Below, in pieces: positions 1 through 64,000 of a DNA stretch of 64,000 bases (its first letter is position 1; the number at the start of each line of letters is the position of its first letter). The stretch is taken from assembly GCF_000220525.1 (NCBI RefSeq), contig NZ_AFPK01000026.1:62001-126000 (forward strand), given 5' to 3'. The stretch is from Ochrovirga pacifica. Lineage in GTDB: Bacteria; Bacteroidota; Bacteroidia; Flavobacteriales; Flavobacteriaceae. Under the pieces are notes generated by a model. That model did no database searches. It worked only from the letters and a program-made list of their open reading frames with translations, and was not told where the DNA came from. Position numbers and translations under genes: made by a program.

Positions 1-900
1 CAATTAAGAAATACGTTAAAAGCAAAATCTGAAGCATTTAAAGATGTAGTAAAAATTGGACGTACACACTTAATGGATGCAACTCCATTAACGATTGGAC
101 AAGAATTTTCTGGATACGTTTCTCAATTAGACCATGGTTTAAAAGCTTTAAAAAACACATTGCCTCACTTAGCTGAATTGGCATTAGGAGGTACTGCAGT
201 AGGAACTGGATTAAACACTCCTGCTGGTTACGATGTATTGGTTGCTGAAAAAATCGCTGAATTTACAGGATTGCCTTTTGTTACAGCCGAAAATAAATTT
301 GAAGCTTTAGCTGCTCACGATGCTATTGTTGAGTCTCACGGAGCATTAAAACAATTGGCTGTTTCTTTAAATAAGATAGCCAATGATATCCGTTTAATGG
401 CTTCTGGACCTCGTTCTGGTATTGGAGAACTGATTATTCCTGCAAACGAGCCTGGTTCTTCTATTATGCCTGGTAAAGTAAACCCTACGCAAGCAGAAGC
501 AATTACAATGGTATGTGCTCAAGTTATGGGTAACGATGTTGCTATTGGAGTTGGTGGATTACAAGGTCACTACGAATTAAACGTATTTAAACCTGTAATG
601 GCTAAAAACCTAATTGAGTCTGCTCGTTTAATTGGAGATGCATGTGTTTCTTTTGAACAAAACTGTGCTATTGGAATTGAGCCTAACTATCCAGTTATTG
701 AAAAGTTATTAAACAACTCATTGATGTTGGTAACGGCTTTAAATACCAAAATTGGTTATTACAAAGCTGCTGAAATTGCAAATACTGCACACCAAAACGG
801 AACAACTTTAAAAGAAGAAGCTGTAAGATTAGGATATGTTACTCCAGAACAATATGACGAGTGGGTAAAACCTGAAGATATGACTGGATCATTAAAATAA
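1..900 (+). CDS. fumC: Fumarate hydratase class II, 3' part (5' end outside window)
   Basis: Converts fumarate to malate in the cytosolic TCA cycle. The reading frame is open from base 1, so the gene starts upstream; 299 C-terminal residues of the roughly 465 usual are present. Seen: [10 protein letters not shown] (active-site His region), [12 protein letters not shown], and the mobile catalytic loop [13 protein letters not shown] carrying the serine used by the fumarase/aspartase superfamily. The GRTHLxDATP form and the loop context favour fumarase over aspartate ammonia-lyase, which normally has GRTQLQDAVP. The internal ATG at 73 is not the start, because conserved sequence precedes it. The gene ends 25 bases before a strong hairpin shared with the convergent bshC. 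Confidence 0.95.
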
Positions 901-924
901 AACAATCTATATCTTAACAATAAC

Positions 925-952
925 AAAGGCTGCCTAAAAATAGGCAGCCTTT
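925..952. terminator. Bidirectional terminator between fumC and bshC
   Basis: A perfect 12-bp stem (AAAGGCTGCCTA / TAGGCAGCCTTT) with a 4-base AAAA loop lies between convergent genes. T residues end the plus side and A residues begin it, so it can work for both strands. Confidence 0.85.
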
Positions 953-956
953 AAGT

Positions 957-2552
957 TTATAATACAACTATACTAAAATTCTTTTCTAAAGGCTTTAAAG
1001 TTGTGAGCAATGTAGCAATCATTTCTTTTCCGTACACTTCATAAAACTGAGAAAAGTTTACCTGTCGTTCTTGTAAAGAATGATTGGGAAACAGCTGATT
1101 TTGCAATATTTCTAGTCGAGTTACATACTCATACATTCTTTTTTTCTCTGCTTTTAACAATCGTTTTTCTAAAGTTTCTAATCCCTTAATCTGTTTTGCT
1201 TTCTGTGCTTTAACCGCTCCAATAAAAGAAGCATCTGTTTGCCCAGCTATGCTTTCTAATTCTTTAAAGTTTGCTTCTAGAATTTGTTTTTTCTCCTCAA
1301 AATTAAAGTTGATGGTAGAACGTTGGTTTACTATTTTTTTAATCAACGTATGCTGATTGGCAAACAAGTCTTGAACAGTGACCTCTAATTTTTCTATTTT
1401 TTTTAGTTGTTTTTCAGTAACCAACAAAGCCGAATTTCTTAATAACAACATAGGAAAAGGCACGTTAAAAGATGCAAAGGTTGCTTTTAACTGCATCCAA
1501 TAAGCCAACTCACCACCTCCACCAACATAACACAAATTAGGAAGAATAACTTCCTGATACAAAGGTCTTAGCAACGCATTTCCTGAAAGAAACTCTAACT
1601 TATCTACATTAGAAAACAAATGCTCTGCACAAGAAAAATGCAAATCTGTATTGTTTACCCTATAACCATTTCCTTCTTTTACCACACGTTCTCTTAGCCC
1701 GTCTGCAATATAAAACAAGTTAATTTCCCTTACATTTACCTGATTAGGATATCCCTGTTTTGTTAATTGCTGATTGGTTTTTGTTACCTGCTGATAGGTT
1801 GTTTGCGCTACCAACTCTTTAAGAGCGTATGGCTTAAACAACGATTTTAATTTTGGATCATCTCCATCAATCACTACAACTCCGTGTTCACCAAACAAAA
1901 CATTCACTAAATAACGAGAAGCATCGGCTAAATTTTGATGTTCTACGTATGCTTTTTGAAACAAATCTCTTAGTTCCTCAGCATTTTTACCGTTGTTTAA
2001 TACTTCAGCAAACTTATTGTACACCTCTTCTAATCCATCAGTAGACAATCTCCCCACAGGTCCACCAGAATTTGTTTCCCATTTAATCTGTGTTCCTTTG
2101 GTATTAAAATACTGAATTTCTTCAAAGTCATGATCTTCTGAAGCCATCCAATACATAGGTACAAAATGCTGCTTCGGATAAGTTTGTTTTAACTCTTTGC
2201 ACAGGTTAATAACAGATATAATTTTATACAAAAAATACAAAGGTCCCGAAAACAAATTTAGTTGATGTCCTGTAGTTATGGTAAACGCATTAGGCAACAC
2301 TAAGTGATTGATGTGTTCTTGAGTAGCACCACTCAAACTAAACTCTTGATATTGTTTTTCTAAAGCACTTACCAAAACTTTTCTGTGTTCTGAAGAAAAA
2401 CTGGCTGCCTTTTCTTGAATTTGGGCTTCAAAATTTTGAAGTTTAGGATAACGATGATAAAAAGGTGCAAGTTCCTTCTTCTCTTCCAAATAATCCATTA
2501 CTATCTTAGAAAAATAACCAGTGTTGTTATAAGGGACTTCTAGGTGTTGCAT
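957..2552 (-). CDS. bshC: Bacillithiol biosynthesis cysteine-adding enzyme BshC
   Basis: Putative cysteine ligase that adds Cys to glucosaminyl-malate in the last step of bacillithiol synthesis; cytosolic. The 531 residues match the usual length. The N-terminus (MQHLEVPYNNTGYFSKIV) is typical, followed by the TTGHQLNLFSGPLYFLYK stretch, the YWMASEDHDFEEI motif, LCYVGGGGELAYW, and a long Lys/Glu-rich coiled coil over about residues 385-480. It lies at the end of a minus-strand thiol-redox group (peroxiredoxin, thioredoxin) but has its own promoter upstream. bshA and bshB are not in the window. Confidence 0.9.
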   Translation of the reverse strand: MQHLEVPYNNTGYFSKIVMDYLEEKKELAPFYHRYPKLQNFEAQIQEKAASFSSEHRKVLVSALEKQYQEFSLSGATQEHINHLVLPNAFTITTGHQLNLFSGPLYFLYKIISVINLCKELKQTYPKQHFVPMYWMASEDHDFEEIQYFNTKGTQIKWETNSGGPVGRLSTDGLEEVYNKFAEVLNNGKNAEELRDLFQKAYVEHQNLADASRYLVNVLFGEHGVVVIDGDDPKLKSLFKPYALKELVAQTTYQQVTKTNQQLTKQGYPNQVNVREINLFYIADGLRERVVKEGNGYRVNNTDLHFSCAEHLFSNVDKLEFLSGNALLRPLYQEVILPNLCYVGGGGELAYWMQLKATFASFNVPFPMLLLRNSALLVTEKQLKKIEKLEVTVQDLFANQHTLIKKIVNQRSTINFNFEEKKQILEANFKELESIAGQTDASFIGAVKAQKAKQIKGLETLEKRLLKAEKKRMYEYVTRLEILQNQLFPNHSLQERQVNFSQFYEVYGKEMIATLLTTLKPLEKNFSIVVL

Positions 2553-2585
2553 GAATGTTTACAAATGAAATATATGTCGTAAAAA

Positions 2586-2614
2586 CAAAATTAGAATTAC
2601 GAATTTACTATCAA
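2586..2614 (-). promoter_or_regulatory. Candidate bshC promoter
   Basis: On the minus strand, TTG (2614-2612), an 18-base spacer and TAATTTTG (2593-2586) match the Bacteroidota consensus TTG/TAnnTTTG. The -7 box ends 34 bases before the bshC ATG, so bshC can be transcribed separately from the upstream gene that ends at 2626. Confidence 0.55.
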
Positions 2615-2625
2615 AATTGTTTATA

Positions 2626-3402
2626 CTAAAAGTTATTAGAAGCGATGCTTTTTATATGTTTCCATCGGTTCCATGTTGTTTTGTTTCTCAATTTGTATAC
2701 CATAAAGCAACTTACGTCTAACAAAAAGTAAAACAAACTAATTCCGCTAGGAGGATTGTGACTTGGCAAAAACGAAAAAACACCAAAAGCAGTATTGGGC
2801 CATTTCCAACATCCAAAAGCAGTACCTCCTATTTCTAGTATGGCTACCAAAATGTACATTGCGTAAAAAAATAGCTTATCCTTGGGTCTTTTTAACAACA
2901 TTAAAAAAACGCATAGGGTCATTACAAAGCCAAATACATCGTTAAAAAAAATTAAATATACCAAAGACAATGTAGCTATTACATATGAAAATAGTTGCTC
3001 TATAGCCTGATTGTTTCTTCTAACAACCGAAGCTTTGCTAAACATTAAAATACGACCGTACAAAGCTGCATGGCCTAAAGGTACATAATGAGGTACATTT
3101 TCTAAACGGTAAGTATACATATCCAACCCTCTAGAAAAAAAGTGCTCGCCTAAAAAACCTATGATTACTGCGTAAATCATAGATTCTTTAACCCTAGGAG
3201 TAGAACGGAAATACATTTTTAGAAAACCTAAAAACATCAAAATATTGATAGGAAGTTGCGAAGGAGTTACGTGCTCTGCAAAGTAGAGACTATCAAAAAA
3301 CAAGACAAAAACAAAAAGGACAAAACGTCCTATTTCTCGATTAAAAACAGCTATTATTTTTTTTAATTCCAACGTCTCTACAGAAGCAATTTTTAATTTC
3401 AT
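2626..3402 (-). CDS. Multi-pass membrane protein, unknown function
   Basis: I do not recognise the family. The 258 residues show about six hydrophobic segments (roughly residues 25-45, 50-65, 75-90, 135-170, 178-197 and 220-238), no signal peptide and basic ends, as in an inner-membrane protein. The middle part carries HYVPLGHAALYGR, and a later loop reads WKWPNTAFGVFSFLPSHNPPSG; these conserved-looking polar motifs could line a site. It starts 14 bases after the Dph6-like gene ends, so the two are probably co-transcribed. Confidence 0.7.
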   Translation of the reverse strand: MKLKIASVETLELKKIIAVFNREIGRFVLFVFVLFFDSLYFAEHVTPSQLPINILMFLGFLKMYFRSTPRVKESMIYAVIIGFLGEHFFSRGLDMYTYRLENVPHYVPLGHAALYGRILMFSKASVVRRNNQAIEQLFSYVIATLSLVYLIFFNDVFGFVMTLCVFLMLLKRPKDKLFFYAMYILVAILEIGGTAFGCWKWPNTAFGVFSFLPSHNPPSGISLFYFLLDVSCFMVYKLRNKTTWNRWKHIKSIASNNF

Positions 3403-3416
3403 ATGGTAATTTTAAG

Positions 3417-4145
3417 TTACTCCAATAGCAAATCACAATACCAAAACCCAGTATCCCAAGTTACTTTTTGTTTATTTTGATGGCAATTATCATCATCATT
3501 TTCTGAGGACTGATATGTTTTGTATACCTTTTCTCCAATGGTAAAAGACACAGGGTGTTTAAAAATTGGTCCGTCAAAAACAAATGTATGAAACTCCCCA
3601 TGCTCTCCACAAACATCTACATTTTCTGGCAAATCTTCTATAAATTTTTCATCAATCACACGACCTACAAAACTTTGATCTAAAAATTGTGCATTTACAC
3701 AAACTGTGATGGCCTTAAACCCTAAGTCTATAAATTCTTGCAGTAAAGTCTTGGTATTTTGTTTCCATAATGGATACACACCTGTAATTCCTACTTCGGC
3801 CAATTTCAAGTCTCTATAGGCTTTTAAATCTTCTAAAAAAATATCACCAAACAAACCGTATTCATATTTTTGATTGGCAATTTTCTGCATATGGGTTTTC
3901 ATTATTGCATTGTATTCAGACATGCTTACATTTCCAGAAAACTCAATAGTTCGCAATGGCAATCCTATCGATTTTACTTGTGCTTGTAACAATTCTTCAC
4001 GCAAACCATGCATAGAAACACGTCCAAATTCTTTGTTTATATTGGTCAACAAAAAATCAACCTGATATTCAGATTGATTCAATGTTTTATACAAAGCTAA
4101 GGACGAGTCTTTACCCGAACTCCAATTAAAATAGGCTTTTTTCAA
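3417..4145 (-). CDS. Dph6-like ATP pyrophosphatase (diphthine-ammonia ligase family)
   Basis: A 242-residue PP-loop (adenine nucleotide alpha hydrolase) enzyme. The signature SSGKDS at residues 9-14 binds ATP, and the later segments GLFGDIFLEDLKAYR and GEHGEFHTFVFDGP are typical of the family. In eukaryotes the homologue amidates diphthine on EF-2. Bacteria do not make diphthamide, so the bacterial substrate is unknown and the annotation 'diphthine-ammonia ligase' should not be taken literally. It sits between the DUF6952-like gene and a membrane protein in one minus-strand run. Confidence 0.85.
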   Translation of the reverse strand: MKKAYFNWSSGKDSSLALYKTLNQSEYQVDFLLTNINKEFGRVSMHGLREELLQAQVKSIGLPLRTIEFSGNVSMSEYNAIMKTHMQKIANQKYEYGLFGDIFLEDLKAYRDLKLAEVGITGVYPLWKQNTKTLLQEFIDLGFKAITVCVNAQFLDQSFVGRVIDEKFIEDLPENVDVCGEHGEFHTFVFDGPIFKHPVSFTIGEKVYKTYQSSENDDDNCHQNKQKVTWDTGFWYCDLLLE

Positions 4146-4172
4146 ACTTTTACTCTAGTGATTATTTATCAA

Positions 4173-4430
4173 TTATTGATCTATTGATCCTAAGACACGC
4201 TTCATAAAATTATTCAACGCTTCTTTTTGTGGTACTCCGTTTTTGATTTCCTTATCTACTTCAATCGCTCCGTACAAGTTAGAAATAATTTCTCCCAACA
4301 CATCTAGTTCTTCATCTTTTAATGAGGATACTTCTGTTAAAGACTCTAGTACTTCTAATGTTTCGTGAATATAATCTACGTCGTTCTCAGCTATAAACTG
4401 AGTTACATGTTTAATTACTGGTAACTTCAT
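4173..4430 (-). CDS. Small DUF6952-like protein overlapping thioredoxin
   Basis: An 85-residue acidic, helix-rich protein (MKLPVIKHVTQFI then two predicted helices) resembling the Bacteroidota DUF6952 family; function unknown. I chose ATG at 4430, because the one-codon-longer start would be TTG. The start lies 20 bases inside the 3' end of the thioredoxin gene in another frame, so the two are probably translationally coupled. That coupling suggests a role alongside the thioredoxin, but nothing in the sequence shows a redox site: there is no Cys. Confidence 0.8.
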   Translation of the reverse strand: MKLPVIKHVTQFIAENDVDYIHETLEVLESLTEVSSLKDEELDVLGEIISNLYGAIEVDKEIKNGVPQKEALNNFMKRVLGSIDQ

Positions 4431-4722
4431 CAATAAAAGATTTTAAAACATCTGCTTTGTTAGTTTGTACTTGTTTTACCAATTCTCCACCTTTGAATGC
4501 GGCAAATGTTGGTAAATTGTTTACTTCGGCTAATTTTCTTGATTCAGGGTATTTTTCAGCATCAACTACTAAAAACTCTGCACTTTCAGTTTCCGATGAA
4601 AATTTTTTAAATTTTGGTTTCATAATTCTACAGTTTCCACACCAGCTGGCAGAGTACTGTACAAAAACTAAATCGTTGTTACTTACTTCTTCTTGAAGTG
4701 TATCGGTGGTTAATTCTCTCAT
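4411..4722 (-). CDS. Thioredoxin family protein
   Basis: A 103-residue single-domain thioredoxin fold. The active site is WCGNC (C28, C31) within the strand-helix YSASWCGNCRIMKPKF, and the cis-Pro loop reads NNLPTFAAF. The CGNC motif differs from the CGPC of general thioredoxins, so it may serve a dedicated partner such as the neighbouring peroxiredoxin. Start: ATG 4722 gives the family-like MREL; ATG 4731 would add three residues. It lies 161 bases downstream of the peroxiredoxin gene with a terminator between, and overlaps the next small gene. Confidence 0.88.
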   Translation of the reverse strand: MRELTTDTLQEEVSNNDLVFVQYSASWCGNCRIMKPKFKKFSSETESAEFLVVDAEKYPESRKLAEVNNLPTFAAFKGGELVKQVQTNKADVLKSFIDEVTSN

Positions 4723-4767
4723 AATTTTCAATTTTTATGGATTGATAAATTTTGTTTGGTAGGTACA

Positions 4768-4815
4768 AAAAACCGGATGAACCATTCATCTGTTTGAAAC
4801 ACCCGGCTTTTTTGT
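4768..4815 (-). terminator. Terminator after peroxiredoxin
   Basis: On the minus strand AAAGCCGGGTG pairs with CATCCGGTTTT (two G-T pairs) and a T-run follows. It separates the peroxiredoxin gene from the thioredoxin unit. Confidence 0.65.
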
Positions 4816-4883
4816 TTTTAAAACTAGTAGTTTATAAAGTTAAACGTAGCAACTTTACAAACTTTTAACTGTTACTTTTGCTA

Positions 4884-5525
4884 TTAGTTTTTAGCTAAAT
4901 AAGCAGCTGTAGATTTTGCATCGGCTCCCATTGCTTCTTTACCTTCTTCCCAGTTTGCAGGACATACTTCTCCATGAGTTTGTACGTGAGCATAAGCATC
5001 AATCAATCTTAGGAATTCGTTTACGTTACGTCCTACAGGCATGTGGTTAATTCCTTCGTGGAATACAGTTCCTTCTTCATCAATTAAGTAAGTAGCACGG
5101 TAAGTTACATTGTCTCCTTCTTTAATATAAGTTCCTGTTTCCTCGTTGTAAGTTTCGTCAGTAATGTCTAAAATCCCTAAAACTTCGGCCAAATTTCTAT
5201 TAGAATCTGCTAACAATGGGTAAGTAACTCCTTCAATTCCTCCGTTGTCTTTTGCAGTACTTAACCAAGCAAAATGCACTTCTGGAGTATCACAAGAAGC
5301 ACCAATCACTACGGTGTTTCTTTTTTCGAACTCACCTAAAGCAGCTTGAAAAGCGTGTAATTCTGTTGGACACACAAAAGTAAAATCTTTTGGGTACCAG
5401 AACAACAATACTTTTTTCTTATTGTTAATTGCTTCTTCTAATACGTTTACTTTAAAAGTATCCCCTAATTCGTTCATTGCATCTACTGCTAAATTTGGAA
5501 ATTTCTTCCCTACTGCTGTTGCCAT
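4884..5525 (-). CDS. 2-Cys peroxiredoxin (AhpC/Prx1 class)
   Basis: Reduces hydrogen peroxide and alkyl hydroperoxides in the cytosol. Of 213 residues, the peroxidatic Cys52 sits in FTFVCPTE after FWYPKD, and the resolving Cys188 is in EVCPANW near the C-terminus, so this is a typical 2-Cys enzyme. The catalytic Thr/Ser of PxxT/SxxC is present (PTE follows Cys). Its likely electron donor is the thioredoxin encoded next. A candidate -7 box TACATTTG lies about 40 bases upstream (5572-5565) without a good -33 partner. The intergenic region is shared with divergent msrA. Confidence 0.93.
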   Translation of the reverse strand: MATAVGKKFPNLAVDAMNELGDTFKVNVLEEAINNKKKVLLFWYPKDFTFVCPTELHAFQAALGEFEKRNTVVIGASCDTPEVHFAWLSTAKDNGGIEGVTYPLLADSNRNLAEVLGILDITDETYNEETGTYIKEGDNVTYRATYLIDEEGTVFHEGINHMPVGRNVNEFLRLIDAYAHVQTHGEVCPANWEEGKEAMGADAKSTAAYLAKN

Positions 5526-5733
5526 AATTTATTTTATTTATTGATTTGATTAAATATTCTATTACAAATGTAAGTGCAAAGTTTTATCTCACCATAAATT
5601 TTCAATCTATTGTTTTTATATCCATATTGATTTTATCAATAGTAAAAATTATTGCATTGTAATTCTCAATACGTATTCTCTTCCAATTTTGTAATTTAAC
5701 ATTTTATCATCGACCTAATATTAAAATAACCTT

Positions 5734-6309
5734 ATGAGATATTTAATTATTCTTTTGATTTCTTTTAATTCTTTGGCACAAACCAAAGCTCCAATCAACC
5801 CCAATTTAAAGGTTGCCTATTTTGCTAGCGGATGTTTTTGGTGTGTAGAAGCTATTTATGAAAGTATTCCTGGAGTAGAGGAAGTAATTTCTGGATACGC
5901 AGGTAGTAGCGTAAAAAACCCTACTTACAGAACTATAAAAGATACTGGGCATGCAGAAACGGTTGCTGTTTATTACCACCCTAACCAAGTAAATTTTAAA
6001 ACTTTGGTAAAAGCATATTACGATTCTCAAGATCCTACTACCGTGGGACAAAAACCCGATTTTGGAAAAAGTTACAGATCTATCATTTTTTACAACAATG
6101 CAGAAGAGCAAAACATTGCTTGGGATGCGTTTAAAATCATCAACAAAAAACACAACGGAAAAGCAGTTACTAGCATCGAGAAAATTGGAAAGTTTTATCC
6201 TGCTGAAGACTACCATCAAGATTTTGAAAAAAGAAATCCTAATCACCCTTATATCAAAGCAGTTTCTATTCCTAGACTGAATCGATTTAAAGAAAAGTTT
6301 TTTGATTAA
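5734..6309 (+). CDS. msrA: Peptide-methionine (S)-S-oxide reductase, exported
   Basis: Repairs S-methionine sulfoxide in proteins. The catalytic motif GCFWC has Cys34 as nucleophile; the family hallmark VEEVISGYAGSSVKNPTY and EDYHQDF follow. An N-terminal hydrophobic segment ending SLAQ (residues 1-15) looks like a signal peptide, so this copy probably acts in the periplasm. No MsrB domain is fused: the 191 residues hold only MsrA. It is divergent from the peroxiredoxin gene, so both may answer to oxidative stress. Confidence 0.93.
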   Translation: MRYLIILLISFNSLAQTKAPINPNLKVAYFASGCFWCVEAIYESIPGVEEVISGYAGSSVKNPTYRTIKDTGHAETVAVYYHPNQVNFKTLVKAYYDSQDPTTVGQKPDFGKSYRSIIFYNNAEEQNIAWDAFKIINKKHNGKAVTSIEKIGKFYPAEDYHQDFEKRNPNHPYIKAVSIPRLNRFKEKFFD

Positions 6310-6370
6310 GCTATTGATCTTTTTGGGTTTTCTTGATTTTTTTGTAATTTAAGTGGAAAACAAAAAAGAC

Positions 6371-6670
6371 ATGAACACAACAAAATTTGATACTTTGGCA
6401 AACGCCACCAATCACCTAACCAACCTAGGTTATACTGATAATTTTATAGCAAAAGATAGTACAATTCAGGCTCTTTACTCTAAAAAAAATTTTAAACCTA
6501 CGGAATTAAGAATTGACGAAAAATATCGTTTTGAAGGAATGACCAATCCATCGGATCAATCGGAATTATTTGCGATAACTGCCAATGATGGAACTAAAGG
6601 AACTTTAACCATGTCGTACAGTGCAGAGAGCAATCAGAATAGAGAGTTAATTAAACAAATAGAATCATAA
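6371..6670 (+). CDS. Small conserved Bacteroidota protein
   Basis: A 99-residue soluble protein (MNTTKFDTLANATNHLTNLGY). It resembles small Bacteroidota proteins often labelled 'phosphoribosylpyrophosphate synthetase', a name not justified here because no PRPP or ATP site is visible. Motifs seen are DTLANATNHL near the start, YRFEGMTNPSDQSELFAI in the middle and GTKGTLTMSY. ATG 6371 is chosen; an in-frame GTG at 6353 is less likely. Function unknown. Confidence 0.75.
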   Translation: MNTTKFDTLANATNHLTNLGYTDNFIAKDSTIQALYSKKNFKPTELRIDEKYRFEGMTNPSDQSELFAITANDGTKGTLTMSYSAESNQNRELIKQIES

Positions 6671-6720
6671 CTAACAATTTTGTAAAGGTGACATAGCACT
6701 TATACCTATTTATCCTAATA

Positions 6721-6759
6721 AAAAGAGCGTAAAATATAACAACTATTTTACGCTCTTTT
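6721..6759. terminator. Bidirectional terminator before convergent ligA
   Basis: A perfect 16-bp stem (AAAAGAGCGTAAAATA / TATTTTACGCTCTTTT) around a short loop, ending in T residues on both strands, between convergent genes. Confidence 0.9.
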
Positions 6760-6768
6760 TATTGGTTT

Positions 6769-8809
<2,041 letters not shown>

Positions 8810-8854
8810 CTTTTTACTTATTTTGCTAACACTAAATTTTGCGATTGCCTTTTT

Positions 8855-9433
8855 ATGGAGATTTTTGATTTGTTAAAACAAAATTTTTCTAAAACGCTAC
8901 AACTTTCCAATTCAGAATTGGAAGAAATCTGTAGTAAGTTTAACAAGCACCTAATTTCTAAGGGTGATTTTTTATTAGAACAAGGAAACATTTGCAAATT
9001 TGAAGGCTTTGTGATTGAGGGCTGTTTTAGAATTTTTTCTATTGATAAAAAAGGAAAAGAAAACTCTTTGTATTTTGCCGTAAAAGATTGGTGGCTAATG
9101 GACCTAGACAGCTTTATGAACCAGACTCCTTCAGAACTAAACATACAAGCCTTGGAAAATAGCACTATTTTATGGATTGATAAATCCACCAAAGAAAAAT
9201 TATACAACGAAGTTCCTGTAGTAGAAAAACTTTTTAGAATGATGTCTCAAAAAGCTATTGCTGCTTGGCAAAGAAGAGTCATTAGAAACAAATGCTTTAC
9301 TGCCAAAGAGCGTTACTTTTACTTTTTAGAAACCTATCCAGACATTGCAAAAAAATTAACCGATAGACAGATTTCTAGTTATTTAGGAGTTACTCATGAG
9401 TTTTTATGTAAAATAAAAAAGCAATCTTCTTAA
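8855..9433 (+). CDS. Crp/Fnr family transcriptional regulator
   Basis: A 192-residue regulator: cyclic-nucleotide-binding-like beta-roll (about residues 15-120) then a C-terminal winged HTH (LTDRQISSYLGVTHEFLCKI, about 167-187). The phosphate-binding cassette of true CRP is not conserved and no Fnr-type Cys cluster is seen, so the effector is unknown; this is usual for flavobacterial members. It lies 152 bases upstream of a GlcG-like gene, and a 16-bp palindrome in that gap is a likely binding site. It probably regulates the following two-gene unit. Confidence 0.88.
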   Translation: MEIFDLLKQNFSKTLQLSNSELEEICSKFNKHLISKGDFLLEQGNICKFEGFVIEGCFRIFSIDKKGKENSLYFAVKDWWLMDLDSFMNQTPSELNIQALENSTILWIDKSTKEKLYNEVPVVEKLFRMMSQKAIAAWQRRVIRNKCFTAKERYFYFLETYPDIAKKLTDRQISSYLGVTHEFLCKIKKQSS

Positions 9434-9447
9434 TCTATTTATAGTTC

Positions 9448-9475
9448 TTGTTGAACTTGTTCAACTATATTTTTG
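9448..9475 (+). promoter_or_regulatory. Promoter with 16-bp palindromic operator
   Basis: TTG (9448-9450), a 17-base spacer and TATTTTTG (9468-9475) form a Bacteroidota-type promoter 110 bases upstream of the GlcG-like ATG. The perfect inverted repeat GTTGAAC-TT-GTTCAAC (9450-9465) fills the spacer. It is too tight for an RNA hairpin but ideal for a dimeric regulator, presumably the adjacent Crp-like protein. Confidence 0.6.
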
Positions 9476-9585
9476 TTTGATTTTTCAATTTTTGTGTTTC
9501 ACAAAAAGTAAATTTCACCATGAAAAATGTATTATTTGTTTTAACAAACAATTTAAGTGTAGACCTAATCAAACAACAACATAGA

Positions 9586-10068
9586 ATGAAAATAAAAATC
9601 AATTCTCTGTTAATTTTAATGCTATCTTTGGTTACTTTAACACAAGCGCAAACCTCTTCAGAATTAAAATTAAACGAAGCAGAACATGCCATTACAGTTG
9701 CCAAAACCAAAGCCAAAGAACTTGGTACACTGGTAAACATTGCCGTTGTAGATTCTGGGGCAAACTTGGTTGCTTTTGTTAGAATGGATAAATCTTATTT
9801 AGGAAGTATAGATGTTGCAATCAAAAAGGCAAAAACAGCTAGGTATTTTGATATAGACACAGGAAAACTAGGAGAGCTTACACAACCTGGTGGAATTATT
9901 TACAACATAGAACACTCTAACGGAGGACTGATTACGTTTCCTGGGGGAATTCCTATCAAAGATAAAAATGATGCTATTATTGGAGCTGTTGGTGTAAGTG
10001 GTGGTACCATTGAACAAGACAGAGCCATTGCCACAGCTGCTGCCAATGCTATACGTAACAATCAATAA
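9586..10068 (+). CDS. Secreted GlcG/HbpS family protein
   Basis: A 160-residue protein with a signal peptide (MKIKINSLLILMLSLVTLTQAQ) and the GlcG/HbpS domain: NIAVVDSGANLVAFVRMD, GGLITFPGGIPI and IGAVGVSGGTIEQDRAIATAA. The family binds haem or small cofactors, or is found near oxidoreductases; the ligand here is unknown. ATG 9586 is chosen because it begins the signal peptide; the longer frame from 9520 would bury it. It is followed after 13 bases by a propeller gene, so the two exported proteins are likely co-expressed. Confidence 0.85.
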   Translation: MKIKINSLLILMLSLVTLTQAQTSSELKLNEAEHAITVAKTKAKELGTLVNIAVVDSGANLVAFVRMDKSYLGSIDVAIKKAKTARYFDIDTGKLGELTQPGGIIYNIEHSNGGLITFPGGIPIKDKNDAIIGAVGVSGGTIEQDRAIATAAANAIRNNQ

Positions 10069-10081
10069 AAAAACATACATT

Positions 10082-11605
10082 ATGAATTTATTAAAAAAAG
10101 TAGCAGGAGTATATGCTTTGCTTTTTTCTGCAATGCTATTTGCTCAATCTTCTAACGAACTTAGTTTATACAGACAAGACTTTAAAAACGTTGCGGCCAA
10201 AAATACCGTAAGTATTACTAGTTATCAAAAAAACGGAAAACACTTTATTTATACAGGAGGTGCTGGAGACTTAGATGTTTTTAGCATAGACAAAAAAGGG
10301 TTACTAACCCCCGTTAGTACACACGAATTACATAAGAAAAAAGGACCTGGTAGAGGTTTGGTAGCCGATCGTATTCAGGGAACTGACTTTTTGTTTGTGG
10401 GAAATAAGTTTGGAAATGCTGTTGAAGTATTTAAAATTTTAGACAATGGCTCTCTAGAACGTGTGTTTTTAGTAGAAGACACTCCAGAAACACACTTAGG
10501 AACCGTTATTACCATAGAAGTAGTACACATGAAAAAAGCTGCTTACTTATTTGTTGGTGGTTTAGAGGATACTCCAGGACTAACTTGTTTTAAAATTCAT
10601 GCTGATGGGAAATTGACTCATGTACAATCTATGAAAGACACCGAAAAAATTCACACGGATGGAATTATCGGAATGTTTACACATAAAATAAAAGGAAAAA
10701 CTTACTTGTTTACAGGAGGTTTTCAAGATAATGGGTTGAGTAGTTTTAGAATATATGAAAATGGAACTTTTAAAAACATCAGCAATATGGATGACAATAC
10801 TACGGATCGTTATCTAACAGGAACCTATCCTGTAACTGGAGTTAGTTTTGGTGATGAACACTATGTGATTGTAGGGCACAGACATCACAAATATTACACA
10901 AGAAAAGGATTTATTAAGAAAACAGATTTTGTATACCATGGAGATGCGGTAAGTATTTTTAAAGTCAGTAAAAAAGGAAAATTGATTCCTCATTCTGTTT
11001 TTAAAGATGATGAAAACACCCAGTTATCAGGACAAACTAGAATTGAAGTAATTTCTACTACCAATTCTGAAGCTGTTATTGCAGTAGGAACAAGAGACGA
11101 TGCTAGCATCCAACTTTTAAAATTAGACGCTAAAGGAATGCTACATCCTATAGACCACTTACAAACAGGATTTTCCATTTACTACGGATTAGAAGCTTTG
11201 ACCATAGACCAACAACCGTTATTAGTTGCGGGGTCTCAGTTGTGGGGGTTTCAGAAAATAGCGAGTTATAAAATTACTCCTAAAAACAAATCACAACAAG
11301 GAAAAACCATTAAACATGTAGTAAACTTAAAATTTAAAGAAGGAACACCAAAAGAAAAAATAGAGCATGCCATTTCAGTTTTTGAAGGGTTGGCAACTAA
11401 AATTCCAACCATCAGCCATATGGAAGGAGGATTGAACGACAGTACCGAAGGTCACAGTAAAGGATTTCAATACTGTTATACTATTAGCTTTAAAGACACT
11501 CATGCAAGAGAAATCTACTTGTTTCATCCCGAGCATTTAAAACTAGTAAGTATTGTGGGACCTTTATTAGACGATGTATTGGTAATGGATTATTGGACTA
11601 AGTAA
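10082..11605 (+). CDS. Secreted beta-propeller protein with C-terminal Dabb domain
   Basis: 507 residues. A signal peptide (MNLLKKVAGVYALLFSAMLFAQ) precedes a long beta-propeller (about residues 30-405) of recurring blades such as HFIYTGGAGDLDVFSIDKKG, FLFVGNKFGNAVEVFKI and YLFVGGLEDTPGLTCFKI. Residues about 410-505 (HVVNLKFKEG...LVSIVGPLLDDVLVMDYW) resemble a stress-responsive A/B barrel (Dabb) domain. The propeller resembles lactonase/LVIVD-type repeats, but no catalytic residues can be assigned. The fusion is unusual. ATG 10082 was chosen because the upstream part of the frame overlaps the preceding gene. Confidence 0.75.
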   Translation: MNLLKKVAGVYALLFSAMLFAQSSNELSLYRQDFKNVAAKNTVSITSYQKNGKHFIYTGGAGDLDVFSIDKKGLLTPVSTHELHKKKGPGRGLVADRIQGTDFLFVGNKFGNAVEVFKILDNGSLERVFLVEDTPETHLGTVITIEVVHMKKAAYLFVGGLEDTPGLTCFKIHADGKLTHVQSMKDTEKIHTDGIIGMFTHKIKGKTYLFTGGFQDNGLSSFRIYENGTFKNISNMDDNTTDRYLTGTYPVTGVSFGDEHYVIVGHRHHKYYTRKGFIKKTDFVYHGDAVSIFKVSKKGKLIPHSVFKDDENTQLSGQTRIEVISTTNSEAVIAVGTRDDASIQLLKLDAKGMLHPIDHLQTGFSIYYGLEALTIDQQPLLVAGSQLWGFQKIASYKITPKNKSQQGKTIKHVVNLKFKEGTPKEKIEHAISVFEGLATKIPTISHMEGGLNDSTEGHSKGFQYCYTISFKDTHAREIYLFHPEHLKLVSIVGPLLDDVLVMDYWTK

Positions 11606-11630
11606 ACAAAAATATAAACTATTTTTTATA

Positions 11631-11675
11631 ACATCCCCTTAGCTGTAAGCAAACACAGCTAAGGGGATGTTTTAC
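11631..11675 (+). terminator. Strong terminator after the propeller gene
   Basis: A 16-bp perfect stem (ACATCCCCTTAGCTGT / ACAGCTAAGGGGATGT), an 8-base loop, then TTTT. Confidence 0.9.
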
Positions 11676-11822
11676 TTTAAAATTTATTTACACAAAAAAG
11701 AAATAATTTCACAAAACTACAATGCAAAATACATTAATTAAGAATCATTTGTAATAAAGCCAATCGAATGTATTTTTTTATCAAAGCTTATTACTTCTTT
11801 TAATTTCGAAGAGAATTTAAAA

Positions 11823-12827
11823 ATGAATCATATGAAAAAATCACTTATCAAAACAACATTTTATGCAACTGCTATTGCTTTTACACTACTATCATTTACC
11901 AGCTGTAGTGACGATGACGAAAACTCAACCATGATGGACGATAAGCCTATGACCATTGGAGCATTTGTAGAAACCAATCAAAATTATTCTTCTTTAAATG
12001 CAGCACTAATAGCTACCGATCTTAAGAGCGTAACTACAGACAACAACCAAAACATAACTGTATTTGCACCAGACAATACTGCTTTTTCTGCTTTTCTAAG
12101 TGCTAAAGGATTTGCCAACGGTTTGGCTGATGTAGATACACCAGAAGAAATTGCTTTGGTAAAAAACATTTTACTAAATCATGTTATTTTAGACAACGAG
12201 GTAAAAGCATCTTCAGTAGTGAGTACTGCACCTGCATACATAAAAAATGCAGCTATGGGTCCCAAAGATGTAGCCAATCAAGATACACATATTTCTTTAT
12301 TTTATGATGTTGTAGAAGGTGATGTACTACTAAACGGAAAAGTAACGGTAACAACTCCTGATGCTTACGATGCAACAAACGGTATAATACATGCTGTAGA
12401 TCAAGTAATTGATTTGCCTATGATTTCAACTTTTGTGGTTGCCGATGCAAGAGTTTCTATTCTAAAAGAAAAGTTAATAGAAACACAACTAGTAGCTCCT
12501 GTAGACAATCAAAACCCTGCTACTGTTTTTGCACCTTTAAATGCTGCATTTTCAGCTCTTGAAAGCGTTCCTAGCGGAAGTACTTTAGAAAACATCTTAA
12601 AATATCATGTCATTTCAGGAGCAAATGCTGTGGCTTCTGACCTTCCAAATTTAAGAAGTAATACACCTGAAACTTTACAAGGACAAACTATTGCCATAAC
12701 ATCTACTAACTCTATTCAAGGAAACGACAATACTGATGCTGCAAACTTTGTTATTAACGATATACAAGCGGCAAACGGTGTTATACATGTAATCGATAAA
12801 GTTTTATTGCCAAACATGGATAAATAA
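11823..12827 (+). CDS. Fasciclin (FAS1) domain lipoprotein
   Basis: A 334-residue lipoprotein: basic N-terminus, hydrophobic stretch and lipobox LLSFTSC, followed by an acidic DDDE run of the kind that often marks surface export in Bacteroidota. Two FAS1 domains follow (about 45-200 and 200-334), each with NITVFAPDNTAF / ATVFAPLNAAF in the H1 region and a closing GIIHAVDQVI / GVIHVIDKVL motif. FAS1 proteins act in adhesion or matrix binding. The start may be ATG 11823 or ATG 11832. Its 3' terminator lies inside the convergent XRE gene. Confidence 0.88.
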   Translation: MNHMKKSLIKTTFYATAIAFTLLSFTSCSDDDENSTMMDDKPMTIGAFVETNQNYSSLNAALIATDLKSVTTDNNQNITVFAPDNTAFSAFLSAKGFANGLADVDTPEEIALVKNILLNHVILDNEVKASSVVSTAPAYIKNAAMGPKDVANQDTHISLFYDVVEGDVLLNGKVTVTTPDAYDATNGIIHAVDQVIDLPMISTFVVADARVSILKEKLIETQLVAPVDNQNPATVFAPLNAAFSALESVPSGSTLENILKYHVISGANAVASDLPNLRSNTPETLQGQTIAITSTNSIQGNDNTDAANFVINDIQAANGVIHVIDKVLLPNMDK

Positions 12828-12833
12828 GAACTT

Positions 12834-13568
12834 TTATTGATCATTCAACTTATTCATAATTTGATTGATTTTATCCTCGATACCCGAAGTAAACTTCGGG
12901 TATCTTTTTAAAAGCACCTCTGTTACTTTCCAAAAATAAACCTCATCATTAATATCTATTTCTATTATTGGTACATGAATATGATCAGCCTTTAATAAAT
13001 GATGTGTTTCATTTTTTTGATATCTTCTTACAAACAAATCAGACTTATGCAAAACAATTAAGACTTCTCCCTTTTTTATTTCTGATGCCAAGACTCTTGT
13101 TCCAACAACTACATCGTGCAAAAACAAACCTTCGTGATTGACAACCATGGTTAAATCTTGGGTTTCAAAAGCCAAATAATTTTCATTCTCTTTTATTGGT
13201 AAAGTAAGCGTGGGCAAATCTGCATAACTTTGTGTTTTGGGAAAATTCTCTGTAAATCTTTTTAAATTCAACGCAGCTACAAACGGAACTTTTACCAACG
13301 CATTTTTCATTACTTGATGTATGTCTGTTGTAATACCACCATCAAAACTTAACAATTGATTTACGGTAACCTCTTTTGTTAGCATGTCATCTATAGAAAT
13401 GCTAAAATAATTAGCTACTTTAATAATTGTATCAATCTTAGGTTCACTCCTACCCTCTTCGTAAGCCCCTAGTGTAGCTCTTTTTAAATCAAACAAATCG
13501 GCAAAAACTTGTTGACTCATTTTTTTCACACTTCTAATTTTTTTAACATTTCTACCAAAAAATGACAT
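12834..13568 (-). CDS. XRE-family regulator with S24/LexA-like C-terminal domain
   Basis: 244 residues. HTH_3 domain at about 8-62 (MSQQVFADLFDLKRATLGAY is the recognition unit), then a C-terminal half (about 105-215) resembling the beta-rich S24 peptidase fold (LTLPIKENENYLAFETQ, GTRVLASEIKKGEVLIV). A Ser/Lys autocleavage pair is not evident, so it is more likely a ligand or dimerisation domain than a self-cleaving repressor. It is divergent from the PspA/polyamine cluster. Two matching 18-bp motifs in the intergenic region are likely its operators, one 3-20 bases upstream of its own ATG, which implies autoregulation. Confidence 0.85.
   Translation of the reverse strand: MSFFGRNVKKIRSVKKMSQQVFADLFDLKRATLGAYEEGRSEPKIDTIIKVANYFSISIDDMLTKEVTVNQLLSFDGGITTDIHQVMKNALVKVPFVAALNLKRFTENFPKTQSYADLPTLTLPIKENENYLAFETQDLTMVVNHEGLFLHDVVVGTRVLASEIKKGEVLIVLHKSDLFVRRYQKNETHHLLKADHIHVPIIEIDINDEVYFWKVTEVLLKRYPKFTSGIEDKINQIMNKLNDQ
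12879..12909 (+). terminator. Terminator for the FAS1 gene inside the XRE coding region
   Basis: GATACCCGAA, a 6-base loop, TTCGGGTATC, then TTTTT on the plus strand. It lies 52 bases after the FAS1 stop, inside the C-terminal codons of the convergent XRE gene. Confidence 0.75.
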
Positions 13569-13570
13569 AT

Positions 13571-13588
13571 TTTGCTAATTTTATTTGC
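13571..13588. promoter_or_regulatory. Candidate XRE operator, copy 1
   Basis: TTTGCTAATTTTATTTGC. It matches copy 2 (13679-13696, opposite orientation) at 16 of 18 positions. It overlaps the -33 TTG of the cluster promoter and lies just upstream of the XRE start codon. Binding here could repress both directions. Confidence 0.55.
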
Positions 13589-13614
13589 AATTATATTTTT
13601 TACTCGTATATTTG
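13585..13614 (+). promoter_or_regulatory. Promoter of the PspA/polyamine cluster
   Basis: TTG (13585-13587), a 19-base spacer, TATATTTG (13607-13614): the best consensus promoter in the window. Predicted start near 13621, leaving a leader of about 160 bases before the YbjN-like ATG. Confidence 0.65.
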
Positions 13615-13678
13615 ATCCGTAATAATCCTTAAAAAAACCACTACAATGCATCAAAAATAAAGCAAAACAGCTCTAAAA

Positions 13679-13696
13679 GCAAATTATATTAGCAAA
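13679..13696. promoter_or_regulatory. Candidate XRE operator, copy 2
   Basis: GCAAATTATATTAGCAAA, the inverted counterpart of copy 1, lies downstream of the promoter inside the presumed leader. Centres are 108 bp apart, so looping or roadblock repression is possible. Confidence 0.5.
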
Positions 13697-13782
13697 CAAA
13701 AATAAAATTCTAACCTTTCAAAACATCTTTAACTCAAATGTGTTTTGTAATATTAAAAAGAAAAAATCTTAATTCTAGTTAC

Positions 13783-14178
13783 ATGGAAAACCACTTCGAT
13801 ACAATCAAAAATTATTTAATAGAACTGAATTATAGCATTTCTCACGAAGATAAAGAAGACGGAATTATTATGATTCAAAATCAAAGTGAAGGAATTAACA
13901 ACATGATTCTTGGCATTGCCGATCCTATTTTGATTATTGAGCAATACATTTTTAAAATAAACCAACCTAACGAAACTATTTTTAAACAGTTACTTCAGAA
14001 AAACAGAGACATTGTACATGGTGCATTTGTTTTGGACGAATCGGGAGAAAAGGTAATTTTTAGAGACACTTTACAAATAGAAAATATTGATTTGAACGAA
14101 TTAGAAGCATCAATCAATTCTCTAGGTTTGTTACTAAGCGAATTTTCAGATCAGATTATAGAATTTTCAAAAGCATAA
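13783..14178 (+). CDS. YbjN-like protein (type III secretion chaperone-like fold)
   Basis: A 131-residue soluble acidic protein (MENHFDTIKNYLIELNYSIS) with the alpha/beta pattern of YbjN-like proteins: short helix, strands IIMIQNQSEGINNMILGIAD, helix pair, then GAFVLDESGEKVIFRDTLQ. YbjN-type folds resemble secretion chaperones and commonly sit beside PspA genes; a PspA-binding or chaperone role is inference. ATG 13783 was chosen over an upstream in-frame ATG at 13738, which would add 15 residues of unlike composition. It is the first gene of the cluster. A weak hairpin (about 14186-14205) without a T-run follows. Confidence 0.78.
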   Translation: MENHFDTIKNYLIELNYSISHEDKEDGIIMIQNQSEGINNMILGIADPILIIEQYIFKINQPNETIFKQLLQKNRDIVHGAFVLDESGEKVIFRDTLQIENIDLNELEASINSLGLLLSEFSDQIIEFSKA

Positions 14179-14289
14179 CAAAAAAAGAGCGTTCATTACA
14201 ACGCTTAGATTATTAACAATACAATAGATTTTAGATACTGAGAGTAAAATTTTTAAGTATCTAAAGTTTTTAACAAAAAAAATACAATT

Positions 14290-14988
14290 ATGAATATTTT
14301 TAAACGCTTATTTAATGTTGGTAAAGCAGAAGCACACGCTGCTATAGACAAAATGGAAGACCCTATTAAAATGACAGAACAGGGAATTCGTGACATGAAA
14401 AATGATCTGACACAAGCCTTGGAAGGATTGGCACAAGTAAAAGCCATGTTGATTCGATCTAAAAACGATAAAGAGACTTTTGAAACCAAAGCCAAAGATT
14501 ATCAAAATAAAGCCATGCTAATTTTACAAAAAGTGCAAAAAGGTGAACTGTCTTCTGAAGACGGAGACCGTTTGGCTAAAGAAGCTTTGATAAAAAAAGA
14601 AGAAAACCAAGCACATGTAAACAGAGCACAGGTAGAGATTGAAAAATTTACAGACTCCGTTAACCAGCTAGAACGTAATGTAAACACATTAAAAAGTAAT
14701 ATTAGCAAATGGGAAAATGAACTAAAAACCCTAAAAGCTCGTGTAAAAGTATCTAACGCAACCAAAAATCTAAACAAACAAATGGCTGCTATAGACAGTT
14801 CTAGCACTGTAAACATGTTAGAAAAAATGAAAGAAAAAGTAGCACAAGAAGAAGCTTTAGCTGATGCATACGGAGATATTGCTAACGAATCTAAAAGTGT
14901 AGACGAAGAAATTGACAAAGTACTAGACAATACCAACACTAGTGCAGATAACGATCTAGATGCCTTAAAAAAACAAATGGGATTGTAA
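14290..14988 (+). CDS. pspA: PspA/IM30 family protein
   Basis: A 232-residue, almost wholly alpha-helical coiled-coil protein of the ESCRT-III-like PspA/Vipp1 family, which coats and protects the inner membrane under stress. The amphipathic N-terminus (MNIFKRLFNVGKAEAHAAID) is followed by the family signature KMEDPIKMTEQGIRDMKNDL, the long hairpin helices and a C-terminal DLDALKKQMGL tail typical of the LiaH/YjfJ type. There is no pspF, pspB or pspC nearby; control is probably through the XRE regulator. A T-rich hairpin follows the gene, so downstream genes may be partly attenuated. Confidence 0.9.
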   Translation: MNIFKRLFNVGKAEAHAAIDKMEDPIKMTEQGIRDMKNDLTQALEGLAQVKAMLIRSKNDKETFETKAKDYQNKAMLILQKVQKGELSSEDGDRLAKEALIKKEENQAHVNRAQVEIEKFTDSVNQLERNVNTLKSNISKWENELKTLKARVKVSNATKNLNKQMAAIDSSSTVNMLEKMKEKVAQEEALADAYGDIANESKSVDEEIDKVLDNTNTSADNDLDALKKQMGL

Positions 14989-15001
14989 GTTCAAAAAACA
15001 T

Positions 15002-15035
15002 AAAAGACAATAAACTATGGCTTGTTGTCTTTTTT
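15002..15035 (+). terminator. Hairpin with T-run after pspA
   Basis: AAAAGACAA pairs with TTGTCTTTT, followed by T residues, 14 bases after pspA and overlapping the leader of the next gene. It may lower expression of the rest of the cluster relative to pspA. Confidence 0.6.
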
Positions 15036-15045
15036 AATAAAAATT

Positions 15046-15642
15046 ATGAGAATTTTATACAGATTACTAGCTATTCTTTTTTTGTGGAGTGTATTTTCTT
15101 GTGTAAAAAAAGAAAAGACAATACACCCTAAGTCCATTGCAATGAACAAAAAAGCTACTACGTTTTATTTACAAAACAAACTCGATAGTGCCTTTCTGTA
15201 TTTAAATAAATCTATTGAGATCGATGCAAAAAATACTGCTTCTATAAGTACTAAGATGAGTCTGTATATTAAACAAAAAAAATACGCAGAAGCCTTAGCT
15301 GAGAACTCAACTTTGCTAAAATTAAACTCCGACTCTGGAGGTACTTATTTTATAAGAGGTATCTTGTTGGAACGGCTTCAAGATAGTGCAAAAGCTAAAG
15401 AAGCATTTCTCAAAAGCGTATCTATTTTTGATATAGATCTATCAAAAGTTAGAGAAGAGAAACAATCTAAGAGCATTCGGATGAACAGAGCTATTTCCTT
15501 GTTGTTTTTAGGTGATGACCAGGCTTTTAAAAAACAGTTAAACATACTTTCACATAGCAAAGATGAATGGGATAAGAAAATGTTAAAAACCTATCACAAA
15601 ATAACAAAAAAATCTATTACGAACAACATACTATCGGAGTGA
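15046..15642 (+). CDS. TPR-repeat lipoprotein
   Basis: 198 residues: short signal sequence with lipobox VFSC (MRILYRLLAILFLWSVFSC), then TPR-like helices (KATTFYLQNKLDSAFLYLNKSIEI, KKYAEALAENSTLLKLNSDSG, ERLQDSAKAKEAFLKS). Probably an outer-membrane-anchored scaffold facing the periplasm; partner unknown. The upstream TTG at 15022 is rejected because ATG 15046 starts the signal peptide directly. It sits inside the PspA/polyamine cluster. Confidence 0.75.
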   Translation: MRILYRLLAILFLWSVFSCVKKEKTIHPKSIAMNKKATTFYLQNKLDSAFLYLNKSIEIDAKNTASISTKMSLYIKQKKYAEALAENSTLLKLNSDSGGTYFIRGILLERLQDSAKAKEAFLKSVSIFDIDLSKVREEKQSKSIRMNRAISLLFLGDDQAFKKQLNILSHSKDEWDKKMLKTYHKITKKSITNNILSE

Positions 15643-15706
15643 CGATAAATGTGCATATTTACAGTGGATATGGATGTTCTATGAAAGTTATTAAACAAAA
15701 TACCAC

Positions 15707-16258
15707 ATGAGAATATTTAACTTTTTTAAAAAGAAAGAAACAGAACGACACTTTGACCCCCTGAATATTAAGGTGGCCGATTTAGAAAAAAATTATTTAT
15801 TTGACTACAACCTAGAAACTTGGATGGTAACAGCCATGTTTGAGTATGATTGGGGAAACAACTTTTTTACAAGAGAGTTTGTCGTTAAAAATGGTTCGCA
15901 AAAAAAATACCTAGAGATTGAAGATGACGGAGGGCTTACACTTACGCTTTCTAGAGACATTAAACTGCGAAAATTAGGAGTCAATGTTACCAATCACATC
16001 GATCTTAATAACGAGCCTCCCAAAGAAATTGTTTTTGAAGGCACTCTTTATTATTTAGACGAAAAATCTCCTGGTTACAGTAGAAATGTAGAAAACGACA
16101 ACTGGGAAGAACTGCTATCTTTTGACTATTTTGATGAAGATGAACAAAAAACACTCTGTATAACCCAATATGGTGATTATGAGTTTGAAGCCACACAAGG
16201 AATCGTAATTCAAGAATCAGATATCAGCAACATTTTACCCGCCCAGCAGGATAATTAA
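15707..16258 (+). CDS. DUF4178-like protein
   Basis: A 183-residue soluble protein (MRIFNFFKKKETERHFDPLN). It resembles DUF4178: an alternating beta pattern with REFVVKNGSQKKYLEIEDDGG, EIVFEGTLYYLDEKSPGYSR, NWEELLSFDYFDED and YEFEATQGIVI. Function unknown, but DUF4178 genes recur next to DUF350, spermidine-synthase-like and AdoMet decarboxylase genes, exactly as here. There is no signal peptide, so it is probably cytosolic or peripheral to the inner membrane. Confidence 0.7.
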   Translation: MRIFNFFKKKETERHFDPLNIKVADLEKNYLFDYNLETWMVTAMFEYDWGNNFFTREFVVKNGSQKKYLEIEDDGGLTLTLSRDIKLRKLGVNVTNHIDLNNEPPKEIVFEGTLYYLDEKSPGYSRNVENDNWEELLSFDYFDEDEQKTLCITQYGDYEFEATQGIVIQESDISNILPAQQDN

Positions 16259-16284
16259 TTATATTTGATTCAAAATTCTTCAAC

Positions 16285-17082
16285 ATGAAATATTTTATCA
16301 AAATCAGTTTTTTTGTATTGATTTTAAGTTTGTTTTCTTGTGGTAGCGATCGTCCTAAATACGTAAAATCTCCTATAGACAATTTAATTACTCAATACAT
16401 TGATGAGCAAAATTACAGTGTAATTTTAGCAGATATGAACTACAATGAAAATCAAGATGCGTATTTTCATAAATATAAAATTATTATTCCTACGCCCAAC
16501 AACACTCCTAGTGCCGAGGATGACTTTAATCTAAAAACTACTGATTGGAAAAAGGTAAGTCCCGTAATTTTTGAACAATATCAAAATGACTTAGGAATGA
16601 CTATTTTATCTAAAAAAAATGGAGTTTTAGATAAAAAAACAGCTCCTGCAGGTTACGACAACTATGTAGGAAATCCTAAATATGGGCACTGGCAAACAGC
16701 CTCTAACGGAAGTTCTTTTTGGGCTTTTTACGGACAATATGCTTTTATGCAATCACTTTTTGGCTGGGGTTCTGGCTACCGTTATTACAGAGACGATTAC
16801 AATTACTACAACAACTACAGGGGCCGTAGTAACTATTATGGTAGAAACAATACATTTGGCACCAAAAACTATAAAAATAGTAATTCTACCTGGGCTAGTA
16901 AATCTCAAAGTTTTAAACAAAGAGTACAAAGTAAGGTAAAAAAAAGTAGCTCTTATGCTAAGTCTAAAAGTTACTCTTCTGGTAAAAGCTATGGCACGTC
17001 TAACAAAAAAACTTACAGAAGTAACAGTCGCTACAATAGTGGTTCTTCTTACCGCTCTAGAAGTGGTGGTTTCGGAAAATAA
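16285..17082 (+). CDS. Lipoprotein with Tyr/Arg/Ser-rich low-complexity tail
   Basis: 265 residues. Lipobox LSLFSC, then a folded N-terminal part (about 25-165) and a low-complexity C-terminal third dominated by Tyr, Asn, Arg, Ser and Gly, ending SRSGGFGK. It occupies the place of DUF4247 lipoproteins in related clusters of other phyla and has the same layout (lipoprotein with a Ser/Gly-rich basic tail), but I cannot confirm homology. The tail is strongly basic and aromatic, so it could bind polyanions or phase-separate; that is speculation. Confidence 0.65.
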   Translation: MKYFIKISFFVLILSLFSCGSDRPKYVKSPIDNLITQYIDEQNYSVILADMNYNENQDAYFHKYKIIIPTPNNTPSAEDDFNLKTTDWKKVSPVIFEQYQNDLGMTILSKKNGVLDKKTAPAGYDNYVGNPKYGHWQTASNGSSFWAFYGQYAFMQSLFGWGSGYRYYRDDYNYYNNYRGRSNYYGRNNTFGTKNYKNSNSTWASKSQSFKQRVQSKVKKSSSYAKSKSYSSGKSYGTSNKKTYRSNSRYNSGSSYRSRSGGFGK

Positions 17083-17104
17083 TCAACAATATAAAAATTA
17101 GATC

Positions 17105-17974
17105 ATGGATACAGCGTTTGATTTTACAACCTATTTCTACTCCGCAGGATATGTACTCTCTGGATTGCTTATTTTTGTTTTAGGAAAATTAGCTTACAAG
17201 TTTACCCATTCAAAAATCAATATTCAGAATGAATTGGTAGAAAAAGACAATTTTGCTTTTATACTTTCTTACATAGGATATTTTATTGGCTTGTTAATTA
17301 CCATTGGCGGTAGCATTATTGGCGAAAGCTATGGTTTTTGGATAGATATTGAGCATATTTTTATCTATGGAACTTTATCCATTTTGTTGCTTCAAATTTC
17401 TAATTTTATAGCTAACAAGCTTATTTTGCCTAAGTTTGATTTGAAAAAAGAAATAATTATTGATCAAAATGAAGGAACGGGAATTATAGAAGCCATTATT
17501 TACGTTGTAAACGGACTTATTTTATACGGTGCTTTGGTTGGAGAATCAGAAACCTTAACCGAAGGAATTTTAACTTTTGTAATCTATTGGGCTATTGGAA
17601 ATATTATGTTAGTCCTTACTTCTAAAATTTACGGTTGGTGGCTAGATTACAATATTCATGAACAGATTGAAAAAGACAATGTTGCTGCAGGAATTGCTTT
17701 TGGAGGTGCTTTGTTAGCTATAGGAATTATTATTATGAATGCTTTAATTGCTCCTTTTGAAGACTGGACAACCACTATTATTGATATTTCTATACAAATG
17801 GTTTTGGCTACAATCTTGTTACCAATAATGCGCTTTTTTGCTGATACAATTCTATTACCTGGGCAAAAATTAACGGATGAAATTGTGCATCAAGAAAAGC
17901 CCAATTTAGGAGCTGGTTTGGTAGAAGCTTTTGCCTATGCAGGTTCTGCTGTTCTAATTTCTTGGTGCTTGTAA
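17105..17974 (+). CDS. DUF350 (YjfL-like) membrane protein, duplicated
   Basis: A 289-residue inner-membrane protein with about eight hydrophobic helices in two halves, each a DUF350-like unit. The conserved charged-then-small motif recurs: LVEKDNFAFILSYIGYFIG, IEKDNVAAGIAFGGALLAIG and HQEKPNLGAGLVEAFAYAG. DUF350 proteins accompany PspA homologues and polyamine ligases (as YjfL does in E. coli). The role is unknown; a channel or sensor in the inner membrane is plausible. It lies 22 bases after the preceding lipoprotein. Confidence 0.8.
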   Translation: MDTAFDFTTYFYSAGYVLSGLLIFVLGKLAYKFTHSKINIQNELVEKDNFAFILSYIGYFIGLLITIGGSIIGESYGFWIDIEHIFIYGTLSILLLQISNFIANKLILPKFDLKKEIIIDQNEGTGIIEAIIYVVNGLILYGALVGESETLTEGILTFVIYWAIGNIMLVLTSKIYGWWLDYNIHEQIEKDNVAAGIAFGGALLAIGIIIMNALIAPFEDWTTTIIDISIQMVLATILLPIMRFFADTILLPGQKLTDEIVHQEKPNLGAGLVEAFAYAGSAVLISWCL

Positions 17975-17994
17975 GAACATTACGGTACTTTGTT

Positions 17995-18019
17995 ATCTTA
18001 ATATTAATTTTATTAAGAT
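17995..18019 (+). repeat. AT-rich inverted repeat before the spermidine synthase gene
   Basis: ATCTTAATA, a 7-base spacer, TATTAAGAT: a perfect 9-bp stem, 45 bases before the TTG start. It could be a weak RNA hairpin tuning the downstream genes. No T-run of terminator type follows. Confidence 0.4.
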
Positions 18020-18063
18020 GCATTAAGTGTCAAAGGCAATATTCAAATTAAAAAGCTCACAAT

Positions 18064-19611
18064 TTGAACTTCTTTAAAAAAAATTCTTTTGTATTAAAAG
18101 CAGCCATATTCGCAACTGGTTTTGCAGGGATTGTTGCAGAATACATCCTATCTACTTTAGCCACTTATTTTATTGGAAATTCTATTTTTCAATGGACCAT
18201 GATTGTATCTCTTATGCTGTTTTGTATGGGACTAGGTAGTCGATGGAGTAAAAAAATAAACAAAAACCTAATTCAAAATTTTCTTTTACTAGAAGTTTCT
18301 CTCTCTTTACTGGTCGCTTTTTCATCAGTTTTGGTATATACTTTGGCTGCTTTTACAGAATTGTACGCTTTGGTTATTTATGTTTTAAGCATGCTTATTG
18401 GTTTGCTAATCGGTTTAGAAATTCCGTTAGTGGTTAGAATCAATAAAGAATATGAAGATTTAAAAAGCAATATCTCCTCTATTTTAGAAAAGGATTATTA
18501 CGGAAGCTTGTTAGGTGGTGTCTTTTTTGCTTTTGTAGGTTTACCCGTTTTAGGCTTAACCTACACTCCGTTTGTTCTCGGAATCATCAACTTTATGGTG
18601 GCTCTAATCGTTTTATTTCGTTTTAAAGAAAAACTTAAACCTATAAAAAACAGAAAACTACAATTAATTTTATCTCTTGTTTTTGCTATTTTAATTTCTG
18701 GAGTTATGGTAACTCAGCCTATTATTCAGTGGGGAGAGCAAAAAAAATACAAAGATAAAGTCATCTTTTCGGAACAAACTAAATATCAAAAAATAGTAAT
18801 TACCGAATGGAAAAACCAACATTGGTTGTACTTAAACGGAAATCTGCAATTTTGTTCTATTGACGAAAAAATGTATCACGAACCCTTAGTACACCCCATT
18901 ATGAAACTGCATCAACAACCGCAAAACATCTTAATTTTAGGAGGAGGTGATGGATGTGCTGTTAGGGAATTACTCAAATATCCTTCGGTAAACAAAATAG
19001 ATTTGGTGGATTTAGACCCTGTAATGACCCAACTTGGAAAAGAACACCCTGTTTTATTGGCTCAAAATTTGGGAAGCTTAAATTCTGAAAAAGTAACTAT
19101 CTACAACCAAGATGCTTATATTTTTTTAGAGCAAAACACAACCAATTTTTACGATGTAATTATTGCCGATTTGCCCGACCCTAGAACCATTGAATTAGGA
19201 CGTTTGTACTCTAAAGAATTTTATACCCTTTGCTACAGAAAACTTAGACCCAACGGTGCCATTGTTACCCAAGCAGGTAGTCCTTATTTTGCAACAAAAG
19301 CCTTTAAATGCATTGACAAAACCATAGAAAGTTGTGGCTTTACTACCATCAAACTCCACAACCAAGTATTGTCAATGGGAGAGTGGGGATGGATTTTAGG
19401 AACCAAAGAGTCCATCAAATCTAGTGAATTAAAAAAAAGAATACAATCTCTAGAATTTCATAACACAAAGTGGATTAACAACGAAGCCATGCAGCTTATT
19501 ACGTCTTTTGGAAAAGATTTTTTTAATGTTGATGCTGTGATTGAAATTAACAGTGTACATCATCCTGTTTTGTACAAGTACTATTTAAAAGGAAATTGGG
19601 ATTTATATTAA
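18064..19611 (+). CDS. Membrane-embedded polyamine aminopropyltransferase (spermidine synthase-like)
   Basis: 515 residues: an N-terminal block of about seven transmembrane helices (1-225), then a cytosolic spermidine synthase domain (about 235-500). Seen: AdoMet-type loop LGGGDGCAVRE (G293-G297), acidic LVDLDP that binds the ribose, and the catalytic ADLPDP (D369, D372) aligning with the DSTDP motif of SpeE. It should transfer aminopropyl from decarboxylated AdoMet, which the next gene can supply, to an amine acceptor; the acceptor is unknown. A stop at 18049 and loss of the first helix with any later ATG force a TTG start at 18064. Confidence 0.85.
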   Translation: MNFFKKNSFVLKAAIFATGFAGIVAEYILSTLATYFIGNSIFQWTMIVSLMLFCMGLGSRWSKKINKNLIQNFLLLEVSLSLLVAFSSVLVYTLAAFTELYALVIYVLSMLIGLLIGLEIPLVVRINKEYEDLKSNISSILEKDYYGSLLGGVFFAFVGLPVLGLTYTPFVLGIINFMVALIVLFRFKEKLKPIKNRKLQLILSLVFAILISGVMVTQPIIQWGEQKKYKDKVIFSEQTKYQKIVITEWKNQHWLYLNGNLQFCSIDEKMYHEPLVHPIMKLHQQPQNILILGGGDGCAVRELLKYPSVNKIDLVDLDPVMTQLGKEHPVLLAQNLGSLNSEKVTIYNQDAYIFLEQNTTNFYDVIIADLPDPRTIELGRLYSKEFYTLCYRKLRPNGAIVTQAGSPYFATKAFKCIDKTIESCGFTTIKLHNQVLSMGEWGWILGTKESIKSSELKKRIQSLEFHNTKWINNEAMQLITSFGKDFFNVDAVIEINSVHHPVLYKYYLKGNWDLY

Positions 19612-19652
19612 AGTAAAACAAAAAGGTCATCGAGCAAAGTCTAGATGCAATA

Positions 19653-19952
19653 ATGCGAATGGATTTAACTTATAAAAAAATAGAAGCCAATATATACAAC
19701 TATCAATTTTGGACTACTTGTACACAACCTGATGAGTTAAAAAACACATACAAATCCATACTAAACAAAGTTGGGTTTAACATTTTACAGTTTAGTGAAC
19801 ATTATTTTCCAGGACAAGGTTATACATGTTTTTGGTTGTTAGGAGAAAGTCATTTGGCCATTCACACCTTTCCTGAAAGCAATAAAAGTTATGTAGAGCT
19901 AAGCAGTTGCAATAAGGAAAAGTTAGATTTTTTTAAAACTGAAACCTTATGA
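19653..19952 (+). CDS. speD: Short AdoMet decarboxylase proenzyme (SpeD-like)
   Basis: A 99-residue protein of the class 1b AdoMet decarboxylase family, which self-cleaves to give a pyruvoyl group. The cleavage motif LLGESHLAIHTFPE is present. Ser66 (pyruvoyl precursor), His71 and Cys86 have the same spacing (+5, +20) as the catalytic Ser63, His68 and Cys83 of the Thermotoga enzyme, so activity is expected. It is shorter than the usual 115-130 residues and stops soon after the Cys. Its product feeds the aminopropyltransferase just upstream. The last four bases overlap the rhomboid start (ATGA). Confidence 0.85.
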   Translation: MRMDLTYKKIEANIYNYQFWTTCTQPDELKNTYKSILNKVGFNILQFSEHYFPGQGYTCFWLLGESHLAIHTFPESNKSYVELSSCNKEKLDFFKTETL

Positions 19953-20479
19953 ACTACGATTATGTAAAACAGATTTTTGGTTTTATAGGCATATTATACC
20001 TTGTTTGGTTATTAGATTTTGTGTTGCCTCTTTCTCGTTTCGGAATTGTTCCAAGAACGCAACAAGGGTTGATTGGTATTGTAACCGCTCCTTTTTTACA
20101 TGCAAACATTCGCCACTTAATTTCTAATACTTTGCCATTACTTGTTTTGTTATTGGTGTTATTTTCTTTTTATCCTAGAAAAGCAGTAAGCGTGGTGATT
20201 ATTTCTATTTTACTTGGTGGATTGTTAGTTTGGTTGCTTGGACGAAATGCAAACCATATTGGAGCTAGCGGATTAATTTATGGTTTGGCGGCCTTTTTAA
20301 TTGTAAATGGTTTTAACGAGCAAAAAACCATTCCTATTCTAATTTCTATTGCCGTTGCGGTTATCTATGGTGGGCTGTTCTGGGGACTTTTTCCTTCTTT
20401 TAGAGCTTATATTTCTTGGGAAGCTCATTTGTTTGGAGCCATTGCTGGTATAGTAGCAGTCTTTGCATTAAGGAGGTAA
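19949..20479 (+). CDS. Rhomboid family intramembrane serine protease
   Basis: 176 residues with six hydrophobic helices. The catalytic dyad is complete: Ser107 in HIGASGLIYG and His160 in SWEAHLFGAIAG. The upstream helix has LHANIRHLISN, the oxyanion-supporting His/Asn motif. It cleaves transmembrane substrates within the inner membrane. Its ATG overlaps the stop of speD, so it is translationally coupled to the polyamine genes and is probably part of the same response, perhaps removing a membrane-anchored partner. A substrate cannot be named. Confidence 0.9.
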   Translation: MNYDYVKQIFGFIGILYLVWLLDFVLPLSRFGIVPRTQQGLIGIVTAPFLHANIRHLISNTLPLLVLLLVLFSFYPRKAVSVVIISILLGGLLVWLLGRNANHIGASGLIYGLAAFLIVNGFNEQKTIPILISIAVAVIYGGLFWGLFPSFRAYISWEAHLFGAIAGIVAVFALRR

Positions 20480-20516
20480 ATATTGATTAAGGCAAACTCT
20501 TAGTAAAAAAATAATT

Positions 20517-20581
20517 TTCGGAAACATCCACATAATTTCGGAAACGTTTTCTATAAAAATTATAACTATGGAAACGTTTCC
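20517..20581 (+). promoter_or_regulatory. LacI-type operator cluster upstream of GH117
   Basis: Three GGAAAC sites start at 20520, 20540 and 20570. The last is a perfect palindrome GGAAACGTTTCC (20570-20581) and the second nearly so (CGGAAACGTTTTC, 20539-20551). Spacings of 20 and 30 bp put them on one DNA face. The sequence is typical of LacI/CcpA-class regulators. A -7-like box TAGTTTTG lies downstream at 20634-20641. No LacI gene is in the window. Confidence 0.65.
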
Positions 20582-20693
20582 GATTTTCTTTTTTGTAAAA
20601 GTTCAAGTCAAAATCAAAAAAATATCTGAAATTTAGTTTTGAAAACAAAAACCAAAACGCAATTATTCTTAACATTTAAATTATAAATGACCT

Positions 20694-21980
20694 ATGAAGT
20701 CCATTTTTAACATCGAGAAAATCATCCTATTGTTATTTCTTAGTGTTTTAGGTATTGCTTGTCAGAAAGAAATCGACAAAAAAGAAGCACATCAACCTAA
20801 AGAACATCAAGCATTTCCGTACAAAATGCCGACCGAAAAACCCAACTTTCCTTTAAGTGCATCTGCAGAACGCATGTTTGATTATCCTGCACCTAGAGTT
20901 CAAGACAACGAATTATTTTCGCAATTTAAATATACCCGCCTTAAAGGTTTTGACTACAATAATGGTGATGGAACCATAACTAGAAGAGACCCTACTCGCC
21001 CAATAAAAGTAGGAGATACTTACTATCTATGGTATACCAAACGCCACACCAAGGTACCTCCTATTGGGTGGAATAATGCAGCAAAAGCTACCGATGAAAT
21101 CCCTTCTACAGACTGGGACTTGGCAGAAGTTTGGTACGCAACTAGTAAAGATGGATTTACTTGGGAAGAAAAAGGAGTTGCTATTAAAAGACCCGAAAAG
21201 CCAAAATCTGGGTGGAGATCGGTATGTACGCCAGAAATTTTGGTTTGGAAAGGAAAATACTATTTATACTACCAAGCTTTTGACGAACCTAGCGGACTAA
21301 AAGGGGATTTATGTCCAGTATCTATTTCATATGCAGAATCTCCTGAAGGACCTTGGATTCATGGCGGTGATGCCGTAATTCCTTTCGGTAAAGAAGGAGA
21401 ATGGGATCATAAGGCAACACATGATCCTTACCCAATTGTACACAACGGAAAAATTTATGTATACTACAAATCTGCTTACAATAAATGGCCTGACAACAGA
21501 AAAAATTATGCTGTAGGACACGGTTTAGCAATAGCTGAGGATCCGTTAGGACCTTATACCAAACATCCTTTAAACCCTGTAATGACCTCAGGACACGAGA
21601 CCACTTATTTCCCGTATAAAGAAGGAATTGCTGCTATTATTTACAAAGACGGAAACGAAAGAGAAACAGTACAGTACGCTCCTGATGGTGTTAATTTTAA
21701 AGTAATGTCTAAAATTTCATTAGTTCCTATTGCTGCCGGACCTTATACTCCCGATGCCTTTACAAATACCAAAGATGGTAGAGGAATCACTTGGGGAATT
21801 TCACATTTCATCAATGCAGGTAAAAATGGAGGTAGACACTCTATCATTGCAAGATTTGATTGTGATTTAAGCTTAGATTACAACGAACCTGGTTTTAAAC
21901 AATCTGGAGTTTGGCACAAACCAGCAGTCTACTTTGCTCAAGGATTAGGAAAGTTAAGAAGCCATCCTGAAGGAAGATAA
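20694..21980 (+). CDS. GH117 lipoprotein, 3,6-anhydro-galactosidase-like
   Basis: 428 residues with lipobox LGIAC (Cys23) and a five-bladed propeller of glycoside hydrolase family 117. Hallmarks: FKYTRLKGFDYNNGDGTI, RRDPTRP (D99), TDWDLAEVWYATSKDGFTWE, HDPYPIVHNGKIYVYY (D244) and SGHETT (H301, E302). D99, D244 and E302 fit the family's catalytic acids by motif. Characterised members release 3,6-anhydro-L-galactose from neoagaro-oligosaccharides; not all clades do. It stands alone, flanked by rhomboid and prfC, with LacI-type operators upstream and a terminator downstream. Confidence 0.9.
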   Translation: MKSIFNIEKIILLLFLSVLGIACQKEIDKKEAHQPKEHQAFPYKMPTEKPNFPLSASAERMFDYPAPRVQDNELFSQFKYTRLKGFDYNNGDGTITRRDPTRPIKVGDTYYLWYTKRHTKVPPIGWNNAAKATDEIPSTDWDLAEVWYATSKDGFTWEEKGVAIKRPEKPKSGWRSVCTPEILVWKGKYYLYYQAFDEPSGLKGDLCPVSISYAESPEGPWIHGGDAVIPFGKEGEWDHKATHDPYPIVHNGKIYVYYKSAYNKWPDNRKNYAVGHGLAIAEDPLGPYTKHPLNPVMTSGHETTYFPYKEGIAAIIYKDGNERETVQYAPDGVNFKVMSKISLVPIAAGPYTPDAFTNTKDGRGITWGISHFINAGKNGGRHSIIARFDCDLSLDYNEPGFKQSGVWHKPAVYFAQGLGKLRSHPEGR

Positions 21981-22008
21981 CACTCGGTTTTTTTTACATT
22001 TTTTTGAT

Positions 22009-22049
22009 CATGCGCTTTGTTATTACTAAAACAAGCGCATGTTTTTTTT
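22009..22049 (+). terminator. Terminator after GH117
   Basis: CATGCGCTT...AAGCGCATG stem followed by eight T residues, 29 bases after the stop. Confidence 0.85.
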
Positions 22050-22093
22050 CTAATTCCTCGTAAATAAGCAATGTAAAATGTCTTACTTGCAGA

Positions 22094-22124
22094 TTGCTAA
22101 TTGCTAATTGAAAACGTATCTTTG
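22094..22124 (+). promoter_or_regulatory. Candidate prfC promoter
   Basis: TTG (22094-22096), a 20-base spacer, TATCTTTG (22117-22124); 30 bases from the -7 box to the prfC ATG. Confidence 0.6.
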
Positions 22125-22154
22125 CCGCTCTTATATCGATTTTAAATCAACAGA

Positions 22155-23741
22155 ATGGCATTTTTAGACGAAATTAGACGTAGACGTACTTTTGGAATTA
22201 TCTCTCACCCCGATGCGGGTAAAACCACACTAACAGAAAAATTATTACTCTTTGGAGGAGCAATTAGTGAAGCAGGTGCCGTAAAAAGCAACAAAGTAAA
22301 AAAAGGAGCCACATCAGATTTTATGGAAATCGAACGTCAACGTGGAATTTCGGTAGCTACTTCTGTTTTGGCCTTTAACTACAAAAACCGTAAAATTAAT
22401 ATTCTTGATACACCTGGTCACAAAGATTTTGCCGAAGATACTTTTAGGACTCTAACAGCTGTAGACTCTGTAATTGTTGTAATCGATGTTGCAAAAGGAG
22501 TAGAGCCTCAAACCGAAAAATTGGTAGAAGTTTGTAGAATGCGTAAAATTCCTATGATTGTATTCATCAATAAATTAGACAGAGAGGGTAAAGATGCTTT
22601 TGATTTATTAGATGAAGTAGAACAAAAACTAGGACTTACTACAACTCCCCTTTCTTTTCCTATTGGGATGGGCTATGATTTTCAAGGAATTTATAACATC
22701 TGGGAAAAGAAAATTAATTTGTTTTCTGGAGACAGCAAGCAAAAAATCACTAAAGGGGTTGAATTTACAGACATCAGCGTTCCTGAACTGGATGAAATGA
22801 TTGGAAAAAAAGCAGCAGACACCTTACGTGAAGAAATTGAAATGGTAGAAGAAATCTATCCTGATTTTGACAGAGAAGAATATATAAAAGGGGATTTGCA
22901 ACCTGTTTTTTTTGGATCTGCTCTGAACAATTTTGGAGTAAAAGAACTTTTAGATTGTTTTATAGAAATTGCTCCAGACCCACAACCTAAACAATCCGAA
23001 GAACGTTTGGTAGATGCCAAAGAAGACAAAATGACTGGGTTTGTGTTTAAAATTCATGCCAACATGGATCCTAAACATAGAGATCGTTTGGCATTTGTAA
23101 AAATTGTATCGGGTACTTTTAAAAGAAATGTTCCTTATTTACATGTAAGAAATGGTAAAAAAATGAAATTCTCTAGCCCAAACGCTTTCTTTGCCGAGAA
23201 AAAAGAGATAATAGAAGAGTCGTACCCAGGTGATATTGTAGGTTTACACGATACAGGTAACTTTAAAATTGGAGACACTCTTACCGAAGGGGAAATCGTT
23301 AACTTTAAAGGAATTCCTAGTTTTTCTCCAGAACACTTTCGTTATGTTAACAATGCCGACCCTCTAAAAGCCAAACAACTTTACAAAGGGTTAGATCAAT
23401 TGATGGACGAAGGAGTTGCCCAACTATTTACCTTAGAGCTCAATGGCCGTAAAGTAATTGGAACCGTTGGAGCTTTACAATATGAAGTAATTCAATATCG
23501 TTTGGAACACGAATACGGTGCCAAATGTACCTACGAAAACCTAAACATGCACAAAGTTTGTTGGGTAGAAGAAGGTGAAAACAAAGAAGAGTTTAAAGAA
23601 TTTAAACGTGTAAAACAACGTTACTTAGCCAAAGACAAACAGGGTCAATTGGTTTTTTTAGCAGATTCTGCTTTTACCATTCAAATGACCCAAGACAAAT
23701 ACCCGTCGGTAAAACTACATTTTACGAGCGAGTTTAAATAA
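22155..23741 (+). CDS. prfC: Peptide chain release factor 3
   Basis: A GTPase that recycles RF1/RF2 from the ribosome after termination. 528 residues, the normal length. P-loop HPDAGKTT (18-25), switch region RQRGISVATS, DTPGHKDFAEDT, NKLD and the C-terminal RF3 domain (HEYGAKCTYENLNMHK). It is the first gene of a tight unit: the next starts six bases later. Confidence 0.97.
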   Translation: MAFLDEIRRRRTFGIISHPDAGKTTLTEKLLLFGGAISEAGAVKSNKVKKGATSDFMEIERQRGISVATSVLAFNYKNRKINILDTPGHKDFAEDTFRTLTAVDSVIVVIDVAKGVEPQTEKLVEVCRMRKIPMIVFINKLDREGKDAFDLLDEVEQKLGLTTTPLSFPIGMGYDFQGIYNIWEKKINLFSGDSKQKITKGVEFTDISVPELDEMIGKKAADTLREEIEMVEEIYPDFDREEYIKGDLQPVFFGSALNNFGVKELLDCFIEIAPDPQPKQSEERLVDAKEDKMTGFVFKIHANMDPKHRDRLAFVKIVSGTFKRNVPYLHVRNGKKMKFSSPNAFFAEKKEIIEESYPGDIVGLHDTGNFKIGDTLTEGEIVNFKGIPSFSPEHFRYVNNADPLKAKQLYKGLDQLMDEGVAQLFTLELNGRKVIGTVGALQYEVIQYRLEHEYGAKCTYENLNMHKVCWVEEGENKEEFKEFKRVKQRYLAKDKQGQLVFLADSAFTIQMTQDKYPSVKLHFTSEFK

Positions 23742-23747
23742 TAAGTA

Positions 23748-25304
23748 ATGATTAAAAAACTTTTTTTAAGACTTGTGTTTTTATATTCCTGTTTGAGTTC
23801 TGCTCAATCGGACTTGTCTATTTTTACAAAAAAAAATAGAGTACGTTTAAACTACATGGTCTTAAAAATGCCTTATGATTTCAATGCTAAAGACAAAAAA
23901 ATGGCGTTGGGAGGACTACACTATCAAATACCTATTACTAACAAGTTTTATTTGGGAACCAACACACATGCAGCTCTATTTGGAGATCAAGGAGGCTTAT
24001 TCACTTTAGGAATTGAAATAGGACTTAGACAACCTATTTTTAAAAATTTATCCTTAGATACTAACCTAGATTTTGGTGGAGGTGGAGGTTACAGAAGCCT
24101 TATCAATAAAGGAGCCTACATCAATCCTAATATTGGATTAGCTTATCAGTTTAAAAACATAACTTTTGGTGCTCAATACAGTCATTTTAATTTTTACACT
24201 GGCTCCATTAAAGACAATTCAGTTTCTTTGTTCTTAGAATTCTCAACCAAGATACAAACGGCTCTATATTCAGAAAAAAATAATAGTTATGATTTAAATA
24301 ATGTAAATAAACTAAACAACAAAAAAAGTGCATTTGCTATTAAGTTAGATCAGTATTTCCCTTTCGGAAGAACACGAAAAGACTTTGAACATAATTCGGA
24401 GCTACTAAGGAATACGTTATACTTATTAGGTTTCGAATATCAAAAATACATAAACCAAAACACCTTCGTATTTATCCATTCTGATGCCGTGTATAGTGGC
24501 TTGGTTGCTGGTTTTATGGATATTTTTGGAGGAATTGGTTACGAACCTATCCAAACCAATCACTTTAATATTTTTACCAAATTAGCAATAGGATCAGCTG
24601 GAGGAAGAGTTAGAGCTGAAGGAGGTGCAACAATGTATCCTTCTTTAGGAATTGATTATCATATATCTAGTAAAACCTCATTATTTGCACATGTAGGTTA
24701 CACTAGAGCTTTAGATGGATATTTTGAAGCTTATACTATGGGAGGAGGAATTAAGTTTAGTACTCAACCACAAAAAGTACAAGAATTAACACCTACAAAA
24801 ATTTATACTAAAGGGGTTCGTGTAAGCATGCAACACCAGACATATTTGGATATTAAAAGGCAAGTTAGAGAACCTTTAGATCAACTACATCTATTGGCCT
24901 TACAGTTTAATTATGATCTAAATAAAAGTCTGTATTTGATAGCACAAACTGCTTTTGCTTACGAGTCTAGGTACAATGGTTCTAATTTTGAAAGTGCAAA
25001 ATGGGGGGCTGGTGGATATGCTGATGGAATGATAGGAATGGGAGTTTATTCTCCTATATTTGCAAAAGGAAAAATTCAACCTTTTGCAGAGGTACTTATT
25101 GGTGCAGGAGGAGGTGCTGGAATAGATGCAGGAGGAGGAATTATTTCTAAAGTTAAGGTAGGAAGTTATTATAAATTGACTTCTCACTTGTCGTTAATTG
25201 TATCCGGAGGTAAGGTAATTTCTCCATTTGCAAACGTAAACTCTAATAATATTAACATAGGTTTTAGTGTTAATTTTTCAACACTAACTACTTTATTTAA
25301 ATAA
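23748..25304 (+). CDS. Outer-membrane protein built of three repeats, unknown function
   Basis: 518 residues with a signal peptide (ending SCLSSAQ) and alternating amphipathic beta strands. I do not recognise the family. The chain appears to be three related units of about 171 residues: glycine-rich turns recur at about 109 ([10 protein letters not shown]), 281 ([13 protein letters not shown]) and 452 ([14 protein letters not shown]), each followed by a G-Y strand, a strand over the domain 'TSLFAHVGY'/'[10 protein letters not shown]' and a G-F/K-F end strand. It lies in a unit with prfC (6 bases) and the dual immunophilin (8 bases). Periplasmic PPIases help fold outer-membrane proteins, but that neighbour has no signal peptide. 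Confidence 0.7.
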
Positions 25305-25312
25305 TCAAAAGA

Positions 25313-26248
25313 ATGAACAACGGATTGTACGCAAAATTCAACACCTCTAAAGGTGAGATTTTAGTAAACTTAGAATTTGAAAAAACTCCTGGTACTGTGG
25401 GTAACTTTGTTGCCTTGGCAGAAGGAAATATGGAAAACAGTGCAAAACCACAGGGAACTCCTTACTACGACGGATTAAAATTCCACCGTGTAATTCCAGA
25501 TTTTATGATTCAAGGAGGATGTCCTCAAGGTACAGGAACAGGAAATCCTGGGTATAGCTTTGATGATGAAATTGTAGCAGAGTTAAAGCACGATGCTCCA
25601 GGTAAATTATCTATGGCCAATGCAGGTCCTGGAACCAATGGCTCTCAATTTTTTATCACACATGTTGCAACCCCATGGTTAGACGGAAAACACACTGTTT
25701 TTGGTAGTGTAGTAAAAGGACAAGATATTGTAGATGCTGTTGCACAAGATGATATAATTGAATCTTTAGAAATTATTCGTGTAGGAGAAGCTGCCGAAAA
25801 ATTTAATGCTATTGAAGCTTTTAGAACTTTTGAAGGTGCTAGAGAAGCAAGAATAAAAGCAGAAATTGAAGCCAGAGAACAAGAACTAGAAAAGTTGGCT
25901 GCTGGTTACGAAAAAACGGCTAGTGGATTGCGATACAAAATCGTTCAAAAGAGTGATTCTGGGCAAAAAGCAAACAAAGGTCAAATGGTTTCGGTACACT
26001 ACAAAGGACAGTTGTCAGATGGAACCGTGTTTGACTCTTCTTATAAAAGAAAAGAACCTATTGAATTTGCTTTAGGTGTAGGCCAAGTAATCCCAGGATG
26101 GGATGAAGGTATTCAGCTATTAGAAGTTGGAGATAAAGCTCGTTTGGTAATTCCTTCTGATTTAGCTTATGGTGCTAGAGGTGCTGGTGGTGTTATTCCT
26201 CCAAACGCAACCTTGATATTTGATGTAGAATTGGTAAAAGTAAAATAA
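25313..26248 (+). CDS. Dual-family immunophilin: cyclophilin-FKBP fusion
   Basis: 311 residues with two different peptidyl-prolyl isomerase folds. N-terminal cyclophilin (about 1-165): [20 protein letters not shown] and [11 protein letters not shown], with the catalytic Arg in FHRV. A charged helical linker (about 170-200) leads to a C-terminal FKBP (about 203-311): [48 protein letters not shown]. The order matches the cyclophilin-FKBP protein (about 30 kDa) described from Flavobacterium johnsoniae. No signal peptide: cytosolic. A long bidirectional hairpin follows. Confidence 0.92.
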
Positions 26249-26270
26249 TTACCCTCTAAAAAAATTCATT

Positions 26271-26306
26271 AAAAAAGGCTTTATTAAAATAATAAAGCCT
26301 TTTTTA
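26271..26306. terminator. Bidirectional terminator
   Basis: AAAAAAGGCTTTATT / AATAAAGCCTTTTTT, a 15-bp stem, between convergent genes. Confidence 0.88.
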
Positions 26307-26320
26307 ATTACCCACAATTT

Positions 26321-27142
26321 CTAAAACAATCGAAACCTACCTCCTATTAACAGCGTTCCTTGTAAAAAAGTAAAATCTTGAGAAGCTGAATCGGATTGAC
26401 TAGGTGTCGTTCTTATATCAGACATATTAATATACCCACCTCTTAAATCAGTTTGAACAAAAAAGTGTTTGTAAATCACAAAGTTTACTCCAAATTGTGC
26501 ATGAATTCCATATCCAGATAAATGAAAATCATCATGTCTTTCTTTTCCTAACAAGGTCGAGTTGGTTTTAGGCAATAGCCCTCCTGCTCCAATTCCTTCG
26601 GTTAAATTAATTCTAAAATTTTCGGTGTGAATTCCTAAATCGTCAGAAATATCATCAAACCTATTGATGGAGATATGAATGTAATTTAAACCGTCTGTAT
26701 GTTCAAACTTTAAAAAATTTTCAGTTTGCTGAATCAAATCATTACTGTAAACTCCGTCAAATTCACCTCCTGTATTAATTTCTCCATCAATAATCAATCC
26801 TTGATTTTGTACCGTAACATATTTCATATGATCTAGACCTAAAACAACACTGTAGTTTTCATGAAAAAAATATCCAATAGCTGCATTTGTTTGTGGCAAA
26901 GAAACATTTGCTGGATTAAGGTACTTGTTTACCGAAAAAGGGACTTGTTTGTCTTTAGCTGCAACATCTTTTAACGTAAAGTTATAGTTATCTCCTTTAA
27001 AAGTAATGTCTGAAGCTGAATATTTAGAACGATTCCACCCCCAGTAAGCATAAAACTTCCCTTTATTTTTTAGCACTGTTTCTTGTGCTTGTGTACTGCT
27101 TATGATAAAAAAAAACAATAGAAGGTATTTAAAAAATCTCAT
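26321..27142 (-). CDS. Outer-membrane beta-barrel protein, unknown role
   Basis: 273 residues from ATG 27142: signal peptide (MRFFKYLLLFFFIISSTQAQ), then amphipathic strands ending in GTLLIGGRFRLF, whose terminal Phe is the usual signal for outer-membrane insertion. Recognisable strands are FYAYWGWNRSKYS, AAIGYFFHENYSVVLGLDH and GYGIHAQFGVNFVIYKHFFV. Similar 'outer membrane beta-barrel' proteins are common in Flavobacteria but uncharacterised. The frame extends 51 bases upstream, but the shorter start gives a clean signal peptide. Divergent from the DCC gene with only 56 bases between. Confidence 0.75.
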   Translation of the reverse strand: MRFFKYLLLFFFIISSTQAQETVLKNKGKFYAYWGWNRSKYSASDITFKGDNYNFTLKDVAAKDKQVPFSVNKYLNPANVSLPQTNAAIGYFFHENYSVVLGLDHMKYVTVQNQGLIIDGEINTGGEFDGVYSNDLIQQTENFLKFEHTDGLNYIHISINRFDDISDDLGIHTENFRINLTEGIGAGGLLPKTNSTLLGKERHDDFHLSGYGIHAQFGVNFVIYKHFFVQTDLRGGYINMSDIRTTPSQSDSASQDFTFLQGTLLIGGRFRLF

Positions 27143-27198
27143 TTGATAATTGGGTATATTTGTTTTTGAAAAAATTTCGACAAATTTAGACAATCCAA

Positions 27199-27624
27199 AT
27201 GAGTATTGATTTAGAAAGTATAGAAGAAATTAGAAAACAGCATCAAATAATTTTGTTTGATGGAGTTTGCAATTTATGCAATCAATCCGTTCAAGTAGTT
27301 ATTAAAAATGATGCACACAACGTTTTCCGCTTTGCAGCCTTACAATCCGATAAAGGACTGAATTTTATTAAAAAAAACGACTTGGTTAACATAGATTCTA
27401 TTTTATTGATAACTCAAAACCAAATTTATACAAAATCTAGTGCAGCACTACAAATTGCCAAACAACTTAAAGGTGTATATCCGTTATTATTTGTGTTTTA
27501 CCCCATCCCTAAAGCTATAAGAGATTGGGTCTATGTTTATATTGCAAAAAACAGATATCGATGGTTTGGAAAAAAGGAACATTGTATGGTTCCAAGCACT
27601 GAACTGAAAGAAAAATTTATTTAA
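27199..27624 (+). CDS. DCC-family thiol-disulfide oxidoreductase-like protein
   Basis: 141 residues of the DUF393/DCC family, named for its N-terminal D-x-x-C-x-x-C: here FDGVCNLCN (D21, C24, C27). The segment RFAALQSDKG and the C-terminal YRWFGKK with a further Cys fit the family. It is predicted to be a redox-active thioredoxin-like protein of unknown partner. A -7-like box TATATTTG (27155-27162) precedes it without a clear -33. Confidence 0.85.
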   Translation: MSIDLESIEEIRKQHQIILFDGVCNLCNQSVQVVIKNDAHNVFRFAALQSDKGLNFIKKNDLVNIDSILLITQNQIYTKSSAALQIAKQLKGVYPLLFVFYPIPKAIRDWVYVYIAKNRYRWFGKKEHCMVPSTELKEKFI

Positions 27625-27688
27625 CTCCTTTTTTAAATAAGTTGCATATTTCTGATTATCCACTATTTTTGCTTCAAATTACAGAACG

Positions 27689-27982
27689 ATGAAAAAACTA
27701 AGAGAGCGCTGGGGGCTGCAATCCAATTGGGGAATTTTAGCAATTATTGTTGCTTTTAGCATTAATGGCTCTTTTGCCGCATATATTGTAAGACCTTTAC
27801 TTACCATAATTGGGGTTACTAAAGAAAACTTAAACATAGTTGTTTACTATATTTTATACTTAGTACCTGTTTTTATCGTTTATCAATTTACATTGCCATA
27901 CTCAGGATGGCTTGTTGGTCAGTATCGTTTTTTTAAAAACATGCAAGACAAGATGTTTAAAAGAATGAAAATTAAGTCATAA
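27689..27982 (+). CDS. DUF6787-like small membrane protein
   Basis: 97 residues with the family-like opening MKKLRERWGLQSNWGILAII, two hydrophobic helices (about 15-40 and 48-68), an FSINGSFAAYIVRPLL motif between them and a basic tail. It resembles the Bacteroidota-specific DUF6787 proteins of unknown function. It lies 64 bases after the DCC gene on the same strand. Confidence 0.72.
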   Translation: MKKLRERWGLQSNWGILAIIVAFSINGSFAAYIVRPLLTIIGVTKENLNIVVYYILYLVPVFIVYQFTLPYSGWLVGQYRFFKNMQDKMFKRMKIKS

Positions 27983-28047
27983 ATAAAGATCACATCTTAA
28001 ATTTGTTTGTGTTTTTTGTAACTTACACAGACGAAATTAGGAAGACA

Positions 28048-28917
28048 ATGATTCATCAAATCCCCGATATTTCTTTTAAAAACAAAACTCCTTACGGTGA
28101 TTTTGAATTGATTGAGTTATCGGAATTGTTTCAAAGGATTTTTGATAGTCAAAACCACAATCCCACCTTAGCTCATAAAATTGACTTTTTTGCTTTATTA
28201 TTGGTCACTAACGGATTTGGTACGCATACTATAGACTTAAAAACACATCAACTAAAACAAGGCTCTATTGTAAAAATAAGCAAAGGCCAAGTGCATGCTT
28301 TTCAAAAAAAGCCAACGTATAAAGGGTATTTAATTCTTTTTACTGAAGAGTTTTTATTCCGTTACTTTTCACCATCTTCCATTCAGTTAATTGCGCATTT
28401 GTACAACTATCATATTGCTCCCGCTATTAATTCTGATAAAAAATTAAACCATGTATTCATAACACAACTTCAGGAAGAAATTCGTTATAAAACACACTAC
28501 GCATACAAGAACATTATAGCCTCTATTCTAGAAATATACTTGCTAAAGTTAGAAAGAAAAAATCCACATCAGCACCTAACCCCAAAAAATACAAAGGATT
28601 ACAGCACGTTTTTACAATTTAAAAATTTGGTTGAAACCAAATGTCATCAAACCAGAAACGTAAAAGATTATGCTAAAAATTTACAATTGTCTACCAAAAG
28701 ACTAAATGAAGTAGTAAAAAAAGCAACTTTAAATACTGCCAAAATATTTATTGATAATTATGTAATTCTAGAAATCAAAAGAGAAATTGCAAGCACCAAT
28801 AAAAGCTTAAAAGAAATTTCTTTTGCCATGGGCTTTGATGAAGTAACCAATTTTACCAAATTCTTTAAGAAAAAAACAGGACATACTCCAAAATCTTTTA
28901 AAAACTCTTTTCTGTAA
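28048..28917 (+). CDS. AraC-family transcriptional regulator
   Basis: 289 residues from ATG 28048 (the frame is open to a TTG at 28003, which is less likely). A cupin-like sensing domain (about 30-150: LLLVTNGFGTHTIDLK, GSIVKISKGQVHAFQKKP) leads to a C-terminal double HTH (about 195-289) with the AraC signature SLKEISFAMGFDEVTNFTKFFKKKTGHTPKSF. The effector is unknown. No obvious target is adjacent; egtB lies 306 bases downstream. Confidence 0.88.
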   Translation: MIHQIPDISFKNKTPYGDFELIELSELFQRIFDSQNHNPTLAHKIDFFALLLVTNGFGTHTIDLKTHQLKQGSIVKISKGQVHAFQKKPTYKGYLILFTEEFLFRYFSPSSIQLIAHLYNYHIAPAINSDKKLNHVFITQLQEEIRYKTHYAYKNIIASILEIYLLKLERKNPHQHLTPKNTKDYSTFLQFKNLVETKCHQTRNVKDYAKNLQLSTKRLNEVVKKATLNTAKIFIDNYVILEIKREIASTNKSLKEISFAMGFDEVTNFTKFFKKKTGHTPKSFKNSFL

Positions 28918-29223
28918 AACCCCATATTTACCATTTTATCAGTTTCATTTACCTTTTTTAAAATTACCACAGCATCTATTTTTATAAAACACAAACAATG
29001 ACTATGGATGATGTTTCTACCGTATTTATAAATAAAGGCCTAACCAACATATAGCTGTTAAAAATCAAGCGACAACCTGTAAAATAATTGAGGATTTTAA
29101 CAAACAATTTACAATCTTCTTATTCTATATAAGCTTATTTATACACAAACCATTTTATTAGTTTTTTTGATTAAGATTCTTCTTATCAAGTTGAAGTTCG
29201 TATCTTTTAAAAAAATAGAAAGC
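28918..29223 (+). other. Intergenic region upstream of egtB
   Basis: 306 bases without a gene. Only an 18-codon frame at 28998-29054 and AT-rich tracts are visible. TATCTTTT (about 29202-29209) resembles a -7 box for egtB but lacks a well-spaced TTG. No terminator-quality hairpin was seen. Confidence 0.5.
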
Positions 29224-30372
29224 ATGAATTTATTAGAAAAATACAACGCTGTAAGACAACAAACCTTAGCCTTTTGCAGTCACCTAGCAGTTGAAGATTT
29301 TTCCATACAGGTAGCAAAATTTGCAAGTCCAGCAAAATGGCACTTGGCTCACACTACTTGGTTTTTTGAAACGTTTATCTTAAAAAAACAAATAAATCAA
29401 TACCCTGAATTTAACGAAAATTATAATTTTTTATTCAACAGTTATTACAATAATGTAGGAGATAGAATACTACAAGCCAACCGAGGAAACCTTTCTAGGC
29501 CTAGTATTCAAGAAATCTATGCTTATAGAAAACATGTAGACACCCACATGCAACAACTTTTAAACACAGATCTTAATCTAGACCTTAAAAAGTTAATTGT
29601 TTTGGGACTTCAGCACGAAGAACAGCACCAAGAACTATTGGTTACCGATGTAAAATATATGTTAGGCCACAATCCTATTTTTCCTGCATACCACCCAAAC
29701 ACAAACTTAAGCAAAGACACTAACCTTTGTACAAATCTGATAAAAATCAATCAAGGAATATACAAAATCGGTCATCAAGGAACCGATTTTTGCTTTGATA
29801 ACGAACTGGGAGTACACCAAGTTTTTATTGATGACTTTCATATTCAAAACTACCTAGTAACCAATGGAGATTTTTTAGAATTTATGAAAGATGGAGCCTA
29901 TCAAAATTTTAATCTTTGGTTAGATGATGGGTGGCATTGGATACAGAAAAATAACATTAACGCTCCCTTGTATTGGCATTTTTATAAAGGAGAATGGCAT
30001 CAATATACCTTCGCTGGACTATGCAAAGTAGATCCTAATGCAATTTTATGTCATGTTAGTTATTACGAAGCTGTAGCTTTTGCTGAATGGAAAAAAATGC
30101 GATTGCCTACAGAATTTGAGTGGGAAGTTGCTTCTAAACAATTAAACTGGGGAACTCGATGGGAATGGACACAAAGTGCTTATCTACCCTATCCTAATTT
30201 TAAGAAAGAAAGTGGTGCCGTTGGGGAATACAATGGCAAATTTATGAGCAATAAAATGGTTCTTAGAGGAGCTTCTGCAGCTACATCAAAAAACCACAGT
30301 AGAACTACTTACAGAAACTTTTTTCATCCATCAGAAAGATGGCAATTTACAGGAATCCGATTAGCAAAATAA
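29224..30372 (+). CDS. egtB: Ergothioneine biosynthesis protein EgtB (sulfoxide synthase)
   Basis: Non-haem iron enzyme that joins trimethylhistidine (hercynine) to a thiol with oxygen. 382 residues: an N-terminal DinB-like domain supplies iron ligands His43 (WHLAHTTWFFE), His131 and His135 (HEEQHQE); a C-terminal FGE-sulfatase fold follows (about 170-382; LPTEFEWEVASK, RTTYRNFFHPSERWQFTGIRLAK). ATG 29224 chosen; an in-frame TTG at 29167 is rejected. No egtA, egtC or egtE is nearby, so the thiol donor and C-S lyase are not shown. Confidence 0.92.
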   Translation: MNLLEKYNAVRQQTLAFCSHLAVEDFSIQVAKFASPAKWHLAHTTWFFETFILKKQINQYPEFNENYNFLFNSYYNNVGDRILQANRGNLSRPSIQEIYAYRKHVDTHMQQLLNTDLNLDLKKLIVLGLQHEEQHQELLVTDVKYMLGHNPIFPAYHPNTNLSKDTNLCTNLIKINQGIYKIGHQGTDFCFDNELGVHQVFIDDFHIQNYLVTNGDFLEFMKDGAYQNFNLWLDDGWHWIQKNNINAPLYWHFYKGEWHQYTFAGLCKVDPNAILCHVSYYEAVAFAEWKKMRLPTEFEWEVASKQLNWGTRWEWTQSAYLPYPNFKKESGAVGEYNGKFMSNKMVLRGASAATSKNHSRTTYRNFFHPSERWQFTGIRLAK

Positions 30373-30374
30373 CT

Positions 30375-31322
30375 ATGATTGAAAATTTTAAAACTGAAAT
30401 AGACCTTGGCTTGTCTTCTACAACAAAAAAACTGCCTTCCAAGTATTTTTACAACAAAAAAGGAGATGCTCTTTTTGTAGAAATTATGAATTTACCAGAG
30501 TATTACCTAACCAGAAGTGAGTTTGATATTTTTAAAAATAAAACTCAAGATTTAATTCAGCATTTAGGATTAGAAAAAAACACCTTTTTTGAACTGATAG
30601 AGCTTGGTGCCGGAGATGGAACTAAAACCAAACAGCTATTAAAATCTTTGTCTAAAGAAAATTATTCTTTTAATTATTTGCCTATTGATATTTCTCACAA
30701 CGCATTGAGTTTGTTAAAAAAAGATCTTCAAAATTCTTTGCCCAAAGTTCTTGTACACACGCAACAAGGAGATTATTTTGAAGTATTGGCCTCTTTAAAA
30801 CAAAGCAATCATCCAAAAGTTGTTTTATTTTTAGGCTCTAACATAGGAAATATGGAAGATGCTGTTGCAGCTAAATTCCTAAAAAACCTTGCTGCTAATT
30901 TGCAAACCAACGACACATTGTTGTTAGGAGTAGATTTGATTAAAGCCAAAGAAATTATACTGCCTGCTTATAATGATAGCAAAGGTGTTACGGCACAATT
31001 CAACTTAAATTTATTACAAAGAATTAATGATGAATTGGGAGGAAATTTTAATTTGGATGATTTTGATCATGCTCCAGAATACAACGAACGTGAAGGAATT
31101 GCTAAAAGTTATATTGTAAGCAATCGATCGCAAACTGTACATATCACCGCAACAGGAAACACGTATCACTTTAATAAAGGAGAAAAAATTCATACCGAAA
31201 TTTCAAGAAAGTACAACGATGCTTTGCTTCAAGAAATTATTAAAGACAGTGACTTGCACATACAAACAAAAATTGTAGACAGCAAACAGTATTTTGCAGA
31301 TTACATTCTAAAAAAACAATAA
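30375..31322 (+). CDS. egtD: L-histidine N(alpha)-methyltransferase EgtD
   Basis: Makes hercynine from histidine with three AdoMet. 315 residues from ATG 30375, two bases after the egtB stop. Motifs: LPSKYFYNKKGDALFVEIM with PEYYLTRSE, the AdoMet loop ELGAGDGTKT, PIDISHNAL, FLGSNIGNME, and LLLGVDLIKAK. A longer in-frame start inside egtB (30339) is rejected. The egtB-egtD pair is the minimal core of the pathway. Confidence 0.93.
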   Translation: MIENFKTEIDLGLSSTTKKLPSKYFYNKKGDALFVEIMNLPEYYLTRSEFDIFKNKTQDLIQHLGLEKNTFFELIELGAGDGTKTKQLLKSLSKENYSFNYLPIDISHNALSLLKKDLQNSLPKVLVHTQQGDYFEVLASLKQSNHPKVVLFLGSNIGNMEDAVAAKFLKNLAANLQTNDTLLLGVDLIKAKEIILPAYNDSKGVTAQFNLNLLQRINDELGGNFNLDDFDHAPEYNEREGIAKSYIVSNRSQTVHITATGNTYHFNKGEKIHTEISRKYNDALLQEIIKDSDLHIQTKIVDSKQYFADYILKKQ

Positions 31323-31325
31323 TTT

Positions 31326-31982
31326 ATGTGTGTTTTAGGGCTCTTAGGATTGGGGAATTACAGTACTTTGTTTTATATAAAAGAGCTAAACCAACAATAC
31401 CAGCAACAAAAAGGAGGCTACAGCACTTGTCCTTTTATTATGCTTAATACTGATTTTAACACCATCAACCCTTACCTTCCTCATCCATCAGAAACATTAA
31501 ACAGAACTGTTCAACATTACATTCATCAACTAGAAACCTTAGCTCCTGACTGTATACTTATTCCTAACATTACACTTCACCAAACCATCGATTTACTAAA
31601 AATCAACACCCCCATTTTACACCCTGTAACATTATGTCTTCAAAAATTACAGAAAAACAACGTGAATAGTATTGTAATTTTTGCAACCAAACACACAATG
31701 ACTTCTTCTTATTTACCTCAATATTTTCAGTCTAAACATATCGATGTAAAAAAACCTACGCCTTCCGATGTAGATTTTATAGATACTTTTAGACAACGAG
31801 TGTACCATCAGCAAGAAAGCCCTGAAGAAATTACACAATTTTACAGCATTATACAGCGTTATACCCAAACAACTAGTGTGGTTTTGGCTTGTACTGAATT
31901 ATCTATATACAATCCTAAAGCTAATGGGATTTACGATATGGTTCAAATACAAATACAAGCTGCAGTAGACAAAATTCTTTAA
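31326..31982 (+). CDS. Aspartate/glutamate racemase-superfamily protein, one catalytic Cys missing
   Basis: 218 residues starting three bases after egtD. The fold is recognisable from the N-terminal LGLLGLGNYSTLFYIKELN and the C-terminal catalytic VVLACTELSI. The first active-site Cys (or Thr), normally in a C/T-N-T-x-H motif, is replaced: here the segment reads IPNITLH, placing Asn at that position. True two-base racemisation is therefore doubtful; single-Cys relatives act as decarboxylases or one-sided racemases. Coupling to egtBD suggests a step on an ergothioneine-related amino acid, but that is inference. Confidence 0.78.
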   Translation: MCVLGLLGLGNYSTLFYIKELNQQYQQQKGGYSTCPFIMLNTDFNTINPYLPHPSETLNRTVQHYIHQLETLAPDCILIPNITLHQTIDLLKINTPILHPVTLCLQKLQKNNVNSIVIFATKHTMTSSYLPQYFQSKHIDVKKPTPSDVDFIDTFRQRVYHQQESPEEITQFYSIIQRYTQTTSVVLACTELSIYNPKANGIYDMVQIQIQAAVDKIL

Positions 31983-32093
31983 CCTGCCAACATTTACCAT
32001 TTTTAACCTTATGTTGATGGTTGTTTTTTGAGAATTTCGTATCAATTTTGTAATATCTGTAAATGTATCAACCCTATAAAAAATACAAATCAC

Positions 32094-32942
32094 ATGAAAA
32101 TAGCAGTAACCTCAGCAAACGGAAAATTAGGTTCATCTATCATTAAAAATTTAATTCCGCTAGTAGGAAAAGAAAACGTAGTTGGAATTGCTAGAACTCC
32201 TAAAAAAGCAGAACGATTAGGAATTGAGATTAGAAAAGGTGACTATAATAGTAGAGAAGAATTTAATTTAGCATTAAAAGGAATTGATAAAGTTGTATTG
32301 CTATCGGGTATGGATAAGCCCGAAAACCGAATTCAACAACACAGAAATGTGATTGAGGCTGCTGTGCAAAACAATGTTCAAAAAATAGTCTATACAAGTA
32401 TTGTTGGAGACGAAACAGGAAATGCTTTTAGCCCCATAGTACAAAGCAACCGTAAAACTGAAGAAGATGTTAAAAAATCTGGTTTAAAATATGTTATAGG
32501 AAGAAATGGTGTATATATTGAGCCTGATTTGGATTACCTAGACACTTATGTAAAAGAAGGAGAAATAAGAAATTGCGCTAACAATGGTAAGTGTACTTAT
32601 ACAAGTCGTGAAGAATTAGGAGCAGCATATGCAAAACTTGTTTTAGACGACCAACATAACCAACAAACGTACAACTTGGTAGGTAGTGCAATTACACAAA
32701 CAGAACTAGCACAAATTATCAATCAAGTTTTTGGTACATCCTTAACCTTTAAAGCTATTTCTTTTGATGCTTATTTAGAAGAAAGGAAAGCAGCTTTGGG
32801 AGATTTTCTTGGAACTATTATTGCCGGTATTTATAAAGGTATACAAACTGGTGCTTACGATATTTCTTCCGATTTTGAAAAAATTATGGGCAAACCCCAC
32901 GCTTCTGTTACCGAAATGATGGTTGCTTATAAAAACAAATAA
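32094..32942 (+). CDS. NmrA-like NAD(P)-binding reductase (atypical SDR)
   Basis: 282 residues from ATG 32094. Rossmann motif SANGKLGSSIIKNL near the start, then GIARTPKKAERLGIEIRKGDY, VVLLSGMD and KIVYTSIVGDE, the pattern of quinone oxidoreductase 2 / NmrA-like proteins. It lacks the YxxxK of classical SDRs, as expected for the atypical class. Substrate unknown. A terminator follows at once. Confidence 0.83.
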   Translation: MKIAVTSANGKLGSSIIKNLIPLVGKENVVGIARTPKKAERLGIEIRKGDYNSREEFNLALKGIDKVVLLSGMDKPENRIQQHRNVIEAAVQNNVQKIVYTSIVGDETGNAFSPIVQSNRKTEEDVKKSGLKYVIGRNGVYIEPDLDYLDTYVKEGEIRNCANNGKCTYTSREELGAAYAKLVLDDQHNQQTYNLVGSAITQTELAQIINQVFGTSLTFKAISFDAYLEERKAALGDFLGTIIAGIYKGIQTGAYDISSDFEKIMGKPHASVTEMMVAYKNK

Positions 32943-32950
32943 GTACAAGA

Positions 32951-32980
32951 ACAGCTCCTTAAAAAAGGAGCTGTTTTTTT
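32951..32980 (+). terminator. Terminator between convergent genes
   Basis: ACAGCTCCTT, AAAA loop, AAGGAGCTGT and seven T residues, ending three bases from the stop of the minus-strand propeller gene. Confidence 0.88.
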
Positions 32981-32982
32981 AA

Positions 32983-34884
32983 CTATTCAATACATATTAC
33001 TTCCTTCATCGTACGATGGTAAATTTTCCCATTGGCATAGCTTAAGGAATTTACTGTCCACGTTTTTCCGCTTTGCCCCAAATCATTTACAGCTACTAAA
33101 GCAGACTCATCAAACTTTTTTGCGTTGGCATTTACTACATACACCATACCAACTGCATTGGTAAAATAAATATAGTTGTTAATCTTAGTTGGCGATCCTA
33201 AAAAACATTTCTGAAACCCATTGCCCCTTGTACGAGGATCAGCAGCATTCAGCTGTCCTTGGGAATTTAACCCGTCGTTATTTTGCGGAATACCATACAG
33301 ATAATTCCCTTTTGCATCTGTATTTCTTGGTACTTCCAAATGTTCATTTTCTCCTGTAATTGTATTGTGTTTGGCTAAATAAGGACTGTATCGTACCATA
33401 TAGTACACATTATTCTCTGTAAAAAAATTGCAATGTCTTTGATTTTGTAATCCTTTTAATTTTACATTTTCTGCTAAAACATAGCTTTGTTTTACCGTAT
33501 CAAAATTATATTGATTTACAATATTTAACTGCTTTTTAGCTATAAATTTTCCTGTATTAGCATCAATAATAGTATGATGATTACCTTTATCAAACCAAGA
33601 AGCTTTACCACTATTCCAATGCTGAGTGCTTAATGCTCCCCAACCAGATAATGTATTGGGTTCTTTAGGTTGCCAATTCCAAATTTCTATTCCTTGATTC
33701 TCTTTAGCCAAAGAAATCAAACTCAAACCAACAGGCCTCTCTGGTACTTCATGTGGCCCTCCTCTACCCATTAAAATTGCGGGTATTCCTTCAGCAGTTT
33801 CTCCCAAAATTGGTGTGTTGTAATGGGTAAGTGCTTGTTGGGTTACCCAAATACGCTTACCTGTTAGTTTATCAAAGGCATGTAAGTAGTTCCAATCTTT
33901 TTGTCTTAGAATATCTACTGAAACAGGAGGTTCTACATTCAATATTAAATTTTGAAATAACACAGAATCAAACTGCTTGTTAAAAGGTCTACCTATAGTA
34001 GGCTGCCAAGTACGTTCCCAAACTCGTATTCCATCTATGGTAAAACAAGCCATCCCTCCGCTTGCATTAATTGCCCAAACATGTGTTCCGTCTGTTGCAG
34101 GACAGGGAGTTGTAGCATCACTAAAACCGTAGTTGTATTGACTTTCAATTGTTCCTTTTACCGTTTTTTGCCATAAAATTTTACCTGTCTCAGAATTCAA
34201 GCACAACAACACAATATCTTTGCTACTCGCTCCTCCATTTTTCTTTTTTCTTGCCAACTCTAATTCAGCAAACAGCTCTCTTAAACTTTCGTTCTTTTTA
34301 TGAACAAAGCCTCTATAACTCTCTAAAACTTTAGCATATTCTTTTCCAACTTTGTCTTTTCTCATCATATTTCTTTCAATTTCTGGTCTTTCTAAAACAG
34401 AACCATGTTGGTAATAAGCATTATTTTTTAGTACTTGCTGCCACTTAGTATGGCCTATTTTATAGTTTTTTTGCAAAAGCAAAAAGTCTTTATTTTGGTT
34501 CATTTCTAAGGCATTTACCTCGGCTTTAAATTTTTTATTATATGTCTTCTTTATTTGTTGATATGCTTTTAATAGTATTTTATGTTCTGGATTTTTATTA
34601 GGAGGATTGATGGTTAAAAATAATTTATCATTCCATACTGCAATTCCGCTTTGCCCTCCTTCTGGCAAGGTAGTTTTCCATTTGATGTTTTTTCCTGTAC
34701 GCACCGACCAATGAGTAGGAACACGATTATTTGTTTGTACTTTCCAATTTCCATGTGGCCCTCCAGACATAGGCCATTGATTTTCACTATTGGCAACTAT
34801 AACGCTGGTTTGAGCTCTAGATTGATAAGAAATTAGCATTAGCCCTATCAACATTCCTGTTGTAATTTTTTTAAATAGTTTCAT
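32983..34884 (-). CDS. Secreted PQQ-type beta-propeller protein
   Basis: 633 residues: signal peptide ending YQSRAQ, then WPMSGGPHGNWKV and WSVRTGKNIKWKTTLPEGGQSG, the form seen in planctomycete 'PQQ-binding-like' proteins. Several W-containing blades follow (GKILWQKT, GIRVWERTW, GKRIWVTQ). A Lys/Glu-rich helical stretch (about residues 98-220) interrupts the first blades. The residues of PQQ-dependent dehydrogenases (Ca site, Cys-Cys disulfide) are not evident, so it may not bind PQQ. It is the last gene of the DUF1592-DUF1552-permease run. Confidence 0.78.
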   Translation of the reverse strand: MKLFKKITTGMLIGLMLISYQSRAQTSVIVANSENQWPMSGGPHGNWKVQTNNRVPTHWSVRTGKNIKWKTTLPEGGQSGIAVWNDKLFLTINPPNKNPEHKILLKAYQQIKKTYNKKFKAEVNALEMNQNKDFLLLQKNYKIGHTKWQQVLKNNAYYQHGSVLERPEIERNMMRKDKVGKEYAKVLESYRGFVHKKNESLRELFAELELARKKKNGGASSKDIVLLCLNSETGKILWQKTVKGTIESQYNYGFSDATTPCPATDGTHVWAINASGGMACFTIDGIRVWERTWQPTIGRPFNKQFDSVLFQNLILNVEPPVSVDILRQKDWNYLHAFDKLTGKRIWVTQQALTHYNTPILGETAEGIPAILMGRGGPHEVPERPVGLSLISLAKENQGIEIWNWQPKEPNTLSGWGALSTQHWNSGKASWFDKGNHHTIIDANTGKFIAKKQLNIVNQYNFDTVKQSYVLAENVKLKGLQNQRHCNFFTENNVYYMVRYSPYLAKHNTITGENEHLEVPRNTDAKGNYLYGIPQNNDGLNSQGQLNAADPRTRGNGFQKCFLGSPTKINNYIYFTNAVGMVYVVNANAKKFDESALVAVNDLGQSGKTWTVNSLSYANGKIYHRTMKEVICIE

Positions 34885-34918
34885 CTGTGATTTTTTTGAT
34901 TGATTATGTCTGCTTTAG

Positions 34919-34947
34919 AACTATAGTTTTACAGCATAACTGTAGTT
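34919..34947. repeat. Repeated AACTrTAGTT boxes upstream of the propeller gene
   Basis: AACTATAGTT (34919-34928, a perfect palindrome) and AACTGTAGTT (34938-34947), 19 bp apart, 35 bases upstream of the propeller start. Possible regulator half-sites; no promoter box was found between. Confidence 0.35.
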
Positions 34948-34992
34948 AATTAGCAAAGTAGTAACCTGTATATTTTAAGCTTTATTAAGATG

Positions 34993-36312
34993 CTACGCTG
35001 TTTTTGAGTTGCTATAACCGTAAAAAATTACAGGAATCAAACAAATCATAGGCATAATGAACGAAAATTTTACTTCAGGTACACCCAAAATGGTTGTGTT
35101 GGCCAATTCGGGTCCTCCTATATCTATAATCAACCCTTGCATAGGTGGAAATATTGCTCCCCCCACAATAGCCATCACCAAAAATGCAGAACCTACTTTG
35201 GCTTCGCCCCCCATATCTTTTAAAGCAATTCCGTAAATGGTTGGGAAGTTAATGGACATAAATAACGACACAAATACCAAACTAACCAAACCTGCCATCC
35301 CAGGCATTACAATAGCTCCTAAGCAACACAAAACAGACATAATTGCGTAAAGAAATAACAGTTTTGGGGCTTTAAATTTACTCATCAACCCAGTAGCAAT
35401 AAACCTACCCGATAAAAAAATAGACATAGCAAACATATTCCAATAGGTTGCCTGCAATTGATCGTTAGCAGGTCTAGATTGATTTAAATATTCAACATAT
35501 TGAAAAATAGCTGTCCAACACATAATTTGTGCACCCACATAGGTAGCCTGAGTAAGCACTCCGGGTAAAAAAGCTTTTTTGGCAAATATTTTTTGAAAAG
35601 ATTCCTTTAACGTTATCTCTTCCTCTTCTTGTACTTTAGGGATTTTAGTCATCCAAACAATTCCTAAAACTACCAAAACCACAGCACCAATTCCTAAATA
35701 CGGACTACTAATCGTTGCTAGGTCTTCAGTTCTCATAGTACTTTTAGTAACTGTATCTAAAGCACTGTAAGCCTCTTCTGTAAGTTGATTGGATTGTATT
35801 TGACTTAAAACCACAAATTGTGCTATAAGCATTCCTGAAAGTGACCCTATAGGATTAAAAGCTTGAGCTAAATTCAAACGTCTGGTAGCGGTGGACTTGT
35901 CTCCCAAAGATAAAATTAATGGATTTGCAGTGGTTTCTAACAAAGACAAACCACAAGTAATTACGTATAAAGAAATTAAAAAGAAATTGTAATCTTCTAA
36001 ACTAGAGGCTGGATAAAACAAAAATGCTCCTATAGCATACAATCCTAACCCTAGCAAAATTCCAGATTTATAACTGTATTTTCTGATGAACAATGCAGCA
36101 GGTAAAGCCATACAGCCATAGCCAAAATAAAAGGCAAACTGCACCAAATAAGCCTGAAACCAACTGAGTTCTGGCATAACTTTTTTAAAAGCTGTTACCA
36201 TAGGATTGGTAACATCGTTGGCAAAACCCCAAAGAGCAAATAATGAAGTAATTACAATAAAAGGCAGTACTAATTCTTTGCTTACTACCGGAGTATTTTT
36301 TTTTGTTGACAT
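34993..36312 (-). CDS. FucP-like MFS sugar permease
   Basis: A 439-residue inner-membrane carrier with twelve hydrophobic segments, of the L-fucose:proton symporter family. Diagnostic parts: FALWGFANDVTNPMV in helix 1 (in FucP an acidic residue here couples protons), QFAFYFGYGCMALPAALF, GLSLLETTANPLIL and RLNLAQAFNPIGSLSG. Such carriers in Bacteroidota import monosaccharides freed from polysaccharides: fucose, galactose, glucose or anhydrosugars. It lies 108 bases before the propeller gene and 57 bases after DUF1552. Confidence 0.87.
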   Translation of the reverse strand: MSTKKNTPVVSKELVLPFIVITSLFALWGFANDVTNPMVTAFKKVMPELSWFQAYLVQFAFYFGYGCMALPAALFIRKYSYKSGILLGLGLYAIGAFLFYPASSLEDYNFFLISLYVITCGLSLLETTANPLILSLGDKSTATRRLNLAQAFNPIGSLSGMLIAQFVVLSQIQSNQLTEEAYSALDTVTKSTMRTEDLATISSPYLGIGAVVLVVLGIVWMTKIPKVQEEEEITLKESFQKIFAKKAFLPGVLTQATYVGAQIMCWTAIFQYVEYLNQSRPANDQLQATYWNMFAMSIFLSGRFIATGLMSKFKAPKLLFLYAIMSVLCCLGAIVMPGMAGLVSLVFVSLFMSINFPTIYGIALKDMGGEAKVGSAFLVMAIVGGAIFPPMQGLIIDIGGPELANTTILGVPEVKFSFIMPMICLIPVIFYGYSNSKTA

Positions 36313-36369
36313 TGTTTTAGTTGTTAGTTGTTATTTTATAACTAAAAATTCTTATTACTAAATACTTGC

Positions 36370-37719
36370 TTACAAAATAGAAGGCAAAGTACCTGTACTA
36401 TCAGAAAATTTTTCAGTTTCTACCCCCACGGCATTCAGCATACTTACAAACAAATTAGAGAGGTGTACATGTTTAGGATCAAACTCTGTGTAAGTACCAT
36501 GTTTGGCTCCCATATTTTTCCCTCCAGCCAATACCAAAGGACAATTATTTGCATTGTGAGTAGAACTACACGAACTACCGTACAAGACCAAAGTATTGTC
36601 TAGTAAAGGCCCAAATTCATCAGTAGTGGTTTTCATTCTTTCTAAAAAATAGACAAAGTGGCTAGCCAACCATTGGTCGTACTTTCCCCATTCTTCCCAA
36701 TGCCCTGCTTTTTTATCGTGAGACATGCTGTGGTGTCCAGGTAAATTCAATGAAAACTTTGGAAAACTATCACCAAAGCCCATTCCGTCTTCTCGAGCCA
36801 TCATATAGGTAACCACACGAGTAGCATCAGTTTGTAAACCAATTACAATTAAATCTAGTGTAGCTCTTAAATATGCTTCAGGATCCTGAGGTGTTACTTC
36901 TAAATTTAAATGATCCGCATCAAATTTCTTTAAAGGAATGTCTAACCATTTTTCGTTGCGAACTACTTGCTGTTCTACACGGTTAAGAGAAGTTAAATAT
37001 TCGTCCATTTTAGCCTTATCATGAGCTCCTAGTTTTTTATTCAAAGCTTTACTATCTTCCAAAATTAAATCCACAATTTTTTTGCCTTGCTGCAAAGACT
37101 TTCTACGTTGTGTTGTAGTTCTTCCTCCGTTTGGAGAAAAGTAACGTTCAAAAATTTCTCTTTGTCTATGTTCTGACGGAATGGCTTTTCCTGACAAATC
37201 AAAAGAAAGTGTTGATGCGCGAGATTTATACCCTACACCACCATCGGTAGAAAGTACTAATGAAGGAAAACGTGTTTTTTCTTTTAGTTTTTGTGCTGCC
37301 ACCTGATCTACCGAAATACTATTGTTATAAGCACTACGCAAATCACCTCCTGTTAACCATGTATCTCCAGCAATATGTCCCAAAACATTTCTGCTAAAAG
37401 GGTGGCTTAACCCGCCTAAAACAGACAACTCTTTACGATAGGGTTCTAAGGAAGCTAAGGTGTTGGTAAATTGATAATTGGCTCCTTGCTCCATAGGAAA
37501 CCAATTCCATTGCTGATGGTATTCACTTTCTTTGGGAGGCATGGCAACTCCGTTGGGCGTATATAAATACACTAGTCTTTTGGGTATATCTGCTTTGCCA
37601 GGGGCATCAAGTACCGACAAGCGTGTCATTCCCATACACTCTAAATACGGAAGCATGCAGGCAACACCAAGCCCTTTCACAAAACTTCTTCTGTTCATAT
37701 GCCAAGATTTTTTTACCAT
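36370..37719 (-). CDS. DUF1552 protein with Tat signal
   Basis: 449 residues. The opening MVKKSWHMNRRSFVKGLG has the twin-arginine motif; the KSWHxxRR form is family-typical, which supports ATG 37719 over 37698. The body shows DUF1552 features (PNGVAMPP, LSVLGGLSHP, VDQVAAQKL, PSLVLSTDGG, LPGHHSMSHD, TLVLYGSSCSSTHNANNCP) and resembles a periplasmic alkaline-phosphatase-like/DUF1501 fold. Function unknown. In planctomycetes such genes usually follow a DUF1592-family cytochrome gene, as here with a 12-base gap, so the two probably act together. Confidence 0.88.
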   Translation of the reverse strand: MVKKSWHMNRRSFVKGLGVACMLPYLECMGMTRLSVLDAPGKADIPKRLVYLYTPNGVAMPPKESEYHQQWNWFPMEQGANYQFTNTLASLEPYRKELSVLGGLSHPFSRNVLGHIAGDTWLTGGDLRSAYNNSISVDQVAAQKLKEKTRFPSLVLSTDGGVGYKSRASTLSFDLSGKAIPSEHRQREIFERYFSPNGGRTTTQRRKSLQQGKKIVDLILEDSKALNKKLGAHDKAKMDEYLTSLNRVEQQVVRNEKWLDIPLKKFDADHLNLEVTPQDPEAYLRATLDLIVIGLQTDATRVVTYMMAREDGMGFGDSFPKFSLNLPGHHSMSHDKKAGHWEEWGKYDQWLASHFVYFLERMKTTTDEFGPLLDNTLVLYGSSCSSTHNANNCPLVLAGGKNMGAKHGTYTEFDPKHVHLSNLFVSMLNAVGVETEKFSDSTGTLPSIL

Positions 37720-37731
37720 AACCTTATATTT

Positions 37732-40700
37732 TTATGATTGATTTTTTCTAGAAAAAGAAGGGCTCAACACAATTTCTCTTAAAATTGCTTGAAATTTATA
37801 ATGATCTTCTCTTACTTTTTTAACAATGTTGTTGATTTCTTTATCATCAGCAAACGTCACGTTTCTTCCCAAAGCGTAAGCAAATAAATGTTTGACAACC
37901 GAACGTGTTACCTCTTCTTTTTTTTGTGCCAGTATATATTGTTTTATCCCTTTTACACCAACAACAGTGGTACCATCTGGCAATACTGATTTAGAGTCTA
38001 TAGGCTTTCCTTTTGCCTGTGTTTGAAAACGTCCTACGGCATCATAATTTTCGAACACCACCCCATAGGGATCAATTTTTTGATGACAACTTACACAAGA
38101 GGGTTTGTTTCTATGCAGTTCCAACTGCTCTTTTAAAGTCAATTTTTCAAAACCTGGAGTATCTGGATCTATCTCAGGTACATTGGGTGGTGGTGGTGGT
38201 GCCGGATCTCCTAATATTTTTTCTTTTAACCAAACCGCTCTTTTGATAGGATGTGCTTGCACCCCATCGGAGTGACCATTTAAAAATGCTCCTTGAGATA
38301 ACAATCCTCCTCTTTGCTGACTTTCTGTAGTTGCAACAGGTCTAAACTCACCTCCTTTTACGCCTTCAATTCCATAAAACTCTGCTAAGTTTTGGTTGAG
38401 CATTGCAAAATCTGAATCAATAAAATTCAGAATGCTCAAATTGTTTTTTAGTACATACTCTAAAAAATGATACGTTTCTTCATTCATATCTTCTTTTACA
38501 AAACGGTTATAGTCTGCATAATCTTTTACACTAGTGTTCATTCCGTTATGTCGGTCTATACGTAACCATTCTGTAGCAAAAGAACGAATCATACGCATGA
38601 TCTTGGGATCTTGTGTCATTTTAGATATTAACTGAGGTAAATTTTCTCTTAATTCCCCTTTGCTAACAAGCTGAATGAGTTCTTGACTTGGAGGTGAGTT
38701 CCATAAAAAGTAAGACAGTTTGGAAGCCAAGTAATAATCGCTATTTTTTTGATCTATTTTAGGATTGTTCTGATCTAAAATATACAAGAAATTAGGCGAA
38801 CACAATACAGCTACCAAAGTCTCTTTAATTCCATCTTCATAGCTTGAAAAATCATTACGAACAGATTGCCAAAAGCTCATGTATCTGTTTACTTCATTTT
38901 CTGCTACTTTTCTTCTAAAAGCACGTTCCATAAATTTAGTTAATACTTCTTTGGTGTATACTTCTTCATTGTTTTTGTTAGGCGAATCAAAAAAGATTTG
39001 TGTGTGACTTTTGGGTGGCCAAACAGGATGATATGGCATTTCTAACTCTACATTTTTAACCAGTAAAACGGGGCCAGAATCGTTTGCATTTTTTACCAAA
39101 AAGTTGTTCCAAAACCCAATATGCATCATATTAGAAAACTCACCATTATCATTAGGATTGTACATTGGTACAGGTAAATCTTCAAAATATCCTGTAAATT
39201 CAATTTTTTGTGTAGCACCAAACGGACTACTAATTATTTTTGGAGTATCAAAATTTAAATAATCTTGCCCATCATCTGTGCGAGTTCCTGCAAACGCTCT
39301 AATAGATGGAAAATCATTTTTATACTTTTCATTATTCAGTTTAGATTTTCCTCTAATTCCTTTTAACATCGGATTTCCTTCCTCGACTGGAGTTAGAATT
39401 ACCTTGTACATTCCTACAAAAAAAGATCTTTGTATAAGTCCTAAATGTTTTCCTTTTTTTAAATACACCAAACCTACAGGTGTTACTGTGGTGTGTCTTT
39501 GTTCTTGCTCAATTCCTTCTTTAAATAAATGTGATATTTTTTGTCCTCCTACACCCAACAGACCTAAAGTAATAGATTTTTTTTCGTCTTTATGAACATA
39601 TGGATGCACAATGTCTACTTGGTAATATCCCTCTTTTTTTACGTTGTATTTAAATTTTGCGTTTACCCACTTGGTAACATCTTTAGCCTGAATTAAAGTC
39701 TGGTCTTTACTAATAATTAAATTTCTACCTTTTTTAAGGTCAACATCTTTTGCTGCAATAACAATAGAAGCTTCCGTTATAGCCCTCGGTTTTTGATTTT
39801 TTAAAGGAAAAATCATTTCACTGTGTTCATCTATATATCCTTTAGAGGCTTCTATTCTAAAAGCAAAGCTTCCTGTCCCTGGAAAGTAATCTCTAATTAC
39901 CATTTTTACATTGGGTGATGGACCTTGCCAAGATTTAGGAGGCAACTCTTTATGTGGTTTAGCCGACTGCATCAGTAGTCCTTCTTTAACTACACTAAAA
40001 CGATCAGGATCAGACCCTCTAAAATCAAAACCAATTTTATCTTTAATGCTATCATACAATGTGTTTTCATAGGGTTCATCCCCTTTGGCTACCTGAACAA
40101 CAAAATCGTCTTTACTCATGGCAATGGATTGAAAACCACCAAAAACGGCTCCTGGTTTGTCTGTTCCAATACCTTTACCAAAAGTTACTTTGTACTTAGT
40201 AGACTTTGGTTTGTCTCCCAATACAATTGCTTTGCTTAGAGCTTCTCTGGCTATTTTTTGATAATAATCTAAATGCAATGGAGATATTTGTAAAACTTCT
40301 CCATTGTTGCTAAATCCCATCTTAGAAATTCCATCGTCCGGCAACACTTTTCCAAAATTAATAGGCAGTCCTAACAATTCATTTAATGTGTGGGTATATT
40401 GTTTTTTTGTCAATCTTCGCATTACTCCATTATTGGCTACTTGCTTAGCATCCGCAGCTTTAGCCAAAGAGGTTGTCATCCAATTCACAATTTTTTCTCG
40501 TTCAAATTTTGTAGGTTGAGGTTTGTTTTTAGGAGGCATCTCGCCTTTATTAATTTCATCCAAAGCTGAGTTCCATTTTTCTGCATCGTGACCTTTTACC
40601 ATATCCCAATTTAAATTGTCTAAACGCATGTTTCCTTTTTGCCTTTTGGAATTGTGGCATTGGTAACAATACTTATTAAAAATAGGTTGAATATTTTTTC

Positions 40701-41682
40701 TATAATTTAATTCTTCTTTAGATATTTTTTTAGTGATTTTAGAAGTTCTCTGTGCCAACACAGGCTTTTCTTTTGTTTTCTCATGTTTGCTTTTTGTTAT
40801 TTCTGTTTGATTTGATTTTTGTTTTTTAAAGGAATTCTGTATCCATTGAATAATAATTTTTCTTTGCACATCTGTTAAAGGCTCTTTTTCTTCTGGTGGC
40901 ATATTTTTTTCTGATATCTCAAACAAAATATCGTCCCAAATTTTGGCTCCATGTGTTGTGGTTACATCCCAATCTAACGTATCCAAACGCAAGTCCCCTT
41001 TTTGTTTGTTTTCGTTATGACATTCGTAACAACGTGTGCTTAAAATAGGTAGAATTTTATCTTGAAATGTTTGGATGTGTTTTGGAACACCTTCTGTCGT
41101 TTTTTCTGTATTTTTTCTGATGAGTTTTTTATAATTCTCTTGGGTTTCTATCCCTAAAAAAGATTGCAAGCCTTGTGGCATATCTTTGGTTAAGTAACCA
41201 CTACCGTGTGTTAGAGAACCTCCGTAATGTCCTGCTATAGATAACAATAACACATTGATCCCTAAAACGATTTTATAGGCTATTTGAAATTTATTTGTAC
41301 TACGAATCCAGTAATGCAAAACCAACAACCATACACTTACAAAAGCAGTGGCCAATCCCATGTACTTGTGAAAATTTAAAACCTGTTTATTGTATCCTCC
41401 AGCACCTGCTAAAAATACCCCTGCCAACAAAGTGGGAATTACTGTAAGCACCGAAAACCATAACAAAGGCTGTGCAAGTGTTTGCAAGTTGCTTTTTTTA
41501 GTAAGCCATTGGTAAGCTTCTATCACAAAAAGAGCCAACAAAGCCCCAATTGGTAGGTGTAGAAACAAAGGATGAAAATTGCCCAAAAACTTACTCCAAG
41601 AATTCGCAATGGTTTCGGGTAACAGCAATAAGCCTCCTAAAAATAGGGAGAATACGACAGCTATAACAAGTCTTAATTTCAT
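37732..41682 (-). CDS. Giant membrane-anchored cytochrome c / DUF1587-1595-1592-1588-1585 protein
   Basis: 1316 residues. About four N-terminal helices (1-160) with NFHPLFLHLPIGALLAL resemble DUF2231 heme-membrane anchors. Two planctomycete-type cytochrome c domains follow: CYECH (218-222) and CYQCH (339-343), each with a later MPP axial-Met motif (M261, M382). Next come DUF1587 (RRLTKKQYTHTLNELLGL), a beta-rich insert, DUF1595/DUF1592 and DUF1588 with a third heme motif CVSCH (1196-1200), then DUF1585 (to 1316). A periplasmic redox role is likely; substrate unknown. First gene of a four-gene run under an activator-type promoter. Confidence 0.9.
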   Translation of the reverse strand: MKLRLVIAVVFSLFLGGLLLLPETIANSWSKFLGNFHPLFLHLPIGALLALFVIEAYQWLTKKSNLQTLAQPLLWFSVLTVIPTLLAGVFLAGAGGYNKQVLNFHKYMGLATAFVSVWLLVLHYWIRSTNKFQIAYKIVLGINVLLLSIAGHYGGSLTHGSGYLTKDMPQGLQSFLGIETQENYKKLIRKNTEKTTEGVPKHIQTFQDKILPILSTRCYECHNENKQKGDLRLDTLDWDVTTTHGAKIWDDILFEISEKNMPPEEKEPLTDVQRKIIIQWIQNSFKKQKSNQTEITKSKHEKTKEKPVLAQRTSKITKKISKEELNYRKNIQPIFNKYCYQCHNSKRQKGNMRLDNLNWDMVKGHDAEKWNSALDEINKGEMPPKNKPQPTKFEREKIVNWMTTSLAKAADAKQVANNGVMRRLTKKQYTHTLNELLGLPINFGKVLPDDGISKMGFSNNGEVLQISPLHLDYYQKIAREALSKAIVLGDKPKSTKYKVTFGKGIGTDKPGAVFGGFQSIAMSKDDFVVQVAKGDEPYENTLYDSIKDKIGFDFRGSDPDRFSVVKEGLLMQSAKPHKELPPKSWQGPSPNVKMVIRDYFPGTGSFAFRIEASKGYIDEHSEMIFPLKNQKPRAITEASIVIAAKDVDLKKGRNLIISKDQTLIQAKDVTKWVNAKFKYNVKKEGYYQVDIVHPYVHKDEKKSITLGLLGVGGQKISHLFKEGIEQEQRHTTVTPVGLVYLKKGKHLGLIQRSFFVGMYKVILTPVEEGNPMLKGIRGKSKLNNEKYKNDFPSIRAFAGTRTDDGQDYLNFDTPKIISSPFGATQKIEFTGYFEDLPVPMYNPNDNGEFSNMMHIGFWNNFLVKNANDSGPVLLVKNVELEMPYHPVWPPKSHTQIFFDSPNKNNEEVYTKEVLTKFMERAFRRKVAENEVNRYMSFWQSVRNDFSSYEDGIKETLVAVLCSPNFLYILDQNNPKIDQKNSDYYLASKLSYFLWNSPPSQELIQLVSKGELRENLPQLISKMTQDPKIMRMIRSFATEWLRIDRHNGMNTSVKDYADYNRFVKEDMNEETYHFLEYVLKNNLSILNFIDSDFAMLNQNLAEFYGIEGVKGGEFRPVATTESQQRGGLLSQGAFLNGHSDGVQAHPIKRAVWLKEKILGDPAPPPPPNVPEIDPDTPGFEKLTLKEQLELHRNKPSCVSCHQKIDPYGVVFENYDAVGRFQTQAKGKPIDSKSVLPDGTTVVGVKGIKQYILAQKKEEVTRSVVKHLFAYALGRNVTFADDKEINNIVKKVREDHYKFQAILREIVLSPSFSRKNQS

Positions 41683-41734
41683 TTGTGATTAGATGCTTTG
41701 TTAGTTGATTTGTTTCACATTTTTCAATGCATTC

Positions 41735-41793
41735 CAAATTTAACTATCAAATCACTAATAAAAGAGGGGGAATCTTCCTTAAAAAAGGGGGAA
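41735..41793 (-). promoter_or_regulatory. Activator-type promoter of the DUF1592 operon
   Basis: Minus strand -7 box TAAATTTG (41742-41735) without a -33 TTG. In its place are two direct repeats, AGGGGGAA on the plus strand at 41765-41772 and 41786-41793, 21 bp apart. If transcription starts near 41729 they lie at about -36 to -43 and -57 to -64, as for an AraC-type activator. The hybrid sensor encoded next to it has an AraC output domain. Confidence 0.6.
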
Positions 41794-41833
41794 CAACGTG
41801 TTTATTATAAAAAAAACATATGTGCTACATGTA

Positions 41834-44800
41834 TTAAATTCTATGTTTCTTCTTGAATTGCAAGGGGGTAACTCCATTTTTCTTTTTAAACAAGGTTCTA
41901 AAATATTTACTATCGTTATAACCTAACATATAAGTAATTTCATTAAAAGAATGGTCTGAATGTAGCAACAACTCTTCTGCTTTTTTAAGTTTTACAGTGG
42001 TAATTAGTTCATTTACCGACTGCCCTGTATACTCTACTACTTTTTTATAAAGTACACTTTTAGACATATTCATTTTAGAAGTTAGCAATTCAATATCTAA
42101 TTTTTGATGAATAAACTCCTCTTCTATTACCTGCATTATTTTGGTTATAAAAGCTTGTTGCGGACTTGCAGTTTGTTCTTCTTTGGGTGTTAAACGCAAA
42201 TCTCTATCGGCTTTTTCTTTGGTTTGCTCCAACAATTGTATATGGTTTTTTATTTTTAACAAGAGACTATCAATATTGATAGGTTTTGCAATATAATCGT
42301 TGGCACCAATAGCCAAAGCCTCTAATTCCATTCCGCTAAAAGCAGTAATTACAATTACAGGAATGTGTTTTGTCTTCAAATTGTTTTTTAATGCATCACA
42401 CAATTCTGCACCGTTCATTTCTGGCATTCTCAAATCAGTCAATACCAAATTAGGTTTCTTTTCAAAAGCCAATAACTCGCCTTGCTTACCATTAGATGCA
42501 CTGTATATTTTATAATAGGCTTTTAGTTCATAACAAATATAATCTCTCAACTCATCATCGTCTTCTACAACCAACACAGCGTGTTTCATATCATTGGTTT
42601 GCAAAAGTTCTTCTTTATTATTGGGTTGATGCTCTTCTTCTTCAATGGGCAAGCTAAAGGTTATAGTCGTTCCTTTCTGATATTCACTATCCACTTTCAC
42701 AGTTCCATCATGGGCTTCTATATACTCTTTTACAATAGACAAACCAATGCCTTGTCCTACATTCTGAGAGTCTGACTGATAAAAACGCTTAAATATTTTA
42801 CTCAACTTATCTTTTCTAATGCCTACACCGGTGTCTTGAACAGAAATAAAAACATTTTTTTGAAGTTCATCTTCCGAAACTTTTAAAACGATACGTCCTT
42901 TTTTGGGAGTGTTTTTAAATGCATTAGATAATAAGTTGTACAATACACGTTCAATTTTTTCTTTATCAAAAAAAACGACGAGTTCATTTGTGGAAGTCTG
43001 CAAACTAAAATCAATATTTTTCTGTTCGGCTTCAAAAGCAAAATTGGTCATCAGCTGATTTAAAAACTGAACCAATTCTATTCGTTGAATATTCAATGTT
43101 AAATCTCCACTTTGAACAGTACTAAAATTCAATACCTGATTGATTAAATTGATCAAACGATTGGTGTTTTTTGAAGCTGTTTCTAGAAGGTATTTTTGTT
43201 CGTCTTGAGAAATTTCATGAGCCAGCATTTTCTCAATAGGTCGACTAATCATAGTCAACGGTGTTTTAAGATCATGAGAAACATCCGTAAAGAATTTTAT
43301 TTTTTCCTGATCTGTTTCTCTCAATTTTTTTTCTATTCCTAATTGAATATCAAATTCTTTTTTAAGACGAAAACGAATCACCAAAAAACGAATAAGCAAT
43401 AATGCACACAGCGATACTGCTACTAAAAACCACCAAGATTTCCAGAATGGTGGAGACAAATAGATATTGATTTTTCTCCCATCGGAGTTCCATACTCCAT
43501 CTTCATTACTGCATTGCAATTGTAAAGTATGGTGCCCAAAGGACAAGTTGTTAATCGTAAAACTTGGAAAACGAACAGAACTTATGTTCCAAGGCTGTTG
43601 GTCTATTTTATAACGATATTTAACCCCGTTGGGAGAAATATAATTGGGTACGGAAATGGTAAAGGACAAGTAATTTTCGTAATGATTTAACTGCTGTAAA
43701 TCGGACACACTTTTTCCATTAACCCCATTAATTTCAACATCCTCTACATAAATAGAGTATTGGTAAGGACTTTTTTTTAGCTCAGTTGGGTTGAATTTTA
43801 AAAACCCTTTATTCACTCCAAAATACATATGCTGATCCTGAGCATACAAAGCAAAACGATTGGTTATTTTGTTGGCTGCATCTCCAAACCCTTTGTAGTA
43901 ACTGCTAAACTTTTCTGTAGTAATATTTAACTTATTCAAACCTAAATTGGTTCCTATCCACAAGGTATTTTTATCCTGTGCCACCAAAGAAGAAATGTAA
44001 TTGTGAGACAAACCATCTTCTGTGGTATAGTTTTTTGTTACTTCGTATTGTTTTTTCTGAGCATTGTACTTCAACTTGCTTAAGCCCCTAGAAGTAGCAG
44101 CCCAAACGTATTGTTTGCCTATGTGAAGGTATTGCACCGTATTACTTCCTAACTTTTTAGATTGGTTGATATTAACTACATCTACTACCTGATGATTTTC
44201 ATCTAAATTGAACTGAAAAATACCTTTGTTGGTTGCACTTGCCAAAATACAATTTCGATGAGCATCGTACACCAAAAAATTAACCCGACTCCATTTTAGT
44301 ACAGGCAGATATTCTGAGGTCTTTTCTTGTAAATTGACTCTAGTAACCCCTCTGTTGTTTCCCAGCCAAAACACATTTTTACGAGTGCGAATTCCAGAAA
44401 TAATGTAATTCATTTGGCTTTGAGCTGCATTTACTTTTTTAAAAACCTCAAAGTCTTTTTTTTGAGTATTGTAACGACATTCATAGACTTCCTTTTGAGT
44501 AAAGGCATAAAACAAACTATCGTTATACTGTTGTACAAAACGAACTTCTTGTTTGGGCAAATAAATGGTTTCTTGGTGGCTTTGTAGATTTTTTCTGGTA
44601 ATACCTAAATTTCCTGCTAACCAATGTGCTCCTGTATGATCTTGAAACAAAAATTTTCTGTTTTTGTCGCTATACAATTGTTTAAAATTATGTTGAAAAG
44701 GCTCTAAATCGTTGTAATTTAATTTGATAAGATCATTATTAGAAACCACCAACCAGGCATTATTTTGAGTATCTATAAAGGTTTCTCTACCATTTTGAAT

Positions 44801-45658
44801 AACTTTATGTAACGGAACATGCACTAGTTCTATTTTAGATTTATTCAAATCTATTCGATACAAATCTGTAAAAGACGTGACTAGAACCTGATTTCTCTTT
44901 TCATCAAATTCCATCCATTTAATTCCGTTTACAGAAGTCTGAATGGTTTCCCATTGATCTTTTTGAGTACGATAGATATTAATTTTTCTAGAGTTATCTC
45001 CAATCCATACATCGTTATTTTTATCTACACAAATACTCGTTGCGTTTACGGGCATTTTAATGGTTCTAAGTAGCTTTTCTTGCTCTGCATCAAACATTAC
45101 CATATGACTAGACATTACAAACCAAACCATTTTTTTTCTGTGATATCCCAAGCGTGTGTTGGCCACTTGGCTTATAGGAATAGGCTGAATGTTGTTTAAA
45201 TCTAAATTTTTTAAGGAAAAATAATAGGGAGTAACGTGTCCTACAAACAACTTGTCATCGCACAAAGTCATGCTGTTCACTTCAGAAAAAGTACTGTCTT
45301 TAGGAAAGCGTATCTCTTGTAAATCTTTTGTAGCCAGTGTGTAGCAATACAAACGGTTGTCTTTGGTATCTAACCAAATACGGCCAAAATTGTCAAACTC
45401 AAACTTTTTAATTCTTCTTAGTGGAAAATCTGGATGTTGATTTAAAAAAGCATGATGTTCGTATCGGTAACCGTCAAAACGGTACAAGCCATCTTCCGAA
45501 GCAAACCAAATAAATCCTTTTTTATCTTGACGGACTCTAGAAACATCAGTCGTAGGTAAGTCTGTGGTTTCAAACAAAGAAATAGCTTCTATCTGTTGTG
45601 CATTTACATTAAGCATTCCCCCCGCAAAAAAAAAGATCAACAACCAAAATGGATGCAT
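41834..45658 (-). CDS. Hybrid two-component sensor-regulator (HTCS)
   Basis: 1274 residues from ATG 45658, which gives a clean signal peptide (MHPFWLLIFFFAGGMLNVNAQ); an ATG 16 codons upstream is possible. Order: periplasmic Reg_prop propeller repeats (GFIWFASEDGLYRFDG and similar), Y_Y_Y domain (about 660-735), one transmembrane helix, HisKA with His795 in SHDLKTPL, HATPase (GVGIRKDKLSKIFKRFYQ), receiver with Asp1075 in LTDLRMPEM, AraC HTH at the C-terminus (LGYNDSKYFRTLFKKKNGVTP). It senses a sugar in the periplasm and probably drives the adjacent DUF1592 operon. Confidence 0.95.
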   Translation of the reverse strand: MHPFWLLIFFFAGGMLNVNAQQIEAISLFETTDLPTTDVSRVRQDKKGFIWFASEDGLYRFDGYRYEHHAFLNQHPDFPLRRIKKFEFDNFGRIWLDTKDNRLYCYTLATKDLQEIRFPKDSTFSEVNSMTLCDDKLFVGHVTPYYFSLKNLDLNNIQPIPISQVANTRLGYHRKKMVWFVMSSHMVMFDAEQEKLLRTIKMPVNATSICVDKNNDVWIGDNSRKINIYRTQKDQWETIQTSVNGIKWMEFDEKRNQVLVTSFTDLYRIDLNKSKIELVHVPLHKVIQNGRETFIDTQNNAWLVVSNNDLIKLNYNDLEPFQHNFKQLYSDKNRKFLFQDHTGAHWLAGNLGITRKNLQSHQETIYLPKQEVRFVQQYNDSLFYAFTQKEVYECRYNTQKKDFEVFKKVNAAQSQMNYIISGIRTRKNVFWLGNNRGVTRVNLQEKTSEYLPVLKWSRVNFLVYDAHRNCILASATNKGIFQFNLDENHQVVDVVNINQSKKLGSNTVQYLHIGKQYVWAATSRGLSKLKYNAQKKQYEVTKNYTTEDGLSHNYISSLVAQDKNTLWIGTNLGLNKLNITTEKFSSYYKGFGDAANKITNRFALYAQDQHMYFGVNKGFLKFNPTELKKSPYQYSIYVEDVEINGVNGKSVSDLQQLNHYENYLSFTISVPNYISPNGVKYRYKIDQQPWNISSVRFPSFTINNLSFGHHTLQLQCSNEDGVWNSDGRKINIYLSPPFWKSWWFLVAVSLCALLLIRFLVIRFRLKKEFDIQLGIEKKLRETDQEKIKFFTDVSHDLKTPLTMISRPIEKMLAHEISQDEQKYLLETASKNTNRLINLINQVLNFSTVQSGDLTLNIQRIELVQFLNQLMTNFAFEAEQKNIDFSLQTSTNELVVFFDKEKIERVLYNLLSNAFKNTPKKGRIVLKVSEDELQKNVFISVQDTGVGIRKDKLSKIFKRFYQSDSQNVGQGIGLSIVKEYIEAHDGTVKVDSEYQKGTTITFSLPIEEEEHQPNNKEELLQTNDMKHAVLVVEDDDELRDYICYELKAYYKIYSASNGKQGELLAFEKKPNLVLTDLRMPEMNGAELCDALKNNLKTKHIPVIVITAFSGMELEALAIGANDYIAKPINIDSLLLKIKNHIQLLEQTKEKADRDLRLTPKEEQTASPQQAFITKIMQVIEEEFIHQKLDIELLTSKMNMSKSVLYKKVVEYTGQSVNELITTVKLKKAEELLLHSDHSFNEITYMLGYNDSKYFRTLFKKKNGVTPLQFKKKHRI

Positions 45659-45819
45659 TGTTTTTAATCTTACAGTCAATAAAATATTCTTAACAAAAAG
45701 AAGCATTCAGCAAAAAAAAGTATGAGTTTTGTAGATTATTTTACTAAATCAACACAATATTATATGATTTAACGAAGCAAAAATAGATTTAAATTTGAAA
45801 CAAACGAACAGAAGTACTT

Positions 45820-46104
45820 TTATTTTTGTGTTATTGATGTTTCCTCTTTATCTAACCAAACGCTTAAAATCCAAGTTACCGTAAAAGTTGGAAAAATATC
45901 TGTAAACGGAAGTGCCTCTTCTATAAAGCCAACAATAGCCGTGTATTTTGATACTTTGTTTTGAAACACTTTGGTGATTAAGTAAGCCGAAAGAGGTGCC
46001 CAAACAAAATCGATAGATTCTGTTAATCCTGGAATTAAATAAGATAAAACCCCAACAGCATCTAACAAAATACTCAATACTAATTTTTTATATTTAAATT
46101 TCAT
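45820..46104 (-). CDS. Small conserved membrane protein
   Basis: 94 residues from ATG 46104 (a longer in-frame start would collide with the divergent NUDIX gene). Two hydrophobic helices and the motif LLDAVGVLSYLIPGLTESIDFVWAPLSAYL; the second half has FIEEALPFTDIFPTFTVTW. I recall similar small proteins in many Flavobacteria but know no function. Confidence 0.75.
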   Translation of the reverse strand: MKFKYKKLVLSILLDAVGVLSYLIPGLTESIDFVWAPLSAYLITKVFQNKVSKYTAIVGFIEEALPFTDIFPTFTVTWILSVWLDKEETSITQK

Positions 46105-46121
46105 TTTATAAAAATAGACAA

Positions 46122-46757
46122 TTGACAAATTTTGAACAATTAGTTTCTAAAATAGAGCTTTTAAAAAATAGTCCTTTGTTGGGAATTAAAGCCCATCAAA
46201 AGTTAGCCCCTTTGCAAAGACCACTTTTTACAGCGTACAACACTCCAAAAAATGCCAAGTTAGCTGGTGTATTAATTTTATTGTACCCAAATGCTTTTGG
46301 ACAAACACAAATATTACTTACCCAAAGAGCCAAGTATCAAGGAACGCATAGCCAACAAATTAGTTTTCCTGGAGGTAAAAAAGACAGCAACGATAAAAAC
46401 CTGCAAGAAACCGCTCTTAGAGAAACTTTTGAAGAAGTTGGTATTGCTGCCAAAAACCTAGAACTCATAAAACCAATGAGTACTTTATACATTCCTCCTA
46501 GCAATTTTAACGTGCATCCTTATATTGCTTTGGCACACAAAACGCCCAATTTTGTAACCAATTACGAAGTGGCTAAAATTGTAGAATTTCCTATGTCTAA
46601 ATTGCTTTCTGAAACTACTTTGGACACTTTTAAAATGAAGAGCCATTCTCTACAACAAAATACGGTTCCTTGTTTTAAATATCAAGAACATATAATATGG
46701 GGAGCCACAGCAATGATGTTAAGTGAATTAAAAGAAATCTTAAAAAGCCTCTCATAG
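46122..46757 (+). CDS. NUDIX hydrolase, CoA pyrophosphatase-like
   Basis: 211 residues. The NUDIX helix is REXFEEVG (RETFEEVGI), preceded by the CoA-specific segment LLTQRAKYQGTHSQQISFPGG, so it probably hydrolyses CoA or acyl-CoA to phosphopantetheine derivatives. The start is TTG at 46122: no in-frame ATG precedes the conserved region. Divergent from the small membrane protein with 17 bases between. Confidence 0.87.
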   Translation: MTNFEQLVSKIELLKNSPLLGIKAHQKLAPLQRPLFTAYNTPKNAKLAGVLILLYPNAFGQTQILLTQRAKYQGTHSQQISFPGGKKDSNDKNLQETALRETFEEVGIAAKNLELIKPMSTLYIPPSNFNVHPYIALAHKTPNFVTNYEVAKIVEFPMSKLLSETTLDTFKMKSHSLQQNTVPCFKYQEHIIWGATAMMLSELKEILKSLS

Positions 46758-46813
46758 GTATGAAATTATTGTAAATTTGTCCGCAAACCATAAAAAAACA
46801 AACCCTAAGATCT

Positions 46814-47638
46814 ATGAGCCTATTTAAGAAAAACCCTTTTGGTCAGTATCTTTTTTTAAAAAGATTAATCATTAGTGTTTTTGGTATCATCTCTTACCGT
46901 AGATACAACGGATTCAATAAATTACAAATAGAAGGTTCTGAAATTTTAAAAGAACTTCCCGATAGAAATGTATTATTTATTTCCAATCATCAGACTTATT
47001 TTGCAGATGTAGCTGCTATGTATCATGTATTTTTTGCTACGCTAAATGGCAGGGATAATACGCTAAAAAGATGGACCTATTTACTAAAACCCAAACTAAA
47101 CCTGTACTATATTGCTGCATTAGAGACCATGAAAGCAGGTTTGTTGCCTAAAATTTTTGCTTATGTAGGATCTATTTCCATAGAAAGAACTTGGCGAGCA
47201 GCAGGAAAAGATGTAAAGAGACAAGTAAAAATGTCTGACATTACCAACATAAAAAAAGCATTGGATGATGGTTGGGTGATTACCTTTCCGCAAGGAACTA
47301 CCAAACCCTTTAACCCTATAAGAAGAGGAACAGCTCATCTTATAAAAAGCTATCAACCTATTGTAATTCCTATTGTTATTGATGGCTTTAGACGATCTTT
47401 TGACAAAAAAGGATTGCTAATTAAAAAACGTGGAATTTTACAATCTATGGTTATCAAACAACCTTTAGAAATTGATTACGAAACTGAAGACATTCAGCAA
47501 ATTGTAGAAAAAATAGAATACGCTATAGAGCAACATCCTTCTTTCTTAAAAGTAATTTCTGTTGAAGAATATGCAGAACAAGAACGAAAACTGAACAAAC
47601 AACGTGAATTTTGGAGTTCTGACAATACTGAAGAATAA
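46814..47638 (+). CDS. plsC: PlsC-type 1-acyl-sn-glycerol-3-phosphate acyltransferase
   Basis: 274 residues, phospholipid synthesis at the inner membrane. Acyltransferase block: SNHQTYFADVAAM (catalytic His; the Asp is five residues on rather than four, a spacing I recall in related Bacteroidota sequences), GSISIERTWR, FPQGTTKPF and PIVIPIVIDGFRR. Basic N-terminus with one weak membrane segment. It is followed by a clear terminator. It is the only gene on its strand after the NUDIX gene. Confidence 0.87.
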   Translation: MSLFKKNPFGQYLFLKRLIISVFGIISYRRYNGFNKLQIEGSEILKELPDRNVLFISNHQTYFADVAAMYHVFFATLNGRDNTLKRWTYLLKPKLNLYYIAALETMKAGLLPKIFAYVGSISIERTWRAAGKDVKRQVKMSDITNIKKALDDGWVITFPQGTTKPFNPIRRGTAHLIKSYQPIVIPIVIDGFRRSFDKKGLLIKKRGILQSMVIKQPLEIDYETEDIQQIVEKIEYAIEQHPSFLKVISVEEYAEQERKLNKQREFWSSDNTEE

Positions 47639-47659
47639 AATTACAGACACTATATCACA

Positions 47660-47697
47660 AAAAAGGATGAACTAAATAAGCTCATCCTTTTTTTTGT
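47660..47697 (+). terminator. plsC terminator
   Basis: AAAAGGATGA, 11-base loop, TCATCCTTTT and further T residues, 22 bases after plsC. Confidence 0.85.
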
Positions 47698-47745
47698 GTT
47701 TATTAGTTACAAATACTACTAAACACACAATGCTCCTAACTCTTT

Positions 47746-47886
47746 TTAACTACCACAATATACCTTGTCTAACATTTTAATGAATTTTATTAACACAGCT
47801 GGTTGAGACAAATACAAATGTTCAGCTGCTTTCGTAAAACTTAAGTGCTTGGCTACCACTTTAAATATATATAGGTTGGTTTTCAT
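47746..47886 (-). pseudogene. Truncated LysR-family regulator (HTH only)
   Basis: A 46-codon frame not usually called as a gene: MKTNLYIFKVVAKHLSFTKA then AEHLYLSQPAVLIKFIK. This is the N-terminal winged-helix of LysR regulators (xFxxVAxxxSFTKAAExLxLSQPAV), ending in an in-frame TAA just after the recognition helix. The linker helix and effector domain (about 240 residues) are gone, so this is a remnant of a deleted gene. A functional HTH micro-protein is possible but less likely. Confidence 0.72.
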
Positions 47887-47909
47887 CTATCTAAAAATCT
47901 CTTTAGCTA

Positions 47910-47941
47910 AAATAAAAAAGACTGTCTAAAAAGACAGTCTT
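47910..47941 (-). terminator. Terminator of the PUL lipoprotein/susCD operon
   Basis: On the minus strand AAGACTGTC, a short loop, GACAGTCTT and TTTTTATT, 64 bases after the stop of the last PUL gene. Confidence 0.82.
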
Positions 47942-48004
47942 CGTTTTGGTTTCTAGTTTATTTTAAATAGTTTACTAAACTATTAACTTTATCAAGGGTA
48001 TATT

Positions 48005-48691
48005 TTAATTGTATACTTCGGTTTCTATAACAGAAACTTCACACAGAGCAGAAGCTGTTGTTTTGGTAATGGTTGTTGTGGTATTAGCCTGATTGTCTAC
48101 CACTATCGTTGTTGATATTTCTCCAACATTATCTGTAGCAGGTGTTATTTGTTCTGCTACGCTAACATCTCCTTCTTGCTTGGTAGCTATTTTGGTTACC
48201 GTTTTTATACTGTGTATGGTAATTCCTAAACCTTCTGCCGGAACCAATGCATTACCCTCTGTATCTGTACGATTAACATCAAGTTCATAACTGGTTGTTA
48301 GGTGAGTTTTAGTAACCTCTCCATTTTCTTCATTTGTTACTTCATTTATTTCTTCGGTAGTGTAACTTAATTGATAGGTTCCTGCAACTGCTAGATTATC
48401 TCCTGCTGGAATGTAACCCGAAGACTGATTGACGATTACCACATCAAAATTTACTGGTTTATTATTTTCAGGATACTGAATTACCAAATCTTTTTCTTTG
48501 TACACATGAATATTTATAGGAACGTCTACACTTTTGTATCCTGAAAGCGTATTGTTAACTGCTAATGGTGCATTTACGGAAATCTGATAAACAGGCACCA
48601 ACCTAGCTTGCGGCAAGTCCTTTTCTTCTGTGGTACAACTAGCCACTAAAAGTGCAAAACTTAATTTAAATATATTTAAAAGGTATTTCAT
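48005..48691 (-). CDS. PUL lipoprotein, unknown (BT_3987-like/DUF1735 position)
   Basis: 228 residues from ATG 48691: signal sequence with lipobox LVASC and acidic TTEEKD after it, fitting surface lipoproteins. A Thr/Val-rich body without recognised domains (VPVYQISVNAPLAVNNTLSGY, SVDVPINIHVYKEKD). It is the last gene of the susC-susD-lipoprotein operon, the usual place of surface glycan-binding proteins. The longer in-frame start (48736) is rejected because it precedes the signal peptide. Confidence 0.75.
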   Translation of the reverse strand: MKYLLNIFKLSFALLVASCTTEEKDLPQARLVPVYQISVNAPLAVNNTLSGYKSVDVPINIHVYKEKDLVIQYPENNKPVNFDVVIVNQSSGYIPAGDNLAVAGTYQLSYTTEEINEVTNEENGEVTKTHLTTSYELDVNRTDTEGNALVPAEGLGITIHSIKTVTKIATKQEGDVSVAEQITPATDNVGEISTTIVVDNQANTTTTITKTTASALCEVSVIETEVYN

Positions 48692-48750
48692 TTCTGTATG
48701 TTTTAAAAGTCTCTCTTGTACTTTTTTACAGAACAAGAGAGATAGATTAG

Positions 48751-50577
48751 TTAAGGCCTGTCATTAACAATTAATAAATCAAAATTATCCAGCCACAATT
48801 TTTGTACTTGAGCAGCATCCTGACCCGTATTTGTAACATTCAAATCTAGTCTTCCATCTGCAATGGCTGGTAAAGAAACTGCTGGTAGTGTTAACTGTAC
48901 CCATTTTCCTTTTTCTACTGTAGAAATATCAAAGTTAAAAGTAGCATCTACATTTGTAGTCATATTGTACTGAAAGGTAGACATATTGGTTGCTGGATCT
49001 ATATACACCCATACACTTGGAATATATTTACCTTCTGGAACAGGACTTAATGATTTAAATGCTGACCCTTGCAATCTGGCCAAATTAGGAATACCTGTAT
49101 CTGGAGTTTCAAACTTTAGAGAATTTGCTCCATCATAGAAAAATGAATTGTCTCTCCAATAATACAAAGGTCCTGCATCGGTTTTTCCGTTGTGTTGTGC
49201 AAAATACACTCCTTTTTTCATGTTAGCCTGTCTAAATTGATTCCCACTATCGTACTCAGACTCATAACCTGTAAAATTCTGAATATTCATTACACCTTGG
49301 TACTCTGATAGCTTCATGCTTACCGTTACAGGATCAAAACTTTCTAAAGACCTTCCGTCAACCGATATAATTCCATCTGTATCGTCTGCATTAGAATCTG
49401 TGTAAGAGATGGTAAACGTATCTGTATTGTATACTGGTTCTGCTAAGGTTAGCTCTATAATAGTTGCATCATCGGCATTTAAAGCTACAGATGAAACAGC
49501 TATATTTTGATTGTATCCAGCATCTGCATTTATCACCTGCACAGTAAATTTATCTTCTTGCCCCTCGTACAACTCTACCTCTCCAGAAACTGGGAACTGA
49601 ATTACTCCAGAAGCATTTACTTTTAAACCAGAACTATATTTAAATGGTTTGGTAGATGGCAATACCTTAATTTTTAGTGGAATTAATTTAGCAATATCTT
49701 TTACAGGTCCTGCATCTTTTGTTCTTCTAGACATAAAATGAGCAGTATAAAAAGCATCTCCTTCAGTTAGTTTATTGTAGGCTACTTCTATAGTTTCCTT
49801 GGCACTTACTTCTGGTTTTCCTCCATTAGTTGTCCACCTTACAGCATCTACCTCACCTACAGTAGATAAATCCTCAAACATCAATTTTTCTCCTGCTTCT
49901 ATAGAAATTTCTTGCCAAGTATCTATATTCTCTATGCTAGGTTGATCTTCTTCAGCTACCAATAAAACTTCTGAGTATGGGTTTGTTTCATCTGGAATGG
50001 TAGGCCCTGTAGGATCTTCTGGATTGGTAACAAAATTCTGTCTATACACTTTACAGCTGGGTACTGGATCTGGGAAAACTTTTACTTTAAAAATTGTATC
50101 TACCATAGTACTTGTGATAGATTTGGTAATAATTTCTCCATCTACCTCAAAAGTTCTATTATAAGTAACAGGCTCATCAAACACTGTTTTTAGTTCTACC
50201 TCAAACTCCCCAGCTTCAGGAAAATAAACATTTACCAACTCGTCTGTTGATACAGTTCCTACGTTTGGAATAATGAAAGGTGTGTAAATAGTATCTCCTT
50301 CTTCAAACTCTGTAGTTAAATATTTGGCCGAAGTAGGAATGGTCCATTCTCTACTTTTTTGTCCTTGCGACACATCAAAAAAACCTACATATTGATGAAT
50401 ATTAATTTCTTTATTAGGTTCTCTATAAGTTGTTCTATCTCCACTGGTATACCACTGAAAACTAGAATAGTCTGAGTTTAAATCTCCGTAAACAGTAACA
50501 TTTTCATCCGAACAACTTGTGGCAACAAAAAGAAGTGCGGATAATAGTCCTGTAATTATTTTGATATTTTTTTTCAT
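48751..50577 (-). CDS. PUL surface lipoprotein with beta-sandwich domains
   Basis: 608 residues. Lipobox FVATSC (Cys22) then SDEN. The middle looks like PKD/Ig-type domains (KLIPLKIKVLPSTKPF; VALNADDATIIELTLAEPVY resembles a SwmB-like domain), and the C-terminal about 170 residues (PLYYWRDNSFFYDGANSLKF to KLWLDNFDLLIV) look like a CBM-type jelly roll. Likely a surface glycan-binding protein working with SusD; it starts seven bases after susD ends. Glycan specificity cannot be read from sequence. Confidence 0.75.
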   Translation of the reverse strand: MKKNIKIITGLLSALLFVATSCSDENVTVYGDLNSDYSSFQWYTSGDRTTYREPNKEINIHQYVGFFDVSQGQKSREWTIPTSAKYLTTEFEEGDTIYTPFIIPNVGTVSTDELVNVYFPEAGEFEVELKTVFDEPVTYNRTFEVDGEIITKSITSTMVDTIFKVKVFPDPVPSCKVYRQNFVTNPEDPTGPTIPDETNPYSEVLLVAEEDQPSIENIDTWQEISIEAGEKLMFEDLSTVGEVDAVRWTTNGGKPEVSAKETIEVAYNKLTEGDAFYTAHFMSRRTKDAGPVKDIAKLIPLKIKVLPSTKPFKYSSGLKVNASGVIQFPVSGEVELYEGQEDKFTVQVINADAGYNQNIAVSSVALNADDATIIELTLAEPVYNTDTFTISYTDSNADDTDGIISVDGRSLESFDPVTVSMKLSEYQGVMNIQNFTGYESEYDSGNQFRQANMKKGVYFAQHNGKTDAGPLYYWRDNSFFYDGANSLKFETPDTGIPNLARLQGSAFKSLSPVPEGKYIPSVWVYIDPATNMSTFQYNMTTNVDATFNFDISTVEKGKWVQLTLPAVSLPAIADGRLDLNVTNTGQDAAQVQKLWLDNFDLLIVNDRP

Positions 50578-50584
50578 AATTTCT

Positions 50585-52336
50585 TTAGTTTACTTGTTGG
50601 TTGTACAACGTTTCTTCGTTAGGCAATGGCAAATAAGCATGTACAGATTCTATGTAATTGATAGCTGCATCATTAAACTCTATTTCTGGACTGTTGCTAT
50701 CGTTAGTGGGGCCTACTCCTGTTTGTACTTTACTTCCTTTACCTGCAGTTCCATCAGATTTTGTAAACGAATAATCTATTACTTGATAGTCTCTTGATGC
50801 TAAATCTGTAAAGCGTTGTTTAGCTACTCCCCATCTTCTTAAATCAATAGCTCTCTCTGCATATCCTTCTAAAGACAGTTCCAAAGGCCTTTCTATATAC
50901 ATTAAATGCTCCATTAAACTATTTTGATCGTAGGCAACATCATCATATGTTGAACTTCCATCATCTAATCCCAATTGCAATAATCCCCAACGTTCTCTTA
51001 TAGCATTGATATAAGACAATGCTTCTGGAATATTGTTTTGTTGTATGTAACATTCTGCCAACATTAAATAAGCATCTGCCAAACGGTACACTACTACGTT
51101 TTTTCCTGATTGCCATGGTGTTGCCAAAACATCCTCTTCATGAGATACTACATCGTGATTGGTTAATTTTTTAAAGTAAGAAAAGATATCTTTGCTAAAA
51201 CTTATATCTTCATAAGCTGGAGTACTTCCGTAATAACTAGACTCTTCATCGTTTACTACTTGAATCATCTGTGCACACCTTAAAGGCACACTTCTTAACA
51301 GGTTTCCTTCTTTAAAGTTTCTAGAATCATTTAAATTCATAGGTTCGTTAGAGTACTCAAACGTAATCCATGCAGTAGGATTAAAGTATTTTGCTCCTCC
51401 AAGTCCAGCTCCTTTGTTTCCTGGTGCTGTGTATCTTGCCCACCTAGTCGTGTAAGCTTCTTCATCCCAAGAATCTCCTCCTCCATTAATCAAACGTTGA
51501 TGTATGTCTGTGTAATTCAACTCAAACAACGTTTCTTTACTAAAATCTCCCGCATGTGTAAACAATGTTTTTACCTCATCACCCGTCACTAGTTGATATC
51601 CGTAAGGACCTTCTATAACATCTTTTAATAAAGGAATTGCTTTATCGTACTCTTTGGTGTACAAATAACTTTTGGCATAAATCATGGCAGCCAAACCTTT
51701 ACCAACTCTTGTAGGTTGGTCTTGTATAGCTGGTAAATGATCGTATGCATATTGAAAATCTTCTCTAAAAAAGGTCAATACTTCTGAAGAAGATGAAGTA
51801 GGTTTAGAATAGTCTTCTAAACTTTCTGGAATTTCATCTCTGATAATAATTTCTCCTTGATTGTAATTAGAGTGTAAATAAAAGTGCATCAATCCTCGTA
51901 AAAAGCGTGCTTCTGCCATTTGCGTGGTCCATGCTTCTTGACTTTTAAAGGTTTCAGACATTCCGTTTAGTCCAGTAATTACCTGATTTGCTCTCCAAAT
52001 TACACGGTACATACCCGCCCAACTTTTAAAGTAATGATTGTCTACATTATTGGTAAACGCTTGTGCATGCCAAGCATATGTTTCTGCATTCTGCCTACTT
52101 CTTAGGTTAGGAAAAGCAATATCTCCTCTAAGAGATTCATTATCAATAGACCAGATGTATTGGTTTAGCAAACCATTGTATACAGAAGTCAAGTTTTCAT
52201 TAGAATCTTCTAAATCTCTCCAATACAACTCAGAAGACACCTCGTTTGGGTTAATTTCTTCTAAATAATCATCACAAGATTGTAATGTAGTCGCTATTAT
52301 TATTGATGCGACCATGTGTTTTATATATCTTTTCAT
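50585..52336 (-). CDS. susD: SusD/RagB-family outer-membrane lipoprotein
   Basis: 583 residues from ATG 52336, lipobox TTLQSC (Cys21). Family hallmarks: CDDYLEEINPNEVSSELYWRD, AEARFLRGLMHFYL, GKGLAAMIYAKSYLYTKEYDKAIPLL, YRLADAYLMLAECYIQQN and INAIRERWGL. It caps the SusC transporter and binds the glycan at the cell surface. It starts ten bases after the susC stop. A start eight codons upstream would overlap susC; the shorter one gives a clean signal peptide. Confidence 0.94.
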   Translation of the reverse strand: MKRYIKHMVASIIIATTLQSCDDYLEEINPNEVSSELYWRDLEDSNENLTSVYNGLLNQYIWSIDNESLRGDIAFPNLRSRQNAETYAWHAQAFTNNVDNHYFKSWAGMYRVIWRANQVITGLNGMSETFKSQEAWTTQMAEARFLRGLMHFYLHSNYNQGEIIIRDEIPESLEDYSKPTSSSSEVLTFFREDFQYAYDHLPAIQDQPTRVGKGLAAMIYAKSYLYTKEYDKAIPLLKDVIEGPYGYQLVTGDEVKTLFTHAGDFSKETLFELNYTDIHQRLINGGGDSWDEEAYTTRWARYTAPGNKGAGLGGAKYFNPTAWITFEYSNEPMNLNDSRNFKEGNLLRSVPLRCAQMIQVVNDEESSYYGSTPAYEDISFSKDIFSYFKKLTNHDVVSHEEDVLATPWQSGKNVVVYRLADAYLMLAECYIQQNNIPEALSYINAIRERWGLLQLGLDDGSSTYDDVAYDQNSLMEHLMYIERPLELSLEGYAERAIDLRRWGVAKQRFTDLASRDYQVIDYSFTKSDGTAGKGSKVQTGVGPTNDSNSPEIEFNDAAINYIESVHAYLPLPNEETLYNQQVN

Positions 52337-52346
52337 CTTGTTTGGT

Positions 52347-55300
52347 TTAAAATTTAACATTCAATCCAATAGTATACAAAGAAGCCAATGGATATCTAGA
52401 CAAATCCAATCCTCTTCTGGCTACATTTCCTCCTACTTCTGGATCGTATCCTGTATATTTTGTTATGGTAATTGGGTTTTGTGCAGTAAAGAACAATCGT
52501 AAATTACTTAGCCCTATGTTTTCACAAGCAGATTTTGAGAAGTTGTATCCTAATGTTGCCAACTTTAAACGGATATAGTCTCCATTTTCTACCCAATAAT
52601 CATTGTTTGGCAAATAGTTATCCGTACCAAAGTCTCTAAGAATAGGAATATTTGATGTTGGATTGTCCTTAGACCACATAGACAACAAATCTTTGTGCCT
52701 TCCTCTTGTATAGGCTTCTATTTTATTTCCGTTAATTACTTCAGACCCTACAGAGGCATACCAGTTCATAGACAAATCAAACCCTTTGTAGTTCCACTGA
52801 AAATTCCACCCTAATTCAAAATCTGGCAATGCGCTTCCTGCATAGTGCCTATCATCGTTGTCTATTTTTCCATTATTGTTGTAGTCTACAATTTCAACAT
52901 CTCCCATTTTGGCATCAGGCTTAATTTTTTGATAAGCAGCCAAACGTTCTTCTGTATTAATTGCTCCATTTGTTTTGTACAAAAAGTAAGCTCCTGCTTC
53001 ATACCCCTCTGCAAAAACCGTTATAGGTGTAGAGTTAATGTTAGATTGTGTATTGTAAATGGTAGATTGTCCTGCCGTACTTGTTACCTCGTTGGTGTTG
53101 CGAGTAAATACAACGTTGGTAGAAAATTTACTTTTTCCAATATCCGTTCTATACTTTACCGCTACCTCTACCCCTTCATTGGTCATGTTTCCAACGTTTA
53201 AGATACTATTCAGATTCCCACCGTCATAAGCTCCTGCAGAACTTGGGGTTCTAACAGGAAACAACATATCTTGGTTGCTTGCTCTATATACATCGGCAGT
53301 AATGATAAATTTGTTTTTCCACAAACTCATATCCAAACCAATATTGGTTTCTGTTTTGGTTTCCCATTTTACCTGAGGATTTGCATATGTGTATACCGCA
53401 GAACCAAAAGTTAACTGATTGTCTGTAGGATCAAAAACATAATTGGCATTGGTACGAATGGTACTTTGATATTCGTAATTTCCAAAACGGTTGTTACCCA
53501 CAGTACCTCTACCTGCTCTTATTTTAAAATTATTGATGGTTCCTTTTAAGTCTTTCCAAAAATCTTCATCAGAAACATTCCAACCCAAAGTTACCGATGG
53601 AAAAGTACCCCATTGATTTTCTGGACTAAATTTAGAAGACCCATCTCTTCGTACCACTCCAGAAAACAGATACTTTCCTTTGTATCCGTAAGTTACTCTT
53701 CCTACCAGACCTACTTGTGTACTATTGTAATAAGCTTCTGAATCTGCTACAGGATTGATACTTGCTCCGTCTAATACACGAATATCATTATTTAGTACTC
53801 CTTGTTTTTCTGCTGAAAAACCTCTGTATCCTTCTTCTTTTATTGCAAAAATAGCTTGAGCTCCAAAGTTATGATCTCCTATTTTTTTCTTATAATTAAA
53901 CCCTACATCTCCTGATAAAGTAGATCTTCTAGAAGCAGAGGTGGTTACGTTACTCTTTGTTGGGTCTGTTTCTGTGGGATCTCCGTTTAAATATACAATA
54001 GAATACTGTGGTAAAAACTGATCTCTATACGTGTTTGTGATGGCTGTACCCAAAGTTGCTGTTACATTTAAATCTTTGGTTATTTTTCTTGTAATTCCAA
54101 TACTAGCATTAATTCTTTCGCTTGTGCTTGCATCTTTTTTCTTTAAAGCCTGTGCTAACAATTCTAAAGGCGTTCTTACACCTCCATCACCACTTTCTGT
54201 AGAATAAACAACATCTGAACTAGGATCTACAATAGGATATAAAGGAGAGTATCGTTGTGCATTGGTAATTAAATTATTCCCTACTCGGTCTCTTTTTTCT
54301 GTAGTAAATGCTACACTAGATTTCACTTTCCAATTATCGGTATTGTAGTTGGCAGAAATACGTCCATTAATTCTTTCAAAACCTGAATTGATTAACGTTC
54401 CTTGTTGATTAAAGTACCCTCCTACGGCATTGTACGAAAAATCTTTGGTTCCCCCTGATACGTTTAAGGTATGTTGCTGTGTTGCTGCATGATTTACCAA
54501 TACGTAATCATCAAAAGTATTGTTATTGTTTAACCATTCTGGTGTTCTTACAGGTCCTGGATCGTAAGTAGATGCCCCATTGTCTAGTTGAGTTAATCCA
54601 AAAAACAATTCTTCTTTGGCATTCATCAAAGAAATCCCGTCACCTAAATCCTGAATTCCGTATGTGGAGTTTAGTGTAATGTTCATTTTTCCTTCTTTAC
54701 CTTGTTTTGTAGTTACCAAGATAACTCCTCCTGCTCCTTCGGTACCGTAGATTGCTGCCGATGCTGCATCTTTTAAAATATCAATGGTTTCAATTTCATT
54801 TGGACTTAAACCTGGATTTCCTTGTTGAGCAATACCATCAACTACCCATAAAGGCTCGTTAGAACCAATAAGAGAAGTAACCCCTCTAATTTGGATACTT
54901 GCTGTTTCTCCTGGTTCTCCACTAGCAGCGGTAACATTAACTCCGGTAACTTGTCCTTGTAAAGCAGAAGAAACATCAGTAGTTACAAATTGTTCAATTT
55001 CCTCGGCCTTTACCTGTACTACTGCTCCTGTTACTTCTTTTTTCTTTTGGGTTCCGTAACCTACCACTACCACTTCATCTAAAGCATCAGCTTTGGACTC
55101 TAATACTATATTCAGAGTTTTTCCTGTAATGGTTGCTGTTTTAGACTCCATCCCTAGGTAGGAAAATTCTAAAATATCTCCCTCTTTTGCTTTGATAGCA
55201 TATTGTCCATCAAAGTCTGTTGCGGTAACCATTTTTGTTCCCATTTTTTTTACGGTTACTCCAATTAATGGCATTCCGTCTTCGGCCCCCGTAACAACTC

Positions 55301-55412
55301 CGGTTACTTTTTGTGCAAATACCTTTCCTGATACTCCCACAGTTACTAAAAACACAAATAGAAACAACTTCCTTTGTATGCTTTTAGTCTTGATAATTTT
55401 AAATCTCTTCAT
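52347..55412 (-). CDS. susC: SusC/RagA-family TonB-linked outer-membrane transporter
   Basis: 1021 residues. Signal peptide (ends GKVFAQ), carboxypeptidase-like regulatory domain (about 35-108, KVTGVVTGAEDGMPLIGVTV), TonB-box-like DEVVVVGYGTQ, plug (about 120-235, with SIQIRGVTSLIGSNEPLWVVDG and GAGGVILVTTK) and a 22-strand barrel ending LYTIGLNVKF. It imports oligosaccharides from the surface with SusD. Glycan not shown. The 426-base upstream gap holds a palindrome. Confidence 0.95.
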   Translation of the reverse strand: MKRFKIIKTKSIQRKLFLFVFLVTVGVSGKVFAQKVTGVVTGAEDGMPLIGVTVKKMGTKMVTATDFDGQYAIKAKEGDILEFSYLGMESKTATITGKTLNIVLESKADALDEVVVVGYGTQKKKEVTGAVVQVKAEEIEQFVTTDVSSALQGQVTGVNVTAASGEPGETASIQIRGVTSLIGSNEPLWVVDGIAQQGNPGLSPNEIETIDILKDAASAAIYGTEGAGGVILVTTKQGKEGKMNITLNSTYGIQDLGDGISLMNAKEELFFGLTQLDNGASTYDPGPVRTPEWLNNNNTFDDYVLVNHAATQQHTLNVSGGTKDFSYNAVGGYFNQQGTLINSGFERINGRISANYNTDNWKVKSSVAFTTEKRDRVGNNLITNAQRYSPLYPIVDPSSDVVYSTESGDGGVRTPLELLAQALKKKDASTSERINASIGITRKITKDLNVTATLGTAITNTYRDQFLPQYSIVYLNGDPTETDPTKSNVTTSASRRSTLSGDVGFNYKKKIGDHNFGAQAIFAIKEEGYRGFSAEKQGVLNNDIRVLDGASINPVADSEAYYNSTQVGLVGRVTYGYKGKYLFSGVVRRDGSSKFSPENQWGTFPSVTLGWNVSDEDFWKDLKGTINNFKIRAGRGTVGNNRFGNYEYQSTIRTNANYVFDPTDNQLTFGSAVYTYANPQVKWETKTETNIGLDMSLWKNKFIITADVYRASNQDMLFPVRTPSSAGAYDGGNLNSILNVGNMTNEGVEVAVKYRTDIGKSKFSTNVVFTRNTNEVTSTAGQSTIYNTQSNINSTPITVFAEGYEAGAYFLYKTNGAINTEERLAAYQKIKPDAKMGDVEIVDYNNNGKIDNDDRHYAGSALPDFELGWNFQWNYKGFDLSMNWYASVGSEVINGNKIEAYTRGRHKDLLSMWSKDNPTSNIPILRDFGTDNYLPNNDYWVENGDYIRLKLATLGYNFSKSACENIGLSNLRLFFTAQNPITITKYTGYDPEVGGNVARRGLDLSRYPLASLYTIGLNVKF

Positions 55413-55583
55413 TTAATTAGTTTTGGTTTTTGTAATAACTTTACTTTGGCTAAAAACTACATGCGCTGTGCTGTTGTGTTTTTAACAGAAAAAAGTTTTT
55501 CATCATACATTACATTTTTTAGTTTTTTAAAAACACCAATAAAAAATCTCACATTTTTAATTATTGTAAGTAGACAATACACA

Positions 55584-55600
55584 ATTCACAGGTTGTGAAT
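55584..55600. promoter_or_regulatory. Palindrome upstream of susC, possible operator
   Basis: ATTCACA-GGT-TGTGAAT: perfect 7-base arms with a 3-base centre, 172 bases upstream of the susC ATG. Possible binding site for the hybrid regulator or another dimeric protein. Confidence 0.4.
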
Positions 55601-55777
55601 CGTTCTATTATTTAAAAATCAATAAAAAAAGAGCATAGATATCATATCAGCAAAAACAAATTTCATGTATATCTAAACCAATCTTATGTCTTTTTGTAAA
55701 AAATATGTGTTTATACGTAAAAAAGTACAAAGTCCTTCTAAAAGACATTAAACCTTTGACTTGTTTACGAGTATACA

Positions 55778-55809
55778 AAAACCCTAAGACAACCAAGTAC
55801 TTAGGGTTT
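55778..55809 (-). terminator. Terminator of the second hybrid sensor gene
   Basis: AAACCCTAAG / CTTAGGGTTT stem (10 bp) with a T-run on the minus strand, 30 bases after the stop. Confidence 0.82.
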
Positions 55810-55838
55810 GTTTCTTGTTTTGTTTTTACGCTGTAAGG

Positions 55839-58800
55839 CTAGGAATTGTTCATTAAGTTATCTAATCCTTTGTTGGTGTATTGACCAGGAGTGACATTGT
55901 ATTTATCCTTAAACACTTTGCTAAAATGCGATCTACTTTTAAAGCCTGTTGCTATAAACACTTCATTTACGGTCATTTTTTCTCTAACCAAAAACTCTGC
56001 TGCTTTTTGCAATCTATAATCTTTTAGCAACTCAAACGGTGTTTGATTTGTAAGTGCTTTTACTTTTTGATAAAAATGTGTTCTGTTTAGGTACAAGTGT
56101 TTTGCTAGATTGTCCATATCTAAATCTTTATTGTCTAGATTCTCAGACATTAAATCATATAGTTTTTCTATAAAAGCAATGTCTTTTTTGGATTCGCTTT
56201 TTTTCTCTAGCTCTAACGGAAAATCACTTTTAAAACGTTCTCTTAATTGCTTTCTATTTTTTAACAATGATTCAATTGTAGTAATTAGTCTTTTAGAATT
56301 GAATGGTTTTTTAATATAAGCATCGGCTCCTTCTTCTATTCCCTGAATTTGCTCGTCATTAGATACACAAGCTGTTAGTAATACAACGGGAATGTGACTT
56401 GTTTTAATATTGTCTTTGATATTTTTACACAACTCAAACCCATTAACTTCTGGCATCAAAACATCACTTAGTACTAAATCTGGCCAGTTGGTATTCATAG
56501 CCTCCAAACATTCTGCTCCGTTGCTAAATGTGGTTACCTGAAAAAAGTTTGACAAAATTTCGGACACAAAATTTCGCATCTCTACATTGTCTTCAGCATA
56601 AAAAATTCTTGCTTCAGCAAAAGTTGTATCTACCTTAATTTTACTAAAGTCTACTTTTTCGGGCTCAAGAACTGTTTCTTTCTTAGCAAATTCTTTTTCT
56701 AACTCTAAGATTTTTTCTAATTCTTCGGACTCTGCTTCTCCTTGGTGTAAAATGGGTAGAATAATGTGTATGGTTGTTCCTTTGCCTAGCTCACTTTCTG
56801 CATTGATATAACCATAATGCATCTCTACCAACCTTTTAGAAAAAGCCAAACCGATACCAGATCCGCCAATGTATTCTTCGGTCATTTTTTTAGATTGATA
56901 AAATCTTTCAAAAATATGAGGCAAATCTTCACCATCAATTCCTTTTCCTGTATCGGTAAAAGACAACACCAAATTGGTTCCGTTTATTTTGTAATCTATG
57001 CTAATTTCATCATCACTTTGGGTGTATTTAAAAGCATTGCTTAGGATGTTGTTAAAAATCTTTTCTAACTTATCTTTATCTGCATTTACAAGAACGTTTG
57101 TATTTTTATCACCAGAAATCTTTAAGATCTTTCCTTCTTTTTCTGATAAAAATTTAAAGTCGATGACAAGATTCCTTAAAAACAAATCAAAATTAAAGAC
57201 CTCGTAATTCATTTTTAGTTGCTGAGTGTCCGACTTTTGAAAATCGTGCACCTGATCTATTAATTGAGAAATTCTTTTTGCCTGACGTTGTACAATGGTC
57301 AATTTTTCTTGTACATCTATATTTTCTCCCTTTTTTAATTTACTTAATACAAAATCTATGGGGCCTGAAATTAATGTAATAGGCGTTTTTATTTCGTGTG
57401 TAATGTTAGAGAAAAACCTCAATTTAGACTCGTTAACATCTTTTAAATTATCAAATTCAATTTGTTCAATTTCAATTTCGTGATTCAGTTTTTGAATTTT
57501 TAAGAAAATAGAAAACACCATGTATATTATTAAAAAACCAAACAAAACGTATAATGAATAGGAAAAGTTTGATTTCCAAAAAGGTGGTTGAATAGTGATA
57601 GACAATTCTTTAGGCACTGTCCATTGATTTAAGGAGTTGGAAGCTTTTACCTTTAACAAATAATCACCAGGTTGCAAACCATTGAACTCAATAATATTTT
57701 GTCCATCTTTTAGCTTTACCCATTCTTGATGTAAAGGTTCCATTTTGTACTGGATATGATGATTTTTTGAATTGGAGTAGTGCAGTGGTGTTGCTTCTAT
57801 AGAAAATACATTTTCGTTATGTTTTAGTTCTATCTGGTTTAAGTAAGACACATGCTTGTTTAACAACACTCTATTGTTAATGCTGTCTCTGGCTTTTACA
57901 AGTTTGTTAAACAATCTAAATTCTGAAAATTCTAATCTAGGCAAAGGTTCCTTATTTTGAATATTTTTGGTATGGAAATAGCAAAAGGACTCATTTCCTA
58001 CAAAAACAAACATTCCGTTGTCTAACTTTCTAGAGGAATAATAAAAATCCTCAAAAGGCAATCCGTCTTCTTTGGTAAAATTTCTAAAAGTTTTAGAAGC
58101 TATGTCAAACTTATTCAGTCCATTGTTGGTAGAAATCCATAAAGCTCCCTGTTCATCTGCTAACACACTTTTTACCACATTATTAGACAAGCCTTCTTTT
58201 TCTGTATAGGGAACAAATTCTGGAGTTTTATTGCTTTCCTTTACATAACAAATTCCACCACCTTCGGTACCAATCCACATTTGTCCGTTTTTTAATCGAA
58301 GTATAGAAGACACAAAATTGCTAGAAATGGTATTAGGATTGTTTTTCTGAACTAAAAAATTATGAATTGAAGTATTCTGTAACGATTGATTTTGCTTGTT
58401 TTCTATACGAATCAATCCCGCAACTTTATCACCAATCCACATATACTGATATTTAGGATCGGTAAACAAACATTTAAAAGAAGAATATGCTCCTATATTT
58501 TTATAGGTTGTGTTTTGTCTTAAATCTTCTACGCCAATTACAGTACCAGAATTTATATTTATTCTAAAAACACCATCCGTAAAAGCCGCCCAAATATTTC
58601 CATATTGATCTTCTGTGATGTCTTTAAGTCCGCCCAAATATTCCTCTGAAATTTTTATTTTTTCTACGGAATTTCCTTCTTTTTTTAACCTTCCTAAAAA
58701 TCGATTTTCTTCTCCCGTGTAGGTAAACCACAAATCTTCTCTACTATCTTTATATATCAGTGTACTTCTATTTTTCTCTTCTTGCTCTACAGGAAGGTTT

Positions 58801-59963
58801 AATCTATAAAACGAAAGCGTTCTAAAATCAAATACTTGATAACCATCACCTGAAACACCTAACGAAAACACATGGTCTGATAAAATACTAGGATTTAGAA
58901 ACCTTCTTTGTGGTACTTTAACCTCGTGAAAGGGGTTTTCTTGAGTATCTAAAATATGTACCCCTTTATCAAAAGAACCTACCCACGTATACTGTTTGTC
59001 AAAGTCTACTAAAAAACTAGTTCTTAATTTAGGAGTTTGATCAGTGTAGTGGTCGTATTCCTGAAAATTTCCTTGTGCTACTTTTTTTAAGTCTTTAAAT
59101 TTATAAACTCCTTTGTTAAACTCTCCTAACCATAAAGCTCCGTGAACATCTATATTGGATGAAGAAAATCTTAACCCAGAAAGTTGTTTGTCTCTAATAT
59201 TAAAATTGCAATTTCCATTAGAAAACGTGTAGTGAACCAAACGAACTCCCTCGTTATTAGAACCTATTAACAAAGTTTGTTCATCTATTTTTTCAATAAT
59301 AGAACTGTTTATAAATTCTGGATGGTTGTAAACTTTAACTGTTCTTTCTTTTGCATTGTATTGTATCAACTTATAAGTGGTTGCAAACAAATAATGATCT
59401 TGATCCAAAGCCAATCCATCTAAAATAAATTTTCTTTTGGTTGGAAACCCCAATTGTCTTGCATTGAATCTTTTTAGCAATTTAAAGTGTTCGTCCAAAA
59501 TAAGTAGCTCATTATTTTCTGTTGCACAAATAACATCATTGCTTGTTGGATGAATTAGAATATCAATAATACTAGGCTCATCAACAAGGGCTCCATTTCC
59601 TAGAATTTTAATTTTGGTGAATTTTTCATTTTCTAGATTGTGAATAGTCAAGCCATTGTCCGTACCAATTAATAGTTCTCCTCTTTTATTTTGATGAATA
59701 GATCGAACTCTGTTGCTAGACAGCAAATCTTTTTGATATGTATTTTTGTATTGTTTGATGTGAAAACCATCGTATTTATTCAATCCGTCATAAGTACCAA
59801 TCCATACAAAACCTTTGGCATCTTTAAAAATGGAAGTCACCCCATTGTGAGAAAGGCCATTAGAAATATTTAAAATTTTGTAGTTTGTTAACTCCTTTTT
59901 TTGAGCTTGAGTCTGAAAAATCAAAAAAAGAAAACAGAAAAGTAACGAGTAGTTTGTTTTCAA
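55839..59963 (-). CDS. Hybrid two-component sensor-regulator of the PUL (HTCS)
   Basis: 1374 residues: signal peptide (ends FQTQAQ), periplasmic Reg_prop propeller (GFVWIGTYDGLNKYDG, LWISTNNGLNKFD), Y_Y_Y domain (about 695-790), a transmembrane helix (LYVLFGFLIIYMVFSIF), HisKA with His856 in ITHEIKTP, HATPase (GKGIDGEDLPHIFERFYQ), receiver with Asp1167 in LSDVLMPEV, C-terminal AraC HTH (TGFKSRSHFSKVFKDKYNVTPGQY). It should sense an oligosaccharide in the periplasm and activate the adjacent susC operon and perhaps the sulfatase and GH127 genes. Confidence 0.95.
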   Translation of the reverse strand: MKTNYSLLFCFLFLIFQTQAQKKELTNYKILNISNGLSHNGVTSIFKDAKGFVWIGTYDGLNKYDGFHIKQYKNTYQKDLLSSNRVRSIHQNKRGELLIGTDNGLTIHNLENEKFTKIKILGNGALVDEPSIIDILIHPTSNDVICATENNELLILDEHFKLLKRFNARQLGFPTKRKFILDGLALDQDHYLFATTYKLIQYNAKERTVKVYNHPEFINSSIIEKIDEQTLLIGSNNEGVRLVHYTFSNGNCNFNIRDKQLSGLRFSSSNIDVHGALWLGEFNKGVYKFKDLKKVAQGNFQEYDHYTDQTPKLRTSFLVDFDKQYTWVGSFDKGVHILDTQENPFHEVKVPQRRFLNPSILSDHVFSLGVSGDGYQVFDFRTLSFYRLNLPVEQEEKNRSTLIYKDSREDLWFTYTGEENRFLGRLKKEGNSVEKIKISEEYLGGLKDITEDQYGNIWAAFTDGVFRININSGTVIGVEDLRQNTTYKNIGAYSSFKCLFTDPKYQYMWIGDKVAGLIRIENKQNQSLQNTSIHNFLVQKNNPNTISSNFVSSILRLKNGQMWIGTEGGGICYVKESNKTPEFVPYTEKEGLSNNVVKSVLADEQGALWISTNNGLNKFDIASKTFRNFTKEDGLPFEDFYYSSRKLDNGMFVFVGNESFCYFHTKNIQNKEPLPRLEFSEFRLFNKLVKARDSINNRVLLNKHVSYLNQIELKHNENVFSIEATPLHYSNSKNHHIQYKMEPLHQEWVKLKDGQNIIEFNGLQPGDYLLKVKASNSLNQWTVPKELSITIQPPFWKSNFSYSLYVLFGFLIIYMVFSIFLKIQKLNHEIEIEQIEFDNLKDVNESKLRFFSNITHEIKTPITLISGPIDFVLSKLKKGENIDVQEKLTIVQRQAKRISQLIDQVHDFQKSDTQQLKMNYEVFNFDLFLRNLVIDFKFLSEKEGKILKISGDKNTNVLVNADKDKLEKIFNNILSNAFKYTQSDDEISIDYKINGTNLVLSFTDTGKGIDGEDLPHIFERFYQSKKMTEEYIGGSGIGLAFSKRLVEMHYGYINAESELGKGTTIHIILPILHQGEAESEELEKILELEKEFAKKETVLEPEKVDFSKIKVDTTFAEARIFYAEDNVEMRNFVSEILSNFFQVTTFSNGAECLEAMNTNWPDLVLSDVLMPEVNGFELCKNIKDNIKTSHIPVVLLTACVSNDEQIQGIEEGADAYIKKPFNSKRLITTIESLLKNRKQLRERFKSDFPLELEKKSESKKDIAFIEKLYDLMSENLDNKDLDMDNLAKHLYLNRTHFYQKVKALTNQTPFELLKDYRLQKAAEFLVREKMTVNEVFIATGFKSRSHFSKVFKDKYNVTPGQYTNKGLDNLMNNS

Positions 59964-60179
59964 TATGATAAGTTTTACAACAAATATATCACATATCCCT
60001 AAATATAAAGAAGTCTTTGCTTAAGATTCTGTAATAAGTACAAAAAATGTATTCAGAAAGAATAATAATGAACGTCTACACCACTCATCTTGTTAAGCAT
60101 GCTTAAACAACCCAAAATTGTAGTTCTTTTTTTATTTGTACTTTTTTTAATAGAAAGTAGTTACCTATACAGTTATGAA

Positions 60180-60211
60180 AAAAGCCGTTTGATAAAAGTT
60201 CAAACGGCCTT
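60180..60211 (-). terminator. Sulfatase terminator
   Basis: GCCGTTTGA / TCAAACGGC stem followed by six T residues on the minus strand, just after the sulfatase stop. Confidence 0.82.
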
Positions 60212-60217
60212 TGTTTT

Positions 60218-61657
60218 TTAATTTAGAGAAAACGTTTCGTTAAATCTTGGCATGTGGTATTCTTTCCACAATTGTCCTTCTTCTTTGGCATGAAACCAAA
60301 GGGGTTCTGCATTAGTTTTAGACCAGGCTTCGGCTTGTTTTACCATAGCTTTTAACTTGTTAGGAAACTCCGAGCTTCTGTCTTTGCTTTCGCTTATATC
60401 ATCTTTAATGTAAAACAACTTCCATGGTTTGTTGGCTGTTCTTACTACTTTCCATTCGTTTAATCTTGCTCCCACATCACTTAACCCTGTTCTATGTCTA
60501 ACAATGTACAACATTTCGTCTTTGTGAGGATTGGTTCCCTTTTGTAAATGAGGCAAAATATTGGTTCCTGCAAGATTTTTTGCATTTGAAGGTTTGGTTT
60601 TAGCCAAACTGGCAAACGTAGGATACAAGTCTAAGGCAGAAACTGGATTATGAAACTTTTGGCCTGCTTTTATTCTATTGGGCCAATGAAAAAACATAGG
60701 CACTCTATGTCCTCCTTCATAAGCACTTCCTTTGCCTTCGGTTAATGGAAAGTTATTAGCTCCTTTTCCTAATTTACCCCCATTATCACTAAAAAAAACA
60801 AGCAAAGTGTTTTCTAATTGTTGGTTGGCTTTTAGTGCCTCTACCAATTTTCCTACTCCTCTATCAACAGCATACACCATGGCCGCATAGGTTCTTCTTT
60901 TTTCATCTTTGATGCTTTTAAAAACAGCCATATCTTCTTTTTTTGCTTGTAAAGGCACATGAGGTGCGTTATAGGCCAAATACATAAAGAAAGGCTGTTT
61001 TTTTTCGGATGCTTTGTAAACAAAATTTACCGCTTCTCTAGAAAGCCCATCCGTTATGTATTCTTTTTCATCAACCTCTGTTCCATTATGCTCTAAGGGC
61101 TTAATGTAATCTCTTATATTTTTACTACCTCTTTGCTTAAGAAATTCATATTTGGGCTTGTATTGTTCAGGAATATAGTCATGCCCTCCTCCTAAAAATC
61201 CATAGAATTCATCAAAACCTCTTTTATTTGGATGAAAAGGTGTATCTGCTCCTAAGTGCCATTTTCCAAAAGCTCCTGTATAATAGCCAGCTTCTTGCAG
61301 TTCTTTACTAATAAATTTATTGTTTAGTGGTATTCCGTAACCCGTACCTTCAGACTCGCTTGGTATGTTAAATTGAGCTCCCATAGTATGAGCATATTTT
61401 CCCGTCATAATACTGGTTCTACTTGGACCGCAAAAAGGATGTGCTACATACCCAGCAGTCATAATCATTCCATTATCTGCTAACTTATCCAAATTTGGAG
61501 TCTTAATATCTTTAGAACCGTTAAAACCTACATCATTGTATCCTAAATCATCGCACAAAATAATTACAATATTAGGTCTTTTGTCTTTGGAATATGCTGT
61601 AGACAATGCAATAAGCATTAGTAAAACACCTAATTTTCTTAGATTTATTTTTCTCAT
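60218..61657 (-). CDS. S1-family sulfatase, exported
   Basis: 479 residues. N-terminal signal segment, metal-binding ILCDDLGYND (D36, D37), and the formylglycine motif C76-G-P-S-R with TSIMTGKYAH, so it is a Cys-type S1 sulfatase needing an anaerobic-type maturase that is not in the window. Later metal site FSDNGGKLG. The YAHTMGAQFNIP, WHLGADTPFHPNKRGFDEFYGF pattern is that of polysaccharide sulfatases. It probably removes sulfate from a marine galactan; the position cannot be read. Upstream and downstream genes complete the PUL. Confidence 0.93.
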   Translation of the reverse strand: MRKINLRKLGVLLMLIALSTAYSKDKRPNIVIILCDDLGYNDVGFNGSKDIKTPNLDKLADNGMIMTAGYVAHPFCGPSRTSIMTGKYAHTMGAQFNIPSESEGTGYGIPLNNKFISKELQEAGYYTGAFGKWHLGADTPFHPNKRGFDEFYGFLGGGHDYIPEQYKPKYEFLKQRGSKNIRDYIKPLEHNGTEVDEKEYITDGLSREAVNFVYKASEKKQPFFMYLAYNAPHVPLQAKKEDMAVFKSIKDEKRRTYAAMVYAVDRGVGKLVEALKANQQLENTLLVFFSDNGGKLGKGANNFPLTEGKGSAYEGGHRVPMFFHWPNRIKAGQKFHNPVSALDLYPTFASLAKTKPSNAKNLAGTNILPHLQKGTNPHKDEMLYIVRHRTGLSDVGARLNEWKVVRTANKPWKLFYIKDDISESKDRSSEFPNKLKAMVKQAEAWSKTNAEPLWFHAKEEGQLWKEYHMPRFNETFSLN

Positions 61658-61769
61658 TATTTATTTTTTTGGTTTTTATAATCTGATTTTACTTACAACA
61701 CAACAAACATTTTTAATACATGTCTAATTAAAGACAACATGAGTTTTTCTTTATTATCTATAAAACGAA

Positions 61770-61786
61770 TTGCAATATAGTTGCAA
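61770..61786. repeat. Tandem TTGCAA palindromes upstream of the sulfatase
   Basis: TTGCAA-TATAG-TTGCAA, 113 bases upstream of the sulfatase ATG, in the gap after GH127. Possible regulator site; weak evidence. Confidence 0.3.
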
Positions 61787-61891
61787 GAGTGCTGCTACTA
61801 TAATTTAGATTGTGAAAATTAAGACTTCTTTTTAAAATCTTAAGAATATATGTATACTTACAGCAGTACTTCTTTTACAAATTGCTAGTTG

Positions 61892-63907
61892 CTATTTCCA
61901 TAAAACAGGCAACCAAACCGACATTTCAGCTTTTCCTCGGTTAGCCCATGCAAAATAGGGCACCATTTGAACTTTTGTAGTTTCCCACCTAGGTTGCTTT
62001 ACCTCTGTATACATTCCTTGACGAGTATCTTTTCTTAGTTTAAAATTTCCTTGTATTGTAGTAACACCTCCTAAAAATTCTGGCTGATGTACTGCTGTTA
62101 AATTTGCATCTGTAGCATAATAAACATCCAAAACATCGGTGTTTACGGGTAAATCGGGACTTTCTACACAATAAACAACAGGACCTCTTTTTATTGCTAT
62201 TTGATTACGAACTTCTTCTATTAAAGGATTTCCTTCTAAAAGTTTAATTTCCATAGGCATTTGTAAAGTGATTTTATCATTCTTAGACCATTTTTGATGA
62301 AGTGTTACATAACTACCTGCTTTTACTGGTAACGAAACAGCTTTTCCATTGATTTGAATTTGTGAACCTTTTGCCCACTCTGGAACTCTTATTTTGATAT
62401 CGAAAGCCTCCTTTTTTGCTTTTTTTATTATTAAGGTTACCTTTCCATTCCATGGATATCCACTTTGCTGAACCAACTCTAACTTAGAACCGTCTAATAA
62501 TGTTGTTGTTAGCTTGTTTCCTCCGTATAAATTCACTGCAACTCCGTTAGTGGTTAAACTGTATGCCCATCCAGATAGTTTGGCAATAGTTCTTACCAGG
62601 TTCGGCGGACAACAAAAACAAGGAATGTAAGGTCTACGCATATCAAATTCTGTATCGTTACCAGGATCATGTCCTTTATGACTTACCCTAAGCGGGTTGG
62701 CATAAAAATAATCTTTTCCTTCTATGCTAATTCCAGATAAAGCACTATTAAACAAAACCAGCTCCATCACATCAGCATATTTTGCTTCTCCGTGTAAGCC
62801 CAACATACGATAACTAAACATAGAGTTACAGACATTGGCACAAGTTTCATTATATGCGGTTAAATTGGGCATCATATACTCGTTAATAAATCCCTCGTGA
62901 ACCATGTCTACATGAGAAGACACTCCGTGATGGGTTTGACCTACCGCTCCTGTTACATACATCTTTTTATCAACAACATTAGTCCATAGCCTGTCCAAAG
63001 CATCCAACAAAGCTTTTTCTCCAGTCTCTGCATACACATCTGCTGCACCTGCATAAAAATACAAAGCCAACACTGCGTGCCCTTCGGCTGTTTTTGCTTT
63101 TCGGAGTGGCGTTCGTTCCTGTACCATATCCCCTATAAATTTATAACTAGAAACTGCTGTTGGCTTAACTTTAGACTGTCCTCTTAGATTGATAAATAAT
63201 TCTGCTAATTTTAAATATTGTTCATTTTTGGTTGTTCTATATAACTCTACCAACCCCATAATTTGTGTTTGATTAAAGCCAAAACGTTTTAAATCGCCTT
63301 TGGGCTGGGGCATAAATGTTCTGCATAAAAAATCTGCTTGTTTGATGGCAATATCTAAAAAATTAGTTTTTCCCGTTATTCTGTTGTGTATACATGCAGC
63401 TGTAAACAAATGTCCACTATTGTACATTTCATGATACTGTCTGTTTCCAAATCTTTTTAAGTCTGTAATTTGTACTTGTGTTTGCAAGTAACCGTCAGGT
63501 GCTTGTGCTTTGCCTATAATTTGAATGTAATCATCCAGTTCTTTTACTATTTTAGGATCTTTATTATTGGCATAAATATACATCGCAGCCTCCATCCATT
63601 TGTAAAAATCTCCATCATGCCATTTCATTCCTTGATGTTTCCCTTCTTTTAAACCAGCTGCTATTTTAAAATTGTTCAACGCATGACCAATATCCCCAGT
63701 TAACAAATGGCCCATATGTGGTACCATGGTTTCTTGTGCTATTTTAAATTTTTCTGCCCAAAATCCTTGGGTCCATTGACAATCGCCAATATCAATGCTT
63801 TTAAACTTTACGTTTGGACTTTTAGTGTTGTTAATAATTCCTTTTTGCTGAGCAGATAAAGAGCTTACTATTAAGGCAACAGAAACTCTGAAGATCATTT
63901 TTTTCAT
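61892..63907 (-). CDS. GH127-family glycoside hydrolase, exported
   Basis: 671 residues with signal peptide (ends SLSAQ). Active-site residues line up with Bifidobacterium HypBA1: acid Glu338 (HEGF), zinc ligands Glu354 and Cys356 (YNETC), Cys432 and Cys433 (FCCPPN), with Cys432 the likely nucleophile. The founding members are beta-L-arabinofuranosidases, but marine Bacteroidota members include 3,6-anhydro-D-galactosidases acting on carrageenan. Next to a sulfatase, the second is more likely here (inference). The PUL continues past the window edge. Confidence 0.9.
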   Translation of the reverse strand: MKKMIFRVSVALIVSSLSAQQKGIINNTKSPNVKFKSIDIGDCQWTQGFWAEKFKIAQETMVPHMGHLLTGDIGHALNNFKIAAGLKEGKHQGMKWHDGDFYKWMEAAMYIYANNKDPKIVKELDDYIQIIGKAQAPDGYLQTQVQITDLKRFGNRQYHEMYNSGHLFTAACIHNRITGKTNFLDIAIKQADFLCRTFMPQPKGDLKRFGFNQTQIMGLVELYRTTKNEQYLKLAELFINLRGQSKVKPTAVSSYKFIGDMVQERTPLRKAKTAEGHAVLALYFYAGAADVYAETGEKALLDALDRLWTNVVDKKMYVTGAVGQTHHGVSSHVDMVHEGFINEYMMPNLTAYNETCANVCNSMFSYRMLGLHGEAKYADVMELVLFNSALSGISIEGKDYFYANPLRVSHKGHDPGNDTEFDMRRPYIPCFCCPPNLVRTIAKLSGWAYSLTTNGVAVNLYGGNKLTTTLLDGSKLELVQQSGYPWNGKVTLIIKKAKKEAFDIKIRVPEWAKGSQIQINGKAVSLPVKAGSYVTLHQKWSKNDKITLQMPMEIKLLEGNPLIEEVRNQIAIKRGPVVYCVESPDLPVNTDVLDVYYATDANLTAVHQPEFLGGVTTIQGNFKLRKDTRQGMYTEVKQPRWETTKVQMVPYFAWANRGKAEMSVWLPVLWK

Positions 63908-63943
63908 ACCTGTTATATTTTTTAATGGCTTTAGTGTATTGCT

Positions 63944-63958
63944 AACACTTAAAGTGTT
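63944..63958. promoter_or_regulatory. Palindrome upstream of GH127
   Basis: AACACTT-A-AAGTGTT, perfect 7-base arms, 37 bases upstream of the GH127 ATG; a related half TTAGTGT lies at 63931-63937 nearby. Candidate operator. Confidence 0.4.
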
Positions 63959-64000
63959 TTTTAATAGAATTGATGTGTTTTAGCTCTTTAGAAAACTAAA

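What the first reader, a model, noticed from the sequence alone, without database searches (positions are those of the whole stretch)
13571..20479. PspA envelope-stress locus fused to a membrane polyamine pathway and a rhomboid protease
Nine same-strand genes follow a divergent XRE regulator: YbjN-like, PspA, TPR lipoprotein, DUF4178-like, Tyr/Ser-rich lipoprotein, double DUF350, membrane-embedded aminopropyltransferase, AdoMet decarboxylase and rhomboid. Seen: order, strand, short gaps, intact catalytic motifs in the last three. Known: DUF350, DUF4178, spermidine-synthase-like and AdoMet decarboxylase genes cluster with PspA homologues in other phyla, but function is unresolved. Inference: the locus makes a polyamine at the inner membrane during envelope stress, perhaps modifying lipid or protein, with rhomboid as the release or signalling step.
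Basis: partly seen in the sequence, partly recalled or inferred. Interest (0 to 1): 0.78.

Follow-up and report, generated by a model that had tools for sequence, protein, structure and literature searches.

The report
Polyamine enzyme and lysine-ended tail protein
A known bacterial envelope-stress gene cluster turns out to pair its membrane-bound polyamine-type enzyme with a partner protein that, in many bacterial phyla and in quite different protein families, nearly always ends in the amino acid lysine, which makes that lysine the likely target of an enzyme whose substrate has been unknown.

Summary
The operon type is known: Ravi 2024 (PMC11237479) describes CesT/Tir-PspA with a 7TM-spermidine-synthase-like fusion, DUF350, DUF4178 and a lipoprotein. 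The rhomboid (1 of 100 related loci) and TPR gene (0 of 64 fully flanked loci) are local additions.

New here: the Tyr/Ser-rich lipoprotein ends in Gly-Lys, as do 39 of 39 homologues found. More widely, 84 of 95 evaluable fusion loci (12 phyla) have an upstream ORF ending GK or HK, versus 8 of 347 control genes and 0 of 27 canonical speE loci. These tail proteins form 6 to 23 similarity clusters, depending on threshold. Beside a glutathionylspermidine-synthetase-like ligase, 0 of 18 detected tails end in Lys. The fusion models as a six-helix MFS half plus a seventh helix, which would put its catalytic domain outside the membrane, with the tails.

Best reading: the fusion aminopropylates the tail's C-terminal lysine, giving a spermidine-like membrane protein terminus. 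The pairing is strong; the chemistry is inferred. My searches of an open-licence library found no paper describing the lysine rule.

The parts
12834..13568 (-). XRE-type regulator with weak S24-like C-terminal domain, divergent from the operon
   Evidence: Profile hits in 7 of 100 related loci, divergent just upstream of CesT in L063, L067, L068 and L087.
13738..14178 (+). CesT/Tir-like chaperone (CesT_Tir_1)
   Evidence: 192.9 bits; dyad with PspA described in PMC11237479.
14290..14988 (+). PspA/IM30 family protein
   Evidence: 145.6 bits.
15022..15642 (+). TPR lipoprotein; local, not a conserved member
   Evidence: absent from the neighbourhood in 64 of 64 fully flanked related loci; one weak distant hit in L067.
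15707..16258 (+). DUF4178 protein
   Evidence: 54.7 bits. In some other loci DUF4178 is joined through a TM helix to the Lys-ended tail.
16285..17082 (+). Tyr/Ser/Gly-rich lipoprotein: the tail protein, proposed substrate
   Evidence: lipobox Cys19; ends RSGGFGK; window and 39 of 39 homologues end in GK.
17074..17079 (+). C-terminal Gly-Lys codons of the tail protein; proposed acceptor Lys265 (stop at 17080-17082)
   Evidence: (coordinates and translation).
17105..17974 (+). Double DUF350 membrane protein
   Evidence: 165.9 bits, two stretches.
18064..19611 (+). MFS half (six TM) plus seventh TM plus spermidine-synthase-fold catalytic domain (fusion aminopropyltransferase)
19653..19952 (+). 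Short S-adenosylmethionine decarboxylase (SpeD), source of decarboxylated AdoMet
   Evidence: 51.7 bits; only PF02675 hit in the genome; Ser66 and His71 conserved.
19949..20479 (+). Rhomboid, nearest to the rhombosortase model but below its cut-off; accessory
   Evidence: one homologue beside a fusion (L091) in 100 loci.

Best explanation
The locus is a Bacteroidota form of the described CesT/Tir-PspA, 7TM-aminopropyltransferase, DUF350, DUF4178, lipoprotein operon. SpeD makes decarboxylated AdoMet. The fusion enzyme, whose catalytic domain is predicted to face the outside of the cytoplasmic membrane, transfers the aminopropyl group to the epsilon-amine of the C-terminal lysine of the membrane-anchored tail protein (here the lipoprotein ending RSGGFGK). 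The product side chain, N-epsilon-(3-aminopropyl)lysine, has the spermidine skeleton with the alpha carbon in place of one nitrogen. It would give the tail a stronger cationic end for binding the membrane surface or anionic envelope polymers, with CesT and PspA linking it to envelope stress. Shown by computation: gene content, the Lys C-terminus and its tie to this enzyme class, and the SpdSyn and MFS-half folds (as predicted models). Inferred: the acceptor, the outward orientation (fairly supported), how the donor crosses the membrane (perhaps the MFS half or DUF350), and the physiological role.
For: (1) Window and 39 of 39 lipoprotein homologues end in GK after a diverged low-complexity tail. 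(2) 84 of 95 evaluable fusion loci (100 loci, 5 contig edges) have a same-strand ORF ending GK/HK within 1600 bp upstream, against 8 of 347 control genes (Fisher P 5e-68, loci treated as independent) and 7 of 512 background ORFs; 0 of 27 canonical speE loci. (3) The 85 tail proteins (84 plus the window's), 46-576 aa, form 23 similarity clusters at E 1e-5 with low-complexity masking; without masking 18 at 1e-5, 14 at 1e-3, 9 at 1e-2, 6 at 0.1. (4) Both Lys codons, all four Gly codons and both His codons occur, so the constraint is on the protein. (5) Detectors blind to the last residue: fusion loci 51 of 55 picks end in K, ligase loci 0 of 18. (6) GK versus HK follows the enzyme tree: HK needs 2 changes against 16.8 in shuffles. 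(7) The lipoprotein family is in 8 of 395 genomes, all among the 29 with a fusion and beside it. (8) Loci not used to find the rule: 5 of 9 plasmid loci have a GK/HK partner, a sixth ends in VK; 7 of 9 further Bacteroidota loci have one. (9) Residues 1-192 align with six-TM MFS halves (Z 18-20, rmsd 2.4-3.1), followed by a loop of net charge +2.9 and a further hydrophobic helix 193-227, so the catalytic domain (1uir, Z 34.5) should be outside, as are lipoprotein and TM-anchored tails.
Against: No biochemical evidence that any lysine is modified. SpeD shows no export signal by eye, so decarboxylated AdoMet would have to cross the membrane; no transporter is shown. E. coli YgiC/YjfC show no signal peptide by eye while their partner looks exported, so same-side logic is not general. 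DSSP on both models prints residues 133-186 as one helix; a 6-TM reading would put the enzyme inside. For the short peptides, 13 of 27 give no charge preference. 11 of 95 loci fail the upstream rule: L054 (ligase and a GG tail), L053 (a GK ORF lies at 1846 bp), L069 (contig seems to start inside the operon), and L065, L066, L098, L101, L103, L111, L118, L134 with none found; two Burkholderia plasmid loci also lack one. The loci are the best-scoring 80 of 584 confirmed relatives plus 20 from one phylum, so remoter fusions are untested. Many tail proteins, the short ones above all, may be distant kin: the cluster count falls to 9 or 6 at loose thresholds. Neighbouring genes are inherited together, so GK/HK following the enzyme tree is partly expected.
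Confidence: 0.5

Rival explanations
1. The fusion aminopropylates a membrane lipid or another small amine, and the Lys-ended tail protein is a partner that docks its C-terminus in or near the active site as a sensor, gate or autoinhibitor rather than being the product.
For: The enzyme is membrane-embedded with an MFS-type half, and FLVCR choline/ethanolamine carriers are among the top fold matches. Invariant Lys would also fit a docking signal.
Against: The terminal residue class switches with enzyme class: K with the aminopropyltransferase (51 of 55), G/S/A with the ligase (17 of 18). That fits substrate chemistry (amine acceptor versus carboxyl acceptor) better than a docking role. MFS-half matches are generic.
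Confidence: 0.25
2. One reading: the fusion makes a free polyamine (spermidine or similar) at the inner membrane during envelope stress.
For: Catalytic residues of the SpdSyn fold are kept. The window genome has one PF01564 and one PF02675 protein, and a SpeA-like decarboxylase and an agmatinase-like gene (both below curated cut-offs) that could supply putrescine. PRK03612 names the family polyamine aminopropyltransferase.
Against: All 29 fusions in 395 genomes score below the spermidine synthase cut-off, and 3 of those genomes carry a canonical SpeE as well. It does not explain the lysine-ended partners. Li 2019 (not held; abstract recalled; cited in PMC11237479) reported that such fusions do not complement a spermidine synthase mutant.
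Confidence: 0.15
3. The C-terminal Lys is a sorting or processing signal read by DUF350 or a protease and has nothing to do with aminopropyl transfer.
For: DUF350 is the commonest partner (54 of 64 loci), and C-terminal dipeptides can be sorting signals.
Against: E. coli yjfIJKLMC has DUF350 too, but its tail protein ends WGG beside a ligase. So Lys follows the fusion, not DUF350.
Confidence: 0.1

Closest known systems
CesT/Tir-PspA six-to-seven-gene operon, 'second major group' of Ravi et al. 2024 (PMC11237479; passages read)
   Same: CesT/Tir, PspA, 7TM-spermidine-synthase-like fusion, DUF350, DUF4178 and a lipoprotein.
   Different: Window adds SpeD beside the fusion, an XRE gene, a TPR lipoprotein and a rhomboid. 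The passages read do not mention the tail's C-terminus or a Lys rule; the supplement was not open to me.
E. coli yjfIJKLMC and ygiBC (peptide--spermidine ligase YjfC/YgiC)
   Same: CesT/Tir-like YjfI, PspA-like YjfJ, DUF350 YjfL and a tail protein (YjfM, YgiB) next to a polyamine-linked enzyme (YjfI assignment from the paper).
   Different: Enzyme is an ATP-grasp ligase instead of an aminopropyltransferase, and the tails end GG instead of GK.
Canonical spermidine synthase SpeE
   Same: Fold, GGGDG, YHE and D-x-x-D-P motifs.
   Different: Fused to a 7-TM domain, below the TIGR00417 cut-off, invariant Ser406-Pro407 where the three solved enzymes shown aligned have other residues.
Silaffin lysine polyamine chains of diatoms and hypusine of eIF5A (recalled, no call)
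   Same: Lysine epsilon-amine carrying an alkylamine chain.
   Different: Internal lysines in eukaryotes; hypusine uses an aminobutyl group from spermidine. Here a C-terminal lysine in bacteria is proposed.

Membership tests
Ravi 2024 CesT/Tir-PspA aminopropyltransferase operon | CesT/Tir-PspA dyad with 7TM-SpdSyn fusion, DUF350, DUF4178 and lipoprotein in one operon | tested here: met
   against the text (gene order and spacing; transcription not tested).
Ravi 2024 CesT/Tir-PspA aminopropyltransferase operon | Lipoprotein is the paper's Ctha_1186 domain | not tested
   The Ctha_1186 sequence was not fetched; assignment is by position only.
Canonical spermidine synthase (TIGR00417) | Score above the curated cut-off of 249.55 bits | tested here: not met
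   147.8 bits.
Canonical spermidine synthase (TIGR00417) | SpdSyn fold with catalytic D-x-x-D-P | tested here: met
Canonical spermidine synthase (TIGR00417) | Makes spermidine from putrescine | not testable with these tools
   Needs biochemistry.
PRK03612 polyamine aminopropyltransferase (NF002956) | Score above the curated cut-off of 472 bits | tested here: met
   576 bits.
Half MFS transporter | Six-TM MFS half fold | tested here: met
   Predicted model, residues 1-192, Z 18-20 to FLVCR2, Spns2, NorA; Foldseek alone gave no E below 0.001.
Class 1b S-adenosylmethionine decarboxylase (SpeD) | AdoMet_dc domain with processing Ser and catalytic His | tested here: met
   51.7 bits over cut-off 25; Ser66 and His71 in 44 of 44; that these are the functional residues is recalled. 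TIGR03330 cut-off not reached, 39.4 against 75.65.
Rhombosortase with GlyGly-CTERM substrate | TIGR03902 score above 84 bits | tested here: not met
   53.8 bits.
Rhombosortase with GlyGly-CTERM substrate | Substrate with Gly/Ser motif, then a hydrophobic stretch and basic end at the C-terminus | tested here: not met
   The tail ends directly in RSGGFGK with no hydrophobic stretch after it; definition from the abstract listed. Other proteins of the genome were not searched for the signal.
yjfIJKLMC-type ligase operon | GSP_synth (PF03738) ATP-grasp ligase | tested here: not met
   No PF03738 match in the window's genome.

The most novel reading that the evidence does not exclude
Bacteria of at least 12 phyla carry a protein modification system in which an outward-facing MFS-half aminopropyltransferase converts the C-terminal lysine of membrane-anchored tail proteins, down to 46-residue single-helix peptides, into N-epsilon-aminopropyl-lysine. 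A parallel system with a spermidine ligase capping Gly/Ser-ended tails reaches a similar polyamine-tipped product, so that polyamine-tipped membrane proteins are a general envelope device linked to PspA in some lineages.
Probability: 0.45. Interest if true: 0.93.

Novelty: new variant of a known kind. Interest (0 to 1): 0.8.

Why it matters
The acceptor of the MFS-spermidine-synthase fusions has been open since they were reported not to make spermidine (Li 2019, recalled abstract). A near-invariant C-terminal lysine in otherwise dissimilar partners names one specific atom to test by mass spectrometry. If right, it is a new bacterial protein modification, explains why AdoMet decarboxylase genes sit in PspA-type operons, and ties two operon families (aminopropyltransferase with Lys tails, spermidine ligase with Gly/Ser tails) to one idea. 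It also gives a rule for recognising very small genes that annotation may miss.

Tried and rejected
Rhomboid as release or signalling step: rejected as a general feature (1 of 100 loci); a strongly diverged rhomboid would be missed. Rhombosortase idea: below cut-off, tail lacks the GlyGly-CTERM layout. TPR lipoprotein as a member: single hit in L067 (E 5e-5, about 8 kb downstream), likely just the repeat. The nine genes not being one unit led me to look for what is constant. A sigma-70 and terminator scan gave no more sites than shuffles (32 against 30.9; 4 against 3.2) and is uninformative here. TM5/TM6: DSSP prints 133-186 as one helix in both models, so I rely on the MFS-half alignment, hydrophobicity and charge; Foldseek on the TM domain alone gave no E below 0.001. 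Canonical speE control: 3 of 30 loci dropped because no main ORF met the rule. Plasmid loci: 9 of 13 hit records fetched (H4, H6, H9, H11 left out, same genera as fetched ones). Blind detectors: settings differed slightly (fusion loci: ORFs of 40 aa or more, upstream only; ligase loci: 60 aa or more, both sides), and the motif list was made after seeing tails; 45 of 100 fusion loci and 12 of 30 ligase loci gave no pick. The four non-K picks at fusion loci (L084, L085, L128, L132) look like wrong-frame ORFs, since GK ORFs lie in the same loci. The 18 ligase tails form four similarity clusters. Literature on the lysine idea: with 5, 9, 10, 15, 24, 32 and 34 on the parts; all 10 searches used; the library holds open-licence papers only.
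Full report
What is there. The window holds a divergent XRE-type gene and nine co-oriented genes at 13738-20479 with gaps of at most 111 bases. Family scans name them CesT/Tir-like chaperone, PspA, TPR lipoprotein, DUF4178, an unassigned Tyr/Ser/Gly-rich lipoprotein, double DUF350, a membrane-anchored spermidine-synthase-like fusion, AdoMet decarboxylase and rhomboid. The fusion and SpeD are the only PF01564 and PF02675 proteins found in the genome. Two PF02784 proteins are there: LysA, and a SpeA-like decarboxylase beside an agmatinase-like gene, the last two below curated cut-offs.

Known part. Ravi et al. 2024 (PMC11237479; [quoted passage not shown] I recall its abstract: such fusions do not complement a spermidine synthase mutant, so they should aminopropylate something other than putrescine). 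So the core locus is not new.

What is conserved. The fusion is patchy: 30 of 395 Bacteroidota genomes match, one of them (G069) being a canonical enzyme by its domain-only match, hence 29. Across 64 loci with full flanks: DUF350 54, DUF4178 46, SpeD 34, lipoprotein family 26, PspA 23, CesT 16, XRE 5, TPR 0, rhomboid 0. A rhomboid homologue follows the fusion only in L091 of 100 loci. PspA, rhomboid and TPR are therefore add-ons to a DUF4178, tail protein, DUF350, fusion core.

The lysine rule. The window's lipoprotein and 39 of 39 homologues in these loci end in Gly-Lys, although the preceding hundred or so residues are low-complexity and diverged. Other loci carry different proteins in the same place that also end in GK or HK: DUF4178 joined through a TM helix to a tail, DUF4247 proteins, and peptides of 46 to 91 residues with one N-terminal hydrophobic stretch. 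With a fixed rule (same strand, stop -30 to 1600 bp upstream), 84 of 95 evaluable loci pass and 5 more are contig edges, against 8 of 347 control genes and 0 of 27 canonical speE loci. Background C-terminal GK/HK is 7 of 512 ORFs. Both Lys codons (AAA 73, AAG 11) and all Gly and His codons occur. With the window's own, 85 tail proteins (67 GK, 18 HK) form 23 blastp clusters at E 1e-5 with masking of low complexity; without masking 18 at 1e-5, 14 at 1e-3, 9 at 1e-2 and 6 at 0.1, so some may be distant kin or linked only by composition. They come from 12 phyla as named in the tree.

Tests outside the discovery set. Nine plasmid loci: four have GK/HK upstream (Ensifer, Gemmatirosa, two Novosphingobium), one has a GK lipoprotein downstream (Alteromonas), one has a membrane peptide ending VK (Tritonibacter), two Burkholderia loci have none, and one (Rhodovulum) lacks the membrane domain and has none. 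Of nine further Bacteroidota loci, seven have it; L029 and L031 do not, L031 being the canonical enzyme of G069. The lipoprotein family occurs in 8 of 395 genomes, all with a fusion beside it.

The contrast. E. coli yjfIJKLMC and ygiBC place a DUF1190 protein ending GG next to YjfC or YgiC, annotated in RefSeq as peptide--spermidine ligase (the paper, Pederick 2023, seen only as a citation). In 30 Bacteroidota PF03738 loci a detector blind to the last residue found 18 tail proteins: 8 end in G, 7 in S, 2 in A, 1 in L, none in K; they form four similarity clusters, and six of them belong to lower-scoring PF03738 matches (51.8 to 70.5 bits, cut-off 29.3). A like detector at fusion loci made 55 picks, of which 51 end in K. 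In G158 and G064 a ligase and a tail protein ending YGG sit divergently beside a fusion, and no Lys tail was found there. So the terminal residue follows the enzyme: an amine where the enzyme alkylates amines, a small residue where it makes amides at a carboxyl group.

Topology and fold. The fusion models at pLDDT 95 and its C-terminal part is a spermidine-synthase fold (1uir, Z 34.5). The membrane domain alone models at pLDDT 96; residues 1-192 match six-TM MFS halves (Z 18-20). The loop after it (residues 185-200) has net charge +2.9 in the mean of 101 proteins, and a further hydrophobic helix 193-227 precedes the catalytic domain. With the N-terminus inside this gives seven TM and an extracytoplasmic catalytic domain. 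The tails are also predicted outside, as lipoproteins or behind a TM helix; for 27 short peptides the charge rule favours N-in in 12, the reverse in 2, and 13 are tied. The caveat is that DSSP shows residues 133-186 as one helix in both models.

Mechanism. The lysine side chain is a butylamine, like putrescine; aminopropylation gives N-epsilon-(3-aminopropyl)lysine, the spermidine skeleton with the alpha carbon in place of one nitrogen (chemistry, not a tool result). I judge C-terminal lysine aminopropylation the best reading at 0.5. The pairing of enzyme and Lys-ended protein I regard as firm. Donor supply across the membrane, the roles of DUF350 and DUF4178, and the link to envelope stress remain inference.

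Enzyme and dipeptide. HK-ended tails belong to one part of the enzyme tree (2 changes against 16.8 in shuffles); linked inheritance explains part of this.

Not in print, as far as searched: searches listed no paper that by title, abstract or passages read describes the C-terminal lysine; most subscription papers, all preprints and the supplements were out of reach.

Noticed in passing
L054 8538-9125 and 7379-8632 (-); L172, L173: Two Bacteroidota genomes of one genus carry a GSP_synth-type ligase with a tail protein ending SYGG divergently next to a fusion aminopropyltransferase: the two systems side by side, without a Lys tail found.
   Followed up: partly
L146 5439-7055; also about 540-aa ORFs downstream of fusions in many HK loci: An annotated FAD-dependent oxidoreductase directly follows the fusion in Novosphingobium, and ORFs of similar size follow it in many HK-type loci. 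It could act on the aminopropyl group.
   Followed up: no
L055 11863-12870; L056 11968-12978: The two nearest relatives have a 335-336 aa membrane protein after SpeD that looks like an ion channel by eye; Ravi 2024 mentions a potassium channel in a related operon group. Not tested.
   Followed up: no
L100 (ORFs 312 and 2065 bp upstream of the fusion): Two similar 53-aa peptides ending YYHK, each near a short DUF350 gene, suggest a tandem duplication of peptide plus DUF350.
   Followed up: no
L091 5009-6421: DUF4178-like part, a TM helix and the lipoprotein-type tail are one ORF here, next to the only other rhomboid found; suggests DUF4178 works on the inner face opposite the tail.
   Followed up: partly
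Many loci, e.g. L043, L046, L109 (46-59 aa): The tiny Lys-ended peptides are short enough that annotation may miss them in many genomes.
   Followed up: partly
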